From: Sulfurimonas lithotrophica
GTDB lineage: Bacteria; Campylobacterota; Campylobacteria; Campylobacterales; Sulfurimonadaceae
Assembly: GCF_009258225.1 (NCBI RefSeq)
Contig: NZ_CP043617.1
Span: 1,798,001 to 1,862,000, forward strand
Length of the DNA: 64,000 bases
Direction of reading: 5' to 3'
The translations under genes were made by a program, and so were the position numbers. The notes beneath the pieces are model-generated. The model was not told the DNA's origin, did no database searches, and saw only the letters and a list, made by a program, of their open reading frames with translations. Every line of letters starts with the position of its first letter. Position 1 is the first letter of the stretch. Shown one piece after another: positions 1 through 64,000 of the stretch.

Positions 1-1
1 T

Positions 2-412
2 AAGATAGAGAGAGTAGAAAAATCTTTTAATCGCCTATACAATCCTAAAACAAATAAGTTTGTAAAAGACATTGAAAATGCTAAAAGCTATATAATGAAG
101 TATATAAATAAGACACTTCCAAAAGCTAAAGATGAACTCACACAAGATGATGAATATCTAAATGCTTGGTATATCAAAAATCGCATAAATAGATTTTGTT
201 CTAGCCGTTCAACTGCTCCAATGTATCTTTATAGATTACTACACCATAGATACTCTCTATATGCTCTAACACAAGTTAGAAAAGGAAACAGCCTACAAGT
301 ATTAGCAAGACTTGAAGATGACAAGATAATGGAAATATGGGATGATGGAGAGCTACTATTTATGCGAAGTGAAGATATTGAGATACATACCATAAAAGGA
401 TTAGCAGCATGA
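2..412 (+). CDS. Rolling-circle-type replication protein, C-terminal part (gene runs off left edge)
   Basis: The frame is open from position 2 to the stop at 412, so the ATG at 95 is an internal methionine and the gene begins outside the window. The visible 136 residues carry Y-I-M-K-Y-I-N-K (codons about 89-112), which resembles the Tyr/Lys catalytic helix of phage gpA-type and inovirus-type rolling-circle endonucleases (inference from motif only; the HUH metal motif would lie upstream). An aromatic, basic stretch follows (W-Y-I-K-N-R-I-N-R-F). The stop overlaps the next start as ATGA, so the three genes up to the integrase look translationally coupled. It probably replicates or processes the excised form of the element. 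Family assignment is moderate. Confidence 0.55.
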   Translation, partial: KIERVEKSFNRLYNPKTNKFVKDIENAKSYIMKYINKTLPKAKDELTQDDEYLNAWYIKNRINRFCSSRSTAPMYLYRLLHHRYSLYALTQVRKGNSLQVLARLEDDKIMEIWDDGELLFMRSEDIEIHTIKGLAA

Positions 413-654
413 CTGATAGAGAATTATTAATCGACATTAAAAACGAACTAGTGTATATCAAGGACGCATTTTTACAACTACCAGAGTGGTTTCCATTAAG
501 TGAAATTGCAAGAGATAAAGGCATAAGTCGTCAATCGTTAAGAACTAAGTTACTAAGTGGCGAATTTGAGCCAGAAGTAGATTTTAAGTATCAAGGCAAT
601 AAGATAATGATTGCGAGAAGTGCCGTTCCAAGAATCAGGAGAAAACGGCAATGA
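409..654 (+). CDS. Small helix-turn-helix DNA-binding protein, possible excisionase or element regulator
   Basis: This 81-residue protein overlaps the gene before it by 4 bases and the integrase after it by 4 bases. Residues about 31-50 read as a helix-turn-helix (P-L-S-E-I-A-R-D-K-G-I-S-R-Q-S-L-R), followed by a basic tail ending in R-I-R-R-K-R-Q. The N-terminal 25 residues look like a short coiled coil. Small DNA-binding proteins next to tyrosine integrases are often excisionases or directionality factors, and that is the best guess here, but nothing in the sequence proves it over a repressor or a replication accessory protein. Confidence 0.6.
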   Translation: MTDRELLIDIKNELVYIKDAFLQLPEWFPLSEIARDKGISRQSLRTKLLSGEFEPEVDFKYQGNKIMIARSAVPRIRRKRQ

Positions 655-1775
655 GTTACAACAAATCTGGTGTATATGTTAGAAACAATATTATCTATGT
701 ACAAGGCAATATAGATGGTATATTCTATCGAAAAAGCACAAAGAAAAAAGATACAAAAGCTAATCTACTTTGGGCAAAGAAAAATGCTCAAAGCGTTCTT
801 TTACAACTAATTGGTAAAAAAGACACTACAAAGACTTATTTACTTAAAGATTTTGGTTATAAATCTTTAGAGATTAATTCATCAAATCGAAAAGAGAATA
901 CTAATAAAGACTATTTGAAAACTTTTGAACTTCATATTGAGCCAAAATTTGGAAAGTGGGATTTAAGACAAATTAGACCTACTGACATAAAATCGTGGCA
1001 AAATGACTTAGGAAAAAAGTTATCAGGCAAAAGGATTATGAATATTCGTACTATCTTTAGAGGTATCCTGCAGGACGCTTTTATAGATGAACTAATCCCT
1101 ATAAATCCATTTGATAGAGTAAAACCTCCAAAGGTTGAAAAATCAAAAATCAATCCTTGTAGTTTAGAAGAAGTAAAAACCATTACTTCAAATGCTAATG
1201 GATGGTTTAAAAACTATTTATTAATAGCTTTCTTTACAGGGTTAAGAGTTGGAGAAATGATAGCTCTCAAATGGGAAGATATAGATTTTTCAAATGATGA
1301 AATAGATATAAAACGCTCTACTTCAAAAAGAATTATAAGCACTCCAAAAACTGCAAAGAGTATTAGAACTATTGATATGCTCCCCGTAGTAAAAAGTGCT
1401 CTTTTAGAACAGTCGTTTATCTCTAAATCTAAAAGTGAATTTGTCTTTATAAACCAATACGGTAAAAACTTTATGGACCCGACAAACTTAACTAAGCGAC
1501 ATTGGAAACCGCTCTTAGAGAAGTTAAAAATAGAATATAGAGTTTTATATCAAACAAGACATACTTTTGCTTCACTTATGCTACAACAAAGAGAAGAAAT
1601 AGGATGGGTATCTGAAATGATGGGACATACTGACATTCATACTACACTTACAAAGTATGCTAGGTTTATTCCTAGACAAAATAAAAAACGTGCTAAATTC
1701 CTAAATAATATTGATTTTGGAAGTTCAAAAAGTGCACAAAAACTGCACAAAGAAAAAAAGAAAATTTCAAAATAA
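651..1775 (+). CDS. Tyrosine recombinase / phage-type integrase
   Basis: This 374-residue protein has the layout of a tyrosine integrase: an N-terminal arm-binding region (about 1-60), a SAM-like core-binding domain (about 65-160) and a catalytic domain. The catalytic residues are visible: R199 in T-G-L-R-V-G-E, a lysine near 222, R303 in Y-Q-T-R-H-T-F, H326 in M-M-G-H-T-D and nucleophile Y336 in T-K-Y-A-R-F. The first His of the HxxR box is Tyr300, a substitution common in the phage P2-like branch. It ends 21 bases before tRNA-Leu, the usual place for an integrase that inserts at a tRNA 3' end. It would insert and excise the element extending left of the window. Confidence 0.93.
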   Translation: MSYNKSGVYVRNNIIYVQGNIDGIFYRKSTKKKDTKANLLWAKKNAQSVLLQLIGKKDTTKTYLLKDFGYKSLEINSSNRKENTNKDYLKTFELHIEPKFGKWDLRQIRPTDIKSWQNDLGKKLSGKRIMNIRTIFRGILQDAFIDELIPINPFDRVKPPKVEKSKINPCSLEEVKTITSNANGWFKNYLLIAFFTGLRVGEMIALKWEDIDFSNDEIDIKRSTSKRIISTPKTAKSIRTIDMLPVVKSALLEQSFISKSKSEFVFINQYGKNFMDPTNLTKRHWKPLLEKLKIEYRVLYQTRHTFASLMLQQREEIGWVSEMMGHTDIHTTLTKYARFIPRQNKKRAKFLNNIDFGSSKSAQKLHKEKKKISK

Positions 1776-1796
1776 AGTGTTTTAGAGGTTTAGAAA

Positions 1797-1881
1797 TGGT
1801 GCGATCGGAGGGATTTGAACCCTCACACCGCTAGGGCACTACCCCCTCAAGATAGCGTGTCTACCGTTCCACCACGATCGC
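1797..1881 (-). tRNA. tRNA-Leu (anticodon GAG)
   Basis: Read on the minus strand, the 85-nt gene has a perfect 7-bp acceptor stem (GCGATCG with CGATCGC), a leucine-type D arm, an anticodon stem CTATC/GGTAG with loop TTGAGGG giving anticodon GAG, a long variable arm as in class II tRNAs, a T arm GAGGG-TTCAAAT-CCCTC, discriminator A and an encoded CCA (1797-1799 region). Its 3' end faces the integrase, so the 3' half is the likely chromosomal attachment core of the element. A strong terminator lies only 16 bases upstream. Confidence 0.96.
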
Positions 1882-1897
1882 AAAAAAAGAAGAAAAA

Positions 1898-1927
1898 AAA
1901 AGCCCGACTCCGAAGAGTCGGGCTTTT
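1898..1927 (-). terminator. Intrinsic terminator downstream of atpE, with UUCG tetraloop
   Basis: On the minus strand a 13-bp perfect stem (AAAAGCCCGACTC and its complement) closes a C(UUCG)G loop and is followed by a long T-tract (1889-1901 as A on the plus strand). It sits 27 bases after the atpE stop and just before tRNA-Leu. Confidence 0.92.
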
Positions 1928-1954
1928 GAGGTGCATTTAGTTAAATCTTAAAGA

Positions 1955-2269
1955 TTAACCTAAATACGGGTTAGCGTAAAGTGCGATTAACGCAATTACT
2001 AGTGCATAGATAACTTGTGCTTCGATCATTGCAAGAGCGATGAACATTGTAGTCATAAGTTTAGCACCTAGACCCGGATTACGAGCAGTACCAGCGATAG
2101 TAGCAGCAGCAGTATGACCCATACCGATAGCTCCACCTAATGCAGCTAGACCAAGACCAAGACCAGCAGCGATCATTGAATAAGCTTTAAGAGTTTGGTT
2201 TGCAACTTCACCGTCAGATGCAAGTGCAGCAGTAGCTAAAGCTACCATTAATACAAGAATTTTTTTCAT
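1955..2269 (-). CDS. atpE: F-type ATP synthase subunit c
   Basis: This 104-residue hydrophobic protein forms the c-ring of the F0 motor in the inner membrane. It has a cleavable-looking N-terminal helix (residues 1-18, ending A-L-A-S), then two transmembrane helices (about 28-55 and 73-98) joined by the polar loop A-R-N-P-G (62-66). The proton-carrying carboxylate is E83 in M-I-E-A-Q-V-I-Y. The residues around E83 lack the Ser-Thr pair of sodium-binding rings, so proton coupling is expected. It stands alone, apart from the other ATP synthase genes, which is usual in Campylobacterota, and is followed by a strong terminator. The ATG has a GGAGAAATTTT ribosome-binding site just upstream. Confidence 0.95.
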   Translation of the reverse strand: MKKILVLMVALATAALASDGEVANQTLKAYSMIAAGLGLGLAALGGAIGMGHTAAATIAGTARNPGLGAKLMTTMFIALAMIEAQVIYALVIALIALYANPYLG

Positions 2270-2382
2270 AAAATTTCTCCGTTAAATTTTTTACAAATAC
2301 GTTCGGATAGCGTAACCTCATCGTTAAATGAAGCAACCTAAACATAAATGCCTAGATTTCCCTACTAAATATTCGATTCGCG

Positions 2383-2390
2383 ATTATATA
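2383..2390 (-). promoter_or_regulatory. Possible atpE promoter (-10 element)
   Basis: TATATAAT on the minus strand lies about 115 bases upstream of atpE in the 142-bp space between pnp and atpE. It would give a long 5' leader. No clear -35 is seen, as is common for sigma-70 promoters in this phylum. Confidence 0.35.
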
Positions 2391-2411
2391 TAAAATATAA
2401 TAAAGAACAGT

Positions 2412-4595
2412 TTAAAATACTCTGCCTAAAGAGATTTTATTTCCTTTGAATTCTAAAATCTCTACAGTTACCTCATCACCCTCTTTTAAAACGTCTGAAA
2501 CTTTTTCAACTCTATCTTTAGATATTTTAGAGATGTGTAAAAGACCGTCAGTGCCGTCAGGTAGCTCTACAAATGCACCGAAATCAACTATTTTTTTAAC
2601 GACTCCCGGATACTTATCGCCGACTTCATATTTAATTTTCTGTACTTTTGGCTTTGATGTAATACCTTCAATATGCTCTCTCGCCGCTTTTACACCGGAT
2701 TTATTTTTCCCTGTGACTTTAACTTTTCCTTCTTTTTTATCGATATCGATAGCTACTTCAAACTTCTCAATTATTTCACGGATATTTTTACCTGCCTGAC
2801 CTATGATGTCACCTATAAAACTTGGGTCAATATGGAAAAAGTCAGTAGATGGTAATACACCGTCGTTAAATTCTATCTTACTCTCAGCTTCAAGCATAAT
2901 ATCTATTATATGACTTCTCCCCTCTTTTGCTTGATAAAGTGCTTCTTTTAGAACATCTAAACTTATTCCTCCGAGTTTTATATCCATCTGCATAGCAGTG
3001 ATTCCCTCTTTTGAACCCGTCACTTTAAAATCCATATCTCCATCATGATCTTCAAGACCCATAATGTCTGAAAGAATAGCATACTTATCACCTTCACTTA
3101 CCATACCCATAGCTATACCTGCTACTGTATCACTAACATCAATGTCAGCAGCTTTTAGTGCCATATAACCGCCACATACCGTAGCCATAGATGATGAGCC
3201 GTTTGATTCTAAAATTTCAGATACCAAACGTATGGTCTGCCCGTCAATATTTACAATCGGCTCTAGTGCTCTTTTAGCTAAGTTTCCGTGACCAAGTTCT
3301 CTACGTTTAACACCCATGACAGGGGATGCTTCACCTACGGAAAAGCCGGGAAAGTTGTAATGAACCATAAAGTTTTCATCTTGCGTACCTTCCTCTGTAA
3401 GTGTTTCAAACATCTGAGCATCTTTAACACCGCCCAATGTTAAAACAACTAAAGCTTGTGTTTGACCACGAGTAAACAAACAAGATGAATGAGCCGAAGG
3501 AAGTACGTTTGTATCTATAGTGATTGGTCTTACTTCATTTAAAGTTCTTCCGTCTGCACGAACTTTTTCGTTAAGTATTTGACCCCTAACTTGTTCTCTT
3601 TTTACTCTCTCTATTGCATCTTTTAACTCAAGTTCCAGCTCAACATCAGCCCACTCTGTTTTTGCTGATATTATATTTTTTCTTAATTCTCTTAAGGCTG
3701 TTGAGCGTTCAGATTTTGCCATCTGATTCATAGCAGTTGTTATATCTGCAAAATGGTTATTTCTAACATATTCAAGCATCTCTTCATTTATATTATGAGC
3801 TTTACACTCTAAAGGTTTTGTTTCTTTTTTATGGGAATTAAAACTTTGTTCATACTTTTTATTTGATTCAAATAGTACCGATTGAGTTTTTTCAAATACC
3901 TCTATAAGTTCATCTTCATTCATTGCATTAGAAGTGTGTTTAGATAACATCACCGCACCCATTGCAGGATCAAGCATAGGATCAACTATAACATCACCCA
4001 TCTCGACATCTTCACTTCCCAGTGTACGCATCTCAATCATCAGCAAGTCGTCTTTTGTTCCTGAGAGATATAAATCCAGTGTTGACTCTTTTAACTGTGA
4101 AAGTGTCGGATTTAATACTAATTTACCGTCGATTTTAGCTGCACGTATAGCACTGACTGATGTATTTATATCTATATCACTCACATATAAAGCTGCAGAT
4201 GCGGCATTCAATGCCAGTACCTGCAAATCACTCTCTTTATCAACCGAAAACACCATTATAGTTATCTGTGTCGGATGCCCAAAACCTTTAGGAAAAAGCG
4301 GACGCAAACTTCTATCTACGATGCGTGAAGTTAATGTTTCAAAGTCACCGGGTTTTGTTTCACGTTTAAAAAATCCACCCGGTAATTTACCCGCTGCGTA
4401 TGTTTTTTCAATGTACTGCACGGTTAATGGCAAAAAGTCATCTTTAACAACTTCAGTTTCATCTATAACTACAGTAGCTAATATCACGGTATCACCGCTT
4501 TTTAACCATGCACTACCGTTTGCTTGACGGGCAACGTCACTGAAACTATACTCTTCTATTTTATTTTCTAATTCTATTTTACTGTCATACTTCAC
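2412..4595 (-). CDS. pnp: Polynucleotide phosphorylase
   Basis: This 727-residue exoribonuclease degrades RNA 3' to 5' by phosphorolysis. The expected order is visible: first RNase PH-like domain (about 5-230), linker, second RNase PH domain (about 310-550, with F-T-R-G-Q-T-Q-A-L and the G-D-M-D-F-K catalytic strand), KH domain with I-G-Q-A-G-K-N-I (about 580), then S1 domain (about 650-727, G-A-F-V-E-L-P-D-G-T-D-G-L-L-H-I-S). The length is normal. It starts one base after the phosphoribosyltransferase stop, so it is the last gene of the purD-lptD operon. The upstream ribosome-binding site is AGGAGAAT. Confidence 0.97.
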   Translation of the reverse strand: MKYDSKIELENKIEEYSFSDVARQANGSAWLKSGDTVILATVVIDETEVVKDDFLPLTVQYIEKTYAAGKLPGGFFKRETKPGDFETLTSRIVDRSLRPLFPKGFGHPTQITIMVFSVDKESDLQVLALNAASAALYVSDIDINTSVSAIRAAKIDGKLVLNPTLSQLKESTLDLYLSGTKDDLLMIEMRTLGSEDVEMGDVIVDPMLDPAMGAVMLSKHTSNAMNEDELIEVFEKTQSVLFESNKKYEQSFNSHKKETKPLECKAHNINEEMLEYVRNNHFADITTAMNQMAKSERSTALRELRKNIISAKTEWADVELELELKDAIERVKREQVRGQILNEKVRADGRTLNEVRPITIDTNVLPSAHSSCLFTRGQTQALVVLTLGGVKDAQMFETLTEEGTQDENFMVHYNFPGFSVGEASPVMGVKRRELGHGNLAKRALEPIVNIDGQTIRLVSEILESNGSSSMATVCGGYMALKAADIDVSDTVAGIAMGMVSEGDKYAILSDIMGLEDHDGDMDFKVTGSKEGITAMQMDIKLGGISLDVLKEALYQAKEGRSHIIDIMLEAESKIEFNDGVLPSTDFFHIDPSFIGDIIGQAGKNIREIIEKFEVAIDIDKKEGKVKVTGKNKSGVKAAREHIEGITSKPKVQKIKYEVGDKYPGVVKKIVDFGAFVELPDGTDGLLHISKISKDRVEKVSDVLKEGDEVTVEILEFKGNKISLGRVF

Positions 4596-4596
4596 G

Positions 4597-5247
4597 CTAT
4601 TCTCCTAATATTTCTTCTATTTTATCTTCACTGATATACTCTATACTTTCATAATAAATCGATGTTTCAACATAATCATCTATATCATAAAGAAAAAAGA
4701 TATCATCACAAAACGGTTCTAAAGATTCCAATACATCACTTGGAATTACCGGTACCGCTATATAAACGGCTTTTGGTTTTTGAGACAATACTGCTTTTAA
4801 AGCAGTCATGAATTTTAAACCGCTTTCACTACCGTTATCTACAAGTAGAACTACCTCATCTTTAACTGATTCAAACGGTTTTCCTTTCCTATACTGATAT
4901 ATATAACTCAGTATTTTTTCTTCATGTTTTCTATGTGCTTCACCGTATATATAATCATACTTAATCCCAAACGAATCAACTAAGTTCTCATTTATAACTA
5001 TCTCTTCGCCCTCACTGACACGGGCAATTTCACATTCTTCATTATTGGGTGCATATATAGATTCTGAGAATAGAAAATTTATTTTATTATCTAACTTACC
5101 TCTTAGCTTATTTGCTATATCCAAACCGTCTCTTGAAACTGCTACTAATCTCCATTTTTGTGATTTAAATTTTGCTAAAGGAATAACATCTCTTAGCTGA
5201 TTGGCAGCATCTTGATAATCTTTAAGTAAGTTTATTCTTTCTCTCAT
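4597..5247 (-). CDS. Phosphoribosyltransferase-fold protein of unknown substrate
   Basis: This 216-residue protein keeps the fold signature of type I phosphoribosyltransferases: V-V-L-L-V-D-N-G-S-E-S-G-L-K-F (about 130-145) stands where the PRPP-binding loop should be, but the loop has Asn for the usual second Asp and Glu-Ser for Ala-Thr. An N-terminal strand V-A-V-S-R-D-G-L resembles the V-G-I-x-R-G-G strand. It lies between lptD and pnp with one-base gaps, so it is co-translated with them. A related predicted phosphoribosyltransferase group (COG1926-like) is the nearest match I recognise. The degenerate loop makes catalysis uncertain. Confidence 0.6.
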   Translation of the reverse strand: MRERINLLKDYQDAANQLRDVIPLAKFKSQKWRLVAVSRDGLDIANKLRGKLDNKINFLFSESIYAPNNEECEIARVSEGEEIVINENLVDSFGIKYDYIYGEAHRKHEEKILSYIYQYRKGKPFESVKDEVVLLVDNGSESGLKFMTALKAVLSQKPKAVYIAVPVIPSDVLESLEPFCDDIFFLYDIDDYVETSIYYESIEYISEDKIEEILGE

Positions 5248-5248
5248 G

Positions 5249-7432
5249 CTATTTTCCTTTATATGTATCAGGCAATTTATATGAAAAGTTATCTGTATTT
5301 CTTGATTTCATAAACGGTTTAAATAAAATTGTAAAATATACATATCTGTCATATATTGAAGAGACATCATTATTTGTAAGAATAGGTCTATTATTTTCAA
5401 GATACTTCAGACCAAAGTCCCAACATCGCTTTTGATACAAAAAACCAATCTCTAATTTTTTTTTCAAATTTGTATTTATATCATAATTATATCCAATATT
5501 ATAGGAATAATGTTCATCATATTTATAAGAGAGAGTTGAAGTTAAATATCTGGTATATGCAGGGTTGCTAGGAGTATCTTCCTCACCTTCTTTGTGAAAA
5601 TGATCTTTAAAAAGATGTGATAAAGATATATTAAAACTATTATTTTTATATATAATCTTATTGTATATTTTTGAAAATCCGTGTTCATCATGATTATATA
5701 AAGTATTATTATAAAAGTTAAAACTTTCCGTTATTTGATAATTTAACTCGTTTTCTAGTTCACCGTATTCCTTATCGCTTTCACTATTATCATCATTGTA
5801 AACAATATTTTGTGCTAGTTTATGATATAACTTTTCATTTCCGGAAGTATCATACAGATATTGTGAAAATTCAAAATTCAAAGCTTTAGTGGAATCATTT
5901 ACATTATAAAACTCACATAAGCCAGTATTATTTTCCAAGCAAGAGTTTTTATAATCTTCATAATATCCTTTTTTACTTTTTGCACCTGAAAAAGTGTACT
6001 TTGTTTCAAAATCAATTACGTGGGTATATTCACTAAATGCTTTGGTTAAACTACTGCCAATTTGCACAACATTATAATTTTTTGCATAATGTCCATCTCT
6101 ATAATCATCGGGATTATCGATTTCATCTAAACCTGTAAAATTTGAAAATTGAGCATAAATATAAGTTTTATAAGCTATATTTACATATTCGTCAAAAATC
6201 GAAGTTTGAAGCGTTATAGGTATATTTACATCGGTTTGAACTACACCTACCCCGTCTCTTCGGTATATATTTGTACTTTGCATATCTAAGTTATATAATA
6301 GATGATTGTCAAAAAAAGTTTGTAAATAATGATGATAATGCAGAGTAGGCAATTGTTGCAAAGTCTTACCGTTATCTTCCAAAGTTAAATCTTGATAATA
6401 TTTTAAATAAGAACCGTAATAATCATCTTCATTATTATAGAACATATTTACTCTTGAGAGAACTTGTTGGGCCGTTGCATTAGTTGTGGAGTCACTAGAA
6501 GAAAGGTTTATATAGTCAACATCATTCATATAGTGTATATCTGCATATATTGATGACTGTCCCTTAAAATCTAGACCAAACCACTCATTTAAGAAACTTA
6601 GATTATAATATTTTAAATCAGCCCCGTTATGTTCCTTATTTGCTAAGTTTTCCTCTTCATAATAGCTTTCTTTTTCTCTAAAATGACCAAAAGTCAATGA
6701 ACCTTCCGATACTTTAGAATCTACAAATCTAAATTCAGAATATATACCCCTACCCCTTTTTGTTCTAATTTGAGGTTTTAATTCTAAATCCCACCAGTTT
6801 TGTTCAGCGATAAATATAGGTTGTTCATAATAAAAACCTTCATCATTTGAGATTCCAAGTATGGGATATAAAAGTCCGCTACGTCTTGTTTTGTCAAGTG
6901 AAACACCAAAATAAGGTGTATAAAAAACGGGAATATCATATATATACAATCTATTATTATAAGTATTTAACCATTTTGTTTGTTCATTATAATCAGATGA
7001 GCTAAATTCTATTTTCCACAAAGGATTGATTGGATTACAACCACTAAGGACTCCTGATTTTACTATTATATCCTCTTCTTTTTCACTACCGTTTTTTGCA
7101 CTCATCCATACTTTTGTAAATTCATCAAGCAAATAAAACGGTTTAAATTCTTTTTGTTTATTTTTTATATCTATTCTTATATATTCGCCTAAAATTTTGT
7201 AATTATTATTTTGAGTAACTTTAACATTCTCAAAAAGTTCTAAATTACCGTTTAACTTATGGTACTTTGCTCTTTTAGCACTTAAATAGTAATCTTTATA
7301 AACAACGTTAACTTCACCGTCTGCATAAAGTATTTCATCTTCTGTGTAAATATCGTTTGCAAATATCTCTACTTTCTCATTTGAGAACAATAGAGTTGTA
7401 AACACTAAAAGAAATAAAAAAAATTTAAACAT
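5249..7432 (-). CDS. lptD: LPS-assembly outer-membrane protein LptD
   Basis: This 727-residue protein has a signal peptide (1-17), an OstA/LptA-like periplasmic jellyroll (about 20-110, E-I-F-A-N-D-I-Y and A-D-G-E-V-N-V) and a long aromatic, Asp/Asn-rich beta-barrel region to the C-terminus. The motif S-G-C-N-P-I-N-P-L-W (about 130) is typical of LptD at the domain junction. With LptE it inserts lipopolysaccharide in the outer leaflet. It is shorter than the enterobacterial protein (about 780) but normal for this phylum. It overlaps the RDD gene by 8 bases and is followed one base later by the phosphoribosyltransferase gene. Confidence 0.9.
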   Translation of the reverse strand: MFKFFLFLLVFTTLLFSNEKVEIFANDIYTEDEILYADGEVNVVYKDYYLSAKRAKYHKLNGNLELFENVKVTQNNNYKILGEYIRIDIKNKQKEFKPFYLLDEFTKVWMSAKNGSEKEEDIIVKSGVLSGCNPINPLWKIEFSSSDYNEQTKWLNTYNNRLYIYDIPVFYTPYFGVSLDKTRRSGLLYPILGISNDEGFYYEQPIFIAEQNWWDLELKPQIRTKRGRGIYSEFRFVDSKVSEGSLTFGHFREKESYYEEENLANKEHNGADLKYYNLSFLNEWFGLDFKGQSSIYADIHYMNDVDYINLSSSDSTTNATAQQVLSRVNMFYNNEDDYYGSYLKYYQDLTLEDNGKTLQQLPTLHYHHYLQTFFDNHLLYNLDMQSTNIYRRDGVGVVQTDVNIPITLQTSIFDEYVNIAYKTYIYAQFSNFTGLDEIDNPDDYRDGHYAKNYNVVQIGSSLTKAFSEYTHVIDFETKYTFSGAKSKKGYYEDYKNSCLENNTGLCEFYNVNDSTKALNFEFSQYLYDTSGNEKLYHKLAQNIVYNDDNSESDKEYGELENELNYQITESFNFYNNTLYNHDEHGFSKIYNKIIYKNNSFNISLSHLFKDHFHKEGEEDTPSNPAYTRYLTSTLSYKYDEHYSYNIGYNYDINTNLKKKLEIGFLYQKRCWDFGLKYLENNRPILTNNDVSSIYDRYVYFTILFKPFMKSRNTDNFSYKLPDTYKGK

Positions 7433-7874
7433 TTACAACCAAAGTTTTTGCGGTTTTATCATGCCAAGCTTGACGAGCCGGATCAAAAATTGCCCATAAA
7501 TATCCAAGATAAAACAAGAGTTCGCTTACTACTCTAAAAATAGCACGGTTTAGTGCACTTAATACATTTGGATTTTGTAATGTTTTTATTTCTATTACTC
7601 TTATTTTCATAACAAGTTTACCTATAGATGCACCGTATTGCATAACAAAAAATGCTTGATAAATAATTTTAATAGCCAAAAATTCCATAAGAAAAGTATT
7701 TGTTAACTCTATCATCTCCTGCGTGTCTTTAGCTGCAGCAAAAGAATCCCATAGTGCTAATACAAGAACAAAAGAGAGTAATAGTTCATCTATAAGAAAA
7801 GCTGTAGCTCTTTTTGAGGTAGATGCTAAGCTCATCTCTTCACGGTAAAGTATGTCTTCAATCTCTTCGTTCAA
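7425..7874 (-). CDS. RDD-family membrane protein
   Basis: This 149-residue protein has an R-A-x-A-F-L-I-D motif near residue 22, which is the Arg-Asp signature of the RDD family, and a second Arg/Asp-containing segment near the end (F-D-P-A-R-Q-A-W-H-D-K). Three hydrophobic segments (about 27-45, 65-82, 112-130) suggest an inner-membrane protein. RDD proteins have been linked to ion or metabolite transport, but the substrate cannot be read here. It starts 21 bases after purD and its stop overlaps the lptD start. Confidence 0.85.
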   Translation of the reverse strand: MNEEIEDILYREEMSLASTSKRATAFLIDELLLSFVLVLALWDSFAAAKDTQEMIELTNTFLMEFLAIKIIYQAFFVMQYGASIGKLVMKIRVIEIKTLQNPNVLSALNRAIFRVVSELLFYLGYLWAIFDPARQAWHDKTAKTLVVNV

Positions 7875-7895
7875 TTGGTATCCTTTGTAGCCAAA

Positions 7896-9164
7896 TTAAG
7901 ATAATGCTTGATAAGCTATATCTGTTCTAAGTTTTTTACCTGCAAAATGTACCTGACCGCATCTTAAATACGCACGATCTCTTGCTTGTTTGATTGTATC
8001 ACCCAAGCCGACACATACTAAAACTCTTCCTCCGTCTGCATAAAGCTTATTATCATCCATACTAACGCCTGCATAAGATATATGAGTATTTTTTTCTATC
8101 TCCTCATGGTGAGTATCGTCTAAAATAATTTCAGCAGGAGTCGAACTAGAATATGGATAATTCTCACTAGCCATAACTACACCGACTGCATATTGTTTTG
8201 AGAATTCAACTTTTATTTCAGATAAACGGTTTGTTGCAGCTTTTAAAAACATATCAGATACACTTGAAGTCATAAGCGGCATAAGTATCTCACACTCAGG
8301 ATCCCCAAAACGGACATTAAATTCTAAAGTTATCGGTTCACCGTTTACAACCATTATTCCTATAAATAAAACACCTTCAAAAGGTGCACCCTCTTTTTGC
8401 ATACCATCTAAGGTAGGACGGATGATTCTATCTTTAACCTTTTGATATAACTCTTCATCTACAAGAGGAGTTGGAGCATATGCACCCATACCACCCGTAT
8501 TTGGTCCTTCATCGTTATCCATTAGACGTTTATGGTCCTGTGCAGCCGGAAGAAGGATATAATCTTTACCGTCACATACGGCAAACATTGAAAGTTCATA
8601 ACCGTCTAAAAACTCTTCTACGATTACTTTAAGCCCTGCATCTCCAAAACTTTTTCCACTTAGCATCTCAGATATTGCCACTTTGGCTTCATCATGACTT
8701 TGTGCTATTATTACCCCTTTACCACCACAAAGCCCATCCGCTTTTACAACAATAGGAGTACTAAGAGTATCTGTAAATTTGAATGCATCTTCAATTGATG
8801 AAGTTTCAATATAGCGAGCTGTAGGAATATTATATTTTGCCAAAAAGTTTTTCATATATACTTTTGAGCCTTCAAGCTGCGCAGCTTCTTTACTCGGTCC
8901 GAAAATAGTAAGTCCGTGAGATTTGAAAATATCTACCACACCATCCACTAACGGAGCTTCCGGTCCGACTATTGTTAATTCTATTTCATTTTCTTTTGCA
9001 TATACAGCTAAATCGTTATAATCTTTAATATTTAAATTTGTACCTAAATTATTTGTAGCACCGTTACCTGGCTGAAAAAAAAGTTCATGTTGTTCGTCTT
9101 CGTTTGAAATTGCTCTTGCAATAGAGTATTCTCGTCCACCTGCACCAAGTATTAAAATTTTCAT
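7896..9164 (-). CDS. purD: Phosphoribosylamine-glycine ligase (GAR synthetase)
   Basis: This 422-residue ATP-grasp enzyme joins glycine to phosphoribosylamine in purine synthesis. The N-terminal nucleotide-fold motif I-L-G-A-G-G-R-E (5-12), the hinge P-N-T-G-G-M-G-A-Y (about 225) and the Mg-binding F-N-V-R-F-G-D-P-E (about 285) are all present, and the length matches the family. The 6S RNA candidate ends 33 bases upstream, so purD may be carried on a read-through transcript. The ribosome-binding site is AGGAAAATTT before the ATG at 9164. Confidence 0.97.
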
Positions 9165-9196
9165 AAATTTTCCTGTGAGTTTTTAATTGAAATGAA

Positions 9197-9396
9197 AATA
9201 GCCCGAAAGACCGACTTGCATTAGCTTCGGTTCTCAAGGCCGAATTTGGGCGAAGAGAGAACTTTATAAAGGCGGCAAAATCTCAGCAGAGTTAACTTGC
9301 CTCAAACGATAATACCGACACACAAAAGTTCTAGTAATTCGCTAAGTGAATATGTAGAACCCTCATTTGTGCAAATATCGAGTCATTCAGACTATT
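9197..9396 (-). ncRNA. ssrS: 6S RNA candidate
   Basis: The 267-bp space upstream of purD holds no open frame but encodes a 200-nt RNA that folds end to end. RNA ends 9396-9382 and 9211-9197 pair in 14 of 15 positions. Further helices stack inward: UUGCA/UGCAA, GGUUCU/AGAACC, GCGAA (9342-9338)/UUCGC (9254-9250), AGAACUUU (9332-9325)/AAAGUUCU (9265-9258), and an apical GGCAA/UUGCC hairpin (about 9300-9271). A single rod with a central unpaired bulge, a TATAAT placed 6-7 nt before the first paired base, and a purD neighbour (as I recall for epsilonproteobacterial 6S RNAs) all fit 6S RNA, which binds sigma-70 RNA polymerase in stationary phase. SRP, tmRNA and RNase P signatures are absent. Confidence 0.8.
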
Positions 9397-9402
9397 AATA
9401 TA

Positions 9403-9408
9403 ATTATA
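9403..9408 (-). promoter_or_regulatory. Promoter -10 of the 6S RNA candidate
   Basis: TATAAT on the minus strand, preceded directly by TG, places the start at about 9396, exactly where the closing stem of the RNA begins. Confidence 0.7.
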
Positions 9409-9431
9409 CACCAAAAAATCAAAATTGAAAA

Positions 9432-10673
9432 TTAACTAGCGGCAATAATTATCTCAAAAACAGCACCGTTATTTTCATTATAAGCTCTTATTGTTGCATT
9501 TTGTTCATCCAAAATTCTTTTTGCTATACTCAGACCCAAACCAACACCGCTTTCTGGTTTACCTGAGATAAATGGCTCAAATATATCATCCATTATATCT
9601 TCTGGAATTCCGCCCCCGTTATCTCGAAATTCAACCTTTATTTTCGAGTTTTGCCGTGCAATATTTATATTTAACTTTCTCTCATCGAAGTTTGGCTTTT
9701 TTTTCAATTCGTCAAGTGCGTTATTTATAATAATAATCCATGTTTGTTCAACTCTTTGGTCTTGAATATCTGCAAAAAACTCATATCTATCTTTTGAAAT
9801 ATCTAATGTAAATTCCTCATCGTTAATATATATTTTACATATTTGTTTTGAACGGTTATATGTCATTGTTAAAGATGTAATCAAAGTAGCGTATAAGTTA
9901 CTACGACTCAAACCGACTTGCTTTTGTTTAGACATCTCTCTCATAGAACTCACTATTGTAGCTATTCTATCAATTCCTATCTGCATATCATCAATATTTT
10001 CCAATATTTGCTTTTTTTGCGAGACATCCTTAACCAAATCGAAAAAGTCCATTTTTAAAAGTTCCAAATTACCTTTTATGTATGTCAGAGGGGTGTTTAT
10101 TTCATGTGTGATGCCGGCTGCAAATTGTCCTATTGCGGTAAATTTTGCATTTGCCAACTTTTCGTCTTCATGTTTTTTTAAAATAATTTTATTTTTTTCA
10201 ATCTCTTGGTGGGCTTCCCATTGAAGTAGATTTTCTTGTCTTTCATGCTCTGTAGCATCTATCATAATACAAACATAACCTCTATAATTGCCCTTAGAAT
10301 CTCTGATAGAATTTTTAAAAAATTCATACATATGAGGTTTATGTGATTTTAACAAAAAAATTTCTTTGTAACGGATGGATTCTTGTTTTAACAATTGTTT
10401 ATCCATCTCTTCATGTAAAGAGGAGAGTATATCTTCATCTATATTTTTTGTATTTAAAATGTCCTTTTTGCTTTTTTCAATCAATTTTAAAAAAGCATTA
10501 TTACATTCTATATAACTACCGTCTGAATCTTTTACAAAAATAGGCACGGAAGAGGTATTTAAAAATAGTTCCAAGTCCTCCAACTTGCTTTGAATATCTT
10601 TTATTTTTTTACTTTGTTGTTTTGTTTTATACAAAGCATATATAGCTACAACAGCTAAAAATGCAAGTTCCAT
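9432..10673 (-). CDS. PAS-domain sensor histidine kinase
   Basis: This 413-residue kinase has one N-terminal hydrophobic segment (3-15), a PAS domain (about 34-145, V-P-I-F-V-K-D-S-D-G-S-Y), a coiled coil, a histidine-phosphotransfer site H190 in A-A-G-I-T-H-E-I-N-T-P-L, and a HATPase domain with N-box N-A-L-D-E-L and G-boxes D-N-G-G-G-I and G-V-G-L-G-L-S (about 360-395). It is the last gene of the operon chemoreceptor, response regulator, kinase, with a 7-base gap after the regulator. The H-E-I-N-T-P-L variant of the H-box is typical of kinases that pair with stand-alone receivers. Its signal is unknown. Confidence 0.9.
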   Translation of the reverse strand: MELAFLAVVAIYALYKTKQQSKKIKDIQSKLEDLELFLNTSSVPIFVKDSDGSYIECNNAFLKLIEKSKKDILNTKNIDEDILSSLHEEMDKQLLKQESIRYKEIFLLKSHKPHMYEFFKNSIRDSKGNYRGYVCIMIDATEHERQENLLQWEAHQEIEKNKIILKKHEDEKLANAKFTAIGQFAAGITHEINTPLTYIKGNLELLKMDFFDLVKDVSQKKQILENIDDMQIGIDRIATIVSSMREMSKQKQVGLSRSNLYATLITSLTMTYNRSKQICKIYINDEEFTLDISKDRYEFFADIQDQRVEQTWIIIINNALDELKKKPNFDERKLNINIARQNSKIKVEFRDNGGGIPEDIMDDIFEPFISGKPESGVGLGLSIAKRILDEQNATIRAYNENNGAVFEIIIAAS

Positions 10674-10680
10674 AATTCAC

Positions 10681-11040
10681 TTACTTGGTCATAGCTTCTA
10701 TTTTATCTGTAATTACGGACATTGAACTAAATGGTTTCATTATATAGTTTTCTGCTCCAAACCTGTGAGCATCTAACACTTTATCCAAGGTTGAGTATGC
10801 CGTCATCATTATAATCTTTATATTTGGGTACTTCTCCATCAGTTTTTCCAATAATTCAAGCCCGTTCATCTGCGGCATCATAATATCAAGCAGAACAACA
10901 TCGGTATCGTTTGGTATGCCCGATAAGGCACTTATTGGATTGTTATATGTAATAACAGAGTATTTTGAGTCTCTTTTTAAATATTTTTCAATCATTGTTG
11001 TAACTTGAACTTCATCATCAACAATAGCTACCTTTTTCAT
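10681..11040 (-). CDS. Single-domain response regulator
   Basis: This 119-residue receiver has the acidic pair D8-D9, phospho-acceptor D52 in L-L-D-I-M-M-P, T81 in M-M-T-A-Y and K102 in M-K-P-F. There is no output domain, so it acts by protein contact like CheY or as a relay to another protein. The start overlaps the chemoreceptor stop by 4 bases (ATGA) and the kinase follows 7 bases later, so these three are a likely signalling unit. Confidence 0.93.
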
Positions 11041-12359
11041 TTCGATCCCTTAAATAGTTCTTTAATAGCACCTTTCATAACTATTTCAGCTTTTTCTTCG
11101 ACCATACCGTCCAAGTATTCAAATACTTTAAGACTTGATGCTTCTATCTCGTTAACCATTTTTTCTATCTCTTCTTTTGAACATATAGCCTTATCACCTG
11201 CACACTCTTCAACAATTTTATTTGCATTTTCATGTACGGAAGCATGGTATGAATCCAGTTTAGGGTAAGAAGCCGTTTCACTAAATTCTTCTTTACCGAT
11301 ACCTTCATTATACCACTTACCTAATCTACACGATTTATGATCTGATTTTTGGAAATCATTTTCTTCCCCGAAAAGAAGTGCATATACATTATTTTTATAT
11401 ATTACGTGGTCTATTTTAGCCAGAGATGCAAAAATTTTGTCACTTATGTATTCAACCTCATAAACACTTCTCGAAGATTTTTTCTCAAAAGAAATTATCT
11501 TCTCTTCTAAATCTTCTATTTTTACTTTTGTATCTTCTAAGATAGTGCTTGTAGTCTCTATGTTTTCTTGAACAGATGAGCTTTCTTGTTGCATAGATTT
11601 TACTACTATACTAATCTCACCCGTAGCTTTTTGTGTTTTTTCCGCCAGTTTTCTAACTTCGTCTGCGACTACGGCAAATCCGCGTCCGTGTTCACCCGCA
11701 CGTGCAGCTTCAATAGCCGCATTTAATGCGAGAAGGTTTGTCTGGTCTGCTATATCCTCAATTAAAGTTACGACATTTGAAATTTCACCTGAACGAATTC
11801 CCAAAGAGTTTGCACCTTCAAGCGTATCTTGCATCTTATGTGAAAGGTCACTCATATTTTCCATAGAAACCGTAATAAGTTCCAAACCGTCTTTAGATTC
11901 ATTGGCGATAGTAGAAGATTCCGTTCTCATAACTCTAAGTTCTTTTAACATATCTTCATAAGTTTTTTGTGAATCTTTTAAAGAATACCTGATAGCATTT
12001 TGATGTTTTGACATAATATCGCTATCTTTATCGGTTTTTATGTCCGTTTTAATAATACTGTATAAAATATCACCGTTAGATAGACGTTTTGATTTTACTT
12101 TTCCGCTACAACCATCCACATTTATTTTTGAACTATTTACATCAAGTGCGCCGGATAATTTACCATCATCTTTGACCATAGCTTCTGCAACAGAATTTTT
12201 TAAATCAATTGTTCCGTTTTTTGAAACCTTAACAATTATCTCTTCTTGGGAAAAACCGGATATCTCTTTATATAATTTTAATTCACTTTTTAAAAGTTCT
12301 ATCTCTTTTTCTAATTCCAGAACTTTATCCGTATCATTATTTGACGAAGAAAAAAACAC
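11037..12359 (-). CDS. Soluble methyl-accepting chemotaxis protein with C-terminal zinc-binding (CZB) domain
   Basis: This 440-residue receptor has no transmembrane segment. It contains an N-terminal coiled coil (about 10-35), a small sensory region (40-115), the MCP signalling hairpin (tip about 203-240, with [13 protein letters not shown] and F-A-V-V-A-D-E-V-R) and a C-terminal CZB domain (about 316-430) with D-H-V-I-Y-K, C-R-L-G-K-W-Y and Y-H-A-S-V-H-E-N-A supplying the His/Cys zinc ligands. CZB receptors are linked to zinc, redox or hypochlorite sensing. The start is GTG with GAGGGG eight bases upstream. It probably signals to the array from the cytosol. Confidence 0.93.
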
Positions 12360-12454
12360 CTAACACCCCTCTCTTACATAATTCTTGTATCAGCCTAAAT
12401 ATAACTAAATTAATATTAATTAAATATAAATCACTAATTAATTTTATTTATATT

Positions 12455-13090
12455 TCATATATTTTTTGACAATTCAATACAGGAGTCTATAGTTCTATCT
12501 TCGGAAATATAATATTGGGTATTTTTAGGTAATGCTTTTACGGTTGTTTTACCGATAACAATAACTTTATTTTTATGACTTATTTCATTATTTTTTAAAA
12601 AACATTCTACACTTGATGGTGATGTAAAAATCAAAATAGACTCATCTTCCACCTTTGTTTTTAATATCTCTTTTGAGCATCCGCTTTCATATACAATTAC
12701 TTCATCTATATTGTAGCTATCTTCTTTTGCTTCTTTTACAAATTCATTTGCTATGACTTTTGCACGCAAATAAAGCCATTTTGTAGATTTTGGATATTTT
12801 TTTATTATAGAGCTTAACTCATCACCGTATCCATCACCGACATTTAGTACTTTTCCGCCAAGTTCTTCAAAAGCTTCAGCCGATTTTACGGATACACACA
12901 ATGCTTTTTTATCTATATAATCATTCTTGTTATATTGTTCAAGTGCAAGACTGGTTTGCTTTGATGTTATAATTAAATAGTCATATAAAGAGAAGTCTAT
13001 ATCAGGTTTTAAAAGCTTTACATCAAGAGAGTTGATGCTTATTGCATCCGGATGCGAAGATATAGAAAATAAATAAATATTTTTTTTCAT
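12455..13090 (-). CDS. hemD: Uroporphyrinogen-III synthase
   Basis: This enzyme closes hydroxymethylbilane to uroporphyrinogen III in heme synthesis. The family is poorly conserved in sequence. The visible marks are L-I-I-T-S-K-Q-T-S-L-A (about 38-48), the hinge V-Y-E-S-G-C (about 133) and L-I-F-T-S-P-S-S-V-E-C-F (about 150-161). I chose the ATG at 13090 (211 residues). A GTG at 13117 would add nine residues but would overlap the guaA stop and has no family support. It follows guaA with a 17-base gap. hemB lies elsewhere in this window. Confidence 0.82.
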   Translation of the reverse strand: MKKNIYLFSISSHPDAISINSLDVKLLKPDIDFSLYDYLIITSKQTSLALEQYNKNDYIDKKALCVSVKSAEAFEELGGKVLNVGDGYGDELSSIIKKYPKSTKWLYLRAKVIANEFVKEAKEDSYNIDEVIVYESGCSKEILKTKVEDESILIFTSPSSVECFLKNNEISHKNKVIVIGKTTVKALPKNTQYYISEDRTIDSCIELSKNI

Positions 13091-13107
13091 GAGAGAAGCT
13101 TGTGCGC

Positions 13108-14655
13108 TTACTCCCACTCGATTGTTGCAGGTGGCTTACTAGATATATCGTAAACAACTCTGTTAATTCCATCAACCTCATTTATAATACGACGAGAAAT
13201 TCTTTCTAAAAGGTCATGCGGTAAATGAGCAAATGTAGCCGTCATACCGTCAACTGCCTCAACTACACGTACACATACAGTGTTGTCGTATGTACGGTTA
13301 TCTCCCATTACACCTACTGATTTTACGTTTAATAAAACTGCAAATGCCTGCCAAGTTTTAGTATAGTATCCGCTTGCTTTTAATTCATCTAATAAGATAA
13401 CGTCAGCTTCACGTAAAAGGTCAAGGTCAGGCTTGTTAACATCACCCATAATACGGATTGCAAGACCTGGTCCAGGGAACGGATGACGGTTTATCATAGA
13501 TTCTGGAAGTCCTAATTCAAGACCGATTTTACGTACTTCATCTTTAAAAAGTTCACGTAAAGGTTCAATCAGTTCAAAATCCATCCAATCAGGTAATCCT
13601 CCTACATTGTGATGAGACTTAATTACTTCACTCGGACCATTTACAGAGATAGATTCAATAACATCTGGATAAAGTGTACCTTGAGCTAAAAACTTAATAC
13701 CGTCGTGTTTTTTAGCTTCTTTTTCAAACTCTTCTATAAAAGTGTGCCCAATAATTTGACGTTTTTTCTCAGGATCGCTGATTCCGGCTAATTTACCTAA
13801 AAAGTTTTCAGCTGCATCTACAGTTACAAGCGGTGCTTTTAGGTTTAGTTTGAACACTTGTTCAACTTGTTCACGCTCACCTTTGCGTAAAAGTCCGTTA
13901 TCAACAAATACAGGAATAAGCTGATCACCTATTGCTTCGTAAAGCATTGCAGCAACAACTGAAGAATCAACCCCACCGCTTAATCCACAAAGCACTTTTC
14001 CATCACCTACTTTTTCACGGATAATTTTAATCTGCTCTTTTAAAAAGTGCTCCATTTTCCATTTCTCAGTTACTCCACAAATATTCTTTGCAAAATTTCT
14101 GAGCATTAAGTAACCTTCTTCCGAGTGTTGAACTTCCGGGTGATACTGCATAGCATACACGTTTTTTTCCTCATTTGCTATAGCTGCATATGGAGAGTTA
14201 TCTGAAACTGCAATAGGTTTAAAACCCTCAGGTAGTTCATCAACACGATCGGAATGACTCATCCACACAATTCTGCCGTTTTCACAATCTTTAAGTAGAG
14301 GTGAACAATGTTCAGGTTCAACTATATTTAATTCAGCTTTACCGTACTCATGATGATCGCTTCTTATAACACTACCGCCAAAATCAACTGCTATTCTTTG
14401 CATACCGTAACAGATACCAAGAACTGGAATACCCATTTTGTAAACTTCTTGGTCAACTTCATATGCATTTTCACTATATACCGAAGAGGGACCACCGCTA
14501 AGAATGATACCTTTAGGATTTTTTGCTTTTATATCTTTTGCAGATGTATGATAAGGAAGGATTTCACAATATATTTTATCTTCACGTAATCTTCTAGCGA
14601 TAAGTTGAGTATATTGAGAACCGAAATCTAAAACGATGATGCTAACATTTGTCAT
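13108..14655 (-). CDS. guaA: GMP synthase (glutamine-hydrolysing)
   Basis: This 515-residue enzyme aminates XMP to GMP. The glutamine amidotransferase domain (about 1-195) has nucleophile Cys in G-I-C-Y-G-M-Q and the His/Glu pair in Y-H-P-E-V. The ATP pyrophosphatase domain has the P-loop S-G-G-V-D-S-S-V (about 228-235). The C-terminal dimerisation domain ends in the conserved P-P-A-T-I-E-W-E. The length is typical. hemD follows on the same strand. Confidence 0.98.
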
Positions 14656-14731
14656 TTAAATGCCTTTGAAAAAATAAATAATTTTGAAAGGATACAATAA
14701 GTTAGATTAATGTTTTATATGAAGAAGTTTT

Positions 14732-14752
14732 TTGCTCTCAATTTGAGAGCAA
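14732..14752. repeat. Inverted repeat between nhaD and guaA
   Basis: Nine-base arms TTGCTCTCA and TGAGAGCAA around ATT lie 7 bases past the nhaD stop. It may end nhaD transcription, but on the minus strand it is followed by A, not T, so it is not a classical intrinsic terminator. Confidence 0.45.
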
Positions 14753-14759
14753 TTAGATG

Positions 14760-16142
14760 CTAGGCACCAAAGCCTAACATCTCAAACTGTACATACCATA
14801 CGGCAATAGATACTATATAACCTATTAAAATAGTCCATGAGTATTTCATATGTGCACCAAACGTATATACGCCCGGCAATTTACCCATAACACCTACACC
14901 CGCAGCTGAACCAAATGAGATTAAAGATCCGCCCACACCGGCAGTAAGTGTAACTAGCATCCATTGAGAGTGTGCCATTTCAGGTGATGCTTTAAGTACC
15001 GCAGACATAACAGGTACGTTATCAACAATAGCTGATAGGAAACCGACACCGACATTTGACCAAGTAGGGCCTAAAACTGACGGTTCATATACTACAGAGG
15101 CTAAAGCTAACCAACCTATAAAATAGAGTGCACCGACAGCTGCTAAAATACCAAAGAAGAACATAAGAGTGTTGTTCTCAATTTTACTCATAGAAGAGAA
15201 TACATCAAAATGACCTAAACCATGTATTCTTTTAAGTTTATAAGCATATAGTTTAAGTAAAGACAAACCAAACATCATACCCCACATTGCAGGTAAGTGT
15301 AATACTTGATGAGACATCACGGCTGAAAATATTGTAAATACTCCAAGTCCCATAACAACTTTTGCACCAGCCATCATCTCAGGTTTTTTCTCTTTTGTTA
15401 TATCAAACTCAGGGACTGTATCCGGAACAACTTTAGATAGTAAAAATGCAGTTATTACATAACCGATTATAGATGCAGGAAATAAAAATAAAAAGTCAAC
15501 AAATGTACCTTTTCCTGCAGTCCAAGCCATAAGTGTCGTAATATCTCCAAAAGGAGACCATGCACCGCCGGCATTTGCTGCTACAACTATATTTATAGCA
15601 CCTGGTACAAGGAACTCTTTTTTCTCACGCTCAATAGTAATTAGCACAGTTGAAAGGATAAGAGCAGTTGTTAAGTTGTCTGCTATAGGAGAGATAAAAA
15701 ATGCTAAAATACCGGTTACCCAAAATAGTTTTCTATATGTATAACCTTTTGAAACAAGATTGTATTTTAGTCTATCAAACACACCCATATGAATCATAGA
15801 TTCAATATATGTCATTGCTACGAATAAAAAGAAAAATATCTCTGCTATCTCTAAAATAAGGTGCTGTGCTTGAGTATGTACCAAGTTCATATCCAAACCG
15901 TTAATAGAATAATAAAGTGCTATTAACATAAACATAAAAGTACCTATTAATAATGCAGGTTTTGCTTTATCTATATGATAATGCTCCTCCATAGCAACAA
16001 AATAATAACCTATTATAAAAATTGCCAAAGCGGCAATACCGACCCACGTAAATGTAAGATCAGGTATAGCACCACCTGCATCTCCCCCACTAGCCATAGC
16101 TAACGCACTTGTTAAACTAAGCATACTCAAAATCCTTAACAT
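14760..16142 (-). CDS. nhaD: Na+/H+ antiporter, NhaD type
   Basis: This 460-residue inner-membrane protein has about 12 hydrophobic segments and the NhaD/ion-transporter marks: F-I-S-P-I-A-D-N-L-T-T-A-L (about 150), A-N-A-G-G-A-W-S-P-F-G-D (about 190) and, in the second half, A-I-V-D-N-V-P-V-M-S-A-V (about 365) and L-I-S-F-G-S-A-A-G-V (about 405). It exchanges external protons for internal sodium, as needed in marine or brackish life. Its ATG shares one base with the nadB stop (TAATG), so it is co-translated with nadB. Confidence 0.93.
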   Translation of the reverse strand: MLRILSMLSLTSALAMASGGDAGGAIPDLTFTWVGIAALAIFIIGYYFVAMEEHYHIDKAKPALLIGTFMFMLIALYYSINGLDMNLVHTQAQHLILEIAEIFFFLFVAMTYIESMIHMGVFDRLKYNLVSKGYTYRKLFWVTGILAFFISPIADNLTTALILSTVLITIEREKKEFLVPGAINIVVAANAGGAWSPFGDITTLMAWTAGKGTFVDFLFLFPASIIGYVITAFLLSKVVPDTVPEFDITKEKKPEMMAGAKVVMGLGVFTIFSAVMSHQVLHLPAMWGMMFGLSLLKLYAYKLKRIHGLGHFDVFSSMSKIENNTLMFFFGILAAVGALYFIGWLALASVVYEPSVLGPTWSNVGVGFLSAIVDNVPVMSAVLKASPEMAHSQWMLVTLTAGVGGSLISFGSAAGVGVMGKLPGVYTFGAHMKYSWTILIGYIVSIAVWYVQFEMLGFGA

Positions 16143-17599
16143 TAATTCTCCTCTTTTTGAATCGTATGGACGCCAATTGATTCTTCCCTTGCTAAAGCTG
16201 AATTTACAATCTCTCTAGCCGTTAGTAATCTAAACTTTAGAAGTTTACCAATTTTTTCATTTAAAAGCACATTAATTTGCTCTTTTGCTTCCAATAAGCC
16301 TTTTTTTGTTCTAACTATAGAAACATATTTCCACATTATCTCTCTAAGTTTATTTTTTTTCTCTTTGTCTTCTTTTAAACTCATAATATCATTTTGTACT
16401 TCAAACTCAAAGAACTCATCGTCTTTAAAACTTCTGAAATTCAATAATATATTTTCAACTGCTTTTTTTGCAAAAACCAAACCTTCCAAAAGAGAGTTTG
16501 AAGCCAACCTATTTGCACCGTGTACTTTAACAGAAGCGACTTCACCTATTGCATACAGATTTTCGATACTCGGAACAGCCCCGTTTAAATCAGTTTTAAT
16601 TCCACCTATAGAGTAGTGAAAAGCCGGTGATATAGGTACTTTTTGTAAAGGAACATTAAAGCCTAAATCTTGTAGATTTTTATATATATTGGGAAATCTG
16701 TTTATAAAATATTTAAAATCGAAATTTTTCATACTTAAATAGACTTTATAACCTGTCTTTTGAGTATAATCATAGATACTTTTACTTACGATATCACGAG
16801 ATGCAAGTTCACCTCTTTCATCATACTCAAATAAAAATCTTCTTCCGTATTCATCCTCAATTGTAGCACCTTCGCCTCTTAGAGCCTCAGTTAAGAGAAC
16901 CTTTTGGGCAAAACTATTTTTTACAAATACGGTCGGATGGAACTGTGTCATCTCCATATGTTCAAGTTCTATCCCTTTCATAACACATAGACCTTGAATA
17001 TCTGCACTTATTGTCGGTGCATTCGTATGATATTCAAATAAAGAACCTATACCGCCGCTTGCTATAATTACGTTTTTTGCATATATATTTCTTAACTCTC
17101 TGTGTTCAAGTACGGTTACACCATGACATTTTCCGTCTTTTATGAGCAAATCTACAACCCTGGTATCGCCAAGCATAGGATGCGGATTAAGTTGAAGAAG
17201 AAAATGATGCATATACCTACCCGTAGCATCACCTCCTGCATGTAAAATTCTAGATGTAGAATGGGCAGCCTCTTTTGTGTAGGCGAGTTCTCCGTTTTCA
17301 TTTTTATCAAACTCAAAACCTCGACTTATAATATCGTCAATTACCGCTTTTGAGTTTTTGGACAAAACTTCTACCGCTTCCACATCACAAAGACCATCAC
17401 CTGCATCCAAAGTATCTTTTATATGCAAAGGTATATCTGCTTCATCTTTAGCTAAGGCTATTCCGCCCTGAGCATAAAAACTATTGCACTTAAAAGTCTC
17501 TCGTTTATTTATTATAAGTACTTTTTTGTTTTTCGGAAGATTTACAGCAGCATAAAGTCCTGCTACTCCGGCTCCTATGATAATCACATCATATCTCAT
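16142..17599 (-). CDS. nadB: L-aspartate oxidase
   Basis: This 485-residue FAD enzyme makes iminoaspartate for NAD synthesis. The dinucleotide fold G-A-G-V-A-G-L-Y-A-A (9-18) is followed by N-S-F-Y-A-Q-G-G-I-A (about 40), E-M-T-Q-F-H-P-T (about 218), and the R-L-A-S-N-S-L-L-E-G-L-V-F-A motif (about 362-375). The C-terminal helical domain is of normal size. It is preceded by the small lipoprotein gene with stop and start overlapped (TGATG) and followed by nhaD in the same manner. Confidence 0.96.
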   Translation of the reverse strand: MRYDVIIIGAGVAGLYAAVNLPKNKKVLIINKRETFKCNSFYAQGGIALAKDEADIPLHIKDTLDAGDGLCDVEAVEVLSKNSKAVIDDIISRGFEFDKNENGELAYTKEAAHSTSRILHAGGDATGRYMHHFLLQLNPHPMLGDTRVVDLLIKDGKCHGVTVLEHRELRNIYAKNVIIASGGIGSLFEYHTNAPTISADIQGLCVMKGIELEHMEMTQFHPTVFVKNSFAQKVLLTEALRGEGATIEDEYGRRFLFEYDERGELASRDIVSKSIYDYTQKTGYKVYLSMKNFDFKYFINRFPNIYKNLQDLGFNVPLQKVPISPAFHYSIGGIKTDLNGAVPSIENLYAIGEVASVKVHGANRLASNSLLEGLVFAKKAVENILLNFRSFKDDEFFEFEVQNDIMSLKEDKEKKNKLREIMWKYVSIVRTKKGLLEAKEQINVLLNEKIGKLLKFRLLTAREIVNSALAREESIGVHTIQKEEN

Positions 17600-17754
17600 C
17601 AGTTTTTCTCTTCTTCTTGAGATTCATCAACAGAAATAACTGCACTGTCTTGATAATATGGTGGTTTTTTTACACCGCATCCACTAAAACTTAACAAAAA
17701 TACAGCTATAATTACTTTATGAAAAATGCTTCTCAGATTATAGATATTATTCAA
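17599..17754 (-). CDS. Small LptM-like lipoprotein (short, TTG start)
   Basis: A 51-residue frame runs on the minus strand from TTG at 17754 to a TGA that shares a base with the nadB ATG. It has a basic N-region, a hydrophobic core (V-I-I-A-V-F-L-L) and a lipobox L-S-F-S-G-C at residues 23-28, then G-V-K-K-P-P-Y-Y, close to the C-G-x-K-G-P-L-Y motif of LptM (YifL), the lipoprotein that assists LptD disulfide maturation. GAGG lies six bases before the TTG. The first 36 bases overlap the divergent DUF721 gene. The length is below usual gene-calling cut-offs. The lipoprotein assignment is strong, the LptM role is inference. Confidence 0.72.
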   Translation of the reverse strand: MNNIYNLRSIFHKVIIAVFLLSFSGCGVKKPPYYQDSAVISVDESQEEEKN

Positions 17755-18162
17755 AATAAACCTCAATTTTCTAAACTATCCAAGGTGAACTGCATAAAAA
17801 AAATACAGTCACTATTTACACAACCGGTTCAAAAGATGATAAACTTTGCATACTTTAAGCAAAATACTCTTTTTTTTGTGTTTAACCACCCTGCCGGTAA
17901 ACAAGAATTTGATAATAGTATACAAAATATTAAAAGCGCTTTAAAGTTCCATATGCCTGATGAATGTAGCGATACAACTGTTTCCGATATCAAAGCTTTT
18001 GTAACTCATACGCCTAAAAAAGAACAAATAAGTACTAAAGTAATTAAACAAACATATAAAGAGAGAGCAAAAGGTGATTTTGAAGTAAATATAAAAGATG
18101 AAAAACTAAATTCTTTAGTAAAAAGTATAAGGGACATTATAAAACATAATGACATTAACTGA
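17719..18162 (+). CDS. DUF721/DciA-like protein
   Basis: This 147-residue protein starts with a helical segment followed by strands [14 protein letters not shown] (about 50-63), the pattern of the DUF721 fold, whose best known member DciA loads the replicative helicase. The second half is lysine-rich and probably disordered before a final helix. The ATG at 17719 puts its first 36 bases antisense to the lipoprotein gene. It overlaps uvrC by 14 bases. Family call is by pattern and is moderate. Confidence 0.55.
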
Positions 18163-19948
18163 AACCATTCAGCAACTGCCTGCTTCTGCCGGTATATATC
18201 AATATTTTGACAAAGACGGGCATCTGCTATATGTCGGAAAAGCAAAAAACTTAAAAAACCGTGTAAAGAGTTACTTTAGTTTTACCCCTACATTAAGACC
18301 TAGTCCAAACCTTTCGTACAGAATAAAAAGTATGATTGAACAAACGATAACTTTAAACTATATAGTAGTAAATACCGAACACGATGCTTTGATTTTAGAA
18401 AATTCTCTAATCAAACAACTCAATCCAAAATATAATATATTACTTCGAGATGATAAAACATACCCATATATCTACATTGACTACGCACAAGAGTATCCGA
18501 GATTCGATATAACCAGAAAAATCATAGATGCAAAAGATATAACATACTTTGGACCTTATTCTATAGGTGCTAGAGATATCTTAAACTCAATATATGAACT
18601 TTGTAAACTTGTTCAAAAAAAAGGTTGTTTAAAATCAAAAAAACTCTGCTTGTACTATCAAATAGACAAGTGCCTTGGTCCGTGTGAAAAAGAGATACCA
18701 AACGAGTTGTATCAAAAAGAGATAGACAAAGCTATAAAACTTATAAAAAGCAAATCTAAACTAACTCGTGAACTTATGAAAAAAATGGAGTTTTACGCGG
18801 AGGAATTAAGGTTTGAAGAAGCAGCAGAGCTTAGGGACAGGTGTGAAAGAATTTCAAGAAGTGAAATAAAAAGCGATATTGATTTTGCATCAAGTGAGAA
18901 CTTCGACATTTTTGCGGTTGAACATAATGAAAAAAGACTCGTCATACTTAAAATTTTTATGAGAAACGGGAAGATAATCTCATCTTCGCACAGCATAACT
19001 ACTCTAAATAACGGTTTTGACAAAGAGGAAATTTTTCACAGACTTTTAATAGAGTTTTATCAACAAAAGCCACCTATCATTGCTCCTATTTTATTACAAG
19101 AAAGTTTTGATGAGATTGACAGTGTTGAAGAGTATCTAAGCGATATATTTGATAAAAAAGCTCAAATAATAATCCCTCAAAGAGGTAAGAAAAAACAACT
19201 CATAGATTTAGCATTGATAAATGCCAAAGAACTACTGAAAAATGACAAAAAAACTATAGATTTTAAAGTAGAAAACCAACTGCTTGAACTTCTTAAACTA
19301 GAAAAATTTCCGCAAAGAGTGGAATGTTTTGACAACTCCCATATGGCAGGTATGGCAACTGTAGGTGCTATGATAGTCTATGACAATGCCAAGTTTGATA
19401 AAAAATCTTACAGGACCTATCATCTGGATGCAAAAGACGAATATTCCCAAATGAGAGAGACTTTAACACGTCGTATAAATAGTTTTGAAAAAAACTCGCC
19501 TCCTGATTTATGGGTATTAGACGGTGGAGCTACTTTGCTAAAACTGGCTTTGGATATACTTGAATCATCAGGTGTAAATATCGACGTAATAGCTATTTCT
19601 AAAGAAAAAGTCGATGAAAAAGCACACCGTGCAAAAGGCTCGGCAAAAGATATAATCTATACAAAAGATGAAGTTTTTAGACTCAAAACAAGTGATAAAA
19701 GACTACAATGGGTACAAAACTTGAGAGATGAAGCACACAGATGTGCTATAGGTTTTCATAAGAAAACAAAATTAAAGCTTGATCAAGAGAGTAAACTTTT
19801 AAATTTAAACGGAATTTCTCATGCAAAAGTTAAAAAACTATTGAATCACTTTGGTACTTTTGAACATATTAAAACATTATCCATTGAAGAGATAAGCACT
19901 GTTTTAAATAAAAAAGATGCAAATATAATCAAAAATCTCTATAAATAA
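18149..19948 (+). CDS. uvrC: Excinuclease ABC subunit C
   Basis: This 599-residue nuclease makes both incisions in nucleotide excision repair. The N-terminal GIY-YIG domain is clear (A-G-I-Y-Q-Y-F ... [14 protein letters not shown]). The UVR motif (about 200-230, [11 protein letters not shown]), the RNase H-like endonuclease domain (C-F-D-N-S-H about 390, L-D-G-G about 455) and a C-terminal helix-hairpin-helix ([18 protein letters not shown]) follow in the normal order. The length is normal. Confidence 0.97.
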
Positions 19949-19968
19949 GTTTTGTTTTTTAACTTTTA

Positions 19969-19977
19969 TGATAATAT
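19969..19977 (+). promoter_or_regulatory. Possible extended -10 promoter of the phosphorelay operon
   Basis: TG-A-TAATAT in the 72-bp gap after uvrC, about 44 bases before the PAS gene start. It matches the extended -10 layout seen upstream of other genes here. Confidence 0.4.
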
Positions 19978-20020
19978 TAAGAAAATTTAATTTTGTGAAA
20001 ATTTATATAAGGTTTTAAGG

Positions 20021-20434
20021 ATGAATCAAGTAACACCTATAGACGAAGAGTTTATTCACAATGGTAAGGCAATTATCTCTCAAACTGACTTGTCTGGGAA
20101 AATAATTTATGCAAATACTGCTTTTTATGAAGCTTCAGGTTATACGAGTGAACAAGTTATAGGTTCGACATATGAAATAATTCGACATCCAGATATGCCG
20201 AAAATAATTTTTGAAAAGTTATGGAACTCCATTAATGACGGTCAATCTTGGACAGGACTTATAAAAAACTTACGAAGCGACGGCAAATATTATTGGGATG
20301 ATTTAAGTGTACTTCCAATAAAAGACAATAACGGAGAAATCATTAGTTATATATCCGTAGCACGTCAGGCTTCCAAAAAAAATATTCAAGAAAATGAAGC
20401 TCTTTACGCAAAAATGTTAACTTCTAAAAATTAA
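20021..20434 (+). CDS. Aer-like single PAS-domain protein
   Basis: This 137-residue protein is almost entirely one PAS domain (about 10-120). The segments I-I-S-Q-T-D-L-S-G-K-I-I-Y-A-N, I-I-R-H-P-D-M-P and W-T-G-L-I-K-N-L-R-S-D-G-K-Y-Y-W match the FAD-binding PAS of the redox sensor Aer. It has no membrane anchor or output domain, so it must pass its state to a partner, probably the kinase or HPt protein downstream. AAGG sites precede the ATG. It is the first of four same-strand signalling genes with gaps of 18, 1 and 12 bases. Confidence 0.88.
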   Translation: MNQVTPIDEEFIHNGKAIISQTDLSGKIIYANTAFYEASGYTSEQVIGSTYEIIRHPDMPKIIFEKLWNSINDGQSWTGLIKNLRSDGKYYWDDLSVLPIKDNNGEIISYISVARQASKKNIQENEALYAKMLTSKN

Positions 20435-20452
20435 AGATCAAGGTAAAAAAAT

Positions 20453-22192
20453 ATGCTTATATACGATAATAAAAAACAGTTTATTGGAATAGATGAAGAT
20501 AATTTAAAATCCTTAGGCTATTCAAACCTTGCATCGATGCAAGCCGAAGCTGCCGACTTTGCAGATTTATTTGTAAAAATTCCGGGACATATCCATAACT
20601 TTAAACACGTTCATTGGATAGATTTTATGCTATGTTCTACGGACAAAAGTTCATCAAAAGTTATTATTCATGCAAACGGAAAAAACTTTTCTTCGGTATT
20701 AGATATTAAGACCATCTATCTTACTTCTAATCCTACAAAACCGGCTTATAATATTAGTCTAAACAACCTTCGCTTTTTATCTGCAGGAGAGACTCAAGAG
20801 ATATCCGGTGAATTACAAACAAGAGTAGCACCTGTTTCAACACCTTACGTAGCTGAAATTGAAAAAGAAGAAGATGAAGAAGTACAAACTCAAGAAATTT
20901 CAGAATCAGTTGAAGTTTTGGATGCAACTCCTAGTGTAGTAGAAAACGATATAATGGATATAGATATCGATGAGGACATAATACCTCAAAGTAAAGTTGA
21001 AGAAGACCCTTATGAACTTGAAGATGAATTTAATCTAGATGTTTTTGAACCAAGTTCTGAAGAATTGGAAAAAATCGGAGATGCAGAGCCTGAAGACAGA
21101 CAAATTACCAGAGAAGATTTAGCCGAAAACCTTCATGAGCATATAATCTTAGATGATGACACGGAAGATATTAATATTGAAAGTGAAGAAGTTATCTCTT
21201 CAGCTCCGGCAGAGGTACAAAGTGATACTGAAGAAGAAGCAGAGAGTGACTATATTTTTGATATTCAGGAAACGGCAGATGCTTTAGAGATGGATATTGC
21301 AACAATTCAAGATTTTATTAATGACTTTATTATGCAAGCAAAAGAGTTTAAACCTAAACTATATGAAGCTGTAGATAATGACGATATGATTGAGTTAAAA
21401 TCGTTATCTCACCAGTTAAAGGGTGTAGCGGCAAATTTAAGAATTCATGATGCACAAGAAATTTTAATACAAATAAATAAGGCTTCAGACTTTACTACCT
21501 CTATTGCAGATTTAAATAAGTTTTATAAAATTATTGCAAAATTAGCAGGTGAAGATATTGAGGATAAAAAACCTGAAACTAAACCTATAATAGAAAATAA
21601 TATTGAAGACGAACCTCTTGAAATCGCCGATGTTGAAGACGAACCTCTTGAAATTGCCGATATTGAAGACGAACCTCTTGAAATCGCCGATGTTGAAGAC
21701 GAACCTCTTGAAATTGCTGATATTGAAGACGAGCCTCTTGAAATCGCTGATGTTGAAGACGAGCCTCTTGAAATCGCCGATATTGACAACTTTGATATAT
21801 TGGATGAAGAACAAGACGAGCTCATAGATACAAAAGAAAAAGAAAATATTTTAAATGAAATTGAAGATATAAAACCTACTCAACTATACGATAAAATGGT
21901 CGTAGCAAACGAAATTGGCTTAGATGAAGAGAGTTTTAACGAACTTTTTGACGATTATGCGAAAGCTAGTAAAGAATTAATTTCAGAGATTAAAGAAGCT
22001 ATCGAATCAAACAAATCTCAAATATGGCAACATGCTGCCGTGAAGTTAAAAGGTATGTGTGACAATATGAGAGTAGATGCTTTTAAAACAGATATTGAAG
22101 CTCTAATAACAACTCAAAACAGTGATGATGCCAATAATATTGTTAATAATATCGAAGAAACTCTGTTTCAGATTTTAGAGTTAAAGGACTAA
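20453..22192 (+). CDS. HPt phosphotransfer protein with repeat linker and degenerate second HPt
   Basis: This 579-residue acidic protein has an N-terminal PAS-like or unknown globular part (about 1-120), a long disordered Glu/Asp-rich linker, an HPt domain (about 270-350) with H320 in L-S-H-Q-L-K-G-V-A-A-N-L, then six copies of a ten-residue unit E-D-E-P-L-E-I-A-D-(V/I) (385-444), and a second HPt-like domain (about 480-575). In the second domain the aligned site reads A-V-K-L-K-G-M, so the phosphorylatable His is Val530. The protein should carry phosphate from the downstream hybrid kinase through H320. No membrane segment is seen. Confidence 0.85.
   Translation: MLIYDNKKQFIGIDEDNLKSLGYSNLASMQAEAADFADLFVKIPGHIHNFKHVHWIDFMLCSTDKSSSKVIIHANGKNFSSVLDIKTIYLTSNPTKPAYNISLNNLRFLSAGETQEISGELQTRVAPVSTPYVAEIEKEEDEEVQTQEISESVEVLDATPSVVENDIMDIDIDEDIIPQSKVEEDPYELEDEFNLDVFEPSSEELEKIGDAEPEDRQITREDLAENLHEHIILDDDTEDINIESEEVISSAPAEVQSDTEEEAESDYIFDIQETADALEMDIATIQDFINDFIMQAKEFKPKLYEAVDNDDMIELKSLSHQLKGVAANLRIHDAQEILIQINKASDFTTSIADLNKFYKIIAKLAGEDIEDKKPETKPIIENNIEDEPLEIADVEDEPLEIADIEDEPLEIADVEDEPLEIADIEDEPLEIADVEDEPLEIADIDNFDILDEEQDELIDTKEKENILNEIEDIKPTQLYDKMVVANEIGLDEESFNELFDDYAKASKELISEIKEAIESNKSQIWQHAAVKLKGMCDNMRVDAFKTDIEALITTQNSDDANNIVNNIEETLFQILELKD
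21605..21784 (+). repeat. Coding tandem repeat, 6 x 30 bp
   Basis: Six head-to-tail 30-bp units (GAAGACGAACCTCTTGAAAT plus ten bases) encode E-D-E-P-L-E-I-A-D-(V/I). The last residue alternates Val, Ile, Val, Ile, Val, Ile, and synonymous changes also track this, so the real period is 60 bp, three times. The array is open in several frames on both strands, which makes spurious reading frames there. Confidence 0.95.
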
Positions 22193-22193
22193 T

Positions 22194-25100
22194 ATGCAGT
22201 TTGGATTAAAAAATAGACTTAGACTAATATCTCTTTTTCCAATTTTAATTGTTTTTTCTTTTACGAGTTACTATGTTTATGATTCATACAAAGATTTAAA
22301 TGCAGCAACTACACTAACAAACAAACTTTCTCAAAATAAACTTTTAAATAATCTTATCGGTAACATCTCCCGTGAACGCGGTATGACCGTAATGTACTTA
22401 GGTAGCTTTTCGCCTAATACTTTAAAATCGTTAAAAAAGCAAAGATTACTTGTTGATAGGGATTACAATACTTTTGTTTCTCAGGTAGCTAACGACAGCA
22501 GTTTACATGAACATAAAGACGGTTCTCCAAAAGGATGTGCTACTTGTACAGATATTAGTTACATTAAAGATGCATATAAATTAATCCGAAAAACAAGAGA
22601 GGAAGTTGATTCAAATAATGCAGATTTTAACTATGTTTATAAAAATATATACGGAACTGTTTTAAAAAACAGTATCCAAAAACTTGCAACAATCACAGCA
22701 AATCAAAACGATCAAACAATTAATGAATTATCAGGCGTTTATTTAGAAATCGTACATGCTAAAGAATACACGGCATCGGAAAGAGATCTTTTATCTCATG
22801 CGATTGCTCGTTCAACTGCGTTTGAAGAGGAAGAGTTTAACTACTGGTTATCGCTTATATCTAAAGCCGATTCATTTAAATACTATACCCTTCGCGATAA
22901 TACGCTTATAGCAAGATTAGATACAATATTTAAAAACGAAGATACAAAAGAGTTATTTGAAGATATAAATATAGAAAGAACAGCAATTATTTCTACAGCC
23001 GGCAGCGGGCAATATGATATATCTTCCGGTATTTGGTTTACAATGCTATCGGAAAAAACAAATATTTTATCTAAAGCAGAAGAAACTATTTTAGAAGCTA
23101 TGGATGACAGGGCACAAGAGATTAAAGATAGTGCTTTAGAGTTTTTAACTGCTACTATAACGACTTGGATAGTATCACTCTTATTGGCTATACTTGGTTT
23201 TATTCTATCAAATGAAATTTCTAGAAACATTAAAAACCTTGAACACGTACTTCAAAATGCAATTGATGAAGATGATGATACCGAAGCCTCTGAAATAGAT
23301 CTTCAAACATCACAAGGTACTGAAAAAGCTTATAACCTGTTAGAGAAAATTATCGAAAGAACCAAACAAGATAAAATATTGGCACAAGAGGCAAGTGAAG
23401 CTAAATCTATGTTCTTAGCGAATATGTCTCATGAAATCCGTACACCGCTCAACGGTATCGTCGGTTTTACAGAACTCTTAAAAGATTCAGGGTTAAGTGA
23501 TGAACAATCTGAATTTGTTGAGATTATTGAAAAGTCTTCTGAGAATTTACTTGAAATTATAAATAATATTCTAGACTTATCTAAAATCGAATCAAATAAA
23601 GTTGAGATTGAGGATATTGCATTTAACCCTATAGAAGAGTTTGAAAGTGCCGTCGAAGTTTACTCCGTTCGTGCCGCAGAAAAACAGATAGATCTTGCTT
23701 GTTATATTGATCCGGCACTAGAACAACCGGTTAAAGGTGATCCGACAAAAATTAAAGAAGTTATTATCAACCTTCTCTCAAATGCCGTTAAGTTTACGTC
23801 AAATTCCGGTGCTATTAATATTTTCATAACTAAAGAAGAATCTAAATATGAAGGTAAAACCAGAATTAGATTTGAAGTTAAAGACAGCGGTATAGGTGTT
23901 ACAAGTGAGCAAAAAGCCAAAATTTTCGAAGCATTTTCTCAAGCAGATACTTCTATTACCAGAAAATACGGTGGTACAGGTCTTGGTTTAACTATTTCAT
24001 TTAGATTTATTGAATTAATGGGTGGTCAACTAGATCTACATTCAGAACCTGGAGAAGGTACTACATTCTTCTTTACTATTGAACTTGAAGAGATAGAGAC
24101 ACTAAACGATTCATCTGAAGGCGGTTTTTCAAATCTTAAAGCATTAGTCCTTAAAAATGACCATAAATCAAAACAACAAGATGAAAATTTAATTAAATAT
24201 CTTGACTATTTTGGAGTAGCACATAACGTTTTTTATAATATTGACGAGGTTAAAAATAAACAAGACTATGACTTTTTATTTGTAGATTATACATATACCT
24301 CAGATGATGAACTAATCCGTTTTGGCGAACTAAATCCATCGCTTATTTTAATGACGAAATCATCATTTATGAAAAAAGTAGAATCAATCGGTGCAAATAT
24401 ATCTAAAACTTTATACGAACCGCTTAACGTATCTAAAGTAAAACTAGCTTTAGAGAGTTATGATGCGAGTATAATAGAAAAGAAAAAAACTAAAAAAGCA
24501 AATCGCAAAAAATTTGCAGAAGGAAGCAATAGATTTAATGCAAATGTTTTAATTGCAGAAGATAATATCATTAACCAAAAACTTATCAAAAAGACATTAG
24601 AAGATTTAGGTCTAAATGTTACCATTGCAAATAACGGTTTAGAGGCATTTGCTAAACGTAAAGACGGTAAATTTGATTTGATTTTTATGGATATTCAAAT
24701 GCCTTTCTTAGACGGTACAGAAGCTACTGCCGAGATTTTAGAATATGAAAAAACTGCAGGTGAGAAACATATTCCTATCGTAGCACTTACGGCTAATGCA
24801 CTAAAAGGTGACCGTGAACGTTTCCTGGCAGCAGGATTGGATGAATATACCACAAAACCTCTTGTACGTTCGGAAATAATCAATATTTTAAATCACTTTT
24901 TAGCTGACTTTATCGTAGAGGTTAAGGAGCAAGAAGTTAAAGCAACACAGAAAAGTGTTCCAAAAGAAAAGGAAATTTTAGAAGAAAAAGAAGTTATTGC
25001 AGAAGATAAAGAAACTCAAAAAACAAATGATTCCTCTGCGTATAAAGCAGATATATTATTGGCTAAAAAGAGTGAGTTTGAAACTAAACTTTACACAAAA

Positions 25101-25406
25101 ATATTTTACTCTTTAGGCTATAGTTACAGTTACGTAAATTCAATGGAAGATTTAAAAGATGCTATTAGAAAAGATAGCTATAAACTTATAATGTACGATA
25201 AAGAACTAAAAGACGTAGCCCCTAAAGTAATTCAAGATGAAATTAAAGTCTCAAATAACAAAACCGGCTTAAACACTAAAGTAGTTCTTATAAACGACCC
25301 CTCAATTTTGGAAAATGATTCCGATAGAGAATATGTAGATGATGTTATCAAAAATGTAATAAATAAAGATCTACTAAGATTAATTTTTGAAAAATTTATT
25401 AAATAA
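22194..25406 (+). CDS. NIT-domain hybrid sensor histidine kinase with multiple receivers
   Basis: This 1070-residue membrane kinase has a first transmembrane helix (about 8-28), a periplasmic NIT (nitrate/nitrite-sensing type) domain (about 40-310, N-I-S-R-E-R-G-M-T-V-M-Y-L-G), a second helix (about 319-339), HisKA with H413 in N-M-S-H-E-I-R-T-P-L-N-G, HATPase (G-T-G-L-G-L about 593), a degenerate receiver (about 650-760), a full receiver with D833 in F-M-D-I-Q-M-P, and a C-terminal receiver-like domain (about 955-1070) lacking the normal acidic pocket. The sensor domain carries a C115-x-x-C118 pair. It starts one base after the HPt gene. Confidence 0.9.
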   Translation: MQFGLKNRLRLISLFPILIVFSFTSYYVYDSYKDLNAATTLTNKLSQNKLLNNLIGNISRERGMTVMYLGSFSPNTLKSLKKQRLLVDRDYNTFVSQVANDSSLHEHKDGSPKGCATCTDISYIKDAYKLIRKTREEVDSNNADFNYVYKNIYGTVLKNSIQKLATITANQNDQTINELSGVYLEIVHAKEYTASERDLLSHAIARSTAFEEEEFNYWLSLISKADSFKYYTLRDNTLIARLDTIFKNEDTKELFEDINIERTAIISTAGSGQYDISSGIWFTMLSEKTNILSKAEETILEAMDDRAQEIKDSALEFLTATITTWIVSLLLAILGFILSNEISRNIKNLEHVLQNAIDEDDDTEASEIDLQTSQGTEKAYNLLEKIIERTKQDKILAQEASEAKSMFLANMSHEIRTPLNGIVGFTELLKDSGLSDEQSEFVEIIEKSSENLLEIINNILDLSKIESNKVEIEDIAFNPIEEFESAVEVYSVRAAEKQIDLACYIDPALEQPVKGDPTKIKEVIINLLSNAVKFTSNSGAINIFITKEESKYEGKTRIRFEVKDSGIGVTSEQKAKIFEAFSQADTSITRKYGGTGLGLTISFRFIELMGGQLDLHSEPGEGTTFFFTIELEEIETLNDSSEGGFSNLKALVLKNDHKSKQQDENLIKYLDYFGVAHNVFYNIDEVKNKQDYDFLFVDYTYTSDDELIRFGELNPSLILMTKSSFMKKVESIGANISKTLYEPLNVSKVKLALESYDASIIEKKKTKKANRKKFAEGSNRFNANVLIAEDNIINQKLIKKTLEDLGLNVTIANNGLEAFAKRKDGKFDLIFMDIQMPFLDGTEATAEILEYEKTAGEKHIPIVALTANALKGDRERFLAAGLDEYTTKPLVRSEIINILNHFLADFIVEVKEQEVKATQKSVPKEKEILEEKEVIAEDKETQKTNDSSAYKADILLAKKSEFETKLYTKIFYSLGYSYSYVNSMEDLKDAIRKDSYKLIMYDKELKDVAPKVIQDEIKVSNNKTGLNTKVVLINDPSILENDSDREYVDDVIKNVINKDLLRLIFEKFIK

Positions 25407-25418
25407 AGGAAAAAATAG

Positions 25419-25793
25419 ATGTCAAAACAAATAAATGTATTAGCAGTTGACGATGATATGATCAATCTTAAGCTTTTAAAATCTATGCTTATGAAAACCG
25501 GAGATGTTGCGGAGGTTATTGAAGCCGGAAACGGTTCAGATGCAATAGGTATTTTAAAATCCCGTAATGATATAGATTTAATACTTTTAGATATTATCAT
25601 GCCTGTAATGAACGGTATAGAGATGCTAAAAGTCGTACGTGCAGATGAAAACCTAAAACAGCTTCCTATTATTGTTTTAACTACAGATGAGACAAAAAAA
25701 GGTGAAGCTTTGGAGTATGGAGCAAACGGCTTTTTAATGAAGCCAATCCGTGCGGATCAGCTTAAAACAAAAATTGAGACTGTAATCGTCTAA
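25419..25793 (+). CDS. Single-domain response regulator
   Basis: This 124-residue CheY-like receiver has D11-D12-D13, phospho-acceptor D58 in L-L-D-I-I-M-P, T88 and K108 in M-K-P-I-R. It has no output domain. It closes the PAS, HPt, hybrid kinase operon with a 12-base gap and is the natural terminal acceptor from H320 of the HPt protein. Its last four bases overlap the convergent NosL-like gene. Confidence 0.93.
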   Translation: MSKQINVLAVDDDMINLKLLKSMLMKTGDVAEVIEAGNGSDAIGILKSRNDIDLILLDIIMPVMNGIEMLKVVRADENLKQLPIIVLTTDETKKGEALEYGANGFLMKPIRADQLKTKIETVIV

Positions 25794-26311
25794 TGACGGT
25801 TATAGTGTTCAAAATCTTCTTTTGCCTTTGCTAGAGCAGAGTTAAAATCCATAATTTCACCGCCGTTTTGTACTTTAAACTCTTCTGCATCTTGCTTTTT
25901 TGAAAAGGCATATTTACTTACACGAGTCATAGTACCGCGTACTTTGCTACCTACTACATAAACAGCATCAGCTACAGAAATTAATTTTAAAGATTTAACA
26001 TCTACGACTTTAGGATTTTTAAGATTGATACCGTCACCTAAATGATCTTCTAAACAATGAATTGAGCAGTATTGGTAATGTGTATTACCGTCTTCACTCT
26101 CTGCAGCATGACTTGTTTTGTAAAACTTAACCAAATCCATACCGCATCTAAGACAATATTGTTTATCTTTACCTTGTTGAACGAGAGTAGCTTCTTCTTT
26201 AGAAACACTCTGAAACATCTTATGCATATTTTTCGTGTGTGCAGGTTTTGTATCACTACATCCGCTTAGTAAAACTATGGATGCTATTATAGGATATATT
26301 ATTTTATTCAT
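25790..26311 (-). CDS. NosL-like copper-binding lipoprotein
   Basis: This 173-residue lipoprotein (ATG at 26311, lipobox L-L-S-G-C at 14-18) has the NosL-type motifs C53-L-R-C56-G-M58 and Y-C82-S-I-H-C86, then the V-x-D-x-K-S conserved strand. NosL delivers copper to nitrous oxide reductase in the periplasm, but stand-alone relatives serve other cuproenzymes. An upstream in-frame start at 26365 would add 18 residues ahead of the signal peptide and is rejected. No nos genes are near. An imperfect dyad TTGACA-N6-TGACAA lies at 26324-26341 before the start. Confidence 0.82.
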   Translation of the reverse strand: MNKIIYPIIASIVLLSGCSDTKPAHTKNMHKMFQSVSKEEATLVQQGKDKQYCLRCGMDLVKFYKTSHAAESEDGNTHYQYCSIHCLEDHLGDGINLKNPKVVDVKSLKLISVADAVYVVGSKVRGTMTRVSKYAFSKKQDAEEFKVQNGGEIMDFNSALAKAKEDFEHYNRH

Positions 26312-26352
26312 ATTTTTCCTTTTTTGACAGTTTTGTGACAATAATATAGTGA

Positions 26353-26358
26353 ATAATA
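26353..26358 (-). promoter_or_regulatory. Possible promoter -10 of the NosL-like gene
   Basis: TATTAT on the minus strand preceded by TGA (extended -10 layout), about 42 bases before the ATG at 26311. Confidence 0.35.
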
Positions 26359-26391
26359 TCAACACTTTGTTAAAAAAGTATTAATTTTATT

Positions 26392-28809
26392 CTAAACCAA
26401 CACTTCTTCTAAAACTTCTTCTATACGACTTACAGAAATAATATCTAAAGAATCTCTAACCTCTTTTGGAATATCTTCTAAATCTCTCTCATAATTTTTT
26501 GCGGGAATCAATACTTTACTCATATTTGCTTTATGCGCAGCTATCAGTTTTTCTTTTAAGCCTCCGATTGGCAGTACATCACCTGTTAAAGAAACCTCAC
26601 CTGTCATAGCAATCTCCGAACGGATTTTTTTAGAACTTAGTATAGAAGCAATGACACTACACATAGCTATACCTGCACTCGGACCGTCCTTTGGAGTAGC
26701 ACCGTCAGGCACATGGACATGAAGATCATAACGTTTATAAACCTCGCTTGCAGGTACTTTAACTTTATCTTCTTGTTCTTTAAAAGTTTTAGGTACGTTA
26801 CTAGATTCTATTTTTAATTTATTAGTATCAATCAAGGTTTTTACAACGCTAAAAGCTATACGTGCAGATTCTTTCATAACATCGCCTAAGCTTCCCGTAA
26901 GCGTCAATCCTCCTTTACCTTTTATACGAATAGATTCTATTTTTAATACATCTCCGCCCACGGCCGTCCAAGCTAAACCGTTTACAACACCTACTACCGG
27001 TTTTTTAGTTGTTTTTTCTATCTCAAAAACCGTTTTTTCAAAATAATCTTTTAAATTTTTAACACTTAGAGATACTTTTTTTAACTCCGGCTTTTCTAAA
27101 ATTTCGCGAGCGACTTTTCTTGACATCTCAGCCAAACGACGACGCAGGTTTCTAACACCTGCTTCACGAGTATAAGAGTGTATCAACTCTTTTAGTGCAG
27201 GTTTTGAGATGCTGAGTTCGCTTTTTTTAAGACCGTGTTTTTTTAACTCTTGGGGTATTAAATATCTGCTTGCAATCTCAAACTTTTCTTGAGGCGTATA
27301 TGAACTTATGGTAATAAATTCCATTCTATCTCTTAAAGGTGCGGGAATACTACCTACATCATTAGCCGTAGCTATGAAAATAACTTTACGCAAATCTATA
27401 TTAAAGTTTAGATAATAATCACGAAACTCTTTATTTTGCTCAGGGTCAAGTATCTCTAAAAGTGCTGCCGTAGGATCTCCTCTTAGTGAACGAGACACCT
27501 TGTCTATCTCATCAAGTACTATTACAGGGTTCATTTTTTTAGCATCTATTAAACCTTGTGTTATGCGTCCGGGCATTGCTCCGACATACGTACGTCTGTG
27601 CCCGCGAAGCTCATTTACGTCTTCCAAACCGCCAAGAGCTATACGAACAAGTGGTCTCTTTAATGCTTCTGCAATTGAATTTGCAAGTGAAGTTTTACCT
27701 ACACCCGGAGGTCCGCTAAAACATAAAATAGCCCCTGCATCAGAATCGTTTTTAATACCGCGAAGCTCCATTAATTCTTTAACTGCAAAGTATTCAACTA
27801 TACGCTCTTTTGGTTTTTTAAGGGAAAAGTGGTCTTTATTTAGCTGTTCACTTACATCATGAACTTTTAAGGCTTTTTTAGCCTCTTCGCCAAACGGTAT
27901 TTCCAACACCCACTCTAAATATGTTTGGGTCATAGAAGCATCTGAAGAGTCAGGATGCATACGAGAAAATCTATCTATTTGTTTTTTAATCTCTTTGTAT
28001 GCATCTTGATCCATTTTTGATTTTTTGGCTTCAAGTTTATTTCTATACTCTTCTATTTCCTCTTCTCTTTGAGTATCAGTACCCAACTCTTTTTGAATCT
28101 GCTTTAACTGCTCTTTTAAGAAATACTCTTTATTTACTTTTTCTATCTTCGTATGAACTTTGCTTTTTATCTCTTTTTGAAGTTTGTTGGCTTCTATCTC
28201 TTCTATAAGGTAGTCCACAAGATGCATATATCTTTTTTCGGTATCTACCTCAACGAAAATTTTATATGCTTGTTCTTTTTTTAGTTTAACGCTTGAGCAA
28301 ATTAAATCAATAATTCTGTTATGGTCGTGATTTTCTTCAATAGTTCTAAGTAAATCAGGCGGAAAATAGTTACTTACACCCGATAATATTCTTACTTTTT
28401 CACGGACAATTTCCAAAAAAGCATCAAGTTTAGGAGAGTCGTTATTTATAGGTTCTAACACATTTACATGTGCGATATGTGGTTTACTAGATACCTCATA
28501 GATAGTTTTAGCACGAGCCAAACCTTGAAACAATACTTTAACACGTCCATCAGGTAAAGAGACTTTACGCATGATTGAGCCTATAACACCTGCTTCATAA
28601 AGTGAATCATGCTTTCTCTCCCCATCATGCCCGGGTTTGGTTGAGCATACTATTACAAGCGAACTCTCTTCAATAGCTTTTGTTGCAGCTTCTATATTAT
28701 TTTCATCACTCAAAAAAAGCGGAGATATCATAAACGGATATAAAAAAAGTTCATCTTCTGCTATTACCGGTATATCTGCTGGGAATTCTCCATAGTTACT
28801 TAAATTCAT
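26392..28809 (-). CDS. lon: ATP-dependent protease La
   Basis: This 805-residue protease has the N-terminal substrate-binding domain (about 5-195), a coiled-coil region, AAA+ domain with Walker A G-P-P-G-V-G-K-T (about 350) and Walker B V-L-D-E-I-D-K, and a C-terminal Ser-Lys protease domain with P-K-D-G-P-S-A-G-I and G-G-L-K-E-K. It degrades misfolded and regulatory proteins in the cytosol. I chose the ATG at 28809 because AAGGA lies eight bases upstream. An in-frame ATG at 28845 would overlap bamD by 26 bases and lacks a family match. Confidence 0.96.
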   Translation of the reverse strand: MNLSNYGEFPADIPVIAEDELFLYPFMISPLFLSDENNIEAATKAIEESSLVIVCSTKPGHDGERKHDSLYEAGVIGSIMRKVSLPDGRVKVLFQGLARAKTIYEVSSKPHIAHVNVLEPINNDSPKLDAFLEIVREKVRILSGVSNYFPPDLLRTIEENHDHNRIIDLICSSVKLKKEQAYKIFVEVDTEKRYMHLVDYLIEEIEANKLQKEIKSKVHTKIEKVNKEYFLKEQLKQIQKELGTDTQREEEIEEYRNKLEAKKSKMDQDAYKEIKKQIDRFSRMHPDSSDASMTQTYLEWVLEIPFGEEAKKALKVHDVSEQLNKDHFSLKKPKERIVEYFAVKELMELRGIKNDSDAGAILCFSGPPGVGKTSLANSIAEALKRPLVRIALGGLEDVNELRGHRRTYVGAMPGRITQGLIDAKKMNPVIVLDEIDKVSRSLRGDPTAALLEILDPEQNKEFRDYYLNFNIDLRKVIFIATANDVGSIPAPLRDRMEFITISSYTPQEKFEIASRYLIPQELKKHGLKKSELSISKPALKELIHSYTREAGVRNLRRRLAEMSRKVAREILEKPELKKVSLSVKNLKDYFEKTVFEIEKTTKKPVVGVVNGLAWTAVGGDVLKIESIRIKGKGGLTLTGSLGDVMKESARIAFSVVKTLIDTNKLKIESSNVPKTFKEQEDKVKVPASEVYKRYDLHVHVPDGATPKDGPSAGIAMCSVIASILSSKKIRSEIAMTGEVSLTGDVLPIGGLKEKLIAAHKANMSKVLIPAKNYERDLEDIPKEVRDSLDIISVSRIEEVLEEVLV

Positions 28810-28819
28810 ATTTAAATCC

Positions 28820-29557
28820 TTATTTTTCTTCACTATCTTCAACATTTGAATTACGAGATACTACACTCTTGGTATCGGGAATTAAAAATCCGTACCAACT
28901 CTCACCGCCGTCACCTTCAAACCATGATCTGTACCAAGGAGTGCGGGCACGTTCGATTTCATCCCAATTTATCCATGGCTGAGGCTTTAACTCTCTGTAA
29001 AATTTTGCACTTTCGTATTTATCTACTCTGTCGTATAAACCTGCTATAGACTCATTTAAAGATGCTTCACCCATATAAAGTCTTGTAAGCATAGTATCCA
29101 CTACATGATAATACATTGAGTTTGGATAGTTTTGTTTAAACTTCTTACCTTCAATAATAGCATCTTTTATAAGCGCCTGATCACGTCTTGGATGCGGCAA
29201 TGCCATATATTTAGCTTTTATTTTCATAAACTGTGCCGTTTCTTTTTCATTTGCGTTGGCATAACGTTTTGTGTATTCATTTAAAAAATGCTCACTTAAA
29301 AGATACTCTTCATTTTCCATATGCACGATTGCTAAAATCATCGTTGCTTCTACCAAAAGCGGAGAACCGATGTGCTCCCCTTGAAGCGATGCATAGTAAT
29401 CATCAGCTCTTTCATAGTTTGAACTTGCGATTGACTCAATTATCTTTGAGTACCAATAGATTGCAGGCTTGTTGTATTCTTCTATCTCTTTTGAGCATCC
29501 ACCGAGTAAAAATATCGATATCAAAAGAGTAGATAAGATTTTTAATTTATAATTCAT
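28820..29557 (-). CDS. bamD: Outer-membrane assembly lipoprotein BamD
   Basis: This 245-residue lipoprotein has a signal peptide with lipobox L-L-G-G-C21 and TPR-like helices (about 30-200) including W-Y-S-K-I-I-E-S-I-A and the paired alpha-helical repeats A-D-D-Y-Y and S-E-H-F-L-N-E-Y. It belongs to the BAM complex, which folds outer-membrane beta-barrels such as LptD. The C-terminus has an aromatic stretch (P-W-Y-R-S-W-F) not found in the enterobacterial protein. lon follows after 10 bases, so they share a transcript. Confidence 0.88.
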   Translation of the reverse strand: MNYKLKILSTLLISIFLLGGCSKEIEEYNKPAIYWYSKIIESIASSNYERADDYYASLQGEHIGSPLLVEATMILAIVHMENEEYLLSEHFLNEYTKRYANANEKETAQFMKIKAKYMALPHPRRDQALIKDAIIEGKKFKQNYPNSMYYHVVDTMLTRLYMGEASLNESIAGLYDRVDKYESAKFYRELKPQPWINWDEIERARTPWYRSWFEGDGGESWYGFLIPDTKSVVSRNSNVEDSEEK

Positions 29558-29648
29558 TATTTTTTTATATTCCTATATTTAAATAGTTTTGTATTTTATC
29601 CAAAAGATATATAACATAAATTAAACTAGGTACAATTTATGCTTTTAG

Positions 29649-29657
29649 TGCTACAAT
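29649..29657 (+). promoter_or_regulatory. Probable fliW promoter, extended -10
   Basis: TG-C-TACAAT, about 37 bases before the fliW ATG in the 136-bp gap divergent to bamD. ATGAGG-type Shine-Dalgarno follows near 29683. Confidence 0.5.
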
Positions 29658-29693
29658 AATAAAATTAATCGTAAAAAATATGAGGTTTAATAT

Positions 29694-30071
29694 ATGAAAT
29701 TTGAAATAGCTGTACCACTTTTAGGGTTTGAGGGTGTAAAAGAGGTTACTTTAGAAAAAATTGACGATATATTCATGAAGATGCAAGCTGTAGATGACAA
29801 GTACTTGTCTTTTACACTAATAGATCCTTTTGTGCTTCGTGAATATGATTTTGAAGTACCTACAAATATTCAAAAAATACTAGAAGTTGATGAAAGTTCT
29901 AATATTTTAACGCTAAATATTGTTCTAATTCAAAACCCTATAGAAGACTCAGTCATTAACTTTATAGGTCCGATAGTATTTAACACCGACAATAAAAAAG
30001 CTGCTCAAATAATTCTCTCAGATGACTCAAAATACGGCATCGCAGAAAAGATATCTAATTATTTAAAATAA
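29694..30071 (+). CDS. fliW: Flagellar assembly factor FliW
   Basis: This 125-residue protein is a beta-barrel-type factor that binds and blocks the translational repressor CsrA and is titrated by flagellin. Marks are L-G-F-E-G-V-K-E-V-T-L (10-20), F-T-L-I-D-P-F-V-L-R-E-Y-D-F-E-V-P (about 41-57) and the late strand N-P-I-E-D-S-V-I-N-F-I-G-P-I-V-F-N (about 82-98). The length is usual. It stands alone between bamD and the pilus-like operon, so no flagellar operon context is visible here. Confidence 0.92.
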   Translation: MKFEIAVPLLGFEGVKEVTLEKIDDIFMKMQAVDDKYLSFTLIDPFVLREYDFEVPTNIQKILEVDESSNILTLNIVLIQNPIEDSVINFIGPIVFNTDNKKAAQIILSDDSKYGIAEKISNYLK

Positions 30072-30083
30072 TAGATATCTTTT
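30046..30083 (+). terminator. Probable fliW terminator overlapping its stop codon
   Basis: Long arms AAAAGATATCTAATTATTT and AAATAATAGATATCTTTT pair with one bulged base. The right arm ends in a T-tract. The stem is AT-rich and may work in both directions. Confidence 0.55.
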
Positions 30084-30164
30084 ATACTAACTTTAACGAA
30101 CAAGTTTCAACTCAAATAATTAAGCAAAAGCTAAGTAGATTTAACTGATAATATAAGGTTATTT

Positions 30165-30173
30165 TGGTATAAC
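30165..30173 (+). promoter_or_regulatory. Probable promoter of the MSHA-like operon, extended -10
   Basis: TG-G-TATAAC, about 24 bases before the ATG at 30197, followed by the Shine-Dalgarno TAGGAG. Confidence 0.5.
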
Positions 30174-30196
30174 TACGACATCCTAGGAGTCTAATA

Positions 30197-33100
30197 ATGA
30201 ATACTTTTAACATAAAGTTGTTTCTTTTTTCAATCATTTTCTTTTTTTCTTTTGTCAATCTTAATGCTGCACCAACATATGATTGTACATCACCAGAACT
30301 TGTTGCAAATATAGACGCTACTACAATGGATGCTAATGCATCCTATAGTGAGAATTCTACTGCTTCAGAAGGCTACACCAGATATTTTAAATTTAATACA
30401 GATGTTAATGGAGTTTTATCGTTTAATATAGAAAAAAATTCTCTAAAACAGATTATTAATATTGGTACAAGCTGTGGAGGTAATGAAATATACGGAGGTG
30501 ATAGCAATGATCTAGATTATACTGGTTCAATGGCAGTAACATCAGGTACAGATTATTATATTATGGTCGAAGAACAAAATCCGGGACAAACCCTTGACTT
30601 TATACTAAATCTTGAATTTATAACTCCTGCCACAATAGGTTTTGAAAATGCCTTATATGAAATACTTGAAGAAGTTAACTCACCTGATGGTTCTAGTAAA
30701 TTATTACCAATAAAAATAATCCTTTCAAAACCTATATTTCAAGATGTTAGTATAAACTACACTACTAGAGACGGTAGTGCAATCGGTAATATTGACTATA
30801 TTCCATATACAAATCAAACTGTTACAATTACAGCTGGAACAACTGAAGCTACTTTTACTATTCCAATTATACATGACGTACCTATTGAATTTGACGAAAA
30901 CTTCTACATAGATTTAAGTTCAATATCTGTTACAGACGGTTCAGTAGAGATGGGAACAAATAGTTCAACAGAAGTAATAATTCTTGAACAAGTCAATATA
31001 CCTACATGTTATGAAGATGATTTTGAAACAGAACTAGATGAATATTGGCGTACATTATACAGTAGTGGCGGTTTTACACCACAAATCGTTGATGGAAGAC
31101 TAAGACTGACAAGCGGTGAAAAAAATCTTGCAACTGCAGTTACAAAAGACTATGAGTTTAAATCTAGCGAAAACATGATTATAGTTGAATTTGAACAATA
31201 TGCTTATGGCGGTTGTGGGAGTAGTCATGATGGTCTTGGGACATATGGTGCAGACGGTATAGTTGCCGTTCTTTATGATTCGGCAGTAGGAGCTTCTCCT
31301 CAACCTGGGGCCTTCGGTGGTTCTATGGGGTATGCTCAAAATGATTCAAACGATGGTTTTGAAGGTGGATGGTTGGGTCTTGGTATAGATGAGTACGGTA
31401 ACTTTGGAAACTGTAACGAGAGTAGAGAAGGTGGACTAGTAGGTACTTCATGTGATTCCAATACTCCATTTAATGCACAAAGCTATACTAACTATGTGAC
31501 TATACGCGGTGATGGAAGCGGTAGAGATGGTTATGAGTATTTAGCTTCTTCAGCTCAACTTAATCCGAGGGTTGCCGTTAAAAATACTAACACAGCAGAA
31601 CCGAAACACAAATACAGGTTTACTGCAGATGCAAGAGATCCTGTTCATCTTTATATAACTCTAGAAAGAGATATAAACGATGGAAACGGATATCAAGTAA
31701 TTATAAATAAGTTTGATGCAAAAGCTGGTGCAAACGGACAAAGTACAACCCCTGAATATGTTCGTTTTGCATTTACATCAGGAACAGGTGGAGGATGTAA
31801 TAACCATGAGATAGATGAACTTAAAGTTCAAGGTATCTGTCGTGCATATGACCCAAATCCACCTGAAGTGAGTGCGACCAATGCAGATATAGTAAATGAT
31901 TTTACAACTATTTCTGATTATAATGCCGGGACAAAGTTTATAACTACAAAAGTTTCAAATAAAACAGAAACTATCACCGGCGTATATTTAGATACTTCCG
32001 GTGATGCTTCTGCTTACTCTTCAATTGATAGCAATTTAAAATTCAGGATAATTCCTTATATTTCTGATTCAACTTGTTCAACTAAAAATGTATTGTATGA
32101 CACAGACGGTAACCCTACCGTTATTAGTATAAATAACGGTCAAGTTACTTCAGATATAGATGTAGTTATGCCATCATATGCAAATAAAGATACTAGATTT
32201 TATATAACATCGCTCGATTTTAGTAAAATGTATATAAGTGCAAGTGCTGAAGCAAATGCAACAATTGCAACATGTATGCTTAATTCTTCTACAACCGGTA
32301 ACTTACAAGGACTAGGTCAATGTGTAAATGATTCTAACCAATATAGACTTTCTTTTGGTCAAGAAGCATATGACAGATGTTTTGCCAGTAACGGTTCTCC
32401 CTGTGATTCAAATAATGGGGGAAGAAGTTGTGGACAAGAACAAGGCACAGGTCAAGTTTTAACCCAAGAAGAGATAGAAGCCTGTGGATATAACCCTTTA
32501 TATGGTAGCGACTACGGATGTCTAATGTGTACACTTGACTCCGGAGATGCTGATTGTTCAAGTGACAATTTTGCCATTAGACCTGACAGATTTGATATTA
32601 CAATCAGTGATCCAAATACACCGGCTCATGTACCTGACTTAATGCGTTCAGGTTCAACATACAACACAACTGTAAAAGCTTATGATTATGATTCATCAGG
32701 ACATACAGATATTCAAACATCAAACTATAACCAAACTAAATCTAATCTAACACTTGGAGATTCTGTAGTAAATTCAGCCGATGGTACAGCTACAACACTT
32801 AGCGGTTCTGCAAGTATCTCCAGTGAATCTGTTTTTAATATATTAAACGGTATCTCTACTGACGGTACAGACAATAATGTTGTTGGAATGGAATTTGACG
32901 ATGTCGGAAAAGTAACGCTTATTCTTAAGGATAAAAACTGGGCAAAAGTTGACTTAGAAGACAATCGCTCTGTTAATGATCCATCTGCATCTTTATATAA
33001 CAACTGTAACGAAGACGGTTCTTATATTTGTGGAGATTTAAATGTAACTTTTATTCCACACCATTTTAAAATACAAGATTTGAATGTGTCAAATAATAAT

Positions 33101-34060
33101 GGATTAACAAGTACTTTTACATACTTATCAAATATAGATGATACAAACATTTCAACTTTTGATATGGGTGCTAGAGTGCAAGTACTTGTAGTTGCACAAA
33201 ACGAAAACAACGGTACTACTCTTAACTTTACAACTGGTGCACCATACTATGAAAATCCTGTTGGACTAAATATTTCTATAGCTGACCTATTACATAATGA
33301 TGCGAATACAACCAGCATTCCAAATGCTAAACTTGGATTTATTGCAGGTAAATATACTGTTGCTTGGAATGAAAACAACACATCTAAAATGCTTAGATTT
33401 AATTTCCCTAGAGAGGTAAATAATGCTATAAATCCTTTTAGAGTTTTGGCAGCTGACTTAAACATTAGTGCTGATTCATATTACACCCAAATTTCACCAT
33501 CATCTGATGCAAATATTACAGGAGAAGACATAGGTACAGGTAATGGTAATGCTACATTTATATATGGAAGAACTAATACTCCAAGAAGAATAATTACAGG
33601 TGATATTGGAAATACATTTATATACTTTGAATCTTATTGTAACGGCGTTGACAGTTTTGGTGTTAACTGTAACAAAAGTTTATTACCTAACGGTGTTGAT
33701 TCAAATTCAACAAATGATCCTAGATGGTATGTAAACGCTTTACACACACCAAGTGACGGGATTGTCGGTACTGTCTCACAAAAAAATACAAATAAAGTCG
33801 ATATTACAGGTATTATTGCAGGAACACCGACACAAGTTGGCTTAGATTATGATGAAAGTAGTGGATACAGTTATAAAGCTACTATGGAAAATAATGCATC
33901 CCGTTGGTTAATATATAACAAATTCGATGCAAATGATGATAAAAATGAATTTGAAGTTGAGTTTGTTAAAAGTAGTCAAGACTGGGGTGGTGTTGACGAT
34001 GCAAACTCAACATCGCAAACAAGCGGTGCAAGCAAAACAAATAGGAGAATTATGTGGTAG
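30197..34060 (+). CDS. MshQ-like large secreted/pilus-associated protein
   Basis: This 1287-residue exported protein has a signal peptide (1-25, ending N-A-A), a PPC-like beta domain (about 30-140), a Calx-beta-like domain (about 150-265, S-I-N-Y-T-T-R-D-G-S-A and D-E-N-F-Y-I-D-L), an L-type lectin-like domain (about 271-550, G-G-W-L-G-L-G-I-D-E-Y-G-N-F-G-N-C), a Cys-rich segment (about 707-790) and a C-terminal region with F-A-I-R-P-D-R-F, a mark of the MshQ/DUF6701 family. Three prepilin-like genes follow with short overlaps, so it is probably a tip or surface component of an MSHA-type pilus. Ligand binding by the lectin-like part is inference. Confidence 0.72.
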   Translation: MNTFNIKLFLFSIIFFFSFVNLNAAPTYDCTSPELVANIDATTMDANASYSENSTASEGYTRYFKFNTDVNGVLSFNIEKNSLKQIINIGTSCGGNEIYGGDSNDLDYTGSMAVTSGTDYYIMVEEQNPGQTLDFILNLEFITPATIGFENALYEILEEVNSPDGSSKLLPIKIILSKPIFQDVSINYTTRDGSAIGNIDYIPYTNQTVTITAGTTEATFTIPIIHDVPIEFDENFYIDLSSISVTDGSVEMGTNSSTEVIILEQVNIPTCYEDDFETELDEYWRTLYSSGGFTPQIVDGRLRLTSGEKNLATAVTKDYEFKSSENMIIVEFEQYAYGGCGSSHDGLGTYGADGIVAVLYDSAVGASPQPGAFGGSMGYAQNDSNDGFEGGWLGLGIDEYGNFGNCNESREGGLVGTSCDSNTPFNAQSYTNYVTIRGDGSGRDGYEYLASSAQLNPRVAVKNTNTAEPKHKYRFTADARDPVHLYITLERDINDGNGYQVIINKFDAKAGANGQSTTPEYVRFAFTSGTGGGCNNHEIDELKVQGICRAYDPNPPEVSATNADIVNDFTTISDYNAGTKFITTKVSNKTETITGVYLDTSGDASAYSSIDSNLKFRIIPYISDSTCSTKNVLYDTDGNPTVISINNGQVTSDIDVVMPSYANKDTRFYITSLDFSKMYISASAEANATIATCMLNSSTTGNLQGLGQCVNDSNQYRLSFGQEAYDRCFASNGSPCDSNNGGRSCGQEQGTGQVLTQEEIEACGYNPLYGSDYGCLMCTLDSGDADCSSDNFAIRPDRFDITISDPNTPAHVPDLMRSGSTYNTTVKAYDYDSSGHTDIQTSNYNQTKSNLTLGDSVVNSADGTATTLSGSASISSESVFNILNGISTDGTDNNVVGMEFDDVGKVTLILKDKNWAKVDLEDNRSVNDPSASLYNNCNEDGSYICGDLNVTFIPHHFKIQDLNVSNNNGLTSTFTYLSNIDDTNISTFDMGARVQVLVVAQNENNGTTLNFTTGAPYYENPVGLNISIADLLHNDANTTSIPNAKLGFIAGKYTVAWNENNTSKMLRFNFPREVNNAINPFRVLAADLNISADSYYTQISPSSDANITGEDIGTGNGNATFIYGRTNTPRRIITGDIGNTFIYFESYCNGVDSFGVNCNKSLLPNGVDSNSTNDPRWYVNALHTPSDGIVGTVSQKNTNKVDITGIIAGTPTQVGLDYDESSGYSYKATMENNASRWLIYNKFDANDDKNEFEVEFVKSSQDWGGVDDANSTSQTSGASKTNRRIMW

Positions 34061-34677
34061 TACCTTACACAAAACGTTTTGCTTTTTCTATGATTGAACT
34101 TATATTTGCAATCGTCATCATAGGTATAACAGTAGCATCAGTCCCTATAATGACAAATGCTGTAGGAGAAGGGGTAAAAAACAATCTTGTTCAAGAAGCG
34201 ATTTTTGCTGCATCGGCTGAGATAAACCAAGTGTTGTCTTACAGATGGGATGAAAATTCTATAAATGAAGCTGTGGATGTAAATGCTACAGGTTTAGCAA
34301 AAGTTATCAACATTGCTGTAGATTGTAATGCTTCAACTAAATTAAGACCGGGTCATATAAACCAAGCTCTTCACAGAAGATGCTTGGATGACACTACAAC
34401 CGGTATATCTGCTTTTGGTTCAGATGCGGGAGATTTAGACGACATTGATGATAATATAGTCACAAATGAAGATTTATTTATTAATGATACATCATCAGAT
34501 GCGTATAAAAATGAATATAAATACGATGTTAACGTAACTGCTTCAAATATAAACGGCCTATACGCAAAAAGAGTAACCGTAACTATATATAATACTTCTG
34601 GAGATACAATTACTAGTTTAAATTCTTATACTTTTAATATAGGAGAAGTAGATTACTATAAGAGGCTACATCAATGA
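34054..34677 (+). CDS. Type IV prepilin-like minor pilin (MSHA-type)
   Basis: This 207-residue protein has a short basic leader and a prepilin signal R-F-A|F-S-M-I-E-L-I-F-A-I-V-I-I-G, with cleavage expected after Ala10 and Glu5 of the mature protein present. The rest is a globular domain rich in Asp and Asn with Cys near 91 and 109. The start overlaps the MshQ-like gene by 7 bases and the stop overlaps the next gene by 4. Ala rather than Gly at the cleavage site appears in all three pilin-like genes here. Confidence 0.85.
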   Translation: MVVPYTKRFAFSMIELIFAIVIIGITVASVPIMTNAVGEGVKNNLVQEAIFAASAEINQVLSYRWDENSINEAVDVNATGLAKVINIAVDCNASTKLRPGHINQALHRRCLDDTTTGISAFGSDAGDLDDIDDNIVTNEDLFINDTSSDAYKNEYKYDVNVTASNINGLYAKRVTVTIYNTSGDTITSLNSYTFNIGEVDYYKRLHQ

Positions 34678-35567
34678 CTAAAAAATCAGCTTTTTCAATG
34701 TTAGAACTCATCTTTGTTATTGTTATCATTGGAATACTCGGCAAGTTTGGTGTTGAATTGTTAGCACAATCTTATCAAAATTTTTTACATACAAAAATAA
34801 ACAACAAACTCCAAGACCAGAGTTCAATAGCGGTAGAGTTCATTGCAAAACGTTTATCTTACCGTATACCTGATTCTGTAATAGCTAAAGAAGATGATAA
34901 TACTACTTTTGTAGGTATACAAAGTATTGACCCAAATAGAAACTACCGTACTTTAGAGTGGGTCCAAAGAGATATAGATGGATGGCGTGGGAACACGAGA
35001 CCTTTTTGGAGCGGTATAGCTGATTTAAACAATTCTGTAGCTGCAGGTGCTGCAATTGATACACCTGAAACTAATACTACGGAAATTAATAACTTAATAC
35101 AAATCCTATCTGATACTAATAGCACGATAAACGATGCAGCCATATACTTTATAGGTTCTAATAATGATGTAAATAGTAGTTACGGTTGGCAAGGTGCAGC
35201 CGTAGCCGGTGTAGGTGCAGCTATGCATCGTATTACTGCTTTTGCACAAAATAGTCTTAATAGTAACTTTGCCGGTGTAGATATTTATGAATACTATCAG
35301 CTTTCTTGGACTGCTAATGCCGTAGCTATTGAGGATGACGGTAAAGGAAATGGTACTTATAACTTAGTTTTTTACTATGATTACCAACCTTGGAATGGCG
35401 AAAGATATACAGACAATGTCGCTAAAAAAAGTACTATTATGGAAAATGTAGCAACTTTTCAGTTTCGAGCAGTTGGTTCTATGATAAAGATTCAGGTATG
35501 TGTTAAAAGCGACTTAATAAATAATGCTGAAGGATATGCACTATGCAAAGAAAAAACCGTGTTTTAG
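34674..35567 (+). CDS. Type IV prepilin-like minor pilin (MSHA-type), MshO-like
   Basis: This 297-residue protein begins M-T-K-K-S-A|F-S-M-L-E-L-I-F-V-I-V-I-I-G, a typical class III signal with an unusually short 6-residue leader and Glu5. The large C-terminal domain (about 60-290) is consistent with an MshO- or PilW-like minor pilin. It overlaps the gene before it by 4 bases and the gene after it by 25 bases. Its stop (TAG at 35565-35567) lies at the left foot of a large hairpin. Confidence 0.83.
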   Translation: MTKKSAFSMLELIFVIVIIGILGKFGVELLAQSYQNFLHTKINNKLQDQSSIAVEFIAKRLSYRIPDSVIAKEDDNTTFVGIQSIDPNRNYRTLEWVQRDIDGWRGNTRPFWSGIADLNNSVAAGAAIDTPETNTTEINNLIQILSDTNSTINDAAIYFIGSNNDVNSSYGWQGAAVAGVGAAMHRITAFAQNSLNSNFAGVDIYEYYQLSWTANAVAIEDDGKGNGTYNLVFYYDYQPWNGERYTDNVAKKSTIMENVATFQFRAVGSMIKIQVCVKSDLINNAEGYALCKEKTVF

Positions 35568-36070
35568 TGCCCCTAAAATCTTCTATAAGGAACATTTTTA
35601 AAAGAAAAATGTTTACTGAAAGAAGAAATAATTTTAGGGGTACCAATAATATTGGCAATCGTTCGGCCTTTGCTATGATAATGGCGGTAGGAGTTATTAT
35701 AGTCGTAGCTACGATTATGCTTTTATCACTAAATACAACTGCTATTACTTCAAAAAGAACAATTGACCAATATTTTTATGAACAAGTAGAACTTCATACA
35801 AAAAGTGCTATCGAGTATGCATTATATGAAATAGCTAGAGACGGTTGTGAAGATAATTTATCTATAAATAATTTAGACGGTCTTTATGATATTAATATTA
35901 GCATGCGATATATAGGTACATCACCCTCAGGTTGTACGGACTATATAGACAATCTATCCACGGAGGAACAAAACGGTTCAGTACTTATGGATGTGACGGT
36001 TACTGTACCTACAGGTGTCACGGGAGCAGAACCTATAAGATTTTTCAGAAGAACCATACAAAAACTATGA
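35543..36070 (+). CDS. PilX/MshP-like minor pilin protein with unusually long leader
   Basis: This 175-residue protein has a hydrophobic helix A-F-A-M-I-M-A-V-G-V-I-I-V-V-A-T-I-M-L-L (about 42-62) preceded by a 42-residue basic leader, then a globular domain with Cys at about 97 and 130. AAGGA lies eight bases before the ATG at 35543, which supports this start. An in-frame ATG at 35609 would give a 20-residue leader but has no good ribosome-binding site and lies inside a hairpin stem. Residues 7-40 coincide with a palindromic segment that looks inserted. PilX-type proteins lack the Glu5 residue, as here. Confidence 0.72.
   Translation: MQRKNRVLVPLKSSIRNIFKRKMFTERRNNFRGTNNIGNRSAFAMIMAVGVIIVVATIMLLSLNTTAITSKRTIDQYFYEQVELHTKSAIEYALYEIARDGCEDNLSINNLDGLYDINISMRYIGTSPSGCTDYIDNLSTEEQNGSVLMDVTVTVPTGVTGAEPIRFFRRTIQKL
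35567..35643 (+). repeat. 77-nt palindrome inside the PilX-like leader
   Basis: Arms 35567-35579 and 35631-35643 pair over 13 bp (one G-U). CTTCT (35580-35584) pairs with AGAAG (35621-35625). An inner perfect 9-bp stem AACATTTTT (35591-35599) / AAAAATGTT (35605-35613) closes a 5-base loop. The alternative start ATG at 35609 lies in the inner stem. The segment 35561-35662 is bounded by AACCGT and AATCGT. Confidence 0.85.
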
Positions 36071-36076
36071 TATAAT
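36068..36076 (+). promoter_or_regulatory. Probable hpf promoter, extended -10
   Basis: TG-A-TATAAT directly overlaps the stop of the PilX-like gene and lies about 33 bases before hpf. It is identical in core to the elements before der and trpS. Confidence 0.65.
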
Positions 36077-36108
36077 TCGCGACTTAAAAACTTTAAAAGG
36101 ATATATTT

Positions 36109-36642
36109 ATGAATATCTCCCTAACAGGTAGACATTTAGAATTAACTGATGCTATAAAAACCCATATGACCTCTTCAATAGAGACTTTAAATAAGTACAA
36201 TATGGGTATTACAAGTGTAAATGTTATTGCATCTGCACAAACAAAAAAGGGTAAAGAACACTCAATGGTTGAGTTTGTTATCACGATGGCTGGTAAAAAC
36301 TCCGTAATTATTAAACAAAACGATGATGACTTATATGCTGCGATAGATATTGCAATTGAGCGTGCTCAAAAAGCACTTCGTCGTATGCATGATAAAGAAG
36401 TTGATCATCAAAAAGTAGGTTTAAATACAATCAAATCTGAAGATGTAGATGTAAAAGAAACAGCAGAAGCTATGGAAGATGAGATTGTTCCTGTTGAGCT
36501 TGATTTATATAAACCTCGTGAAGTTGAGGATGTATTAAACGACTTAAAAGAGAGCAATAAGATGTTTGAAATCTTTTTAGACAATGAAGATAAAACTCGC
36601 GTTCTTTACAAAAGAAACGACGGTAAATTTGGACTATATTAA
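36109..36642 (+). CDS. hpf: Ribosome hibernation promoting factor, long form
   Basis: This 177-residue protein has the N-terminal HPF/RaiA fold (1-100, M-N-I-S-L-T-G-R-H-L-E-L-T-D-A-I and A-I-D-I-A-I-E-R-A-Q-K-A-L-R-R), a linker, and the C-terminal dimerisation domain (about 122-177, F-L-D-N-E-D-K-T-R-V-L-Y-K-R-N-D-G-K-F-G-L). Long HPF alone dimerises 70S ribosomes into 100S in stationary phase. A short paralogue lies at 52913-53242. AAGGATAT precedes the ATG. Confidence 0.93.
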   Translation: MNISLTGRHLELTDAIKTHMTSSIETLNKYNMGITSVNVIASAQTKKGKEHSMVEFVITMAGKNSVIIKQNDDDLYAAIDIAIERAQKALRRMHDKEVDHQKVGLNTIKSEDVDVKETAEAMEDEIVPVELDLYKPREVEDVLNDLKESNKMFEIFLDNEDKTRVLYKRNDGKFGLY

Positions 36643-36650
36643 TTAGTCCC

Positions 36651-36674
36651 GTAAATGGAAATAATTCCATTTAC
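36651..36674 (+). terminator. Possible hpf terminator hairpin
   Basis: A perfect 10-bp inverted repeat GTAAATGGAA-ATAA-TTCCATTTAC lies 8 bases after the hpf stop. No T-tract follows on the plus strand, so termination would be weak or factor-dependent. Confidence 0.45.
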
Positions 36675-36714
36675 TCCGCTAGCCGCTGAGGCACTAAAGC
36701 TTTGAAACAAAGTT

Positions 36715-38502
36715 TCAAGATTTTAAATCTTTTTTTACAACTGAAACTATGCTTTCATCCTCAGCCAAATCAATCCATTTAAACTGAGAACCGCTTTGAT
36801 TTACACCTTTTAACAAATCTCCGCTTTTTCTATATTTTAAATCCATATTAGCTATATCAAAACCGCTTACAGTATGACAAAACTCATTTAATCTCTCAGA
36901 AGCAGATGCATTGGTATAAAGATAACAATACCCTTTAAGCCCAGTTCTGCTTACACGTCCACGAAGTTGATGTAAGGTTGAAAGGCCCAATCTCTCAGCC
37001 CCTACTATAACAACAGTAGAGAGTTTTGGCAAAGATATACCAACTTCTACCACCGTTGTAGCTATTAAGATATTTCCATCTTTGGCAAAATCTAAAAGTA
37101 CCTGTTCTTTTTCCTTATCTTTCCCGTGAGTTACATATACGCCATCAAAATTTTTCTCCCAATATCCCCTAGCTTCATCTATACTTTGGTACTCTAAAAC
37201 TTCACTTTGCTCAACCAATGGATAAACCAAAAGAACCTGATTACCTTTACTTATTTCACTTTTTATATGTCCAAGTAAATCTTTAAAATCTTGTTTGTGG
37301 ATAACTTTGCTAGTAATATCTTTTTTAAAGGGTGTAGATGTAATCAGACTTACATCTATATGTGCAGTTTCTATCATAGCCTGTGTACGAGGAATCGGTG
37401 TAGCGGAAAACTGCAAGTAGTGAGGCTTTTTATCTCCACTGCTTACCAGTTTTTCCAGCATATTTCTCTGCTGAGTCCCAAAACGGTGTTGTTCATCTAC
37501 CATCACTAAAGAGGCTTTTGGTAATTCCCTATATAAAAGAGCATGTGTACCTATTATCAAATCATATTCGCTTAAATCAAGTTTTTTGCTTTTATTTGTG
37601 ACTAGTGTTATTTTTGCATAGGGGAGGTACTTTTTAGCCTCTTCGTATAGCTGATTTGCAAGAATTGTAGTTGGTGACATAAGTATAGATTTATTTGGCA
37701 TATTCATATATGCAGCTGCAAGTATTACCATTGTTTTTCCGCTTCCTACATCTCCGACTATCATCCTTTTTGCAGCTACATCTTTTGAGATATCTTTTTT
37801 TATATCCTCTATAGCCTCTATCTGTTTTTGCGTTAATTCAAATGGAAGAGTCCCAGCCCACTTTTTATAATCTCTTGCACTTGATGAGAGTGCGCTAAAA
37901 TATCTTCTTTTAACGCTAAGTTGCTTCATATATGAAAAAAGTTCGGTATATTTTAATGCATCTATAGTTGGAGTTTCTAACTCTTTTGAGGGTATGGATG
38001 CAGGAAAGTGAAGTTTTAGTATCTCTGTGGCAATATATTCTTTTAAACCCTCACTTGCTAGCTTTTCTAAAGTAAGATTTTTTTGTATAAACCTTTGCAA
38101 AACGTCACTTCGTAGTGTAGATTTATATTTAGGGGTTATTTCTCCTACTTGCGATATTTTTTTAGGCATAGTCATAGTGCACTTACCCATTTTACAATCA
38201 CATAAACCGTAAAAATAATCCCTCTCACCCACTTTAAATTGATGCATCATATATGGACGCGGACGAAAAAGAACACCTTGAATGCTATGTCCGAGATTGT
38301 GAGCGTAGAAAGTAATTTGTATGGAATTTGGAGCACGATACACAGATTCTACTGTTGCATCTATGACTTGAGACTTATGTTCTACTAAGAAATTATTTAT
38401 ACGATAATCTTCATATGAATTAGGGATAATTAATGACAGTTCTATAAACGAAGATATTCCAAGTTTTTTAAACTTCTCATCCTGTTCTTTAGTCAACTTC
38501 AA
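36715..38502 (-). CDS. recG: ATP-dependent DNA helicase RecG
   Basis: This 595-residue helicase remodels stalled forks and branched DNA. The N-terminal wedge region (about 1-190) is shorter than in E. coli (693 residues), as usual in this phylum. Helicase motifs follow: G-D-V-G-S-G-K-T (Walker A), V-D-E-Q-H-R-F-G (motif II), S-A-T-P-I-P-R-T (III), then A-T-T-V-V-E-V-G-I (V) and H-Q-L-R-G-R-V-S-R-T (VI). An AT-rich inverted repeat TTGAAAC-N3-GTTTCAA (36702-36718) covers its stop and may end transcription. Confidence 0.95.
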   Translation of the reverse strand: MKLTKEQDEKFKKLGISSFIELSLIIPNSYEDYRINNFLVEHKSQVIDATVESVYRAPNSIQITFYAHNLGHSIQGVLFRPRPYMMHQFKVGERDYFYGLCDCKMGKCTMTMPKKISQVGEITPKYKSTLRSDVLQRFIQKNLTLEKLASEGLKEYIATEILKLHFPASIPSKELETPTIDALKYTELFSYMKQLSVKRRYFSALSSSARDYKKWAGTLPFELTQKQIEAIEDIKKDISKDVAAKRMIVGDVGSGKTMVILAAAYMNMPNKSILMSPTTILANQLYEEAKKYLPYAKITLVTNKSKKLDLSEYDLIIGTHALLYRELPKASLVMVDEQHRFGTQQRNMLEKLVSSGDKKPHYLQFSATPIPRTQAMIETAHIDVSLITSTPFKKDITSKVIHKQDFKDLLGHIKSEISKGNQVLLVYPLVEQSEVLEYQSIDEARGYWEKNFDGVYVTHGKDKEKEQVLLDFAKDGNILIATTVVEVGISLPKLSTVVIVGAERLGLSTLHQLRGRVSRTGLKGYCYLYTNASASERLNEFCHTVSGFDIANMDLKYRKSGDLLKGVNQSGSQFKWIDLAEDESIVSVVKKDLKS

Positions 38503-38580
38503 AACCTGCCCTTTAATAGATTATGAAAAATTATAAGCTATTAATAATATCTTTGTTTAAAATATGTCATTTTGCAATAA

Positions 38581-39864
38581 TTATCTGGTAACTATCGCAA
38601 AACTTAGATTTAATATCTCGCGATGAGCTTTAATATACTCATTTAATTCATCCAAGGTAATGTTTTTAATTTTTTGTAGTTCAACTTCTGAATTGTTTAA
38701 AGGCAGACCTCTATAGTAGTTTTGAAAAGTACGACTTAACCTTTGACTCATAGTCTCTACTCTAAGCGGCTCGCTTCCAAGTAAAAACTTTTTAGTCTGT
38801 TCCAACTCATCTTGTGTTACACCGTTTTTTACAAACTCGTTTATAACCTCTTTAACGGTAGTTTTTGCTTCTTCCATAGATTCTATCTTTGTTTGAAGAT
38901 ATCCGCTCATATATGAGCCTGATTTGTTTATATTGACTCTGACATAAGCTGAATAAGCCAGACCTCTTTTTACTCTTATCTCTTCCATCATACGACTTCC
39001 AAAACCACCTGTTCCGAGTATAAAAGTAGCTACGCGTGCTTTATAATAATCTTCATCGCTTACATCCATATCATAAGGTGAACCAAAATACACATAAGCC
39101 TGTTCAGTTTCTTTTTTAAGTACTTTTTCACTTACCTCTTTTGTAACTTCATAAGTTTTTAGTTTTTGCATCTTACCTTTTGGCATTTTAGAAATTATAT
39201 TTTTTAATTTCTTTTTTGTATCGTCCAAAGATATATCACCGCCGACTACAACTATAAGTCTGTTACTTACCAAGTGCTGTGTTAAAAAGTTTTTAACATC
39301 TTTTAGTTCAATGGACTCTACACTCTCAAGTGTTCCAGATGCAGGATTTGCCAAAGGTGTATTTTCAAACATAATAGATTTTAGCTCGTTAGCAGCTACA
39401 TAATCAAAATCATTTTGTTTTCTCGCAAGTGAACCGAGTTTTACACTTTTTACTTTTTTAAGAGCATCCATGCTTAGGTTGGGATCGCTCAAAAGCATAT
39501 CAAAATACTTTAAAGTCTCATCAAACTCCTCTTTTATAGAGCTAGCTTCAATAACAAAAGTTTCACGACCGGTAGATGATGAAATATGAATAGCTTTTGC
39601 TTCTAAAGCTTCTGCAAATGCCGATGAACCGAGAGTCTTAGTACCCTCACCCATCATAGCTGCACTAAACTTTGCAAGTCCCGGTTTTTCACCATCGGCT
39701 ATATTTCCGGCATTTTGAAAAACAAACTGCATATTAACAAGCGGTAATCTGTTGTCTTCTTCAAAGATAACAGGAACTTTTAAATCATTTACTTCTATAT
39801 ACTCTATTTTTGCTGCCATTAAAACTTGTCCTATCAATAAAAATATTATTAAAAATTTTTGCAT
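38581..39864 (-). CDS. M16-family peptidase-like protein lacking the zinc motif
   Basis: This 427-residue protein has a signal peptide (about 1-17, ending V-L-M-A-A) and the two M16 halves. The C-terminal half has the R/Y-type motif G-G-F-G-S-R-M-M-E-E-I-R-V-K-R-G-L-A-Y. At the place of the catalytic HxxEH (after K-P-G-L-A, about 62-66) it reads K-F-S-A-A, so zinc binding is lost. Non-catalytic M16 subunits usually work with a catalytic partner or as scaffolds; no partner is in the window. It follows mqnC after one base and ends the operon. Confidence 0.87.
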   Translation of the reverse strand: MQKFLIIFLLIGQVLMAAKIEYIEVNDLKVPVIFEEDNRLPLVNMQFVFQNAGNIADGEKPGLAKFSAAMMGEGTKTLGSSAFAEALEAKAIHISSSTGRETFVIEASSIKEEFDETLKYFDMLLSDPNLSMDALKKVKSVKLGSLARKQNDFDYVAANELKSIMFENTPLANPASGTLESVESIELKDVKNFLTQHLVSNRLIVVVGGDISLDDTKKKLKNIISKMPKGKMQKLKTYEVTKEVSEKVLKKETEQAYVYFGSPYDMDVSDEDYYKARVATFILGTGGFGSRMMEEIRVKRGLAYSAYVRVNINKSGSYMSGYLQTKIESMEEAKTTVKEVINEFVKNGVTQDELEQTKKFLLGSEPLRVETMSQRLSRTFQNYYRGLPLNNSEVELQKIKNITLDELNEYIKAHREILNLSFAIVTR

Positions 39865-39865
39865 C

Positions 39866-40912
39866 TTAAAATCTCTCTAAAATCTCATATGCCGTATTTC
39901 TAATTGCCGGCGATTCTCCGATATCACGTATAAGATGCACCATCTCGTCTTTTGCCATTCTAAAACTAGCACCCGCACTGCTTACTACATTTTCTTCCAT
40001 CATAGTTGAACCTAAATCATTCGCACCGAATTTAAGTGCCATTTGACCTATGTACGGACCTTGTGTAACCCATGAACTTTGTATATTAGGGACATTATCA
40101 AGATAAAGTCTTGCAACGGCTAAAAGTCTTAAGTATCGGTTTGAAGATGGTTTTTCCATATCGGGAATTTGACGAAGTAGTTCCGTATTGTCAGATTGGA
40201 AACTCCACATAATAAATGCACGAAAACCACCTGTTTCATCTTGGAGATTTCTTACCATTTCCAGATGGTCTATTATATCTTCGTCTGTCTCAACTGTTCC
40301 GTACATCATAGTAGCCGTTGACATAATGCCAAGTTTGTGAGCTTGACGATGTATATCAATCCACACATCAGAATCAATTTTCTTAGGTGCTATAATATCA
40401 CGAACCTTGTCTGAGAGTATTTCAGCTCCAGCACCCGGAATAGATGCAAGACCTTTAGCTTTTAAACGAGCCAGTACCTCTTGTACGCTGATGCGTGATA
40501 CACGTGCTATAAAATCTATCTCTATAGATGAAAAACCGTGTATAGTTATAGTCGGATATTTTGTATGGATATGCTCGACCAAATCCTCGTACCACTCAAT
40601 TTTTAGCTTTGGATGCACCCCGCCCTGAAACAAAATCTGAGTACCGCCGATTTCTAAAAGCTCATCTATCTTTGCATCTATCTCATCAAAGCTAAGTACG
40701 TATGCATCTTCATCTTTTTCATGTCTGTAAAATGCACAAAATTTACAATCGACCCAGCAAATGTTTGTATAGTTTATATTTCTATCTACAACAAAAGTTG
40801 TAACACCTTTTGGATGCAACTCTTTTTTACGAGCCGTTGCCATCTTCCCCAACTCTTTTAAGTCGGCATTTTTTATTAAATCTAATGCTTCTTCTTTTGT
40901 TAATCTACTCAT
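39866..40912 (-). CDS. mqnC: Cyclic dehypoxanthinyl futalosine synthase
   Basis: This 348-residue radical SAM enzyme acts in the futalosine route to menaquinone. The 4Fe-4S ligands are C52, C56 and C59 in I-C-W-V-D-C-K-F-C. G-G-T-Q-I-L-F-Q-G-G-V-H-P (about 89-101) and S-I-P-G-A-G-A-E-I-L (about 155) separate it from the related MqnE. The length is normal. It overlaps the DUF302 gene by 4 bases, which places a menaquinone gene in the same transcript as a multiheme cytochrome. Confidence 0.93.
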   Translation of the reverse strand: MSRLTKEEALDLIKNADLKELGKMATARKKELHPKGVTTFVVDRNINYTNICWVDCKFCAFYRHEKDEDAYVLSFDEIDAKIDELLEIGGTQILFQGGVHPKLKIEWYEDLVEHIHTKYPTITIHGFSSIEIDFIARVSRISVQEVLARLKAKGLASIPGAGAEILSDKVRDIIAPKKIDSDVWIDIHRQAHKLGIMSTATMMYGTVETDEDIIDHLEMVRNLQDETGGFRAFIMWSFQSDNTELLRQIPDMEKPSSNRYLRLLAVARLYLDNVPNIQSSWVTQGPYIGQMALKFGANDLGSTMMEENVVSSAGASFRMAKDEMVHLIRDIGESPAIRNTAYEILERF

Positions 40913-41340
40913 TTTATCGCTTTATTTGTAATATTATTTAGTGCATTGCTAACTTTATTTATTAGTTTATTTGAACTTAAACCATGTTCTTTTTTAAGCC
41001 AAGTTCCATCTCTATATGCTAATTTCACTTTAGAGTCTTTATCTTTATATATTATTATTTTCAAAGGTAAGTCAAGTCCACTTGCCATATTTTCATTCAT
41101 AAACTTTGTACCTACTTTTGGATTACCGAATATTATAACTTTGGATTCATTCATATTCATATCTATATTTTTTGCATTTTTTTGATGATCGATAACGGCA
41201 AAAATATTTAATCCTTTGGCATTTAGTATATCTTTTATGTTTTGCATCGTTTTATCTACACTATAACTACTCTGTTTTATAATGATGTCATTTGCAAACA
41301 TAGACGATACAAAAAGAGTTATTAAAACTATTTTTTTCAT
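40909..41340 (-). CDS. Exported DUF302 protein
   Basis: This 143-residue protein has a signal peptide (about 1-16, ending S-M-F-A-N) and the DUF302 pattern: S-V-D-K-T-M-Q-N-I-K-D-I-L-N-A-K-G-L-N-I-F-A as helix plus strand, V-I-I-F-G-N-P-K-V-G-T-K-F-M (about 69-82), and D-L-P-L-K-I-I-I-Y. I chose the ATG at 41340, which shares a base with the cytochrome stop (TAATG). A GTG at 41349 is less likely. Function is unknown; the coupling suggests a periplasmic role with the decaheme cytochrome. Confidence 0.82.
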   Translation of the reverse strand: MKKIVLITLFVSSMFANDIIIKQSSYSVDKTMQNIKDILNAKGLNIFAVIDHQKNAKNIDMNMNESKVIIFGNPKVGTKFMNENMASGLDLPLKIIIYKDKDSKVKLAYRDGTWLKKEHGLSSNKLINKVSNALNNITNKAIK

Positions 41341-43166
41341 TATTTCCACCCTTCATTTCTAGGATTTACAGGTTTCTTTTTTATAAAGTTAGCATAAATT
41401 AAATAAGCAATTATTAACAACACTAATACTGCCCCTAAAACCTGAGTCCAAGCACCTATATGTAAAATCTGATATAAGATATTTTTATGCATTTTTGTAT
41501 CTATATTTAATTCTGCCATCTCAGCTGCATGTGTCATAACAGATACTGCCAAGTTTCCTTTTGGGATGCTTTCATGGCAAGACAAACACATCCCTCTACG
41601 GTCTAATTTATTTAGTTGTTCTTTACTTAGTGTAGATGCTAAAGTAAAGTTGCTGTCTATCTCTTTTACTTTTGTAAAACTACTTTTAACTCCATCTATC
41701 CCAAATCCCATCGCTTTATTTGAACTGTGACAACTCTCACAAGTTCTAGTTTTTTTACTTATATTATGAGGTTGGGCGGTTAAACTTTTATGATTTTTTT
41801 GAATTACGGGACTGATTCTGCCTTCACCGTTTTGGGCAAGAGCAGGATCTTCCCATCTTAAGAGTTTGTTTTGTTTACTTTTATAATATTGTGGTGTCCA
41901 TGTTACATGACAGGTATAACACTCTAACTTATTTGTATGTGCATCTATAGCATCCATTGCAACAAGTGCATCTTTGGATAACTCTTTTTTTATTTTTAAA
42001 AGTTTTAGAGGTTTTAATTCTATATTTTTACCGTTTGCCAGATGCACTATTACACTGTTTTCTTTTCTTACTACATTTGGCAGAGGATTGGCACGTGCAC
42101 TAAGCAGATAACCATCTTTTGCATCGGCTACAAAACCTTGTTTTAAGTATTTTGCAACATCTTTTACAACACCTCTGCCCTTGTCATTACTCAAAGTTGT
42201 ATTATACTCGTCTGAATATCCAAGCGGCAATTCCCAAGGGTACTTTTTTGTAGTACCGTGACAGTCTTGGCACTCGATCTCTACAGCAGCCAAATTCTCA
42301 TTTGAAACAAGCCCGCTACCGTGCATATCATTTGAAGTGTGGCAATCTTGACATAACATACCGCGTTTAAAGTGAATGTCTTCTTGCATATGTAGATGAT
42401 GTTTATCGCCTGTATCCAATAAACCTTGATATGAAAGAGCCGTAAATTTTTTATCGCTATGACATCTGGCACAAGTTTGGACAGATACACCCGAATAGTT
42501 GTTATCATCTACATTCACTATAACGTTTGAAGAACTTTGAATCTGATGAACTAAAAGATGATTTGATCTTTTTTTATTGATTCTTACATCTGAACCTTTG
42601 TATAATCCATCTTTTGCATAAGGTATATGACAAACGGCACAACCTTTATTGTGAGAAAATTTAGAATGTGGAATTTTACTTTTTTTTGAAAATGCTTCAG
42701 ACTCTTGTTTAGAGAGCTTATCCATATAAGCTAAAAATTGTTCAGAACCAATTTTTTTATGTAAGTACTCAGAAGTGTTTGTCTCATTAACATCGACTTT
42801 AATATCCATCATCATAGAACTATATTGTGCATCTACTTGGGATTCATGACACATTCCGCAAGTATTTTTATTTACAAGCGGATCTGTTGGCGATGGATAA
42901 AAATCTTTTGGACCCTCATTGTCTTTAAAATATTTTATAGTCCCTTTATGTCCGTACTCTTTACTTTTATTGTACGGATTACCGCCATGACAAACGATGC
43001 AGTCATTACCTTTATGACCTGCTTTATCTGCAATTTTTAAAATCTCGCTCATCATAGATGAGTTTCTGTCTCGAATATCTTCTATCCCTTTATGACACAC
43101 TACACATTCATTTGCAGAGAATGCTAGTGTGCTAAAAAAAATAAATAAAAAAACTATTTTTTTCAT
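41340..43166 (-). CDS. Membrane-anchored decaheme c-type cytochrome
   Basis: This 608-residue protein has a signal peptide (1-17) and ten CxxCH heme sites: CVVCH, CIVCH, CGMCH, CAVCH, CARCH, CQDCH twice, CYTCH, CESCH and CLSCH. A single transmembrane helix (about 572-592, V-L-G-A-V-L-V-L-L-I-I-A-Y-L-I) near the C-terminus anchors it to the inner membrane with a short basic tail inside. It is periplasmic and likely accepts electrons from menaquinol or passes them to periplasmic partners. I do not recognise a catalytic signature such as CxxCK, so the reaction is unknown. It starts 6 bases after nusB. Confidence 0.88.
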   Translation of the reverse strand: MKKIVFLFIFFSTLAFSANECVVCHKGIEDIRDRNSSMMSEILKIADKAGHKGNDCIVCHGGNPYNKSKEYGHKGTIKYFKDNEGPKDFYPSPTDPLVNKNTCGMCHESQVDAQYSSMMMDIKVDVNETNTSEYLHKKIGSEQFLAYMDKLSKQESEAFSKKSKIPHSKFSHNKGCAVCHIPYAKDGLYKGSDVRINKKRSNHLLVHQIQSSSNVIVNVDDNNYSGVSVQTCARCHSDKKFTALSYQGLLDTGDKHHLHMQEDIHFKRGMLCQDCHTSNDMHGSGLVSNENLAAVEIECQDCHGTTKKYPWELPLGYSDEYNTTLSNDKGRGVVKDVAKYLKQGFVADAKDGYLLSARANPLPNVVRKENSVIVHLANGKNIELKPLKLLKIKKELSKDALVAMDAIDAHTNKLECYTCHVTWTPQYYKSKQNKLLRWEDPALAQNGEGRISPVIQKNHKSLTAQPHNISKKTRTCESCHSSNKAMGFGIDGVKSSFTKVKEIDSNFTLASTLSKEQLNKLDRRGMCLSCHESIPKGNLAVSVMTHAAEMAELNIDTKMHKNILYQILHIGAWTQVLGAVLVLLIIAYLIYANFIKKKPVNPRNEGWK

Positions 43167-43172
43167 TAGATA

Positions 43173-43571
43173 TTACTTATCTTTACTAATTGCGTCTAGA
43201 ACACCGTTAATAAATTTTGGAGATTGTTCTGTTCCAAAAGCTTTTGTGATTTCAACTGCTTCGTTAATAACTACCGCAGAATCCAAATCACCAAACAAAA
43301 TCTCATAACCCGCTAAACGAAGAGTTGCACGCTCAATTGAGCCTAAACGTTCAAAATCCCAATCTTTTAGATGTTTGATAATGGCCTCATCAATCTTTGC
43401 CAAGTTTTCCATAACACCATCGTAAAGACCTAGTGCAAAGTCTTTTTGTTTATTGCGAATCTTTTTCTCTTCTAAAATCTCCGCCGTATGTTCGGCTATA
43501 TTTCCGTTACCCAAATCATAGGCATATAATAGGCTCACAACAGCCATACGAGCATGATGACGAGTCGCCAT
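43173..43571 (-). CDS. nusB: Transcription antitermination factor NusB
   Basis: This 132-residue all-helical protein binds boxA RNA with NusE during rRNA transcription. The marks are R-H-H-A-R-M-A-V-V-S-L-L-Y-A-Y-D (3-18), A-T-L-R-L-A-G-Y-E-I-L (about 83-93), V-V-I-N-E-A-V-E-I-T-K-A-F-G (about 99-112) and the C-terminal K-F-I-N-G-V-L-D-A-I. Its ATG shares a base with the ribH stop. Confidence 0.95.
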   Translation of the reverse strand: MATRHHARMAVVSLLYAYDLGNGNIAEHTAEILEEKKIRNKQKDFALGLYDGVMENLAKIDEAIIKHLKDWDFERLGSIERATLRLAGYEILFGDLDSAVVINEAVEITKAFGTEQSPKFINGVLDAISKDK

Positions 43572-44035
43572 TACATATTCTCGTATAAGTCAAGTAATTC
43601 TATAACCGTAGTCATAGCTTCAAAACCTTTGTTACCTGCTTTTGTACCTGCACGCTCGATTGCCTGCTCGATAGTATCAGTAGTTAAAAGTCCAAAAGAT
43701 ACAGGTTTTTGGTATTTTAAACTAACACTAGCGATACCTTTTGTAGCCTCAGCTGATACATAATCAAAGTGCGGAGTAGCACCGCGAATAACTGCACCTA
43801 AAGCACATACAGCGTCATACTTTCCAGATGCTAAAAGTTTCTCGACTACCATTGGTAATTCAAATGCACCAGGTGCTAAAACGTGAGTTAAATCTGCAGC
43901 TTCACCACCGTGGCGAGCAAATGCATCAGCAGCACCCTCAACTAATCTGTCAACTATGAAATGATTCCATCTCGTACTAACTATAGCAACTTTTTTACCA
44001 CCGTTAACTCTTAACTTTCCCTCAATTAAATTCAT
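43571..44035 (-). CDS. ribH: 6,7-dimethyl-8-ribityllumazine synthase
   Basis: This 154-residue enzyme makes lumazine, the last riboflavin precursor. [10 protein letters not shown] (19-28), [10 protein letters not shown] (about 56-65), [16 protein letters not shown] (about 79-94, with the catalytic His) and [13 protein letters not shown] (about 112-124) are all present. The kdsA-ribH-nusB order is common in this phylum. It starts one base after kdsA. Confidence 0.97.
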
Positions 44036-44036
44036 T

Positions 44037-44828
44037 TTATATCTCCTGTATTTTTTTAATTTTTTCTACTAAGTTTTCTAACTCATCAAGCTTTATCATA
44101 TTTGGTCCATCACTTAGTGCAATGCTTGGGTCAAAGTGTGTCTCAAAGAAGAAACCATCAACTCCTACCGCAGCAGCACCCTTAGCAAGATATGGAACCA
44201 TTGAGCTATCTCCACCAGTTTTACCATCTTGTGCAGTTGGCATCTGAACAGAGTGAGTTGCGTCAAATATAACCGGTGCATATTCTCTCATCATAACAAG
44301 GTTACGCATATCTACAACCATGTTACCGTATCCAAAAGAGTTTCCACGCTCACACAGATAGAGTCCATGTTTTTTAGAGTTCTCATATGTTGCTTCATTA
44401 CATCCACGTGTTTGCAAGATTTTTAAAGCAGGATATTTCATAGCATCTGCACTTAAAAACTGCCCTTTTTTGATGTTTATCTTTTTATCTGTTTGTGCAC
44501 ATGCAACAAGAAGGTCTGTCTGACGACATAAAAATGCAGGAATTTGGAGCATATCTACAACCTCTGCAACCTGAGCAACCTGAGTTGATTCGTGTACGTC
44601 TGTTACAACTTTATATCCGAAGTCATCTTTTACTTTTTGTAAAATTCTTAAACCTTCATCTATCCCTAGTCCACGAAATGACTCTAAAGATGTACGGTTT
44701 GCTTTATCAAAACTTGCTTTAAAGTAAAAATCTATTGCATCGTCATTATGATACTTCTCTAACTCTTTTGCAATTTTAAAAATATTTTCTTCACTTTCTA
44801 TAACACAAGGTCCACTAAGTAATATCAT
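44037..44828 (-). CDS. kdsA: 3-deoxy-8-phosphooctulonate (KDO-8-P) synthase
   Basis: This 263-residue enzyme condenses phosphoenolpyruvate and arabinose-5-phosphate for the LPS inner core. Family marks are [10 protein letters not shown] (3-12), [12 protein letters not shown] (about 36-47), [12 protein letters not shown] (about 93-104), I-K-K-G-Q-F-L-S (118-125) and D-A-T-H-S-V-Q-M-P (about 187-195). R-G-x-S-F-G-Y-G-N with a Cys ahead ([10 protein letters not shown]) suggests the metal-dependent class. It heads a seven-gene run down to the M16 protein. Confidence 0.97.
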
Positions 44829-44855
44829 TTTTTACCTTTAATTTTTAGAAATATG

Positions 44856-44861
44856 ATTATA
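44856..44861 (-). promoter_or_regulatory. Promoter -10 of the kdsA operon
   Basis: TATAAT on the minus strand, 28 bases before the kdsA ATG, in the 44-bp space after the DMT transporter gene. Its upstream part would lie in that gene. Confidence 0.55.
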
Positions 44862-44872
44862 CCTTATTTTTC

Positions 44873-45742
44873 TTACTTTGCCCTTGCGACCAAGATACCT
44901 GCGAGTACTACAAGAACTATACCCGTACTTACGGATAAACTAGGCAGGGCATCTCCGAGCATAACCCCTACAATGATAGAAAACAAAATATTTGTATATG
45001 ATACGGCTCCGACAATTCCTGCTTTTGTCTCAGAATAAGCCTTTGTCATAAGAAGTTGAGAAATAGTCGCAAGTACACCCATTGCAATCACATAAAACCA
45101 AACTATCCCGCTTGGCATCACAAACTCTCCAAGCATAAAATCAAGGCTTGGCATATAAAAAAATTCAGATGCAAAAAATAAAATTATCGGTCCGGCGGTT
45201 CCCACACCCATAAACGATAACACTATAGCTCGCGTATCATAATGTTTTTTAAGCTCTCTAATCGAGGTGTAAGCCAGGGCTGCCCCTATCCCGCTAAAAA
45301 GACCTAGCGCATCATACTTTGTAAAACCTATATTTGTAGGCTCTGTAATAAATACAATACCGATAAATCCTATAAAAATAGCAAACCATGCTTTTTTGCT
45401 TAAGTGTTCAGATAAAAAAGCCCAAGCAAATATAGCTGTAAAGATTGGTGAGGTTTTAGACCAGGTCATTGCATCTCCGAGTGGGATATGTGCAATATTA
45501 TAAAAAAAAGCTAGAAGTGCAACAAAACCCATAGTCCCGCGAAATAAAAGTAAAAAAGGCTTACCGCCCTTACTTTGGAGTGGTTTTTTGTATATAGCAT
45601 ATGCGATAATTGCTACACCAAAAACATTTCTGAAAAAAACAACTTCAAGTGATGACATATGTGCAGAAGCAAGTTTTGCAAATGCTCCCATAATGGCAAA
45701 AGTAAAAGAGGCTACAAGCATATACTTGACGCCTTTATTCAT
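44873..45742 (-). CDS. EamA/DMT-family transporter
   Basis: This 289-residue protein has ten hydrophobic segments in two EamA halves. The first starts G-V-K-Y-M-L-V-A-S-F-T-F-A-I-M-G-A-F-A-K and the second D-A-L-G-L-F-S-G-I-G-A-A-L-A-Y. E-V-V-F-F-R-N-V-F (about 34-42) is typical of S-adenosylmethionine or amino-acid-derivative exporters of the family, but the substrate cannot be told. I chose the ATG at 45742. ATG 45760 and GTG 45778 are in frame, but a TATAAT sits at 45768-45773, so they would be at or before the transcript start. Confidence 0.87.
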   Translation of the reverse strand: MNKGVKYMLVASFTFAIMGAFAKLASAHMSSLEVVFFRNVFGVAIIAYAIYKKPLQSKGGKPFLLLFRGTMGFVALLAFFYNIAHIPLGDAMTWSKTSPIFTAIFAWAFLSEHLSKKAWFAIFIGFIGIVFITEPTNIGFTKYDALGLFSGIGAALAYTSIRELKKHYDTRAIVLSFMGVGTAGPIILFFASEFFYMPSLDFMLGEFVMPSGIVWFYVIAMGVLATISQLLMTKAYSETKAGIVGAVSYTNILFSIIVGVMLGDALPSLSVSTGIVLVVLAGILVARAK

Positions 45743-45761
45743 ATTCTTAAGTCTGTTCATA

Positions 45762-45779
45762 AGTGGAATTATATCCACT
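45762..45779 (-). promoter_or_regulatory. Dyad centred on the -10 of the DMT transporter gene
   Basis: AGTGGA-ATTATA-TCCACT is a perfect 6-bp inverted repeat whose 6-bp centre is the minus-strand -10 hexamer TATAAT. A protein bound here would cover the promoter. No regulator gene is adjacent. Confidence 0.5.
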
Positions 45780-45799
45780 CATGTTTATATAAATATTAC

Positions 45800-47017
45800 T
45801 TAAAATTTAGCGTTTGGTATAGGATGGTTCTCAACTACGAAATCTATATCTTTATCACCGCGTCCACTTAAGTTTACAAGTATGGTTTTATCCGGACCAA
45901 TCTCACGAGCCAGCTTCATAGCATATGCTACGGCGTGGGCAGATTCAAGTGCAGGTATGATACCTTCAAGTTGAGAGAGTTTATAAAATGCATCTACGGC
46001 TTCTTCATCTGTACACAGCCCGACTTTACTACGCCCTATCTCATTTAAGTACGCATGTTCAGGCCCAACTGAAGGATAATCAATCCCACTTCCAATAGAA
46101 TATACAGGTGCAGGCTCACCATCGGCATCTTTTAGCATTTTAGAGTTAAATCCATGCATAACACCCTCTTCTCCATATGTAAGTGAAGCTGCATGTTCAC
46201 CTAAGTTTACTCCGCGACCCATAGGCTCAACCCCAATTAATGCTACATCTTCATCATCAATAAAACCAGAGAATATACCCATAGCGTTACTACCGCCTCC
46301 TACACAGGCAATAACAGCATCGGGCAGTTTATCTTCCATCTCTAAAAACTGTTCTTTTGATTCAAAACCTACAACAGACTGAAAATCCCTTACCATCATA
46401 GGAAACGGATGCGGACCAACTACACTTCCTATACAAAAGAGTGCAGTATCTGCTTGTGGTACATAAGATTCAAATGCAGAGTCAACTGCTTCTTTTAACG
46501 TTTTTAATCCGTGAGTTGCAGGGATAACGTTTGCACCTAAAATCTTCATACGTACAACATTTGGATGCTCTTTTTTAATATCGACCTCACCCATATGTAT
46601 CTCACACTCTAGCCCAAAGTACGCTGCAGCTGTTGCAAGGGCTACACCATGTTGTCCTGCACCGGTCTCAGCTATAACTTTTGTTTTGCCAAGTTTTTTG
46701 GCTAGTATTACCTCAGCCATACAATGGTTAAGTTTATGTGCACCCGAGTGGTTTAAGTCTTCACGTTTTAAAAATATTTTTGCTCCCCCGCAGTGATTGG
46801 TAAGGTTTTTAGCGTAAGATATAGGCGTTGGACGACCTTGATAATGTTTACGTACATATTTTAGTTCGGCAATAAATTCAGGGTCATTTTTTAATTTTTG
46901 ATATTCTTTTGTAATCTCCGCAAACGGTTCTACTAAAGGAGGTGGAATAAAAGCTCCTCCATATTTTCCAAAATAACCGTTTTCATCCGGATGTGATTCT
47001 AAATAAGATTTTGACAT
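45800..47017 (-). CDS. trpB: Tryptophan synthase beta chain
   Basis: This 405-residue PLP enzyme makes tryptophan from indole and serine. [10 protein letters not shown] (16-25), PLP lysine K95 in [19 protein letters not shown] (about 117) and [10 protein letters not shown] (about 233) are all in place. The sequence belongs to the classical TrpB1 type that normally pairs with TrpA, but no trpA or other trp gene is in the window. It has its own promoter. The length is slightly above the usual 390-400. Confidence 0.96.
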
Positions 47018-47046
47018 TGAATATTCCTTTTTATTTTTACGTGAAA

Positions 47047-47052
47047 ATTATA
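47047..47052 (-). promoter_or_regulatory. Promoter -10 of trpB
   Basis: TATAAT on the minus strand, 30 bases before the trpB ATG. The leader is too short for a classical leader-peptide attenuator. AAAGGAATATTC is the ribosome-binding site. Confidence 0.5.
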
Positions 47053-47115
47053 GTTAATTTACATTAAACTTTTTCTTATATACTTCTATGATTTTCTACA
47101 TTACAAAGGACTTTT

Positions 47116-47868
47116 ATGGGTAACATTATCGTACTGGCTATTTTAGGAGCCGTTTTTTATTATATATTTAAATCGTATGCGAGATATACGGCTTACTCCC
47201 AAGAAGCATTTAAAAATTTTTCCGTCTCATACGAGTCTATAAAACAAAGTGATTTAGGACTTTTTGTAGCACTTGTCGCAAAAGTTGCAAAGGCTGATGG
47301 CAAAGTCGATTCACTCGAAGCTGAACTTGTAGGAATTATGTTTGATGATATCTCATCGGTATTTCCTGAACCTGAGAAAACAAAAGATATATTAAAGCGT
47401 ATCTTCTCAGAAGAAAAAAACAGACTGGATGACTTAGAAGAGATAGCTCACAGACTTGGTTCTGCGATAAAAAGAGATCGAGCAAAACAACAGCAATTTA
47501 TGGGATTTTTAATTCAGCTTGCATTTGTAGATGGTGAAGTAAGTGAAAATGAAGATAGAGTTTTACAAACTATAGCCGAAGCTTTTGAGTTTGATCCAAA
47601 TGCATACCATGCTATATTTGATCAGTTTGAGCAAATGATTAAAAATGTCCATCCTAAAGAAAACATTGAAGATGCTTATAAACTTTTAGGCGTAGATGCA
47701 AACGATGATATGGCTACAATCAAAAAAGCATATAGAAAACTAGTACGTCAGTATCATCCGGATATTATAAAAGCACAAGGCAAAGATGATGCTTATATGC
47801 AAGAAGCTACTGCTAAAACACAAGAGATAAATCAAGCATATGAACTTATAAAAGAAAAAAGAAAATAA
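47116..47868 (+). CDS. djlA: DjlA-like membrane-anchored TerB/DnaJ co-chaperone
   Basis: This 250-residue protein has an N-terminal transmembrane helix (3-20), a TerB-like helical domain (about 45-175, L-V-A-K-V-A-K-A-D-G-K-V-D and Q-L-A-F-V-D-G-E-V-S-E-N-E), and a C-terminal J domain (about 188-250) with the Hsp70-activating H-P-D in R-Q-Y-H-P-D-I. This order matches DjlA, which recruits DnaK at the inner membrane. AAAGGAC lies before the ATG. It diverges from trpB. Confidence 0.9.
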   Translation: MGNIIVLAILGAVFYYIFKSYARYTAYSQEAFKNFSVSYESIKQSDLGLFVALVAKVAKADGKVDSLEAELVGIMFDDISSVFPEPEKTKDILKRIFSEEKNRLDDLEEIAHRLGSAIKRDRAKQQQFMGFLIQLAFVDGEVSENEDRVLQTIAEAFEFDPNAYHAIFDQFEQMIKNVHPKENIEDAYKLLGVDANDDMATIKKAYRKLVRQYHPDIIKAQGKDDAYMQEATAKTQEINQAYELIKEKRK

Positions 47869-47948
47869 AAAACTAAAAATATAATAAAAGTTTATATTAA
47901 ACGATTTTTCGTTAACCTGCACTTATCGTTATTAACAAAGGTAGATTA

Positions 47949-48356
47949 ATGAAATATTTTTTAATATTATTAGCGTTAAGCCTTTCACTTTTTGCTGATT
48001 CTATAGAGTGGAATAAGGACTACAAAACAGCCGTTGAAAAAGCTAAAAAAACGGATAAACTTGTTTTTGTATTTATAACCTCCAAAGATTGTAAATTCTG
48101 TAAAAAACTCAAAGAAACCACTCTTGAAGACAAAAACATAGTCCAAAAAATAAACAAAGCATACAGCTCGGTTATAGTTATGAAAGATAAAGATTTTTTT
48201 CCTTCAAAACTTAATGCAAAAGCCACTCCGATGCTTTACTTTTTAGATAAGAATGAAAATATAATTGACTACTCTTTAGGTTATTGGGATGTTGCTGATT
48301 TTAATTTTATACTTAAAGACGTTCAAAAAAGATATTTAAAAGGAATGAAAAAATGA
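47949..48356 (+). CDS. Periplasmic thioredoxin-like protein
   Basis: This 135-residue protein has a signal peptide (1-16, ending L-F-A-D) and a thioredoxin fold with the redox pair C48-K-F-C51 in K-D-C-K-F-C-K-K-L and the cis-proline strand A-T-P-M-L-Y-F-L-D (about 92-100). It resembles the thioredoxin_7/SoxW-type group that reduces periplasmic disulfides or apo-cytochromes. The next gene, a c-type cytochrome, overlaps by 4 bases, so a thiol role for that cytochrome is likely. Confidence 0.88.
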   Translation: MKYFLILLALSLSLFADSIEWNKDYKTAVEKAKKTDKLVFVFITSKDCKFCKKLKETTLEDKNIVQKINKAYSSVIVMKDKDFFPSKLNAKATPMLYFLDKNENIIDYSLGYWDVADFNFILKDVQKRYLKGMKK

Positions 48357-48694
48357 AAAATATATTATTAGCATTAGCAATATTATTAGCATCACAAAAT
48401 CTTTACGCCTACAATTCAAAAGGGATGAAAGTCTATAAAAAACTGTGTGTATCCTGTCACGGAAGCCCATTTAGAGGTGCAAAGATGCACACGGTACTTG
48501 AATGGGAAATGATTTATGATGAATCAGATACGGCAATCAAAGATTTGCATAAATCGGACAAAGAGGCTATGGAAATTTTAAATGACAGTTATTTTACAAA
48601 AAAGAAACAATCATATCTTAAAAAGTTTTTAATCGGAAGTGCAAAAGATGCCGGTTCGGTTCCGGGATGTGACGGAAACTACTGCGGTTACTAA
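48353..48694 (+). CDS. Small monoheme c-type cytochrome with C-terminal Cys pair
   Basis: This 113-residue protein has a signal peptide (about 1-19, ending L-Y-A) and a single heme site C32-V-S-C35-H36. The candidate sixth ligand is among Met/His in A-K-M-H-T. The C-terminus ends G-C-D-G-N-Y-C-G-Y, with a second Cys pair outside the heme motif. It is coupled to the thioredoxin-like gene (ATGA overlap). Partner and function are unknown. Confidence 0.85.
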   Translation: MKNILLALAILLASQNLYAYNSKGMKVYKKLCVSCHGSPFRGAKMHTVLEWEMIYDESDTAIKDLHKSDKEAMEILNDSYFTKKKQSYLKKFLIGSAKDAGSVPGCDGNYCGY

Positions 48695-48723
48695 CAAAAA
48701 ATATTAGAGTTTTTAGAGAAGTC

Positions 48724-49170
48724 TTACTTTAAAAAATCCTTCTCCCAAAAAAACTCTATCCACTCGGTAGCCTCATTTATCCAAAAATCAGGTTTGTATA
48801 TAGATGTTTTTTTATAAAAAAGTGTAGCTGATTTAAACTCAATTTCTAAATTTTTCGCCTTTAAATCTTTCATAACTGCATCTAGCGTGTCTCCACTGTC
48901 GGCTATATCATCAACTACCAATATTCTTTTTATGTCTTTTTCAAAATCACACATATTAAATACGCTGATACATTCTCTTTTTTTCGTATCGTCGTAAAGT
49001 TCGGTTCTTAATGTTTGAACCTCTCTTAAGCCAATTCCTTCGGCTATACAATGGGCTAAGGTCAAACCGCCTCTTGCTATACCTACAACAGCTTGTGGAT
49101 TAAACTCGTCTATCTGTTTAATTAAAGCTTTTGTATCATCTCTAAAATTTTCATAAGCATAATATTTCAT
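48724..49170 (-). CDS. Phosphoribosyltransferase (xanthine/hypoxanthine-guanine type)
   Basis: This 148-residue protein has a good PRPP loop I-L-V-V-D-D-I-A-D-S-G-D-T-L (about 83-96), the pyrophosphate loop V-V-G-I-A-R-G-G-L (about 28-36) and a C-terminal F-W-I hood. It probably salvages purines or xanthine. The ATG at 49170 is preferred; an in-frame start at 49191 lies upstream of a TATAAT. The best TATAAT (49178-49183) would start transcription at or within two bases of this ATG. Confidence 0.83.
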   Translation of the reverse strand: MKYYAYENFRDDTKALIKQIDEFNPQAVVGIARGGLTLAHCIAEGIGLREVQTLRTELYDDTKKRECISVFNMCDFEKDIKRILVVDDIADSGDTLDAVMKDLKAKNLEIEFKSATLFYKKTSIYKPDFWINEATEWIEFFWEKDFLK

Positions 49171-49177
49171 AGTTAAA

Positions 49178-49183
49178 ATTATA
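49178..49183 (-). promoter_or_regulatory. -10 element of the phosphoribosyltransferase gene
   Basis: TATAAT on the minus strand, 7 bases before the ATG at 49170. If used, the message would be leaderless or nearly so. Confidence 0.45.
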
Positions 49184-49245
49184 CACATCAAGTATTATTT
49201 AAAACTTTTAAGATAAAATTTTATATCAACGAAAATGAGGGAAAA

Positions 49246-50223
49246 ATGTATAAATATATTATAACGGCGATAATAATAGCTATATTTGCAGGATGTTCGG
49301 CACCTAAACCAAAACATGCACCGAGTTGGTACACCTCACCTCCAAAAGATTTTAAATTTATTTACTCAGTTGCATCCGGCGAGAGTTTGACACACGCAAA
49401 AAACAAAGCTATCATAAACTTAAGAGAACAAATACAAAAAGACTTGGATTCGGTTTTTACAAATAAAACTACAAAACTGAAGTTAGATGATAGTTTTGAT
49501 TTAACGCCTATTTTAAAAGAGAATGAACGCCTTGTAAATACGATGTCTCTAATAGAGCTTAAAATAGAAAAGACACAAAAGTTTAACGATCAAGAGCTTA
49601 TACTTTTAAAAACTCCTCGAAAGGCAATTTTTGATAGATTTGATATCATCGCCACTAAAAGACTAAAAAACTCAAAAGAAAACTATGATTCTATTCAAGA
49701 AAACGATTCATGGTTAAAAAAATATAGTATCTTGCATAATGAGATGAAAAACTTTGCTAAATTAGCTTCAATAATAGAAGCTAGAAAATTATTGATTAAC
49801 TCTTATAACAATATAAGTGAAATAAACTATCTGAACAATCTATATTCTGATTATATTGAGCTAAAAAATCAGATTAGCATATACGTACTCTCGGACGTTA
49901 ATTCTATGGGCTTTGTTAAAGGTGTAAAAACTGCTTTAAGCTCAAACGGACTTGAACTAAGTTCAAAACCAAAAAGCGACAAATCCTTAAAAATTTTTAT
50001 AACATCTACTACGCAAAATGTTCAAGACTACGGTTTTAACAAGTCTAAATCTTTAGTCAAATACACTACATATGATTTAAACAAAAACAAAGTTGCATTT
50101 AAGCAGCACACTTTTTCTGCTAAATCGAGAAAAAGCTATTCAGATGCAAAAGCACAGTCTTTGATACACCAAAATAGTAAAATCAAAAAGCTTGGTATAT
50201 TTGATTTTTTAGGTGTTAAGTAA
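49246..50223 (+). CDS. LPP20-family lipoprotein (larger)
   Basis: This 325-residue lipoprotein has lipobox I-F-A-G-C17 and an LPP20-type domain: P-S-W-Y-T-S-P-P (about 26-33), then Y-S-V-A-S-G-E-S-L-T-H-A-K-N-K-A-I-I-N-L (about 40-60). A long helical region (110-220) and a C-terminal beta domain (230-325) follow. LPP20 relatives in Helicobacter and Campylobacter include outer-membrane antigens and the flagellar FlgP. Which role applies is unknown. A second, smaller family member follows after 69 bases. Confidence 0.8.
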   Translation: MYKYIITAIIIAIFAGCSAPKPKHAPSWYTSPPKDFKFIYSVASGESLTHAKNKAIINLREQIQKDLDSVFTNKTTKLKLDDSFDLTPILKENERLVNTMSLIELKIEKTQKFNDQELILLKTPRKAIFDRFDIIATKRLKNSKENYDSIQENDSWLKKYSILHNEMKNFAKLASIIEARKLLINSYNNISEINYLNNLYSDYIELKNQISIYVLSDVNSMGFVKGVKTALSSNGLELSSKPKSDKSLKIFITSTTQNVQDYGFNKSKSLVKYTTYDLNKNKVAFKQHTFSAKSRKSYSDAKAQSLIHQNSKIKKLGIFDFLGVK

Positions 50224-50258
50224 CTTAATTAATAATTTTTATTTAAGACTCCTGAGAG

Positions 50259-50264
50259 TATAAT
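50259..50264 (+). promoter_or_regulatory. Promoter -10 of the second LPP20 gene
   Basis: TATAAT, 29 bases before the ATG at 50293, with GAGGAATTT as ribosome-binding site, so this gene can be transcribed on its own. Confidence 0.5.
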
Positions 50265-50292
50265 CAACTAAATTTAAAGTGAGGAATTTATT

Positions 50293-50877
50293 ATGATAAA
50301 GACTGTATATACAATTGCCTTAGCAAGTTTAATCGCTATGTCAATCACAGGATGTAGTGAAAAAGAATCAAAGCCCGCTGAAAAACCACAAGTTAGTTTT
50401 GAATGTAAACAAGATGGAGCTTTAGCTCCTAAATGGACTTGTGTACCTATAGTAGAAGGTGCTTATGCAGGTGTCGGTATAGCTAAAAAATCTGCTGCGG
50501 GAATGGGACATATGAAAAGAGTAGCACTGGCAAACGGTAGAAGCAATCTTGCTCAACAGATTAATTCTCAAGTCAAAGACAAAGTAGAAACATTTACCCG
50601 TACTACAGGTAACGGTAATGACGAGACGGTAGATCAGGTTACTACTGCCGTTTCAAAACAGATTGCAAAAGTGGACTTACAGGGTTCTAAAGCTATAGAT
50701 GCATGGACATCTCCTGCAGGAAATCTTTATCTTTTAGTAACCGTACCCGAATCAAATGTAAATACAAAAGTAAAAGATGCGGTTAAAACAAGTTTTAAAA
50801 ACGATAATGCACTATGGCAACAGTTTCAATCTAAAAATGCCTTAGAAGAATTAGACAAAGAATTTCCTTCAGACTAA
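50293..50877 (+). CDS. LPP20-family lipoprotein (smaller)
   Basis: This 194-residue lipoprotein has lipobox S-I-T-G-C21 and an LPP20 domain: A-Y-A-G-V-G-I-A (about 56-63), a helix with A-L-A-N-G-R-S-N-L-A-Q-Q-I (about 78-90), and the closing strands A-W-T-S-P-A-G-N-L-Y-L-L-V-T-V-P (about 137-152), as in Helicobacter Lpp20. Two Cys (about 37 and 50) may form a disulfide. The acidic tail ends in E-F-P-S-D. Function is unknown; outer-membrane location is likely. Confidence 0.83.
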   Translation: MIKTVYTIALASLIAMSITGCSEKESKPAEKPQVSFECKQDGALAPKWTCVPIVEGAYAGVGIAKKSAAGMGHMKRVALANGRSNLAQQINSQVKDKVETFTRTTGNGNDETVDQVTTAVSKQIAKVDLQGSKAIDAWTSPAGNLYLLVTVPESNVNTKVKDAVKTSFKNDNALWQQFQSKNALEELDKEFPSD

Positions 50878-50889
50878 TATTTTTTTTAA

Positions 50890-50915
50890 TTAGGTTGTAA
50901 GTTTTTACAACCTAA
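50890..50915. repeat. Inverted repeat after the LPP20 gene
   Basis: Ten-base arms TTAGGTTGTA and TACAACCTAA lie 12 bases past the stop. A T-tract is upstream, not downstream, on the plus strand, so intrinsic termination is doubtful though a transcript end here is plausible. Confidence 0.45.
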
Positions 50916-50930
50916 GCGATACTCTCTTTA

Positions 50931-50939
50931 TGATATAAT
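50931..50939 (+). promoter_or_regulatory. Probable der promoter, extended -10
   Basis: TG-A-TATAAT, 53 bases before the der ATG. Confidence 0.6.
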
Positions 50940-50991
50940 TCCACAAATATTACAAATTAACTACTTTCTACTCGTTAAAATAAGGTTTATC

Positions 50992-52470
50992 ATGAAAAAA
51001 ATTGCAATTATAGGTCGTCCCAATGTCGGAAAAAGCTCACTTTTTAACCGTTTGGTAAAAAAAAGAGACGCTATAACATCAGATATGGCAGGGACTACTC
51101 GTGACGTAAAAAGACGTGAAGTAGTGATAAACAATAAACGTGCTTTGTTACTTGATACCGGTGGATTAGACAAGGGTTGTGAGCTATATGACAAAATAAA
51201 AGATATGTCGCTAAAAGCTGCCCATAAAGCAGACATAATTCTTTATATGGTGGACGGAAAAGGCTTACCTGAAGATGAAGATAAAAAACTTTTTTATGAA
51301 CTTCAAACTATGGGTAAAGATATAGCCTTGGTTGTAAACAAAATTGATAACGACAAAATGAAAGACAAACTTTGGGATTTTTACGAGTTTGGATGCGATG
51401 CTATTTTTGGAATATCTGTCTCACATAACCGCGGTACTGTTAATCTTTTAGAATGGATATATAACCACATTCCGGACTCGGATATTATAGACGAAGAAGC
51501 CGAAGAAATAATAAGCGAACCTGAAATTCCAGAATATGAAAACGAACTTAACGATGAAGAGTTTTTTGCTCAGTTTGAAGATGAAGAGGACGGTTACTTT
51601 TACACGGATGAAGAAGAAGTAGAAGATGACTCCATTTTTGCTCAAAACGATAAAATAAAAGAGTTTGACGAAAATGATATAAACCATATAAAAATAGCAA
51701 TAATCGGTCGTACCAATGTTGGTAAAAGTTCACTCTTAAATGCACTTTTAGGTGAAGAACGCTCTGTTGTAAGTGATGTTAGCGGTACTACAATCGATCC
51801 TATTGATGAGAGTATTGATTACAAGGGTAAACAACTTACATTTGTAGATACAGCAGGTCTTAGACGTCGCGGAAAGATTGACGGTATTGAGAGATATGCC
51901 CTGATGCGTACCAAAGAGATGCTTGAGAATGCAAATATGGCTTTGGTTGTATTAGATGCAAGTGAGCCGTTTTTAGACTTAGATGAAAAGATAGCAGGCT
52001 TGGTCGATCAAAACAGACTTGCTTGTATCATCGTTTTAAACAAATGGGATATAGCCGATAAAAATGAGTTTGAAAGAATTAAAAACGAAGTAAGAGACAG
52101 ATTTAAATTTTTAGCCTATGCACCTATAATCACGTTATCTGCAAATACGCATCAGCGTGTAGATAAACTTCATGATATGATCTTAAAAATCAATGAAAAC
52201 TATTCACAAAGAATTACTACTTCACAACTAAATGCAGTTATAGATAAAGCACAGCAACGCCATCAGTTACCGACTATGCACGGTCAGGTAATACGCATCT
52301 ACTATACTACGCAGTATGAAACACGCCCACCGAAGATTGCCATAGTTATGAACAAACCAAAGGGGCTTCACTTCACATATAGAAGATATCTGACAAATAA
52401 GTTAAGAGAAGCTTTTGATTTTACGGGAACACCGTTATTGTTTAAGGCTAAGAAGCGTGGTGAACGCTAG
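50992..52470 (+). CDS. der: Ribosome-assembly GTPase Der (EngA)
   Basis: This 492-residue protein has two tandem GTPase domains: G-R-P-N-V-G-K-S-S (7-15) with N-K-I-D, and G-R-T-N-V-G-K-S-S (about 237-245) with N-K-W-D, then the KH-like C-terminal domain (about 390-492). The linker (about 165-228) is a very acidic Glu/Asp-rich stretch, longer than in E. coli. Der acts in 50S subunit assembly. Its stop overlaps the convergent hemJ gene by 4 bases. Confidence 0.97.
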   Translation: MKKIAIIGRPNVGKSSLFNRLVKKRDAITSDMAGTTRDVKRREVVINNKRALLLDTGGLDKGCELYDKIKDMSLKAAHKADIILYMVDGKGLPEDEDKKLFYELQTMGKDIALVVNKIDNDKMKDKLWDFYEFGCDAIFGISVSHNRGTVNLLEWIYNHIPDSDIIDEEAEEIISEPEIPEYENELNDEEFFAQFEDEEDGYFYTDEEEVEDDSIFAQNDKIKEFDENDINHIKIAIIGRTNVGKSSLLNALLGEERSVVSDVSGTTIDPIDESIDYKGKQLTFVDTAGLRRRGKIDGIERYALMRTKEMLENANMALVVLDASEPFLDLDEKIAGLVDQNRLACIIVLNKWDIADKNEFERIKNEVRDRFKFLAYAPIITLSANTHQRVDKLHDMILKINENYSQRITTSQLNAVIDKAQQRHQLPTMHGQVIRIYYTTQYETRPPKIAIVMNKPKGLHFTYRRYLTNKLREAFDFTGTPLLFKAKKRGER

Positions 52471-52889
52471 AATGGCTTGAACACCACTAACCAAACAACT
52501 ATAAGAAGTATTAGAGTCGGCACTTCGTTATAAGCACGGAAAAATTTTCCGCTTTTATCACACTTATCTTCCAAAAATTGTTTTCTGTAATAACCCAATG
52601 AAAAGAAATAAGCCATAAGCAAAACAACAAGCGTTATTTTTACGTGTAGCCAGGCATTACCCTTAAATCCGATTTCAAATGCCAAATAAAAACCACTTAA
52701 AATCGTCCCCCACATAGCAGGGACTCCGATATATTTATATATCTTCATCTCCATAACTTTTACAACTTCGCAGAAACCTTTGTTTTCAATATTTTCCGCG
52801 TGGTAAACAAAAAGTCTCGGCATGTAAAATAAAACTGCAAACCAAGAAATCAACGATAATAAGTGGAACCACAATACCCAACTGTACAC
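52467..52889 (-). CDS. hemJ: Protoporphyrinogen oxidase HemJ
   Basis: This 140-residue protein has four transmembrane helices and the HemJ pattern: W-F-H-L-L-S-L-I-S-W-F-A-V-L-F-Y-M-P-R-L-F-V-Y-H (about 7-30, with the conserved His) and W-L-H-V-K-I-T-L-V (about 79-87, with the conserved His/Lys). HemJ oxidises protoporphyrinogen IX at the inner membrane, using the quinone pool. hemB and hemD are also in this window but not adjacent. Confidence 0.9.
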   Translation of the reverse strand: MYSWVLWFHLLSLISWFAVLFYMPRLFVYHAENIENKGFCEVVKVMEMKIYKYIGVPAMWGTILSGFYLAFEIGFKGNAWLHVKITLVVLLMAYFFSLGYYRKQFLEDKCDKSGKFFRAYNEVPTLILLIVVWLVVFKPF

Positions 52890-52912
52890 TACACTCTCTC
52901 CTATCTAAACTA

Positions 52913-53242
52913 CTATGAGTCTAATGTTTCTAAATCTTTGATAGAACCTTTTGAAGGAGCTACTATTTTATCATGTAAGCGACGAAGTGCTTTAGTTGTA
53001 CGCTCAATTCCTAAGTCGATTGCAGTATCTAAGTTTTCGTCACTTTGAGAGATTACTACAGGTTCTGCATGAGCTATATGTATATCAAATTCTATTGAAA
53101 CACCTTTTTTTTCTGCTTTAACACGAACATTAACACTTGTTATATCTAACGAATATTTTGTAAAACTATCTATTGCATTTTGTATATGAGCTTTTGTATT
53201 AGCATGAAGTGTAACATCTTTTGATTGAACTTGAACATTCAT
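52913..53242 (-). CDS. Short HPF/RaiA-family ribosome-associated protein
   Basis: This 109-residue protein consists of the N-terminal HPF fold only (M-N-V-Q-V-Q-S-K-D-V, T-S-V-N-V-R-V-K-A-E-K-K-G and A-I-D-L-G-I-E-R-T-T-K-A-L-R-R-L-H-D-K). The ATG at 53242 has AAGGA upstream; an in-frame start at 53311 adds 23 residues without support. Its A-L-R-R-x-H-D-K-x-V segment matches the long HPF at 36109 closely, so these are paralogues. It may antagonise or tune the long form. Confidence 0.87.
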   Translation of the reverse strand: MNVQVQSKDVTLHANTKAHIQNAIDSFTKYSLDITSVNVRVKAEKKGVSIEFDIHIAHAEPVVISQSDENLDTAIDLGIERTTKALRRLHDKIVAPSKGSIKDLETLDS

Positions 53243-53335
53243 AATATATCCTTTGTTTAGAAGTACTCTAAGCACTTCCTTATTATGTTTATATAGTAAC
53301 ACTTTTAACATTTACTTTTGCTAAAATATGCCCTA

Positions 53336-53344
53336 TGATATAAT
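53336..53344 (+). promoter_or_regulatory. Probable trpS promoter, extended -10
   Basis: TG-A-TATAAT, 26 bases before the trpS ATG. The flanks (CTATGATATAATT) match those upstream of hpf. Confidence 0.65.
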
Positions 53345-53369
53345 TGCAAAAAAATTTTAGGAAAATTAT

Positions 53370-54329
53370 ATGAGAGTATTAACCGGCATCCAGCCATCAG
53401 GTGATTTACACATCGGTAACTATTTCGGATCGATAAAACAAATGGTAGATGCACAAGCAGAAAATGAAACTTTTGCGTTTATAGCAAACTATCATGCACA
53501 AACAAGTGGCGGTAAAGATTTAAGCCGTTTTACAATGCAGGCAGCTACGGATTTTTTAGCACTTGGAATAGACCCTGAGAAATCTACGTTTTGGGTTCAA
53601 TCTGATGTTAAAGAGGTACTTGAATTATACTGGATACTTTCATCTTTTACACCTATGGGTTTACTCGAACGTGCACATAGCTACAAAGATAAAACAGCTA
53701 AAGGTATAGCCGCAAACCACTCATTATTTTCTTATCCTGTTTTAATGGCTGCAGATATTTTACTATTTGGTTCTGAAGTTGTTCCTGTCGGAAAAGATCA
53801 GATTCAACATATAGAAATCGCACGCGATATTGCTACTAAATTTAATAATGAATATGGCGATATTTTAGTTTTACCTGAGTTTCGTGTTCAAGAAGAAGTC
53901 CAAACGGTTCCGGGAATTGACGGACAAAAAATGTCTAAAAGTTACGGCAATGTTGTAAATATTTTCGGTGAAGAGAAAAAACAACTTAAAACTATTAAAA
54001 AAATCGTAACTGAACAAGTAGCACTAGAAGAGCCTAAAGAGTATGAGACTTGTAATGTTTACAATATGGCTAAACTGTTTTTAGAAGGTGACAACCTTAT
54101 AGCCCTGCAAGAGAGATATAAAAAAGGCGGCGAAGGTCACGGGCACTTTAAAATATATCTAGCCGAAGTTATGTGGGAATACTTTAGAGAGTTTAGAGAA
54201 AAACGCGAATACTACGAAAACAATCAAAATGAAGTAAGAGAAATCTTAAAAGCCGGAGCAGATAAAGCAAGAGCAGTCGCTACTCCTATGATTGAAAAAA
54301 TCAGAGAAGTTACGGGAATAAAATATTAA
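53370..54329 (+). CDS. trpS: Tryptophanyl-tRNA synthetase
   Basis: This 319-residue class I synthetase charges tRNA-Trp. T-G-I-Q-P-S-G-D-L-H-I-G-N-Y (5-18) carries the HIGH-type motif and G-Q-K-M-S-K-S-Y-G (about 186-194) the KMSKS loop. D-I-L-L-F and V-G-K-D-Q-I-Q-H-I-E (about 137-146) form the active site. The length is normal. It ends in a shared inverted repeat with the convergent cytochrome gene. Confidence 0.97.
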   Translation: MRVLTGIQPSGDLHIGNYFGSIKQMVDAQAENETFAFIANYHAQTSGGKDLSRFTMQAATDFLALGIDPEKSTFWVQSDVKEVLELYWILSSFTPMGLLERAHSYKDKTAKGIAANHSLFSYPVLMAADILLFGSEVVPVGKDQIQHIEIARDIATKFNNEYGDILVLPEFRVQEEVQTVPGIDGQKMSKSYGNVVNIFGEEKKQLKTIKKIVTEQVALEEPKEYETCNVYNMAKLFLEGDNLIALQERYKKGGEGHGHFKIYLAEVMWEYFREFREKREYYENNQNEVREILKAGADKARAVATPMIEKIREVTGIKY

Positions 54330-54354
54330 AAGCTAAAATTTTCACTTTAGCTTT
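54329..54354. terminator. Possible bidirectional terminator between trpS and the pentaheme gene
   Basis: Arms AAAGCTAAA and TTTAGCTTT around an 8-base loop sit between convergent genes, overlapping the last codons of the minus-strand gene. A short T-rich run follows on the plus strand. Confidence 0.5.
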
Positions 54355-55541
54355 AATGTTTTTGCAGTAATTAACATCTTTTTAGACCATTGTTTCTCTT
54401 TGAGTTTTAAGAGTTTATGAACTTCATCATTTACAAGTTTATAATAAACCGATATTCTGACACTTGTAGCACCGCCTGCTTTTTTAACTTTTATAACTTT
54501 TTTACCGCGTGCAGGGATACTCATGTCTTTTGACATTGTTTTTGCAAGGTGTGCTATAGTAGCTTTTCCTCTTCTATCTTTATAGTAGGTAGTTAAGGAT
54601 ATCGCTTCATTTTTAATCGTTTCAGTACCATTTGTATAATCTAATTCAATAAGAATTTCACGAGAACCGTATCCACTCGGTATATTATGGGGTTGCGGGT
54701 TTTTGAGCATAATGACAACATCTTTACCTTTTTGCCATGCACTTAGTTTTAGTGAATTTTTTATCATCTCTTCGTCATGAGCACCTTTAAAGCCGTGCTT
54801 ACGAATCATACGTTTTTTTGCTTTACCATCATCAATTTTTAATGTGGATGCAACTCCGAGTCTTTTTGGTCCCATATGGCAATCTACACATTGTTTGCCA
54901 TCGGATTTAAACTCTTCTTCCATATTTGTAAACATTACTCCTTGTACACTGCTCATATTTGCATGGCAAACAAAACAAAGCTGGTTTGAATTTTTACCCA
55001 TAAAATCACGATACTCTACACTATGGTAAGGAGATTTGGCATCATCATACGGTCCGCTCATTAAGCCTGATTTAGTCCATGTTACCCTATTTATACCTCG
55101 ATATGTTTCATCTCTGTCTGAATGGATTTTTTCTATATTATGACATACTACACAGTTGATTCCTTCATGTAACGCATCATCTTTTAAAGCTTTATTTACT
55201 TTAGAGCCTTTATCCAGTCCTAATACGGCTTCTATCTCGTAGTTTATATCGGTAGAAGTAACAGATATTCTAGGGTTATGACAAGTTGCACATTCTACTT
55301 TAACACCGTTTAAACTTTTTCTGGTTTTTCTACTATAATATTTGATACTTTTTCTAAAATACTCATCTTTGTCAAAATGAGAATTTGAATGCCATGATTC
55401 TTCCCAATCTTTTACTAATTGCATATGGCAAGCTTTACAGTTTTTTGATTCGGCAAACCTCTCATCCAGTTTAACAACCTTGGCTGCATCTGCACCGTAA
55501 AGGATATTACTTACAAAAAAGACTATTAAAAAAAACTTCAT
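54342..55541 (-). CDS. Periplasmic pentaheme c-type cytochrome
   Basis: This 399-residue protein has a signal peptide (about 1-18) and five heme sites: CKACH (about 35), CATCH, CVVCH, CFVCH and CVDCH, all within the first 220 residues. The C-terminal 170 residues are heme-free, lysine-rich and beta-type (H-N-I-P-S-G-Y-G-S-R-E-I-L-I-E-L). The H-N-I-P-S-G/S-R-E segment resembles the C-terminal part of some cytochrome c-554-like multiheme proteins. The substrate is unknown. No transmembrane anchor is seen, so it is likely soluble in the periplasm. Confidence 0.85.
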   Translation of the reverse strand: MKFFLIVFFVSNILYGADAAKVVKLDERFAESKNCKACHMQLVKDWEESWHSNSHFDKDEYFRKSIKYYSRKTRKSLNGVKVECATCHNPRISVTSTDINYEIEAVLGLDKGSKVNKALKDDALHEGINCVVCHNIEKIHSDRDETYRGINRVTWTKSGLMSGPYDDAKSPYHSVEYRDFMGKNSNQLCFVCHANMSSVQGVMFTNMEEEFKSDGKQCVDCHMGPKRLGVASTLKIDDGKAKKRMIRKHGFKGAHDEEMIKNSLKLSAWQKGKDVVIMLKNPQPHNIPSGYGSREILIELDYTNGTETIKNEAISLTTYYKDRRGKATIAHLAKTMSKDMSIPARGKKVIKVKKAGGATSVRISVYYKLVNDEVHKLLKLKEKQWSKKMLITAKTLKLK

Positions 55542-55582
55542 ATATACTTACCCTTATAATAAAATATTTTTATGTGTTAAGG

Positions 55583-55613
55583 ATTATATCAAAGCAATTC
55601 TTAATATTGTCAA
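55583..55613 (-). promoter_or_regulatory. Promoter of the pentaheme cytochrome gene
   Basis: On the minus strand a consensus -35 TTGACA (55613-55608) and extended -10 TG-A-TATAAT (ending 55583) are separated by 19 bp. This is one of the few places here with a recognisable -35. Confidence 0.6.
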
Positions 55614-55632
55614 AAGTATGATAATTCGTTTT

Positions 55633-56487
55633 TTAGAACCATCCTTGAGAATCTGATTCAATAACTTTATTATTTACATCATAAATTTTTACTATAGATG
55701 TAATTATTTGAGTTCCCGAATCAAAATAATTATCCGGATCTACTTCTTGTTTAGATTCAATAAAATTTGTTTTACTATACGACATATACTCTTTTATCAA
55801 AGTCATTGTTTTTGCAACATCTGATTCTATAGACTCATTGCCAAATTCTTTATTGTACTTTGAAACTACGTGTGACATCTGAGATTCAAATTTTTCGGAT
55901 AAGGGTTTCATTTGAAGCAATATTGCGACAAGTTTATCTTTTTCACCTTTTGAAATACTTCCTTTAGCGGCAATACCTGAACCAAGTCCTCTTAATTGAC
56001 CTACATATTCCGTCAAAGGGAGCATAGTTTCCATCATTATAGAGGTTAGTTCCCTTCCGATTGGATTTAGTTTATCTACACCCCTTTTAGCAACAGATTG
56101 AGCCAACATCATTGTTTGGGCAATGAGTTCCGTATATTCATCAAAAACTTTTGAACTGTTTTTTTTAAAAGCCTTTGAATTTAAGCTTATAAGTTCTTGT
56201 GAAATAAAAGTAGCTCTTTTATTAATCACGGGGTCTGCAGAAAACTGCAGAGTTTCCATATCTCCGATAGCAGCTTTCATATCTTGCCTGTTTGAATAAA
56301 CAAGAAGTTGTGCAACCGTATTTCCGTTTAAAAAACTATTTGTAAGACCTCTGGTTTTTTGAGTAGCAATTACTAGATTTTTTAATGCTCCGATATATTT
56401 GCTTCTGTCTTTTTGTTCATTGTTTGTAAATAGTGATTTTGCTTCAAGTGAGTATAGCAACGATATTAAAATTAAAAAAAACTTCAT
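55633..56487 (-). CDS. Secreted NIT-domain protein
   Basis: This 284-residue all-helical protein has a signal peptide (about 1-17, ending L-E-A-K) and a NIT-type sensor domain without any output domain. The pattern L-V-I-A-T-Q-K-T-R-G-L-T-N-S-F-L-N-G (about 34-51) matches the nitrate-sensing helix, and Q-L-R-G-L-G-S-G (about 168-175) its second repeat. It also resembles the sensor part of the hybrid kinase at 22194. It may bind an oxyanion in the periplasm and interact with another receptor. It lies between argF and the pentaheme gene with its own promoter. Confidence 0.72.
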   Translation of the reverse strand: MKFFLILISLLYSLEAKSLFTNNEQKDRSKYIGALKNLVIATQKTRGLTNSFLNGNTVAQLLVYSNRQDMKAAIGDMETLQFSADPVINKRATFISQELISLNSKAFKKNSSKVFDEYTELIAQTMMLAQSVAKRGVDKLNPIGRELTSIMMETMLPLTEYVGQLRGLGSGIAAKGSISKGEKDKLVAILLQMKPLSEKFESQMSHVVSKYNKEFGNESIESDVAKTMTLIKEYMSYSKTNFIESKQEVDPDNYFDSGTQIITSIVKIYDVNNKVIESDSQGWF

Positions 56488-56530
56488 CTTTTTCTCCCTG
56501 CCGGTGCTTTATTCTATGCACAGCTGCTCG

Positions 56531-56536
56531 ATTATA
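56531..56536 (-). promoter_or_regulatory. Promoter -10 of the NIT-domain gene
   Basis: TATAAT on the minus strand, start expected near 56524, 37 bases before the ATG at 56487. AGGGAGAAAAAG precedes the ATG. Confidence 0.6.
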
Positions 56537-56559
56537 TTACAAATCTAAAGTTTTCTTTA

Positions 56560-56573
56560 TTGACCTACATCAA
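56560..56573 (-). promoter_or_regulatory. FNR/CRP-type operator near -42
   Basis: On the minus strand TTGAT-GTAG-GTCAA matches TTGAT-N4-ATCAA at nine of ten defined bases. Its centre is about 42 bases before the inferred start of the NIT-domain gene, the position expected for a class II activator site. Confidence 0.6.
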
Positions 56574-56649
56574 ATCACTAATTTTTATATAAGAAAGTTC
56601 ATAAAAAGAGGGTTTTATAACATATTTGTGACATTATTTGTTAAAAATT

Positions 56650-56680
56650 GATAAACAAGATAAAGCTATCTTTGTTTATC
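56650..56680 (-). terminator. argF intrinsic terminator overlapping the stop codon
   Basis: On the minus strand GATAAACAAAGATA pairs with TATCTTGTTTATC with one bulged A, followed by AATTTTTAAC. The hairpin covers the argF TAG at 56666-56668. Confidence 0.7.
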
Positions 56681-57586
56681 TAACCAGACCATAAGACCCT
56701 TTTGAGCATGAAGTCTGTTCTCAGCTTCATTAAAAACTATATCTGCATATTTTTCAAAAACATCTTCACTGACTTCAAGACCTCTGTAAGCAGGTAAACA
56801 ATGTAAAAATTGTGCGTCTTTATGAGCTAAATTCATCATCGCTTCATCTACCATAAAGCCTTTAAAAATTTTAACACGCTCTTCTTTTTCATCCTCTTGC
56901 CCCATAGATGTCCAAGTGTCCGTTGTCACAACCGTTGCACCTTCGACTGCAACTTTTGGATCGTTAGTAGTTATTATTTTTGCTCCGCTTGTCTTTGCTA
57001 TTTCCTGTGTCTCAGCCAAGATATCTGCATCTACTTCATAACCTTTTGGAGTAGCGATTCTAAGTTCAAACCCAAGTTTAGCTGCAAGCATCATCCAAGA
57101 GTGTGTCATATTGTTTCCGTCACCTACATATGCCGCTACTATATTTTCGTGTGCATTATACTCAACCAAAGTCATATAATCAGCAAGTAACTGAACAGGA
57201 TGAAACGAGTCGGTCAATCCGTTTATTACCGGTACTTTAGAATAAGATGCAAACTCCTCTATCATAGAATGCTCGAATGTACGTATCATAACCATATCAC
57301 ACATACCTGAAATTACGCGTGCGGTGTCTTTTACGGGTTCTCCGCGACCTAAATGTATATCACGGTTTGATAAAAAAAGTGCATGACCGCCAAGTTGAAA
57401 CATACCTGTCTCAAAACTTACCCTTGTACGTGTTGAACTTTTTTCAAATATCATACCGAGAGTTTTCATATTTAACTCTTTATTGTACACACCTTTTTTG
57501 AGATTATTTTTAATCTTTAGTCCGATATCTATAATCTCTAAGATTTCCTCTTTTGTAAAATCTCTAAGTGTTAAAAAATGTCTCAC
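56666..57586 (-). CDS. argF: Ornithine carbamoyltransferase
   Basis: This 306-residue enzyme makes citrulline in arginine synthesis. The carbamoyl-phosphate site [10 protein letters not shown] (about 50-59), the H-P-V-Q (about 130) and the H-C-L-P-A-Y (about 262) motifs are all present. Residues M-T-H-S-W-M (about 161) favour ornithine over aspartate as acceptor. It follows hemB after 27 bases on the same strand. Confidence 0.96.
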
Positions 57587-57613
57587 TGTTTTTCCTTCTA
57601 AGCTTACTCAAAC

Positions 57614-58585
57614 TTATTTTTTTAATAATTCTGCAACTTCTTTTGCATGGTAAGTAATTATGATATCTGCACCTGCACGTTTAAAACTAAGCATAGTCTC
57701 CATCAGAACTCTATCATAGTCGATTAGTCCTTGAGAACCTGCCATTTTAAGCATAGCATATTCACCGCTTACATTATACACACACAACGGTTTTGAAGTA
57801 TTGTCTTTTATCTCGCGAACTACGTCAAGATAAGCTAAAACAGGTTTAACCATTAAAATATCAGCTCCTTGCATCTCATCGCTCACGCTCTCTGCAACTG
57901 CTTCACGTCTATTTGCCGGATCCATCTGATAAGATGCACGATCACCGAAACTAGGAGTAGATTCCGCAACATCACGAAACGGTCCGTAATACCCAGAAGC
58001 AAATTTTGTAGAGTAACTCATAATCGGAAGATTTTCATATCCTGCCTCGTCCAATGCATCTCTTAGCGTTTGTATAATTCCGTCCATCATTCCCGAAGGT
58101 GCTATCATATCCGCACCGGCTTTTGCATGGATTATCGCTTGTTGAGCCGAAATTTCCAAAGTAGCGTCATTATTTACCGTTTGGTTTTCTTCATCGATTA
58201 TTCCGCAATGACCGTGGTCGGTGTACTCGCAAAAACATAAATCTGTTACGACAAACATATCCGGATAAGCTTTTTTAACTTCTCTTACCGCACTTGCAAT
58301 AATACCGTGCTCACATAAGCTATCACTTCCGATAGAGTCTTTTACATCAGGTATTCCAAAAAGTATAATAGAGTTTAGCCCTAGTTTTTGTATATGGGCA
58401 CACTCTTTTAGCACCTCATCAATACTCATCTGATACACACCCGGCATAGATGCTACCTCTGTTTTTATCCCCTCTCCGCTTCTAACAAAAAGCGGATAAA
58501 TCAAATCGTCCGTAGTTACGTTTGTTTCGCGTACAAGTTTTCTCAAAGTAGTATTTATTCTTGTTCTTCTAAATCTATCAAACAT
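57614..58585 (-). CDS. hemB: Delta-aminolevulinic acid dehydratase (porphobilinogen synthase)
   Basis: This 323-residue enzyme joins two ALA molecules in heme synthesis. The zinc Cys cluster [14 protein letters not shown] (about 115-128), the first active Lys region ([14 protein letters not shown] about 190-203) and the second [10 protein letters not shown] (about 246-255) are all present, so this is the zinc-dependent type. The length is normal. argF follows on the same strand, and ribA diverges from it. Confidence 0.97.
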
Positions 58586-58612
58586 AAAATTTCCCTGTAA
58601 TTAAATATTTTT

Positions 58613-58621
58613 TGCTATAAT
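58613..58621 (+). promoter_or_regulatory. Probable ribA promoter, extended -10
   Basis: TG-C-TATAAT, 45 bases before the ribA ATG. Confidence 0.6.
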
Positions 58622-58665
58622 CGTCTTCAAAATTCTACCTTATTTAACTTGGATAACTATTAATA

Positions 58666-59229
58666 ATGAACATAAATATATCAAACGAAGCCAACCTGCC
58701 ATCAAGGTTTGGGAAGTTTAAGATAAAAGCTTTTAAAGAAGCCGACAAAGAACACTTAGCAATATATACCCAAAATTTAACCGATATCCCAGTTGTTAGA
58801 ATACACTCAGAATGTTTAACCGGAGATGCAATAGGCTCACTAAAATGCGACTGTCGCGACCAACTGGAATATGCACTGGATTATATAAATAAAAACGGCG
58901 GCATGGTAATATACCTTCGCCAAGAGGGTCGAAATATCGGTCTTTTAAATAAAATAAACGCCTATGCACTACAAGATGAAGGTTTTAATACCATAGAAGC
59001 AAACCATCAACTCGGCTTCAGTGCGGATGAGCGTACATATGAAGTTGTTACACAGATACTTCATCATTTTAACATTCATAAAATAAAACTACTTACAAAC
59101 AATCCGGATAAAATAAAATCAATTAGCGATGTAGAAGTAGTTGAACGTGTACCTATTATTATGGAAGCAAATACTCATAATAAAAACTATTTAGATACTA
59201 AAAAAGATGAGATGGGGCACTTACTCTAA
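58666..59229 (+). CDS. ribA: GTP cyclohydrolase II
   Basis: This 187-residue enzyme opens GTP for riboflavin synthesis. V-R-I-H-S-E-C-L-T-G-D-A-I-G-S-L-K-C-D-C (about 44-63) supplies the zinc Cys and G-T-P-site residues, and R-Q-E-G-R-N-I-G-L-L-N-K-I (about 84-96) the catalytic Arg and loop. It is a single-domain form, not fused to RibB. It ends 4 bases into the convergent PAP2 gene. Confidence 0.95.
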   Translation: MNINISNEANLPSRFGKFKIKAFKEADKEHLAIYTQNLTDIPVVRIHSECLTGDAIGSLKCDCRDQLEYALDYINKNGGMVIYLRQEGRNIGLLNKINAYALQDEGFNTIEANHQLGFSADERTYEVVTQILHHFNIHKIKLLTNNPDKIKSISDVEVVERVPIIMEANTHNKNYLDTKKDEMGHLL

Positions 59230-59915
59230 CTAAGTTTTTTTAGATCTAAAAAAACCGTTTTGCTTATTATCAAAATTATTATCCAAGCTAACAGCATCGT
59301 AACTATATTATGACTCAAAAAATGATCCCCTATTGACATTTTATAAATTCCCATACTCCATCCGAGAACAATGCCTAAAAGTAAGGCATACACCTTATTT
59401 TTATGTGTTTTAAATAAAAAGAACAATGACAATAAAGCAAAACCTCCACTTGCATGTCCTGCTGGCCAGCACCGTATTTTACACTCTTGTTTAAACGTCT
59501 CTGGATAACTCTCAAATACTTTAACATTTGGATATTTTCCATTAAAATATTCAATATTTTTTGGACAAGGGGTATTACTTATATTTTTTAATCCACCTAT
59601 AACAGCAGGAATAAAAATACCTGATAATAAAACAATCAAAAGACCTTTTTTATATTCTTTTACAAACAATGTTTGACGAAAAAATATTAATAAAATCAAA
59701 ATACTTATTGCAAAAAGAATCAATATTTTTTTAACTCCACTGTAAAAAATCAATTCTAAAACATAATCATTTCTATCCACAATCCATTGTTTCGTATCAA
59801 AATTGTAAAATTGATTTTGCACTAAAAAATCTAAATTTGTTACTTCAAATACTACCAATGTAATAAGCAAACATACAGTAGTTATTAATAAGTGTTTATT
59901 CAGGGATTTTAACAT
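59226..59915 (-). CDS. PAP2-family phosphatase, LpxE-like lipid A 1-phosphatase candidate
   Basis: This 229-residue membrane protein has about six hydrophobic segments and degenerate PAP2 motifs: L-K-N-I-S-N-T-P-C-P (KxxxxxxxP, about 112), W-P-A-G-H-A-S-G-G (P-x-G-H, about 156) and S-I-G-D-H-F-L-S-H-N-I-V-T (about 197), each with its catalytic His. It overlaps eptA by 20 bases. A lipid A phosphatase next to a phosphoethanolamine transferase matches the Helicobacter LpxE-EptA pair (HP0021-HP0022), where EptA uses the site LpxE clears. Start 59915 is preferred; 59942 is in frame but would lengthen the overlap. Confidence 0.72.
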   Translation of the reverse strand: MLKSLNKHLLITTVCLLITLVVFEVTNLDFLVQNQFYNFDTKQWIVDRNDYVLELIFYSGVKKILILFAISILILLIFFRQTLFVKEYKKGLLIVLLSGIFIPAVIGGLKNISNTPCPKNIEYFNGKYPNVKVFESYPETFKQECKIRCWPAGHASGGFALLSLFFLFKTHKNKVYALLLGIVLGWSMGIYKMSIGDHFLSHNIVTMLLAWIIILIISKTVFLDLKKLS

Positions 59916-61518
59916 TATATAAGATATCTTTCTCAGGTACATATAAAGCAGTATCTACTTCAAAAAGACCTAAAAGTGAATGAAAAATATTATCATGCGT
60001 AAAATATTTATTTGTATATCCTTTTAATTTTGTCATATTTATATCTTCTTTCATACCCTCCCCAAACCATATGGCAGATGCTACATGAGTTTGAAAGTCA
60101 GGCGCCATAAAATAAGGCAATCCATGTAAATACAAGCCGCTTTCACCAAGGCTCTCGCCATGATCGCTTATGTAAAACATTGCAGCTTCATGTGTTTTAT
60201 CATATGATTTCAAAAGCTTTATAACTTTAGATAAAAAATAATCCGTATATAATATTGCATTATCATAGGCATTACCGATAGTTTCCGCAGAACACTCTTC
60301 AAGCTGGTTCGTATTGCAAACAGGTTTAAATTTTTCAAACTCTTTCGTATATCTTTTATAATATGCAGGACCGTGATTTCCCATCATATGCAGTACTATT
60401 AAAATATCTCTACTCTTGTGAGAATCTATGTATTTATCAAGACCTACAAGCATACCTTCATCTCTGCACTCGGTATCGCATATTGTATTTTTATCAGGAG
60501 TTTTATAATCTTCATACGGAACCCGCAAAGCAACGCCTTTTGAGTCAGAGTTGTTGTCTCTCCAAAGTATATCTACTGAACCTGTATTTACTAAAACATC
60601 CAAAACATTTTGTGTAGATATACCCTTATCGTAGTCATAGTCCTCTTTTCCGAAAATAGAGAACATACATGGCACAGATACGGCGGTCGAAGTACCGCAT
60701 GAATGCATATTTTGTAAACTGACTAAATCATTTTCTTTTGATAAAAGAGGATTAGTTTCTCTAGCATAACCATTTAGAGAAAATCTGTCTGCCCTTGCCG
60801 CTTCCCCTACTACAAGAATCACTAATTCTTTAGGTTCAATTTCTTCATTCTCTACAATTTTTGCATTTTCACCGATAGTTTTAACTACCACAGGTCCATT
60901 TTTAGACGTTTTATAAATATAATTTCCAATACTGTAAATCCAATATGTAGGATTTGTATAGTAACGGAGTGGTTTATGTTCACGAAAAAAAGAGGTGTAA
61001 AACTTACTGAAAGAAAGCAGTAAAACTATTATAACGGCTAAAGAGACCGCTATCACTTTCAGTCTTATAAAAAACTCTTTGCGAAAGGTGTAAAATTCTA
61101 TCTGCTGTTTATATATATAAATAGACGGAATAACACCAAGAAAAATCACATATAAAACTAATTTAATGCTAAATAGGTCTAAAGATTCATTTAGATTTGT
61201 TTGTAAAGAATTTCTAATCATACCATCATCAATAACGACATTATACGTCTGCATAAAATAACTGGTAAAAGACGAGATAAGCAAAACAATAATAAACATT
61301 GGTTTTATCGTGTATTTAAAACTGAACAGTGAAAAAATTATTACTATAAAACTTACTAAAATAAAAAAAAGAGAGATTACAAAAAATATATTATGAATTG
61401 TAAGAGGGTAAACTTTTACAACATTCAAAAAAAACGACTGATTGCTAAATAGTCCAAAAAATATAGCCATTATAACAATCAGACGAAACTGAGGAATTGG
61501 TTTAAAGCTTATTTTCAT
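59896..61518 (-). CDS. eptA: Lipid A phosphoethanolamine transferase
   Basis: This 540-residue protein has five N-terminal transmembrane helices (about 13-170) and a periplasmic alkaline-phosphatase-like domain. V-V-G-E-A-A-R-A-D-R-F-S-L-N-G-Y (about 239-254) holds the metal-binding Glu, C-G-T-S-T-A-V-S-V-P-C-M-F (about 276-288) the catalytic Thr, and Y-I-S-D-H-G-E-S-L-G-E (about 451-461) the Asp/His metal ligands. The pattern is that of the EptA/MCR group that modifies lipid A and gives polymyxin tolerance. Diacylglycerol is the by-product. Confidence 0.93.
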   Translation of the reverse strand: MKISFKPIPQFRLIVIMAIFFGLFSNQSFFLNVVKVYPLTIHNIFFVISLFFILVSFIVIIFSLFSFKYTIKPMFIIVLLISSFTSYFMQTYNVVIDDGMIRNSLQTNLNESLDLFSIKLVLYVIFLGVIPSIYIYKQQIEFYTFRKEFFIRLKVIAVSLAVIIVLLLSFSKFYTSFFREHKPLRYYTNPTYWIYSIGNYIYKTSKNGPVVVKTIGENAKIVENEEIEPKELVILVVGEAARADRFSLNGYARETNPLLSKENDLVSLQNMHSCGTSTAVSVPCMFSIFGKEDYDYDKGISTQNVLDVLVNTGSVDILWRDNNSDSKGVALRVPYEDYKTPDKNTICDTECRDEGMLVGLDKYIDSHKSRDILIVLHMMGNHGPAYYKRYTKEFEKFKPVCNTNQLEECSAETIGNAYDNAILYTDYFLSKVIKLLKSYDKTHEAAMFYISDHGESLGESGLYLHGLPYFMAPDFQTHVASAIWFGEGMKEDINMTKLKGYTNKYFTHDNIFHSLLGLFEVDTALYVPEKDILYNVKIPE

Positions 61519-61574
61519 TCAAAATATCCTTTAGAATTTATCTAGAGGAATATTAAGATGCACACATGAAACTA

Positions 61575-61605
61575 ATATGAATATCAAATTAATTTTTATT
61601 CATAT
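61575..61605. repeat. Inverted repeat between the sensor kinase gene and eptA
   Basis: Nine-base arms ATATGAATA and TATTCATAT around a 13-base spacer, in the 94-bp gap. It could be an operator for the adjacent response regulator or a weak transcript end for the kinase gene. No T-tract decides it. Confidence 0.4.
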
Positions 61606-61612
61606 ATATATA

Positions 61613-63004
61613 CTATTTTTGTATTTTAATTATCACCTTCGTACCTTCATTAAGTACACTCTCGACAGCTATATCATAATTATGAAGATCCAAAATCATT
61701 TTCACTATAGCAAGTCCTAACCCTGTACCACCCTTTTGGCGTGAACGTGCTTTATCCGCTCTATAAAAACGATCAAATATGAATGGGAGATCTTTTTGTG
61801 CAATTCCGCTTCCGTTATCTTTTATTTCAAGTAAATATTGAATAGAGTTTTCATTTACAGAGACATATACTTCACCCGCTTCTTTACTATAGCTTATGGC
61901 ATTTCTAAGAAGATTATCTATACATATTTTAAGAAGTGTTTCATTTGCAAAAATAGTTATTGGGATAATCTTTGTGATTTTTACACTGACGGATTTTTTC
62001 ATCGCAAATTTCTCTATTAGGGAAACACTATCTGTTAGAATTTCATCCAAATATACTTCTTTGTAGTTTGCTTTCAACTCTTCTGTATCTTTTTTCGTTA
62101 ACAAGAACAACTGTTCTATTATCTCTTGAACACGTACGGTCTCAGACAGTACATCTTCTAAAATATCTTTATATTCTTCAGATGTCCTTTCTTGCCTTAA
62201 GGCAACTTCAATTTCACCACGCATCACGGTTAGAGGAGTTTTTAGCTCATGCGAGGCATCACTACTGAATGAAGATATCCTATGAAAAGATTCTTCAAGG
62301 TTTTCTAAAAGCTGATTAAATGTTTTAACAAGTTCTTCTATCTCTGTTGGTATCTTTTGCGTATTTATTCTGTTTGCTAAATTATTGCTTGATATTGAGT
62401 GTACATCCTGAACAACTTTTTTTACAGGTTGAAGTGTGGTATTTATCAATATATTTACGATAAATAACAATAAAATTAAAATAATCGGATTTGCTATTAA
62501 TAAACTCGTTAATATCTTGTCTAAATATGGAGAATCTATAATCTTAGTAGTAGATAACTGAAAAAAAATCTTCATTTTTTCAGTTTCAGACAATACTATC
62601 GAACTTACACGATAAAGACCTTTATCAAAATAGTTGATATTGTACAACTTATCATTTGGATTTAATGATATGTCAAATATCTCTACTTTATCCTCAGATG
62701 AAAGCGTTTCACGAATAATACCGTTGGTTGATTTATCATAATAAATAATTTTGACATATAAAGGCATTATTCCAAATTCTTCAATCAACTCTGACGATAT
62801 ATCTTTTGCATCAACAAAAACTTTATCTTTTAAGTCTGGTACTGCATCTATAGATATAATTTTTAGCATAGTATCTAAAGTATCCATTACACCTTTTTGA
62901 GCCGTATTATATATAAATATACTAAAACCTGAAAGTATTATTATATTAGAAACAAAAAAATAAAATAAAATCTTTAACTTTAAACTCTTAAACATCTTCA
63001 TCAC
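61613..63004 (-). CDS. Membrane sensor histidine kinase (PmrB/QseC-like)
   Basis: This 463-residue kinase has two transmembrane helices (about 10-32 and 166-188) around a periplasmic sensor domain of about 130 residues, HAMP (about 190-240), HisKA with H252 in S-D-A-S-H-E-L-K-T-P-L, and HATPase with N-A-I-S-Y-S, D-N-G-S-G-I and G-T-G-L-G-L-A-I. The start overlaps the response regulator by 17 bases. Its place between the regulator and eptA suggests that it controls lipid A modification, probably in response to cationic peptides or metals, though the sensor domain has no clear acidic metal motif. Confidence 0.92.
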   Translation of the reverse strand: MMKMFKSLKLKILFYFFVSNIIILSGFSIFIYNTAQKGVMDTLDTMLKIISIDAVPDLKDKVFVDAKDISSELIEEFGIMPLYVKIIYYDKSTNGIIRETLSSEDKVEIFDISLNPNDKLYNINYFDKGLYRVSSIVLSETEKMKIFFQLSTTKIIDSPYLDKILTSLLIANPIILILLLFIVNILINTTLQPVKKVVQDVHSISSNNLANRINTQKIPTEIEELVKTFNQLLENLEESFHRISSFSSDASHELKTPLTVMRGEIEVALRQERTSEEYKDILEDVLSETVRVQEIIEQLFLLTKKDTEELKANYKEVYLDEILTDSVSLIEKFAMKKSVSVKITKIIPITIFANETLLKICIDNLLRNAISYSKEAGEVYVSVNENSIQYLLEIKDNGSGIAQKDLPFIFDRFYRADKARSRQKGGTGLGLAIVKMILDLHNYDIAVESVLNEGTKVIIKIQK

Positions 63005-63662
63005 TCAACATATAACCTGTTCCTCTTACCGTATGAAGCAGTTTCGCTTCAAATCCCTTATCTATTTTATTTCTCAAACGATATATATATACGTTTATAA
63101 TATTACTCATAGTTTCTTGAGCCATATCGCTTAAATTGTCTTTTATTATAGTTTCTGAGAGTAGTTTTTTAGCATTTCGAGCTAGTAGCTCAAGAAGTGC
63201 ATATTCTTTAACCGTCAAAACTATCTTATTTTCTGCTCTTCTAACTTCCCTTTTATTTGTATCTATTGTCAAGTCTCCGACTTTTATAATTGCGGAACTT
63301 TGAGACTTGTTTCTTAGTTGTGCACGTATACGAGCTAAAAGTTCTTCAAAAGCAAAAGGCTTGGTTAAATAATCGTCTGCACCGCTATCGAGACCGTCAA
63401 TCTTATCTTCAAGTTTACTTCTTGCCGTTAACATTATTATCGGCGTACTCACATCTTTAGTTCTTAAACTTTTGCAAACATCCATACCATCGGATCCCGG
63501 AAGCATTAAATCAAGTAAAATAATATCGTATGGATTGACCTGTGCAAGATATATAGCTTCATCACCGTGATGAGTGACATCAACGCTGTAAGATTCTTCT
63601 TGTAATCCTTTTTTAATAAAATTAGCAATTTTAATATCATCTTCAACTACTAATATACGCAT
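62988..63662 (-). CDS. OmpR/PmrA-family response regulator
   Basis: This 224-residue regulator has a receiver (1-118; E7-D8-D9, D51 in L-L-D-L-M-L-P, T79, K101 in T-K-P-F) and a winged-helix DNA-binding domain (about 125-220) with V-K-E-Y-A-L-L-E-L-L-A-R and the recognition helix region N-I-I-N-V-Y-I-Y-R-L-R-N-K-I. It sits one gene before eptA-lpxE and after dgkA. A matching tandem CTTAA-type PmrA box was not found upstream of eptA. Confidence 0.94.
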   Translation of the reverse strand: MRILVVEDDIKIANFIKKGLQEESYSVDVTHHGDEAIYLAQVNPYDIILLDLMLPGSDGMDVCKSLRTKDVSTPIIMLTARSKLEDKIDGLDSGADDYLTKPFAFEELLARIRAQLRNKSQSSAIIKVGDLTIDTNKREVRRAENKIVLTVKEYALLELLARNAKKLLSETIIKDNLSDMAQETMSNIINVYIYRLRNKIDKGFEAKLLHTVRGTGYMLSDEDV

Positions 63663-63671
63663 ATTTTCTCT

Positions 63672-64000
63672 TTATATTTTCATTATTAAAATCATGATCC
63701 ATGTAACTACAAAAACCATTATACTTAAAAACACTACACTGCTTCCAACATCTTTTGCACGTTTTGCCATAATATGATGTTCCAAAGTCACCAAATCGAC
63801 TACTCTTTCAATTGCACTATTTATAGCTTCTGCTATAAGCATTCCCATTAAAGAGATAAACATCAAAATCTTTTGGGTTGAAGGTACATCGACATAGAAA
63901 ATCACAGGTATTAAAACGATGACTATAAGAAGTTCAATTTTAAATGACGTTTCCGTTTTTATCAAGTCCATTAAACCGCTAATGGCATAACCTGTATTTT
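63672..64000 (-). CDS. dgkA: Diacylglycerol kinase DgkA (N-terminus beyond window)
   Basis: The frame stays open upstream of the ATG at 63971 to the right edge and reads N-T-G-Y-A-I-S-G-L-M-D-L-I-K-T-E, which fits the DgkA N-terminal pattern (G-Y-x-x-x-G-L ... E), so the true start lies outside the window. Three transmembrane helices follow, with the catalytic A-E-A-I-N-S-A-I-E-R-V-V-D and the late R-A-K-D-V-G-S-S motif. DgkA phosphorylates diacylglycerol left over from EptA. It precedes the response regulator gene by 9 bases. Confidence 0.9.
   Translation of the reverse strand, partial: NTGYAISGLMDLIKTETSFKIELLIVIVLIPVIFYVDVPSTQKILMFISLMGMLIAEAINSAIERVVDLVTLEHHIMAKRAKDVGSSVVFLSIMVFVVTWIMILIMKI

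Follow-up and report, generated by a model that had tools for sequence, protein, structure and literature searches.

Within the window, the 64,000-nucleotide stretch of Sulfurimonas lithotrophica DNA analysed here (genome of 2.4 Mb), three pilin-like ORFs follow each other on the forward strand (Table 1). The last of them begins with an ATG at 35543, overlapping the end of the ORF upstream, and its leader reads MQRKNRVL, then a palindromic element, then NNIGNR, followed by SAFAMIMA. Nothing exceeded the cut-off for this ORF in Pfam or NCBIfam and its PilX/GspK-like name therefore rests on context. Genomes and loci used for comparison are numbered with G and L, respectively; G000 is the genome carrying the window and forms a close pair with G015. 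In G141, the apparent orthologue of the first of the three ORFs carries a reversed copy of the element in its leader.

Table 1. Features of the pilin operon, the element and the sites of the window compared with G015
Feature	Positions in the window	Strand	Basis
Pilin-like ORF, normal short leader	34054..34677	+	N_methyl, TIGR02532 slightly below cut-off
Upstream pilin-like ORF, TAG stop (35565-35567) adjoins element	34674..35567	+	TIGR02532 over cut-off
Minor-pilin-like ORF (PilX/GspK-like from operon place and AFAMI motif)	35543..36070	+	ORF list, orthologues
Palindromic repeat copy, model R1 positions 1-78	35567..35644	+	cmsearch 85.6 bits, E 1.6e-17, whole genome; fold z -6.8
Extra 30 codons, in frame, compared with the leader of G002, which lacks the element	35567..35656	+	Orthologue comparison
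Residual bases 3' of element, within small palindrome CCAATAATATTGG (35643-35655)	35645..35656	+	By eye
Gap after HPF gene: copy in G015, short hairpin only in window	36643..36714	.	By eye
Copy in G015, short terminator-like hairpin in window	14516..14964	+	Hairpin folded
164 extra nt in G015, including a copy, directly at TAG stop; absent in window	52342..52689	-	

The nested palindrome of about 77 nt described in the first-pass annotation is real and belongs to a repeat family. Positions 35567-35643 form a nested hairpin composed of an outer stem GTGCCCCTAAAAT/ATTTTAGGGGTAC with one G-U pair and an inner stem GGAACATTTTT/AAAAATGTTT with an A bulge. The fold of segment 35563-35650 had an MFE of -31.0 kcal/mol, equalled by none of 200 shuffles, and a longer fold (35540-35670) gave a z of -4.8, with 1 of 200 shuffles as good. 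The overlap with the upstream stop was also confirmed, since the first base of the element (35567) is the last base of the TAG. The limits of the insert had to be revised. Judged against G002, the closest leader without the element (MQRKNRILNRSGFAMI), it measures 90 nt, or 30 codons, instead of the 102 bp and 34 codons reported before. The motifs AACCGT and AATCGT, proposed as its bounds, are not a target duplication, as AACCGT occurs two times at a distance of 12 nt in G002, where the element is missing. Nor would removal of the element displace the stop of the upstream gene, because the 30 best-matching loci share the end ..KEKT[IV][FY]*, whether or not the insert is present. The small palindrome CCAATAATATTGG is separate from the element, which it adjoins, and is missing from the G002 leader.

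No Rfam model matched at E <= 1 in window positions 35000-36200 or in five other loci, and BLAST of the segment against its own genome at E <= 0.001 returned the self match only. In a genus-wide BLAST search of 135 genomes, related leader DNA was found in G015, G156 and G141, and DNA of the inner hairpin at unrelated loci; at the threshold used (E <= 10) chance matches occurred in all 135 genomes and were excluded from counting. The matched loci, when read, formed one family with a common shape. A covariance model was then built from 14 aligned copies, the window copy among them, with a structure set by hand. With 35 candidates scored per genome, 21 of 135 Sulfurimonas genomes were positive at E <= 0.01. 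Six genomes, all Sulfurimonas, were positive in an order-wide search of 398 genomes from 87 genera, where 11 candidates were scored in each, making absence from other genera a weaker result than absence within the genus. A rescan with 132 candidates returned the identical 21 carriers and none of 15 chosen non-carriers. The segment in question is a diverged member of a dispersed, REP-like family of palindromic repeats which, within the genomes searched, is limited to some Sulfurimonas.

Carriers harbor 1 to 11 copies each; the further copies sought after the first annotation exist both in the window genome (at least six) and in another 20 Sulfurimonas genomes. After removal of 7 opposite-strand twins, the 112 rows from the rescanned loci left 105 copies. 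This number is a lower bound; it includes partial tandem copies as well as two pairs at contig ends that are nearly duplicates (L194/L195, 73/74 bases alike, and L151/L152, 73/77). Weak or late copies (L291-L294), none of them spanned by a long ORF, are outside the 105, as is the pilX leader of G052 (L014), which by eye seems to be an internally deleted copy. An early search with the motif CCCCTAAAATCTTC allowing 2 mismatches was discarded, having given 14 + 13 matches compared to 17 + 22 in the reversed control. Searches for a phage or plasmid origin gave no match to one exact pattern in viral contigs and no match at E <= 0.01 in plasmids and phages.

Strong covariation supports the folding of the element into a single long, bulged hairpin, whether in RNA or in single-stranded DNA. 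RNAalifold predicted 29 pairs from 14 copies, 14 of them with two-sided compensatory change. Among the five forward copies in pilX leaders, 11 of 30 pairs were changed on both sides (0/500 shuffles as good), and 94% of the cells of this alignment (5 genomes) could pair, compared to 41-53% after sliding. When 61 copies were aligned by sequence alone, the 13 column pairs with the strongest signal were all stem pairs. G-T cells (273) outnumbered A-C cells (40) in the paired columns and were found for the most part at five fixed wobble positions; one strand is therefore preferred for folding. Part of the covariation could come from palindrome-correcting mutation instead of selection.

Surviving copies are also well conserved between G000 and G015. 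Three intact copies common to this pair were identical at 75/78, 75/77 and 77/77 positions and exceeded their flanks (p 3e-4 to 2e-3) in a test which covers surviving copies, two G015 copies half decayed in G000 standing outside it. Two more copy pairs, picked for high identity, were better conserved than their flanks as well. In the pilX insert, 87 of 90 bases were equal compared to 330 of 414 in the remaining gene (Fisher p 2e-5). The 3 differing bases, all non-synonymous (84/414 bases differ in the rest of the gene), point to constraint at the nucleotide level. The start region beside the insert was conserved too (24/24).

We then considered where the copies lie. In 35 of the 105, the model match starts on the final base of a stop codon belonging to an upstream ORF (at least 80 aa), and in 3 further copies it starts one base later; 70 of the 105 do not have a stop in the exact register. 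Counting both positions, 31 of 80 copies were adjacent to a stop against 10.0 expected under uniform placement (0 of 20000 simulations). Reducing each gene-end site to a single copy left 11 adjacent copies among 40, with 3.6 expected (p 5e-5). This null rests on crude ORF calls. The stop of an opposing gene adjoined 8 of the 65 copies that have such a gene. Ninety-four copies were not spanned by a called ORF, including 5 pilin-leader copies overlooked by the ORF caller: 60 were flanked by convergent, 28 by co-directional and 2 by divergent genes, while 4 had no neighbour. Since most copies are intergenic and often at gene ends, the family is REP-like in its main behaviour. Sharing between genomes was seen at 22 gene-end sites (21 clusters and the L124/L127 pilin site). 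A T run behind the stem was not general in the copies read by eye, and short hairpins replace the element in some relatives. At least five copies (L154, L159, L162, L171 and L173) lie, by eye, inside the hairpin loop of another copy. Partial tandem copies directly follow the right end of the element at L142, L192, L145, L146, L194, L165, L150 and L174; judged by eye they have no counterpart of its first bases, which may reflect the mode of copying.

Copies within genes were collected by listing ORFs (stop to stop, at least 90 codons) that contain a copy followed by 40 or more further codons. Sixteen of the 22 ORFs obtained were pilin-like, with the element always ahead of the cleavage/methylation motif, in either orientation. 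The other six (67-119 aa from the first start codon) matched nothing in Pfam at E <= 0.01 and look spurious in our judgement. Four pilin genes are concerned. The pilX-like gene carries forward copies in the window, L129, L168 and L144 (genomes G000, G015, G156 and G122), reverse copies in L166 and L193 (G026 and G134) and both in L177 (G141), all at the same site. In the '..MRGNSS' pilin, copies are reverse in L124, L127 and L152 and forward in L203. They are reverse in the 'KSYASLN' pilin (L151, open at the contig end, L152 and L178) and in the 'AFSLIELIFAI' pilin (L177). N_methyl or TIGR02532 exceeded the cut-off for L124, both L152 ORFs, L203 and L178, whereas L177:1192 cleared TIGR02532 just narrowly. 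Representatives of three of the four genes thus pass one of these models; the two pilX-like ORFs tested matched neither. With two of the four genes hit in both orientations, at least six insertions are required if no flipping in place occurred.

By reading, the consensus has one open frame per strand, which would explain the repeated use of the same frame, and it encodes a hydrophilic, basic peptide. Reversed copies encode STLGSILSSREHFSTKNIPYAQAKR or similar peptides, whose basic residues are mostly at the end, beside AF or GF. The window copy fits both regularities, stop-codon register and position in a pilin leader. Three copies occupy a single pilin operon at L177: a pair in opposite orientations in one leader and a third in the leader of the neighbouring pilin. 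At L293 (G134, about 1201-1272), a weak reversed copy precedes the pilin motif AFTLLEVM and seems, by eye, to provide that pilin with its ribosome-binding site and start codon (..MKNIPWSQSKRSAFTLLEVM).

Comparison of relatives indicated both inheritance and change. Copies at the same site in different species had a mean identity of 0.71 (72 pairs) compared to 0.63 for other pairs, suggesting that inheritance accounts for much of the sharing and that insertion events are fewer than copies. Five G015 sites were compared base by base with G000, a sixth being matched in part: at one the copy was absent from G000, at one a short hairpin was present, at one the gene end was changed (by eye, the G015 copy alters the last residues of the gene), and at two the copy was half decayed. 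The absent copy belongs to the stretch of 164 nt listed in Table 1, which has TAGC at both ends and could reflect either a target duplication or a microhomology deletion. The ends of the element are palindromic, and the remaining sites that were compared showed no clear target duplication. At the end of the SppA gene, the element occurs in G112, G173 and G156, short post-stop hairpins in G025 (folded), G102 and G161 (both by eye), and collapsed remnants, by eye, in G106 and G141. In a tree of HPF from 30 genomes, the 12 carriers cluster, yet in more than one clade. No clean empty site was found in the HPF gap, because gaps vary too much between species. Five copies (L158-L162) are present in G112, a genome 57% complete, and none were found in G025, its near relative by HPF; gain or loss may hence be fast. 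Mobilisation by RAYT (Y1) transposases of the present genomes was considered and rejected: Y1 was not enriched in carriers (10/21, compared to 62/114 in the others) and none was found in the window genome. A mobilising enzyme may nevertheless have acted in the past, despite the missing link with Y1.

Taken together, these results make it probable that we are dealing with a dispersed REP-like repeat whose copies provide 3'-end hairpins behind stop codons and are tolerated in pilin leaders. The likeliest history would be that of a mobile palindrome, now chiefly inherited and decaying, which settled or survived behind stops. Retention at these places suggests a 3'-end function, and copies behind stops would probably act as 3'-end hairpins or assume that role; protection of the mRNA end, termination or a brake on the terminating ribosome are candidate roles. 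In overlapping pilin operons the base after the stop is already in the next gene, so that a copy landing there would be translated. Such an insert may be tolerated because it falls inside a prepilin leader, with an open frame, a hydrophilic basic peptide and a leader that is cut away: prepilin peptidase would remove the element peptide along with the leader before assembly. A further-reaching proposal, to which we give somewhat less than even weight, is that a segment discarded by the host is the safe genic home of a mobile palindrome, with prepilin peptidase providing excision at the protein level and the preference for stop codons leading the element there. The element would then sometimes become the leader itself, supplying basic residues and, in L293, apparently the ribosome-binding site and start.

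Could the element instead be a selfish coding palindrome of the Rickettsia type, living mainly by in-frame insertion into protein genes, as the first annotation suggested? An in-frame inserted palindrome is indeed present, several pilin genes are affected, and, among 89 non-coding copies, 61 have the forward frame open, where shuffles average 39.5. This excess may stem from shared ancestry, and the reverse frame shows none (55/89 against 53.9). Moreover, just 16 of the 105 copies are spanned by credible ORFs, all in pilin-like leaders, and 60 of the 94 others lie between convergent genes; the coding part of that suggestion does not extend to the family, most copies being non-coding, intergenic and often at gene ends. 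We regard such a way of life as improbable. Still less likely is an RNA switch or translational regulator particular to this pilin gene. The strong hairpin at the gene start and the nucleotide-level conservation of the insert would fit it, but 27 of the 30 orthologous loci lack a copy detected by the model at the pilX site and the element is found at unrelated genes. The switch had been thought to act through an in-frame ATG at 35609, for which there is little support because the start at 35543 is conserved (ATGCAAAGAAAAAAC, unchanged in all 30 orthologous loci and in most of them preceded, by eye, by a GGA/GGAG-type site), while no such site is visible ahead of 35609.

A non-mobile origin deserves more weight, although we also consider it unlikely: the element would be an ancient, vertically inherited 3'-end RNA element, a terminator or stabiliser, lost in most lineages. 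The gene-end sites common to several genomes, the conservation of surviving copies, the compensatory changes at the pilX site and the simple hairpin found in G000 and G025 where relatives carry the element all agree with it. Against it, the same site is occupied in opposite orientations, copies are nested in loops or arranged in tandem, and one subfamily is nested at several loci of G156 and also in G151 and G112 (by eye). One copy-bearing stretch is present in G015 alone of the close pair, an arrangement that loss in G000 could also explain. Orthologous leaders exist with the element, without it and with it reversed; thus neither of the findings which the first-pass annotation had set against its own reading, identical leaders in all orthologues and a lack of other copies, was obtained.

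We file the family as new, untagged and REP/RPE-like. As described in the main text of PMC3733652, GTAG- and CGTC-tagged REPs are hairpin repeats near gene 3' ends, mostly between convergent or co-directional genes, with frequent G-T pairs, dimers and some intragenic copies, and GTAG REPs often provide the stop codon of the flanking ORF; that text makes no mention of pilin, pilus or leader. The Sulfurimonas repeat is likewise a short, dispersed, extragenic palindrome near 3' ends. In contrast to REPs of 20-40 nt, it measures about 77 nt, has few copies per genome, no RAYT link and coding copies confined to pilin-like leaders, and its right end (GTAC in 48, GTAG in 15 and CGTC in none of 105 copies) differs from that of tagged REPs. 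RPEs, of about 150 bp, are found in frame in unrelated metabolic genes, according to a review (PMC10969869). Our repeat shares with them a palindromic, in-frame and predicted peptide-encoding nature, but is mostly extragenic, its genic copies being in leaders alone and in no range of unrelated genes. It resembles MITEs as a small palindromic repeat without a gene of its own, with nested and tandem copies, but a target duplication has not been established for it, and no transposase that would match it was found. E. coli REPs located up to 15 nt from stops are reported to stall ribosomes (Liang 2015, as cited in PMC12306157); here too a hairpin is placed directly behind the stop. Titles and abstract openings returned by a literature search held no account of this family or of elements in pilin leaders; a generic REP count is given for S. 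gotlandica in one paper.

If the proposed history is true, repeats can inhabit genes harmlessly, within a segment discarded by proteolysis. The exact stop-codon register makes the site choice of REP-like elements, and their action at these sites, open to testing. Several Sulfurimonas pilin leaders consist of repeat DNA, which bears on the annotation of starts and cleavage sites. Finally, a palindromic-looking sequence (..GCGACGCATTTTTAGCGTTGC..) lies beside both copies in the left flanks of L128 and L133 of G015 and may represent a second repeat family.
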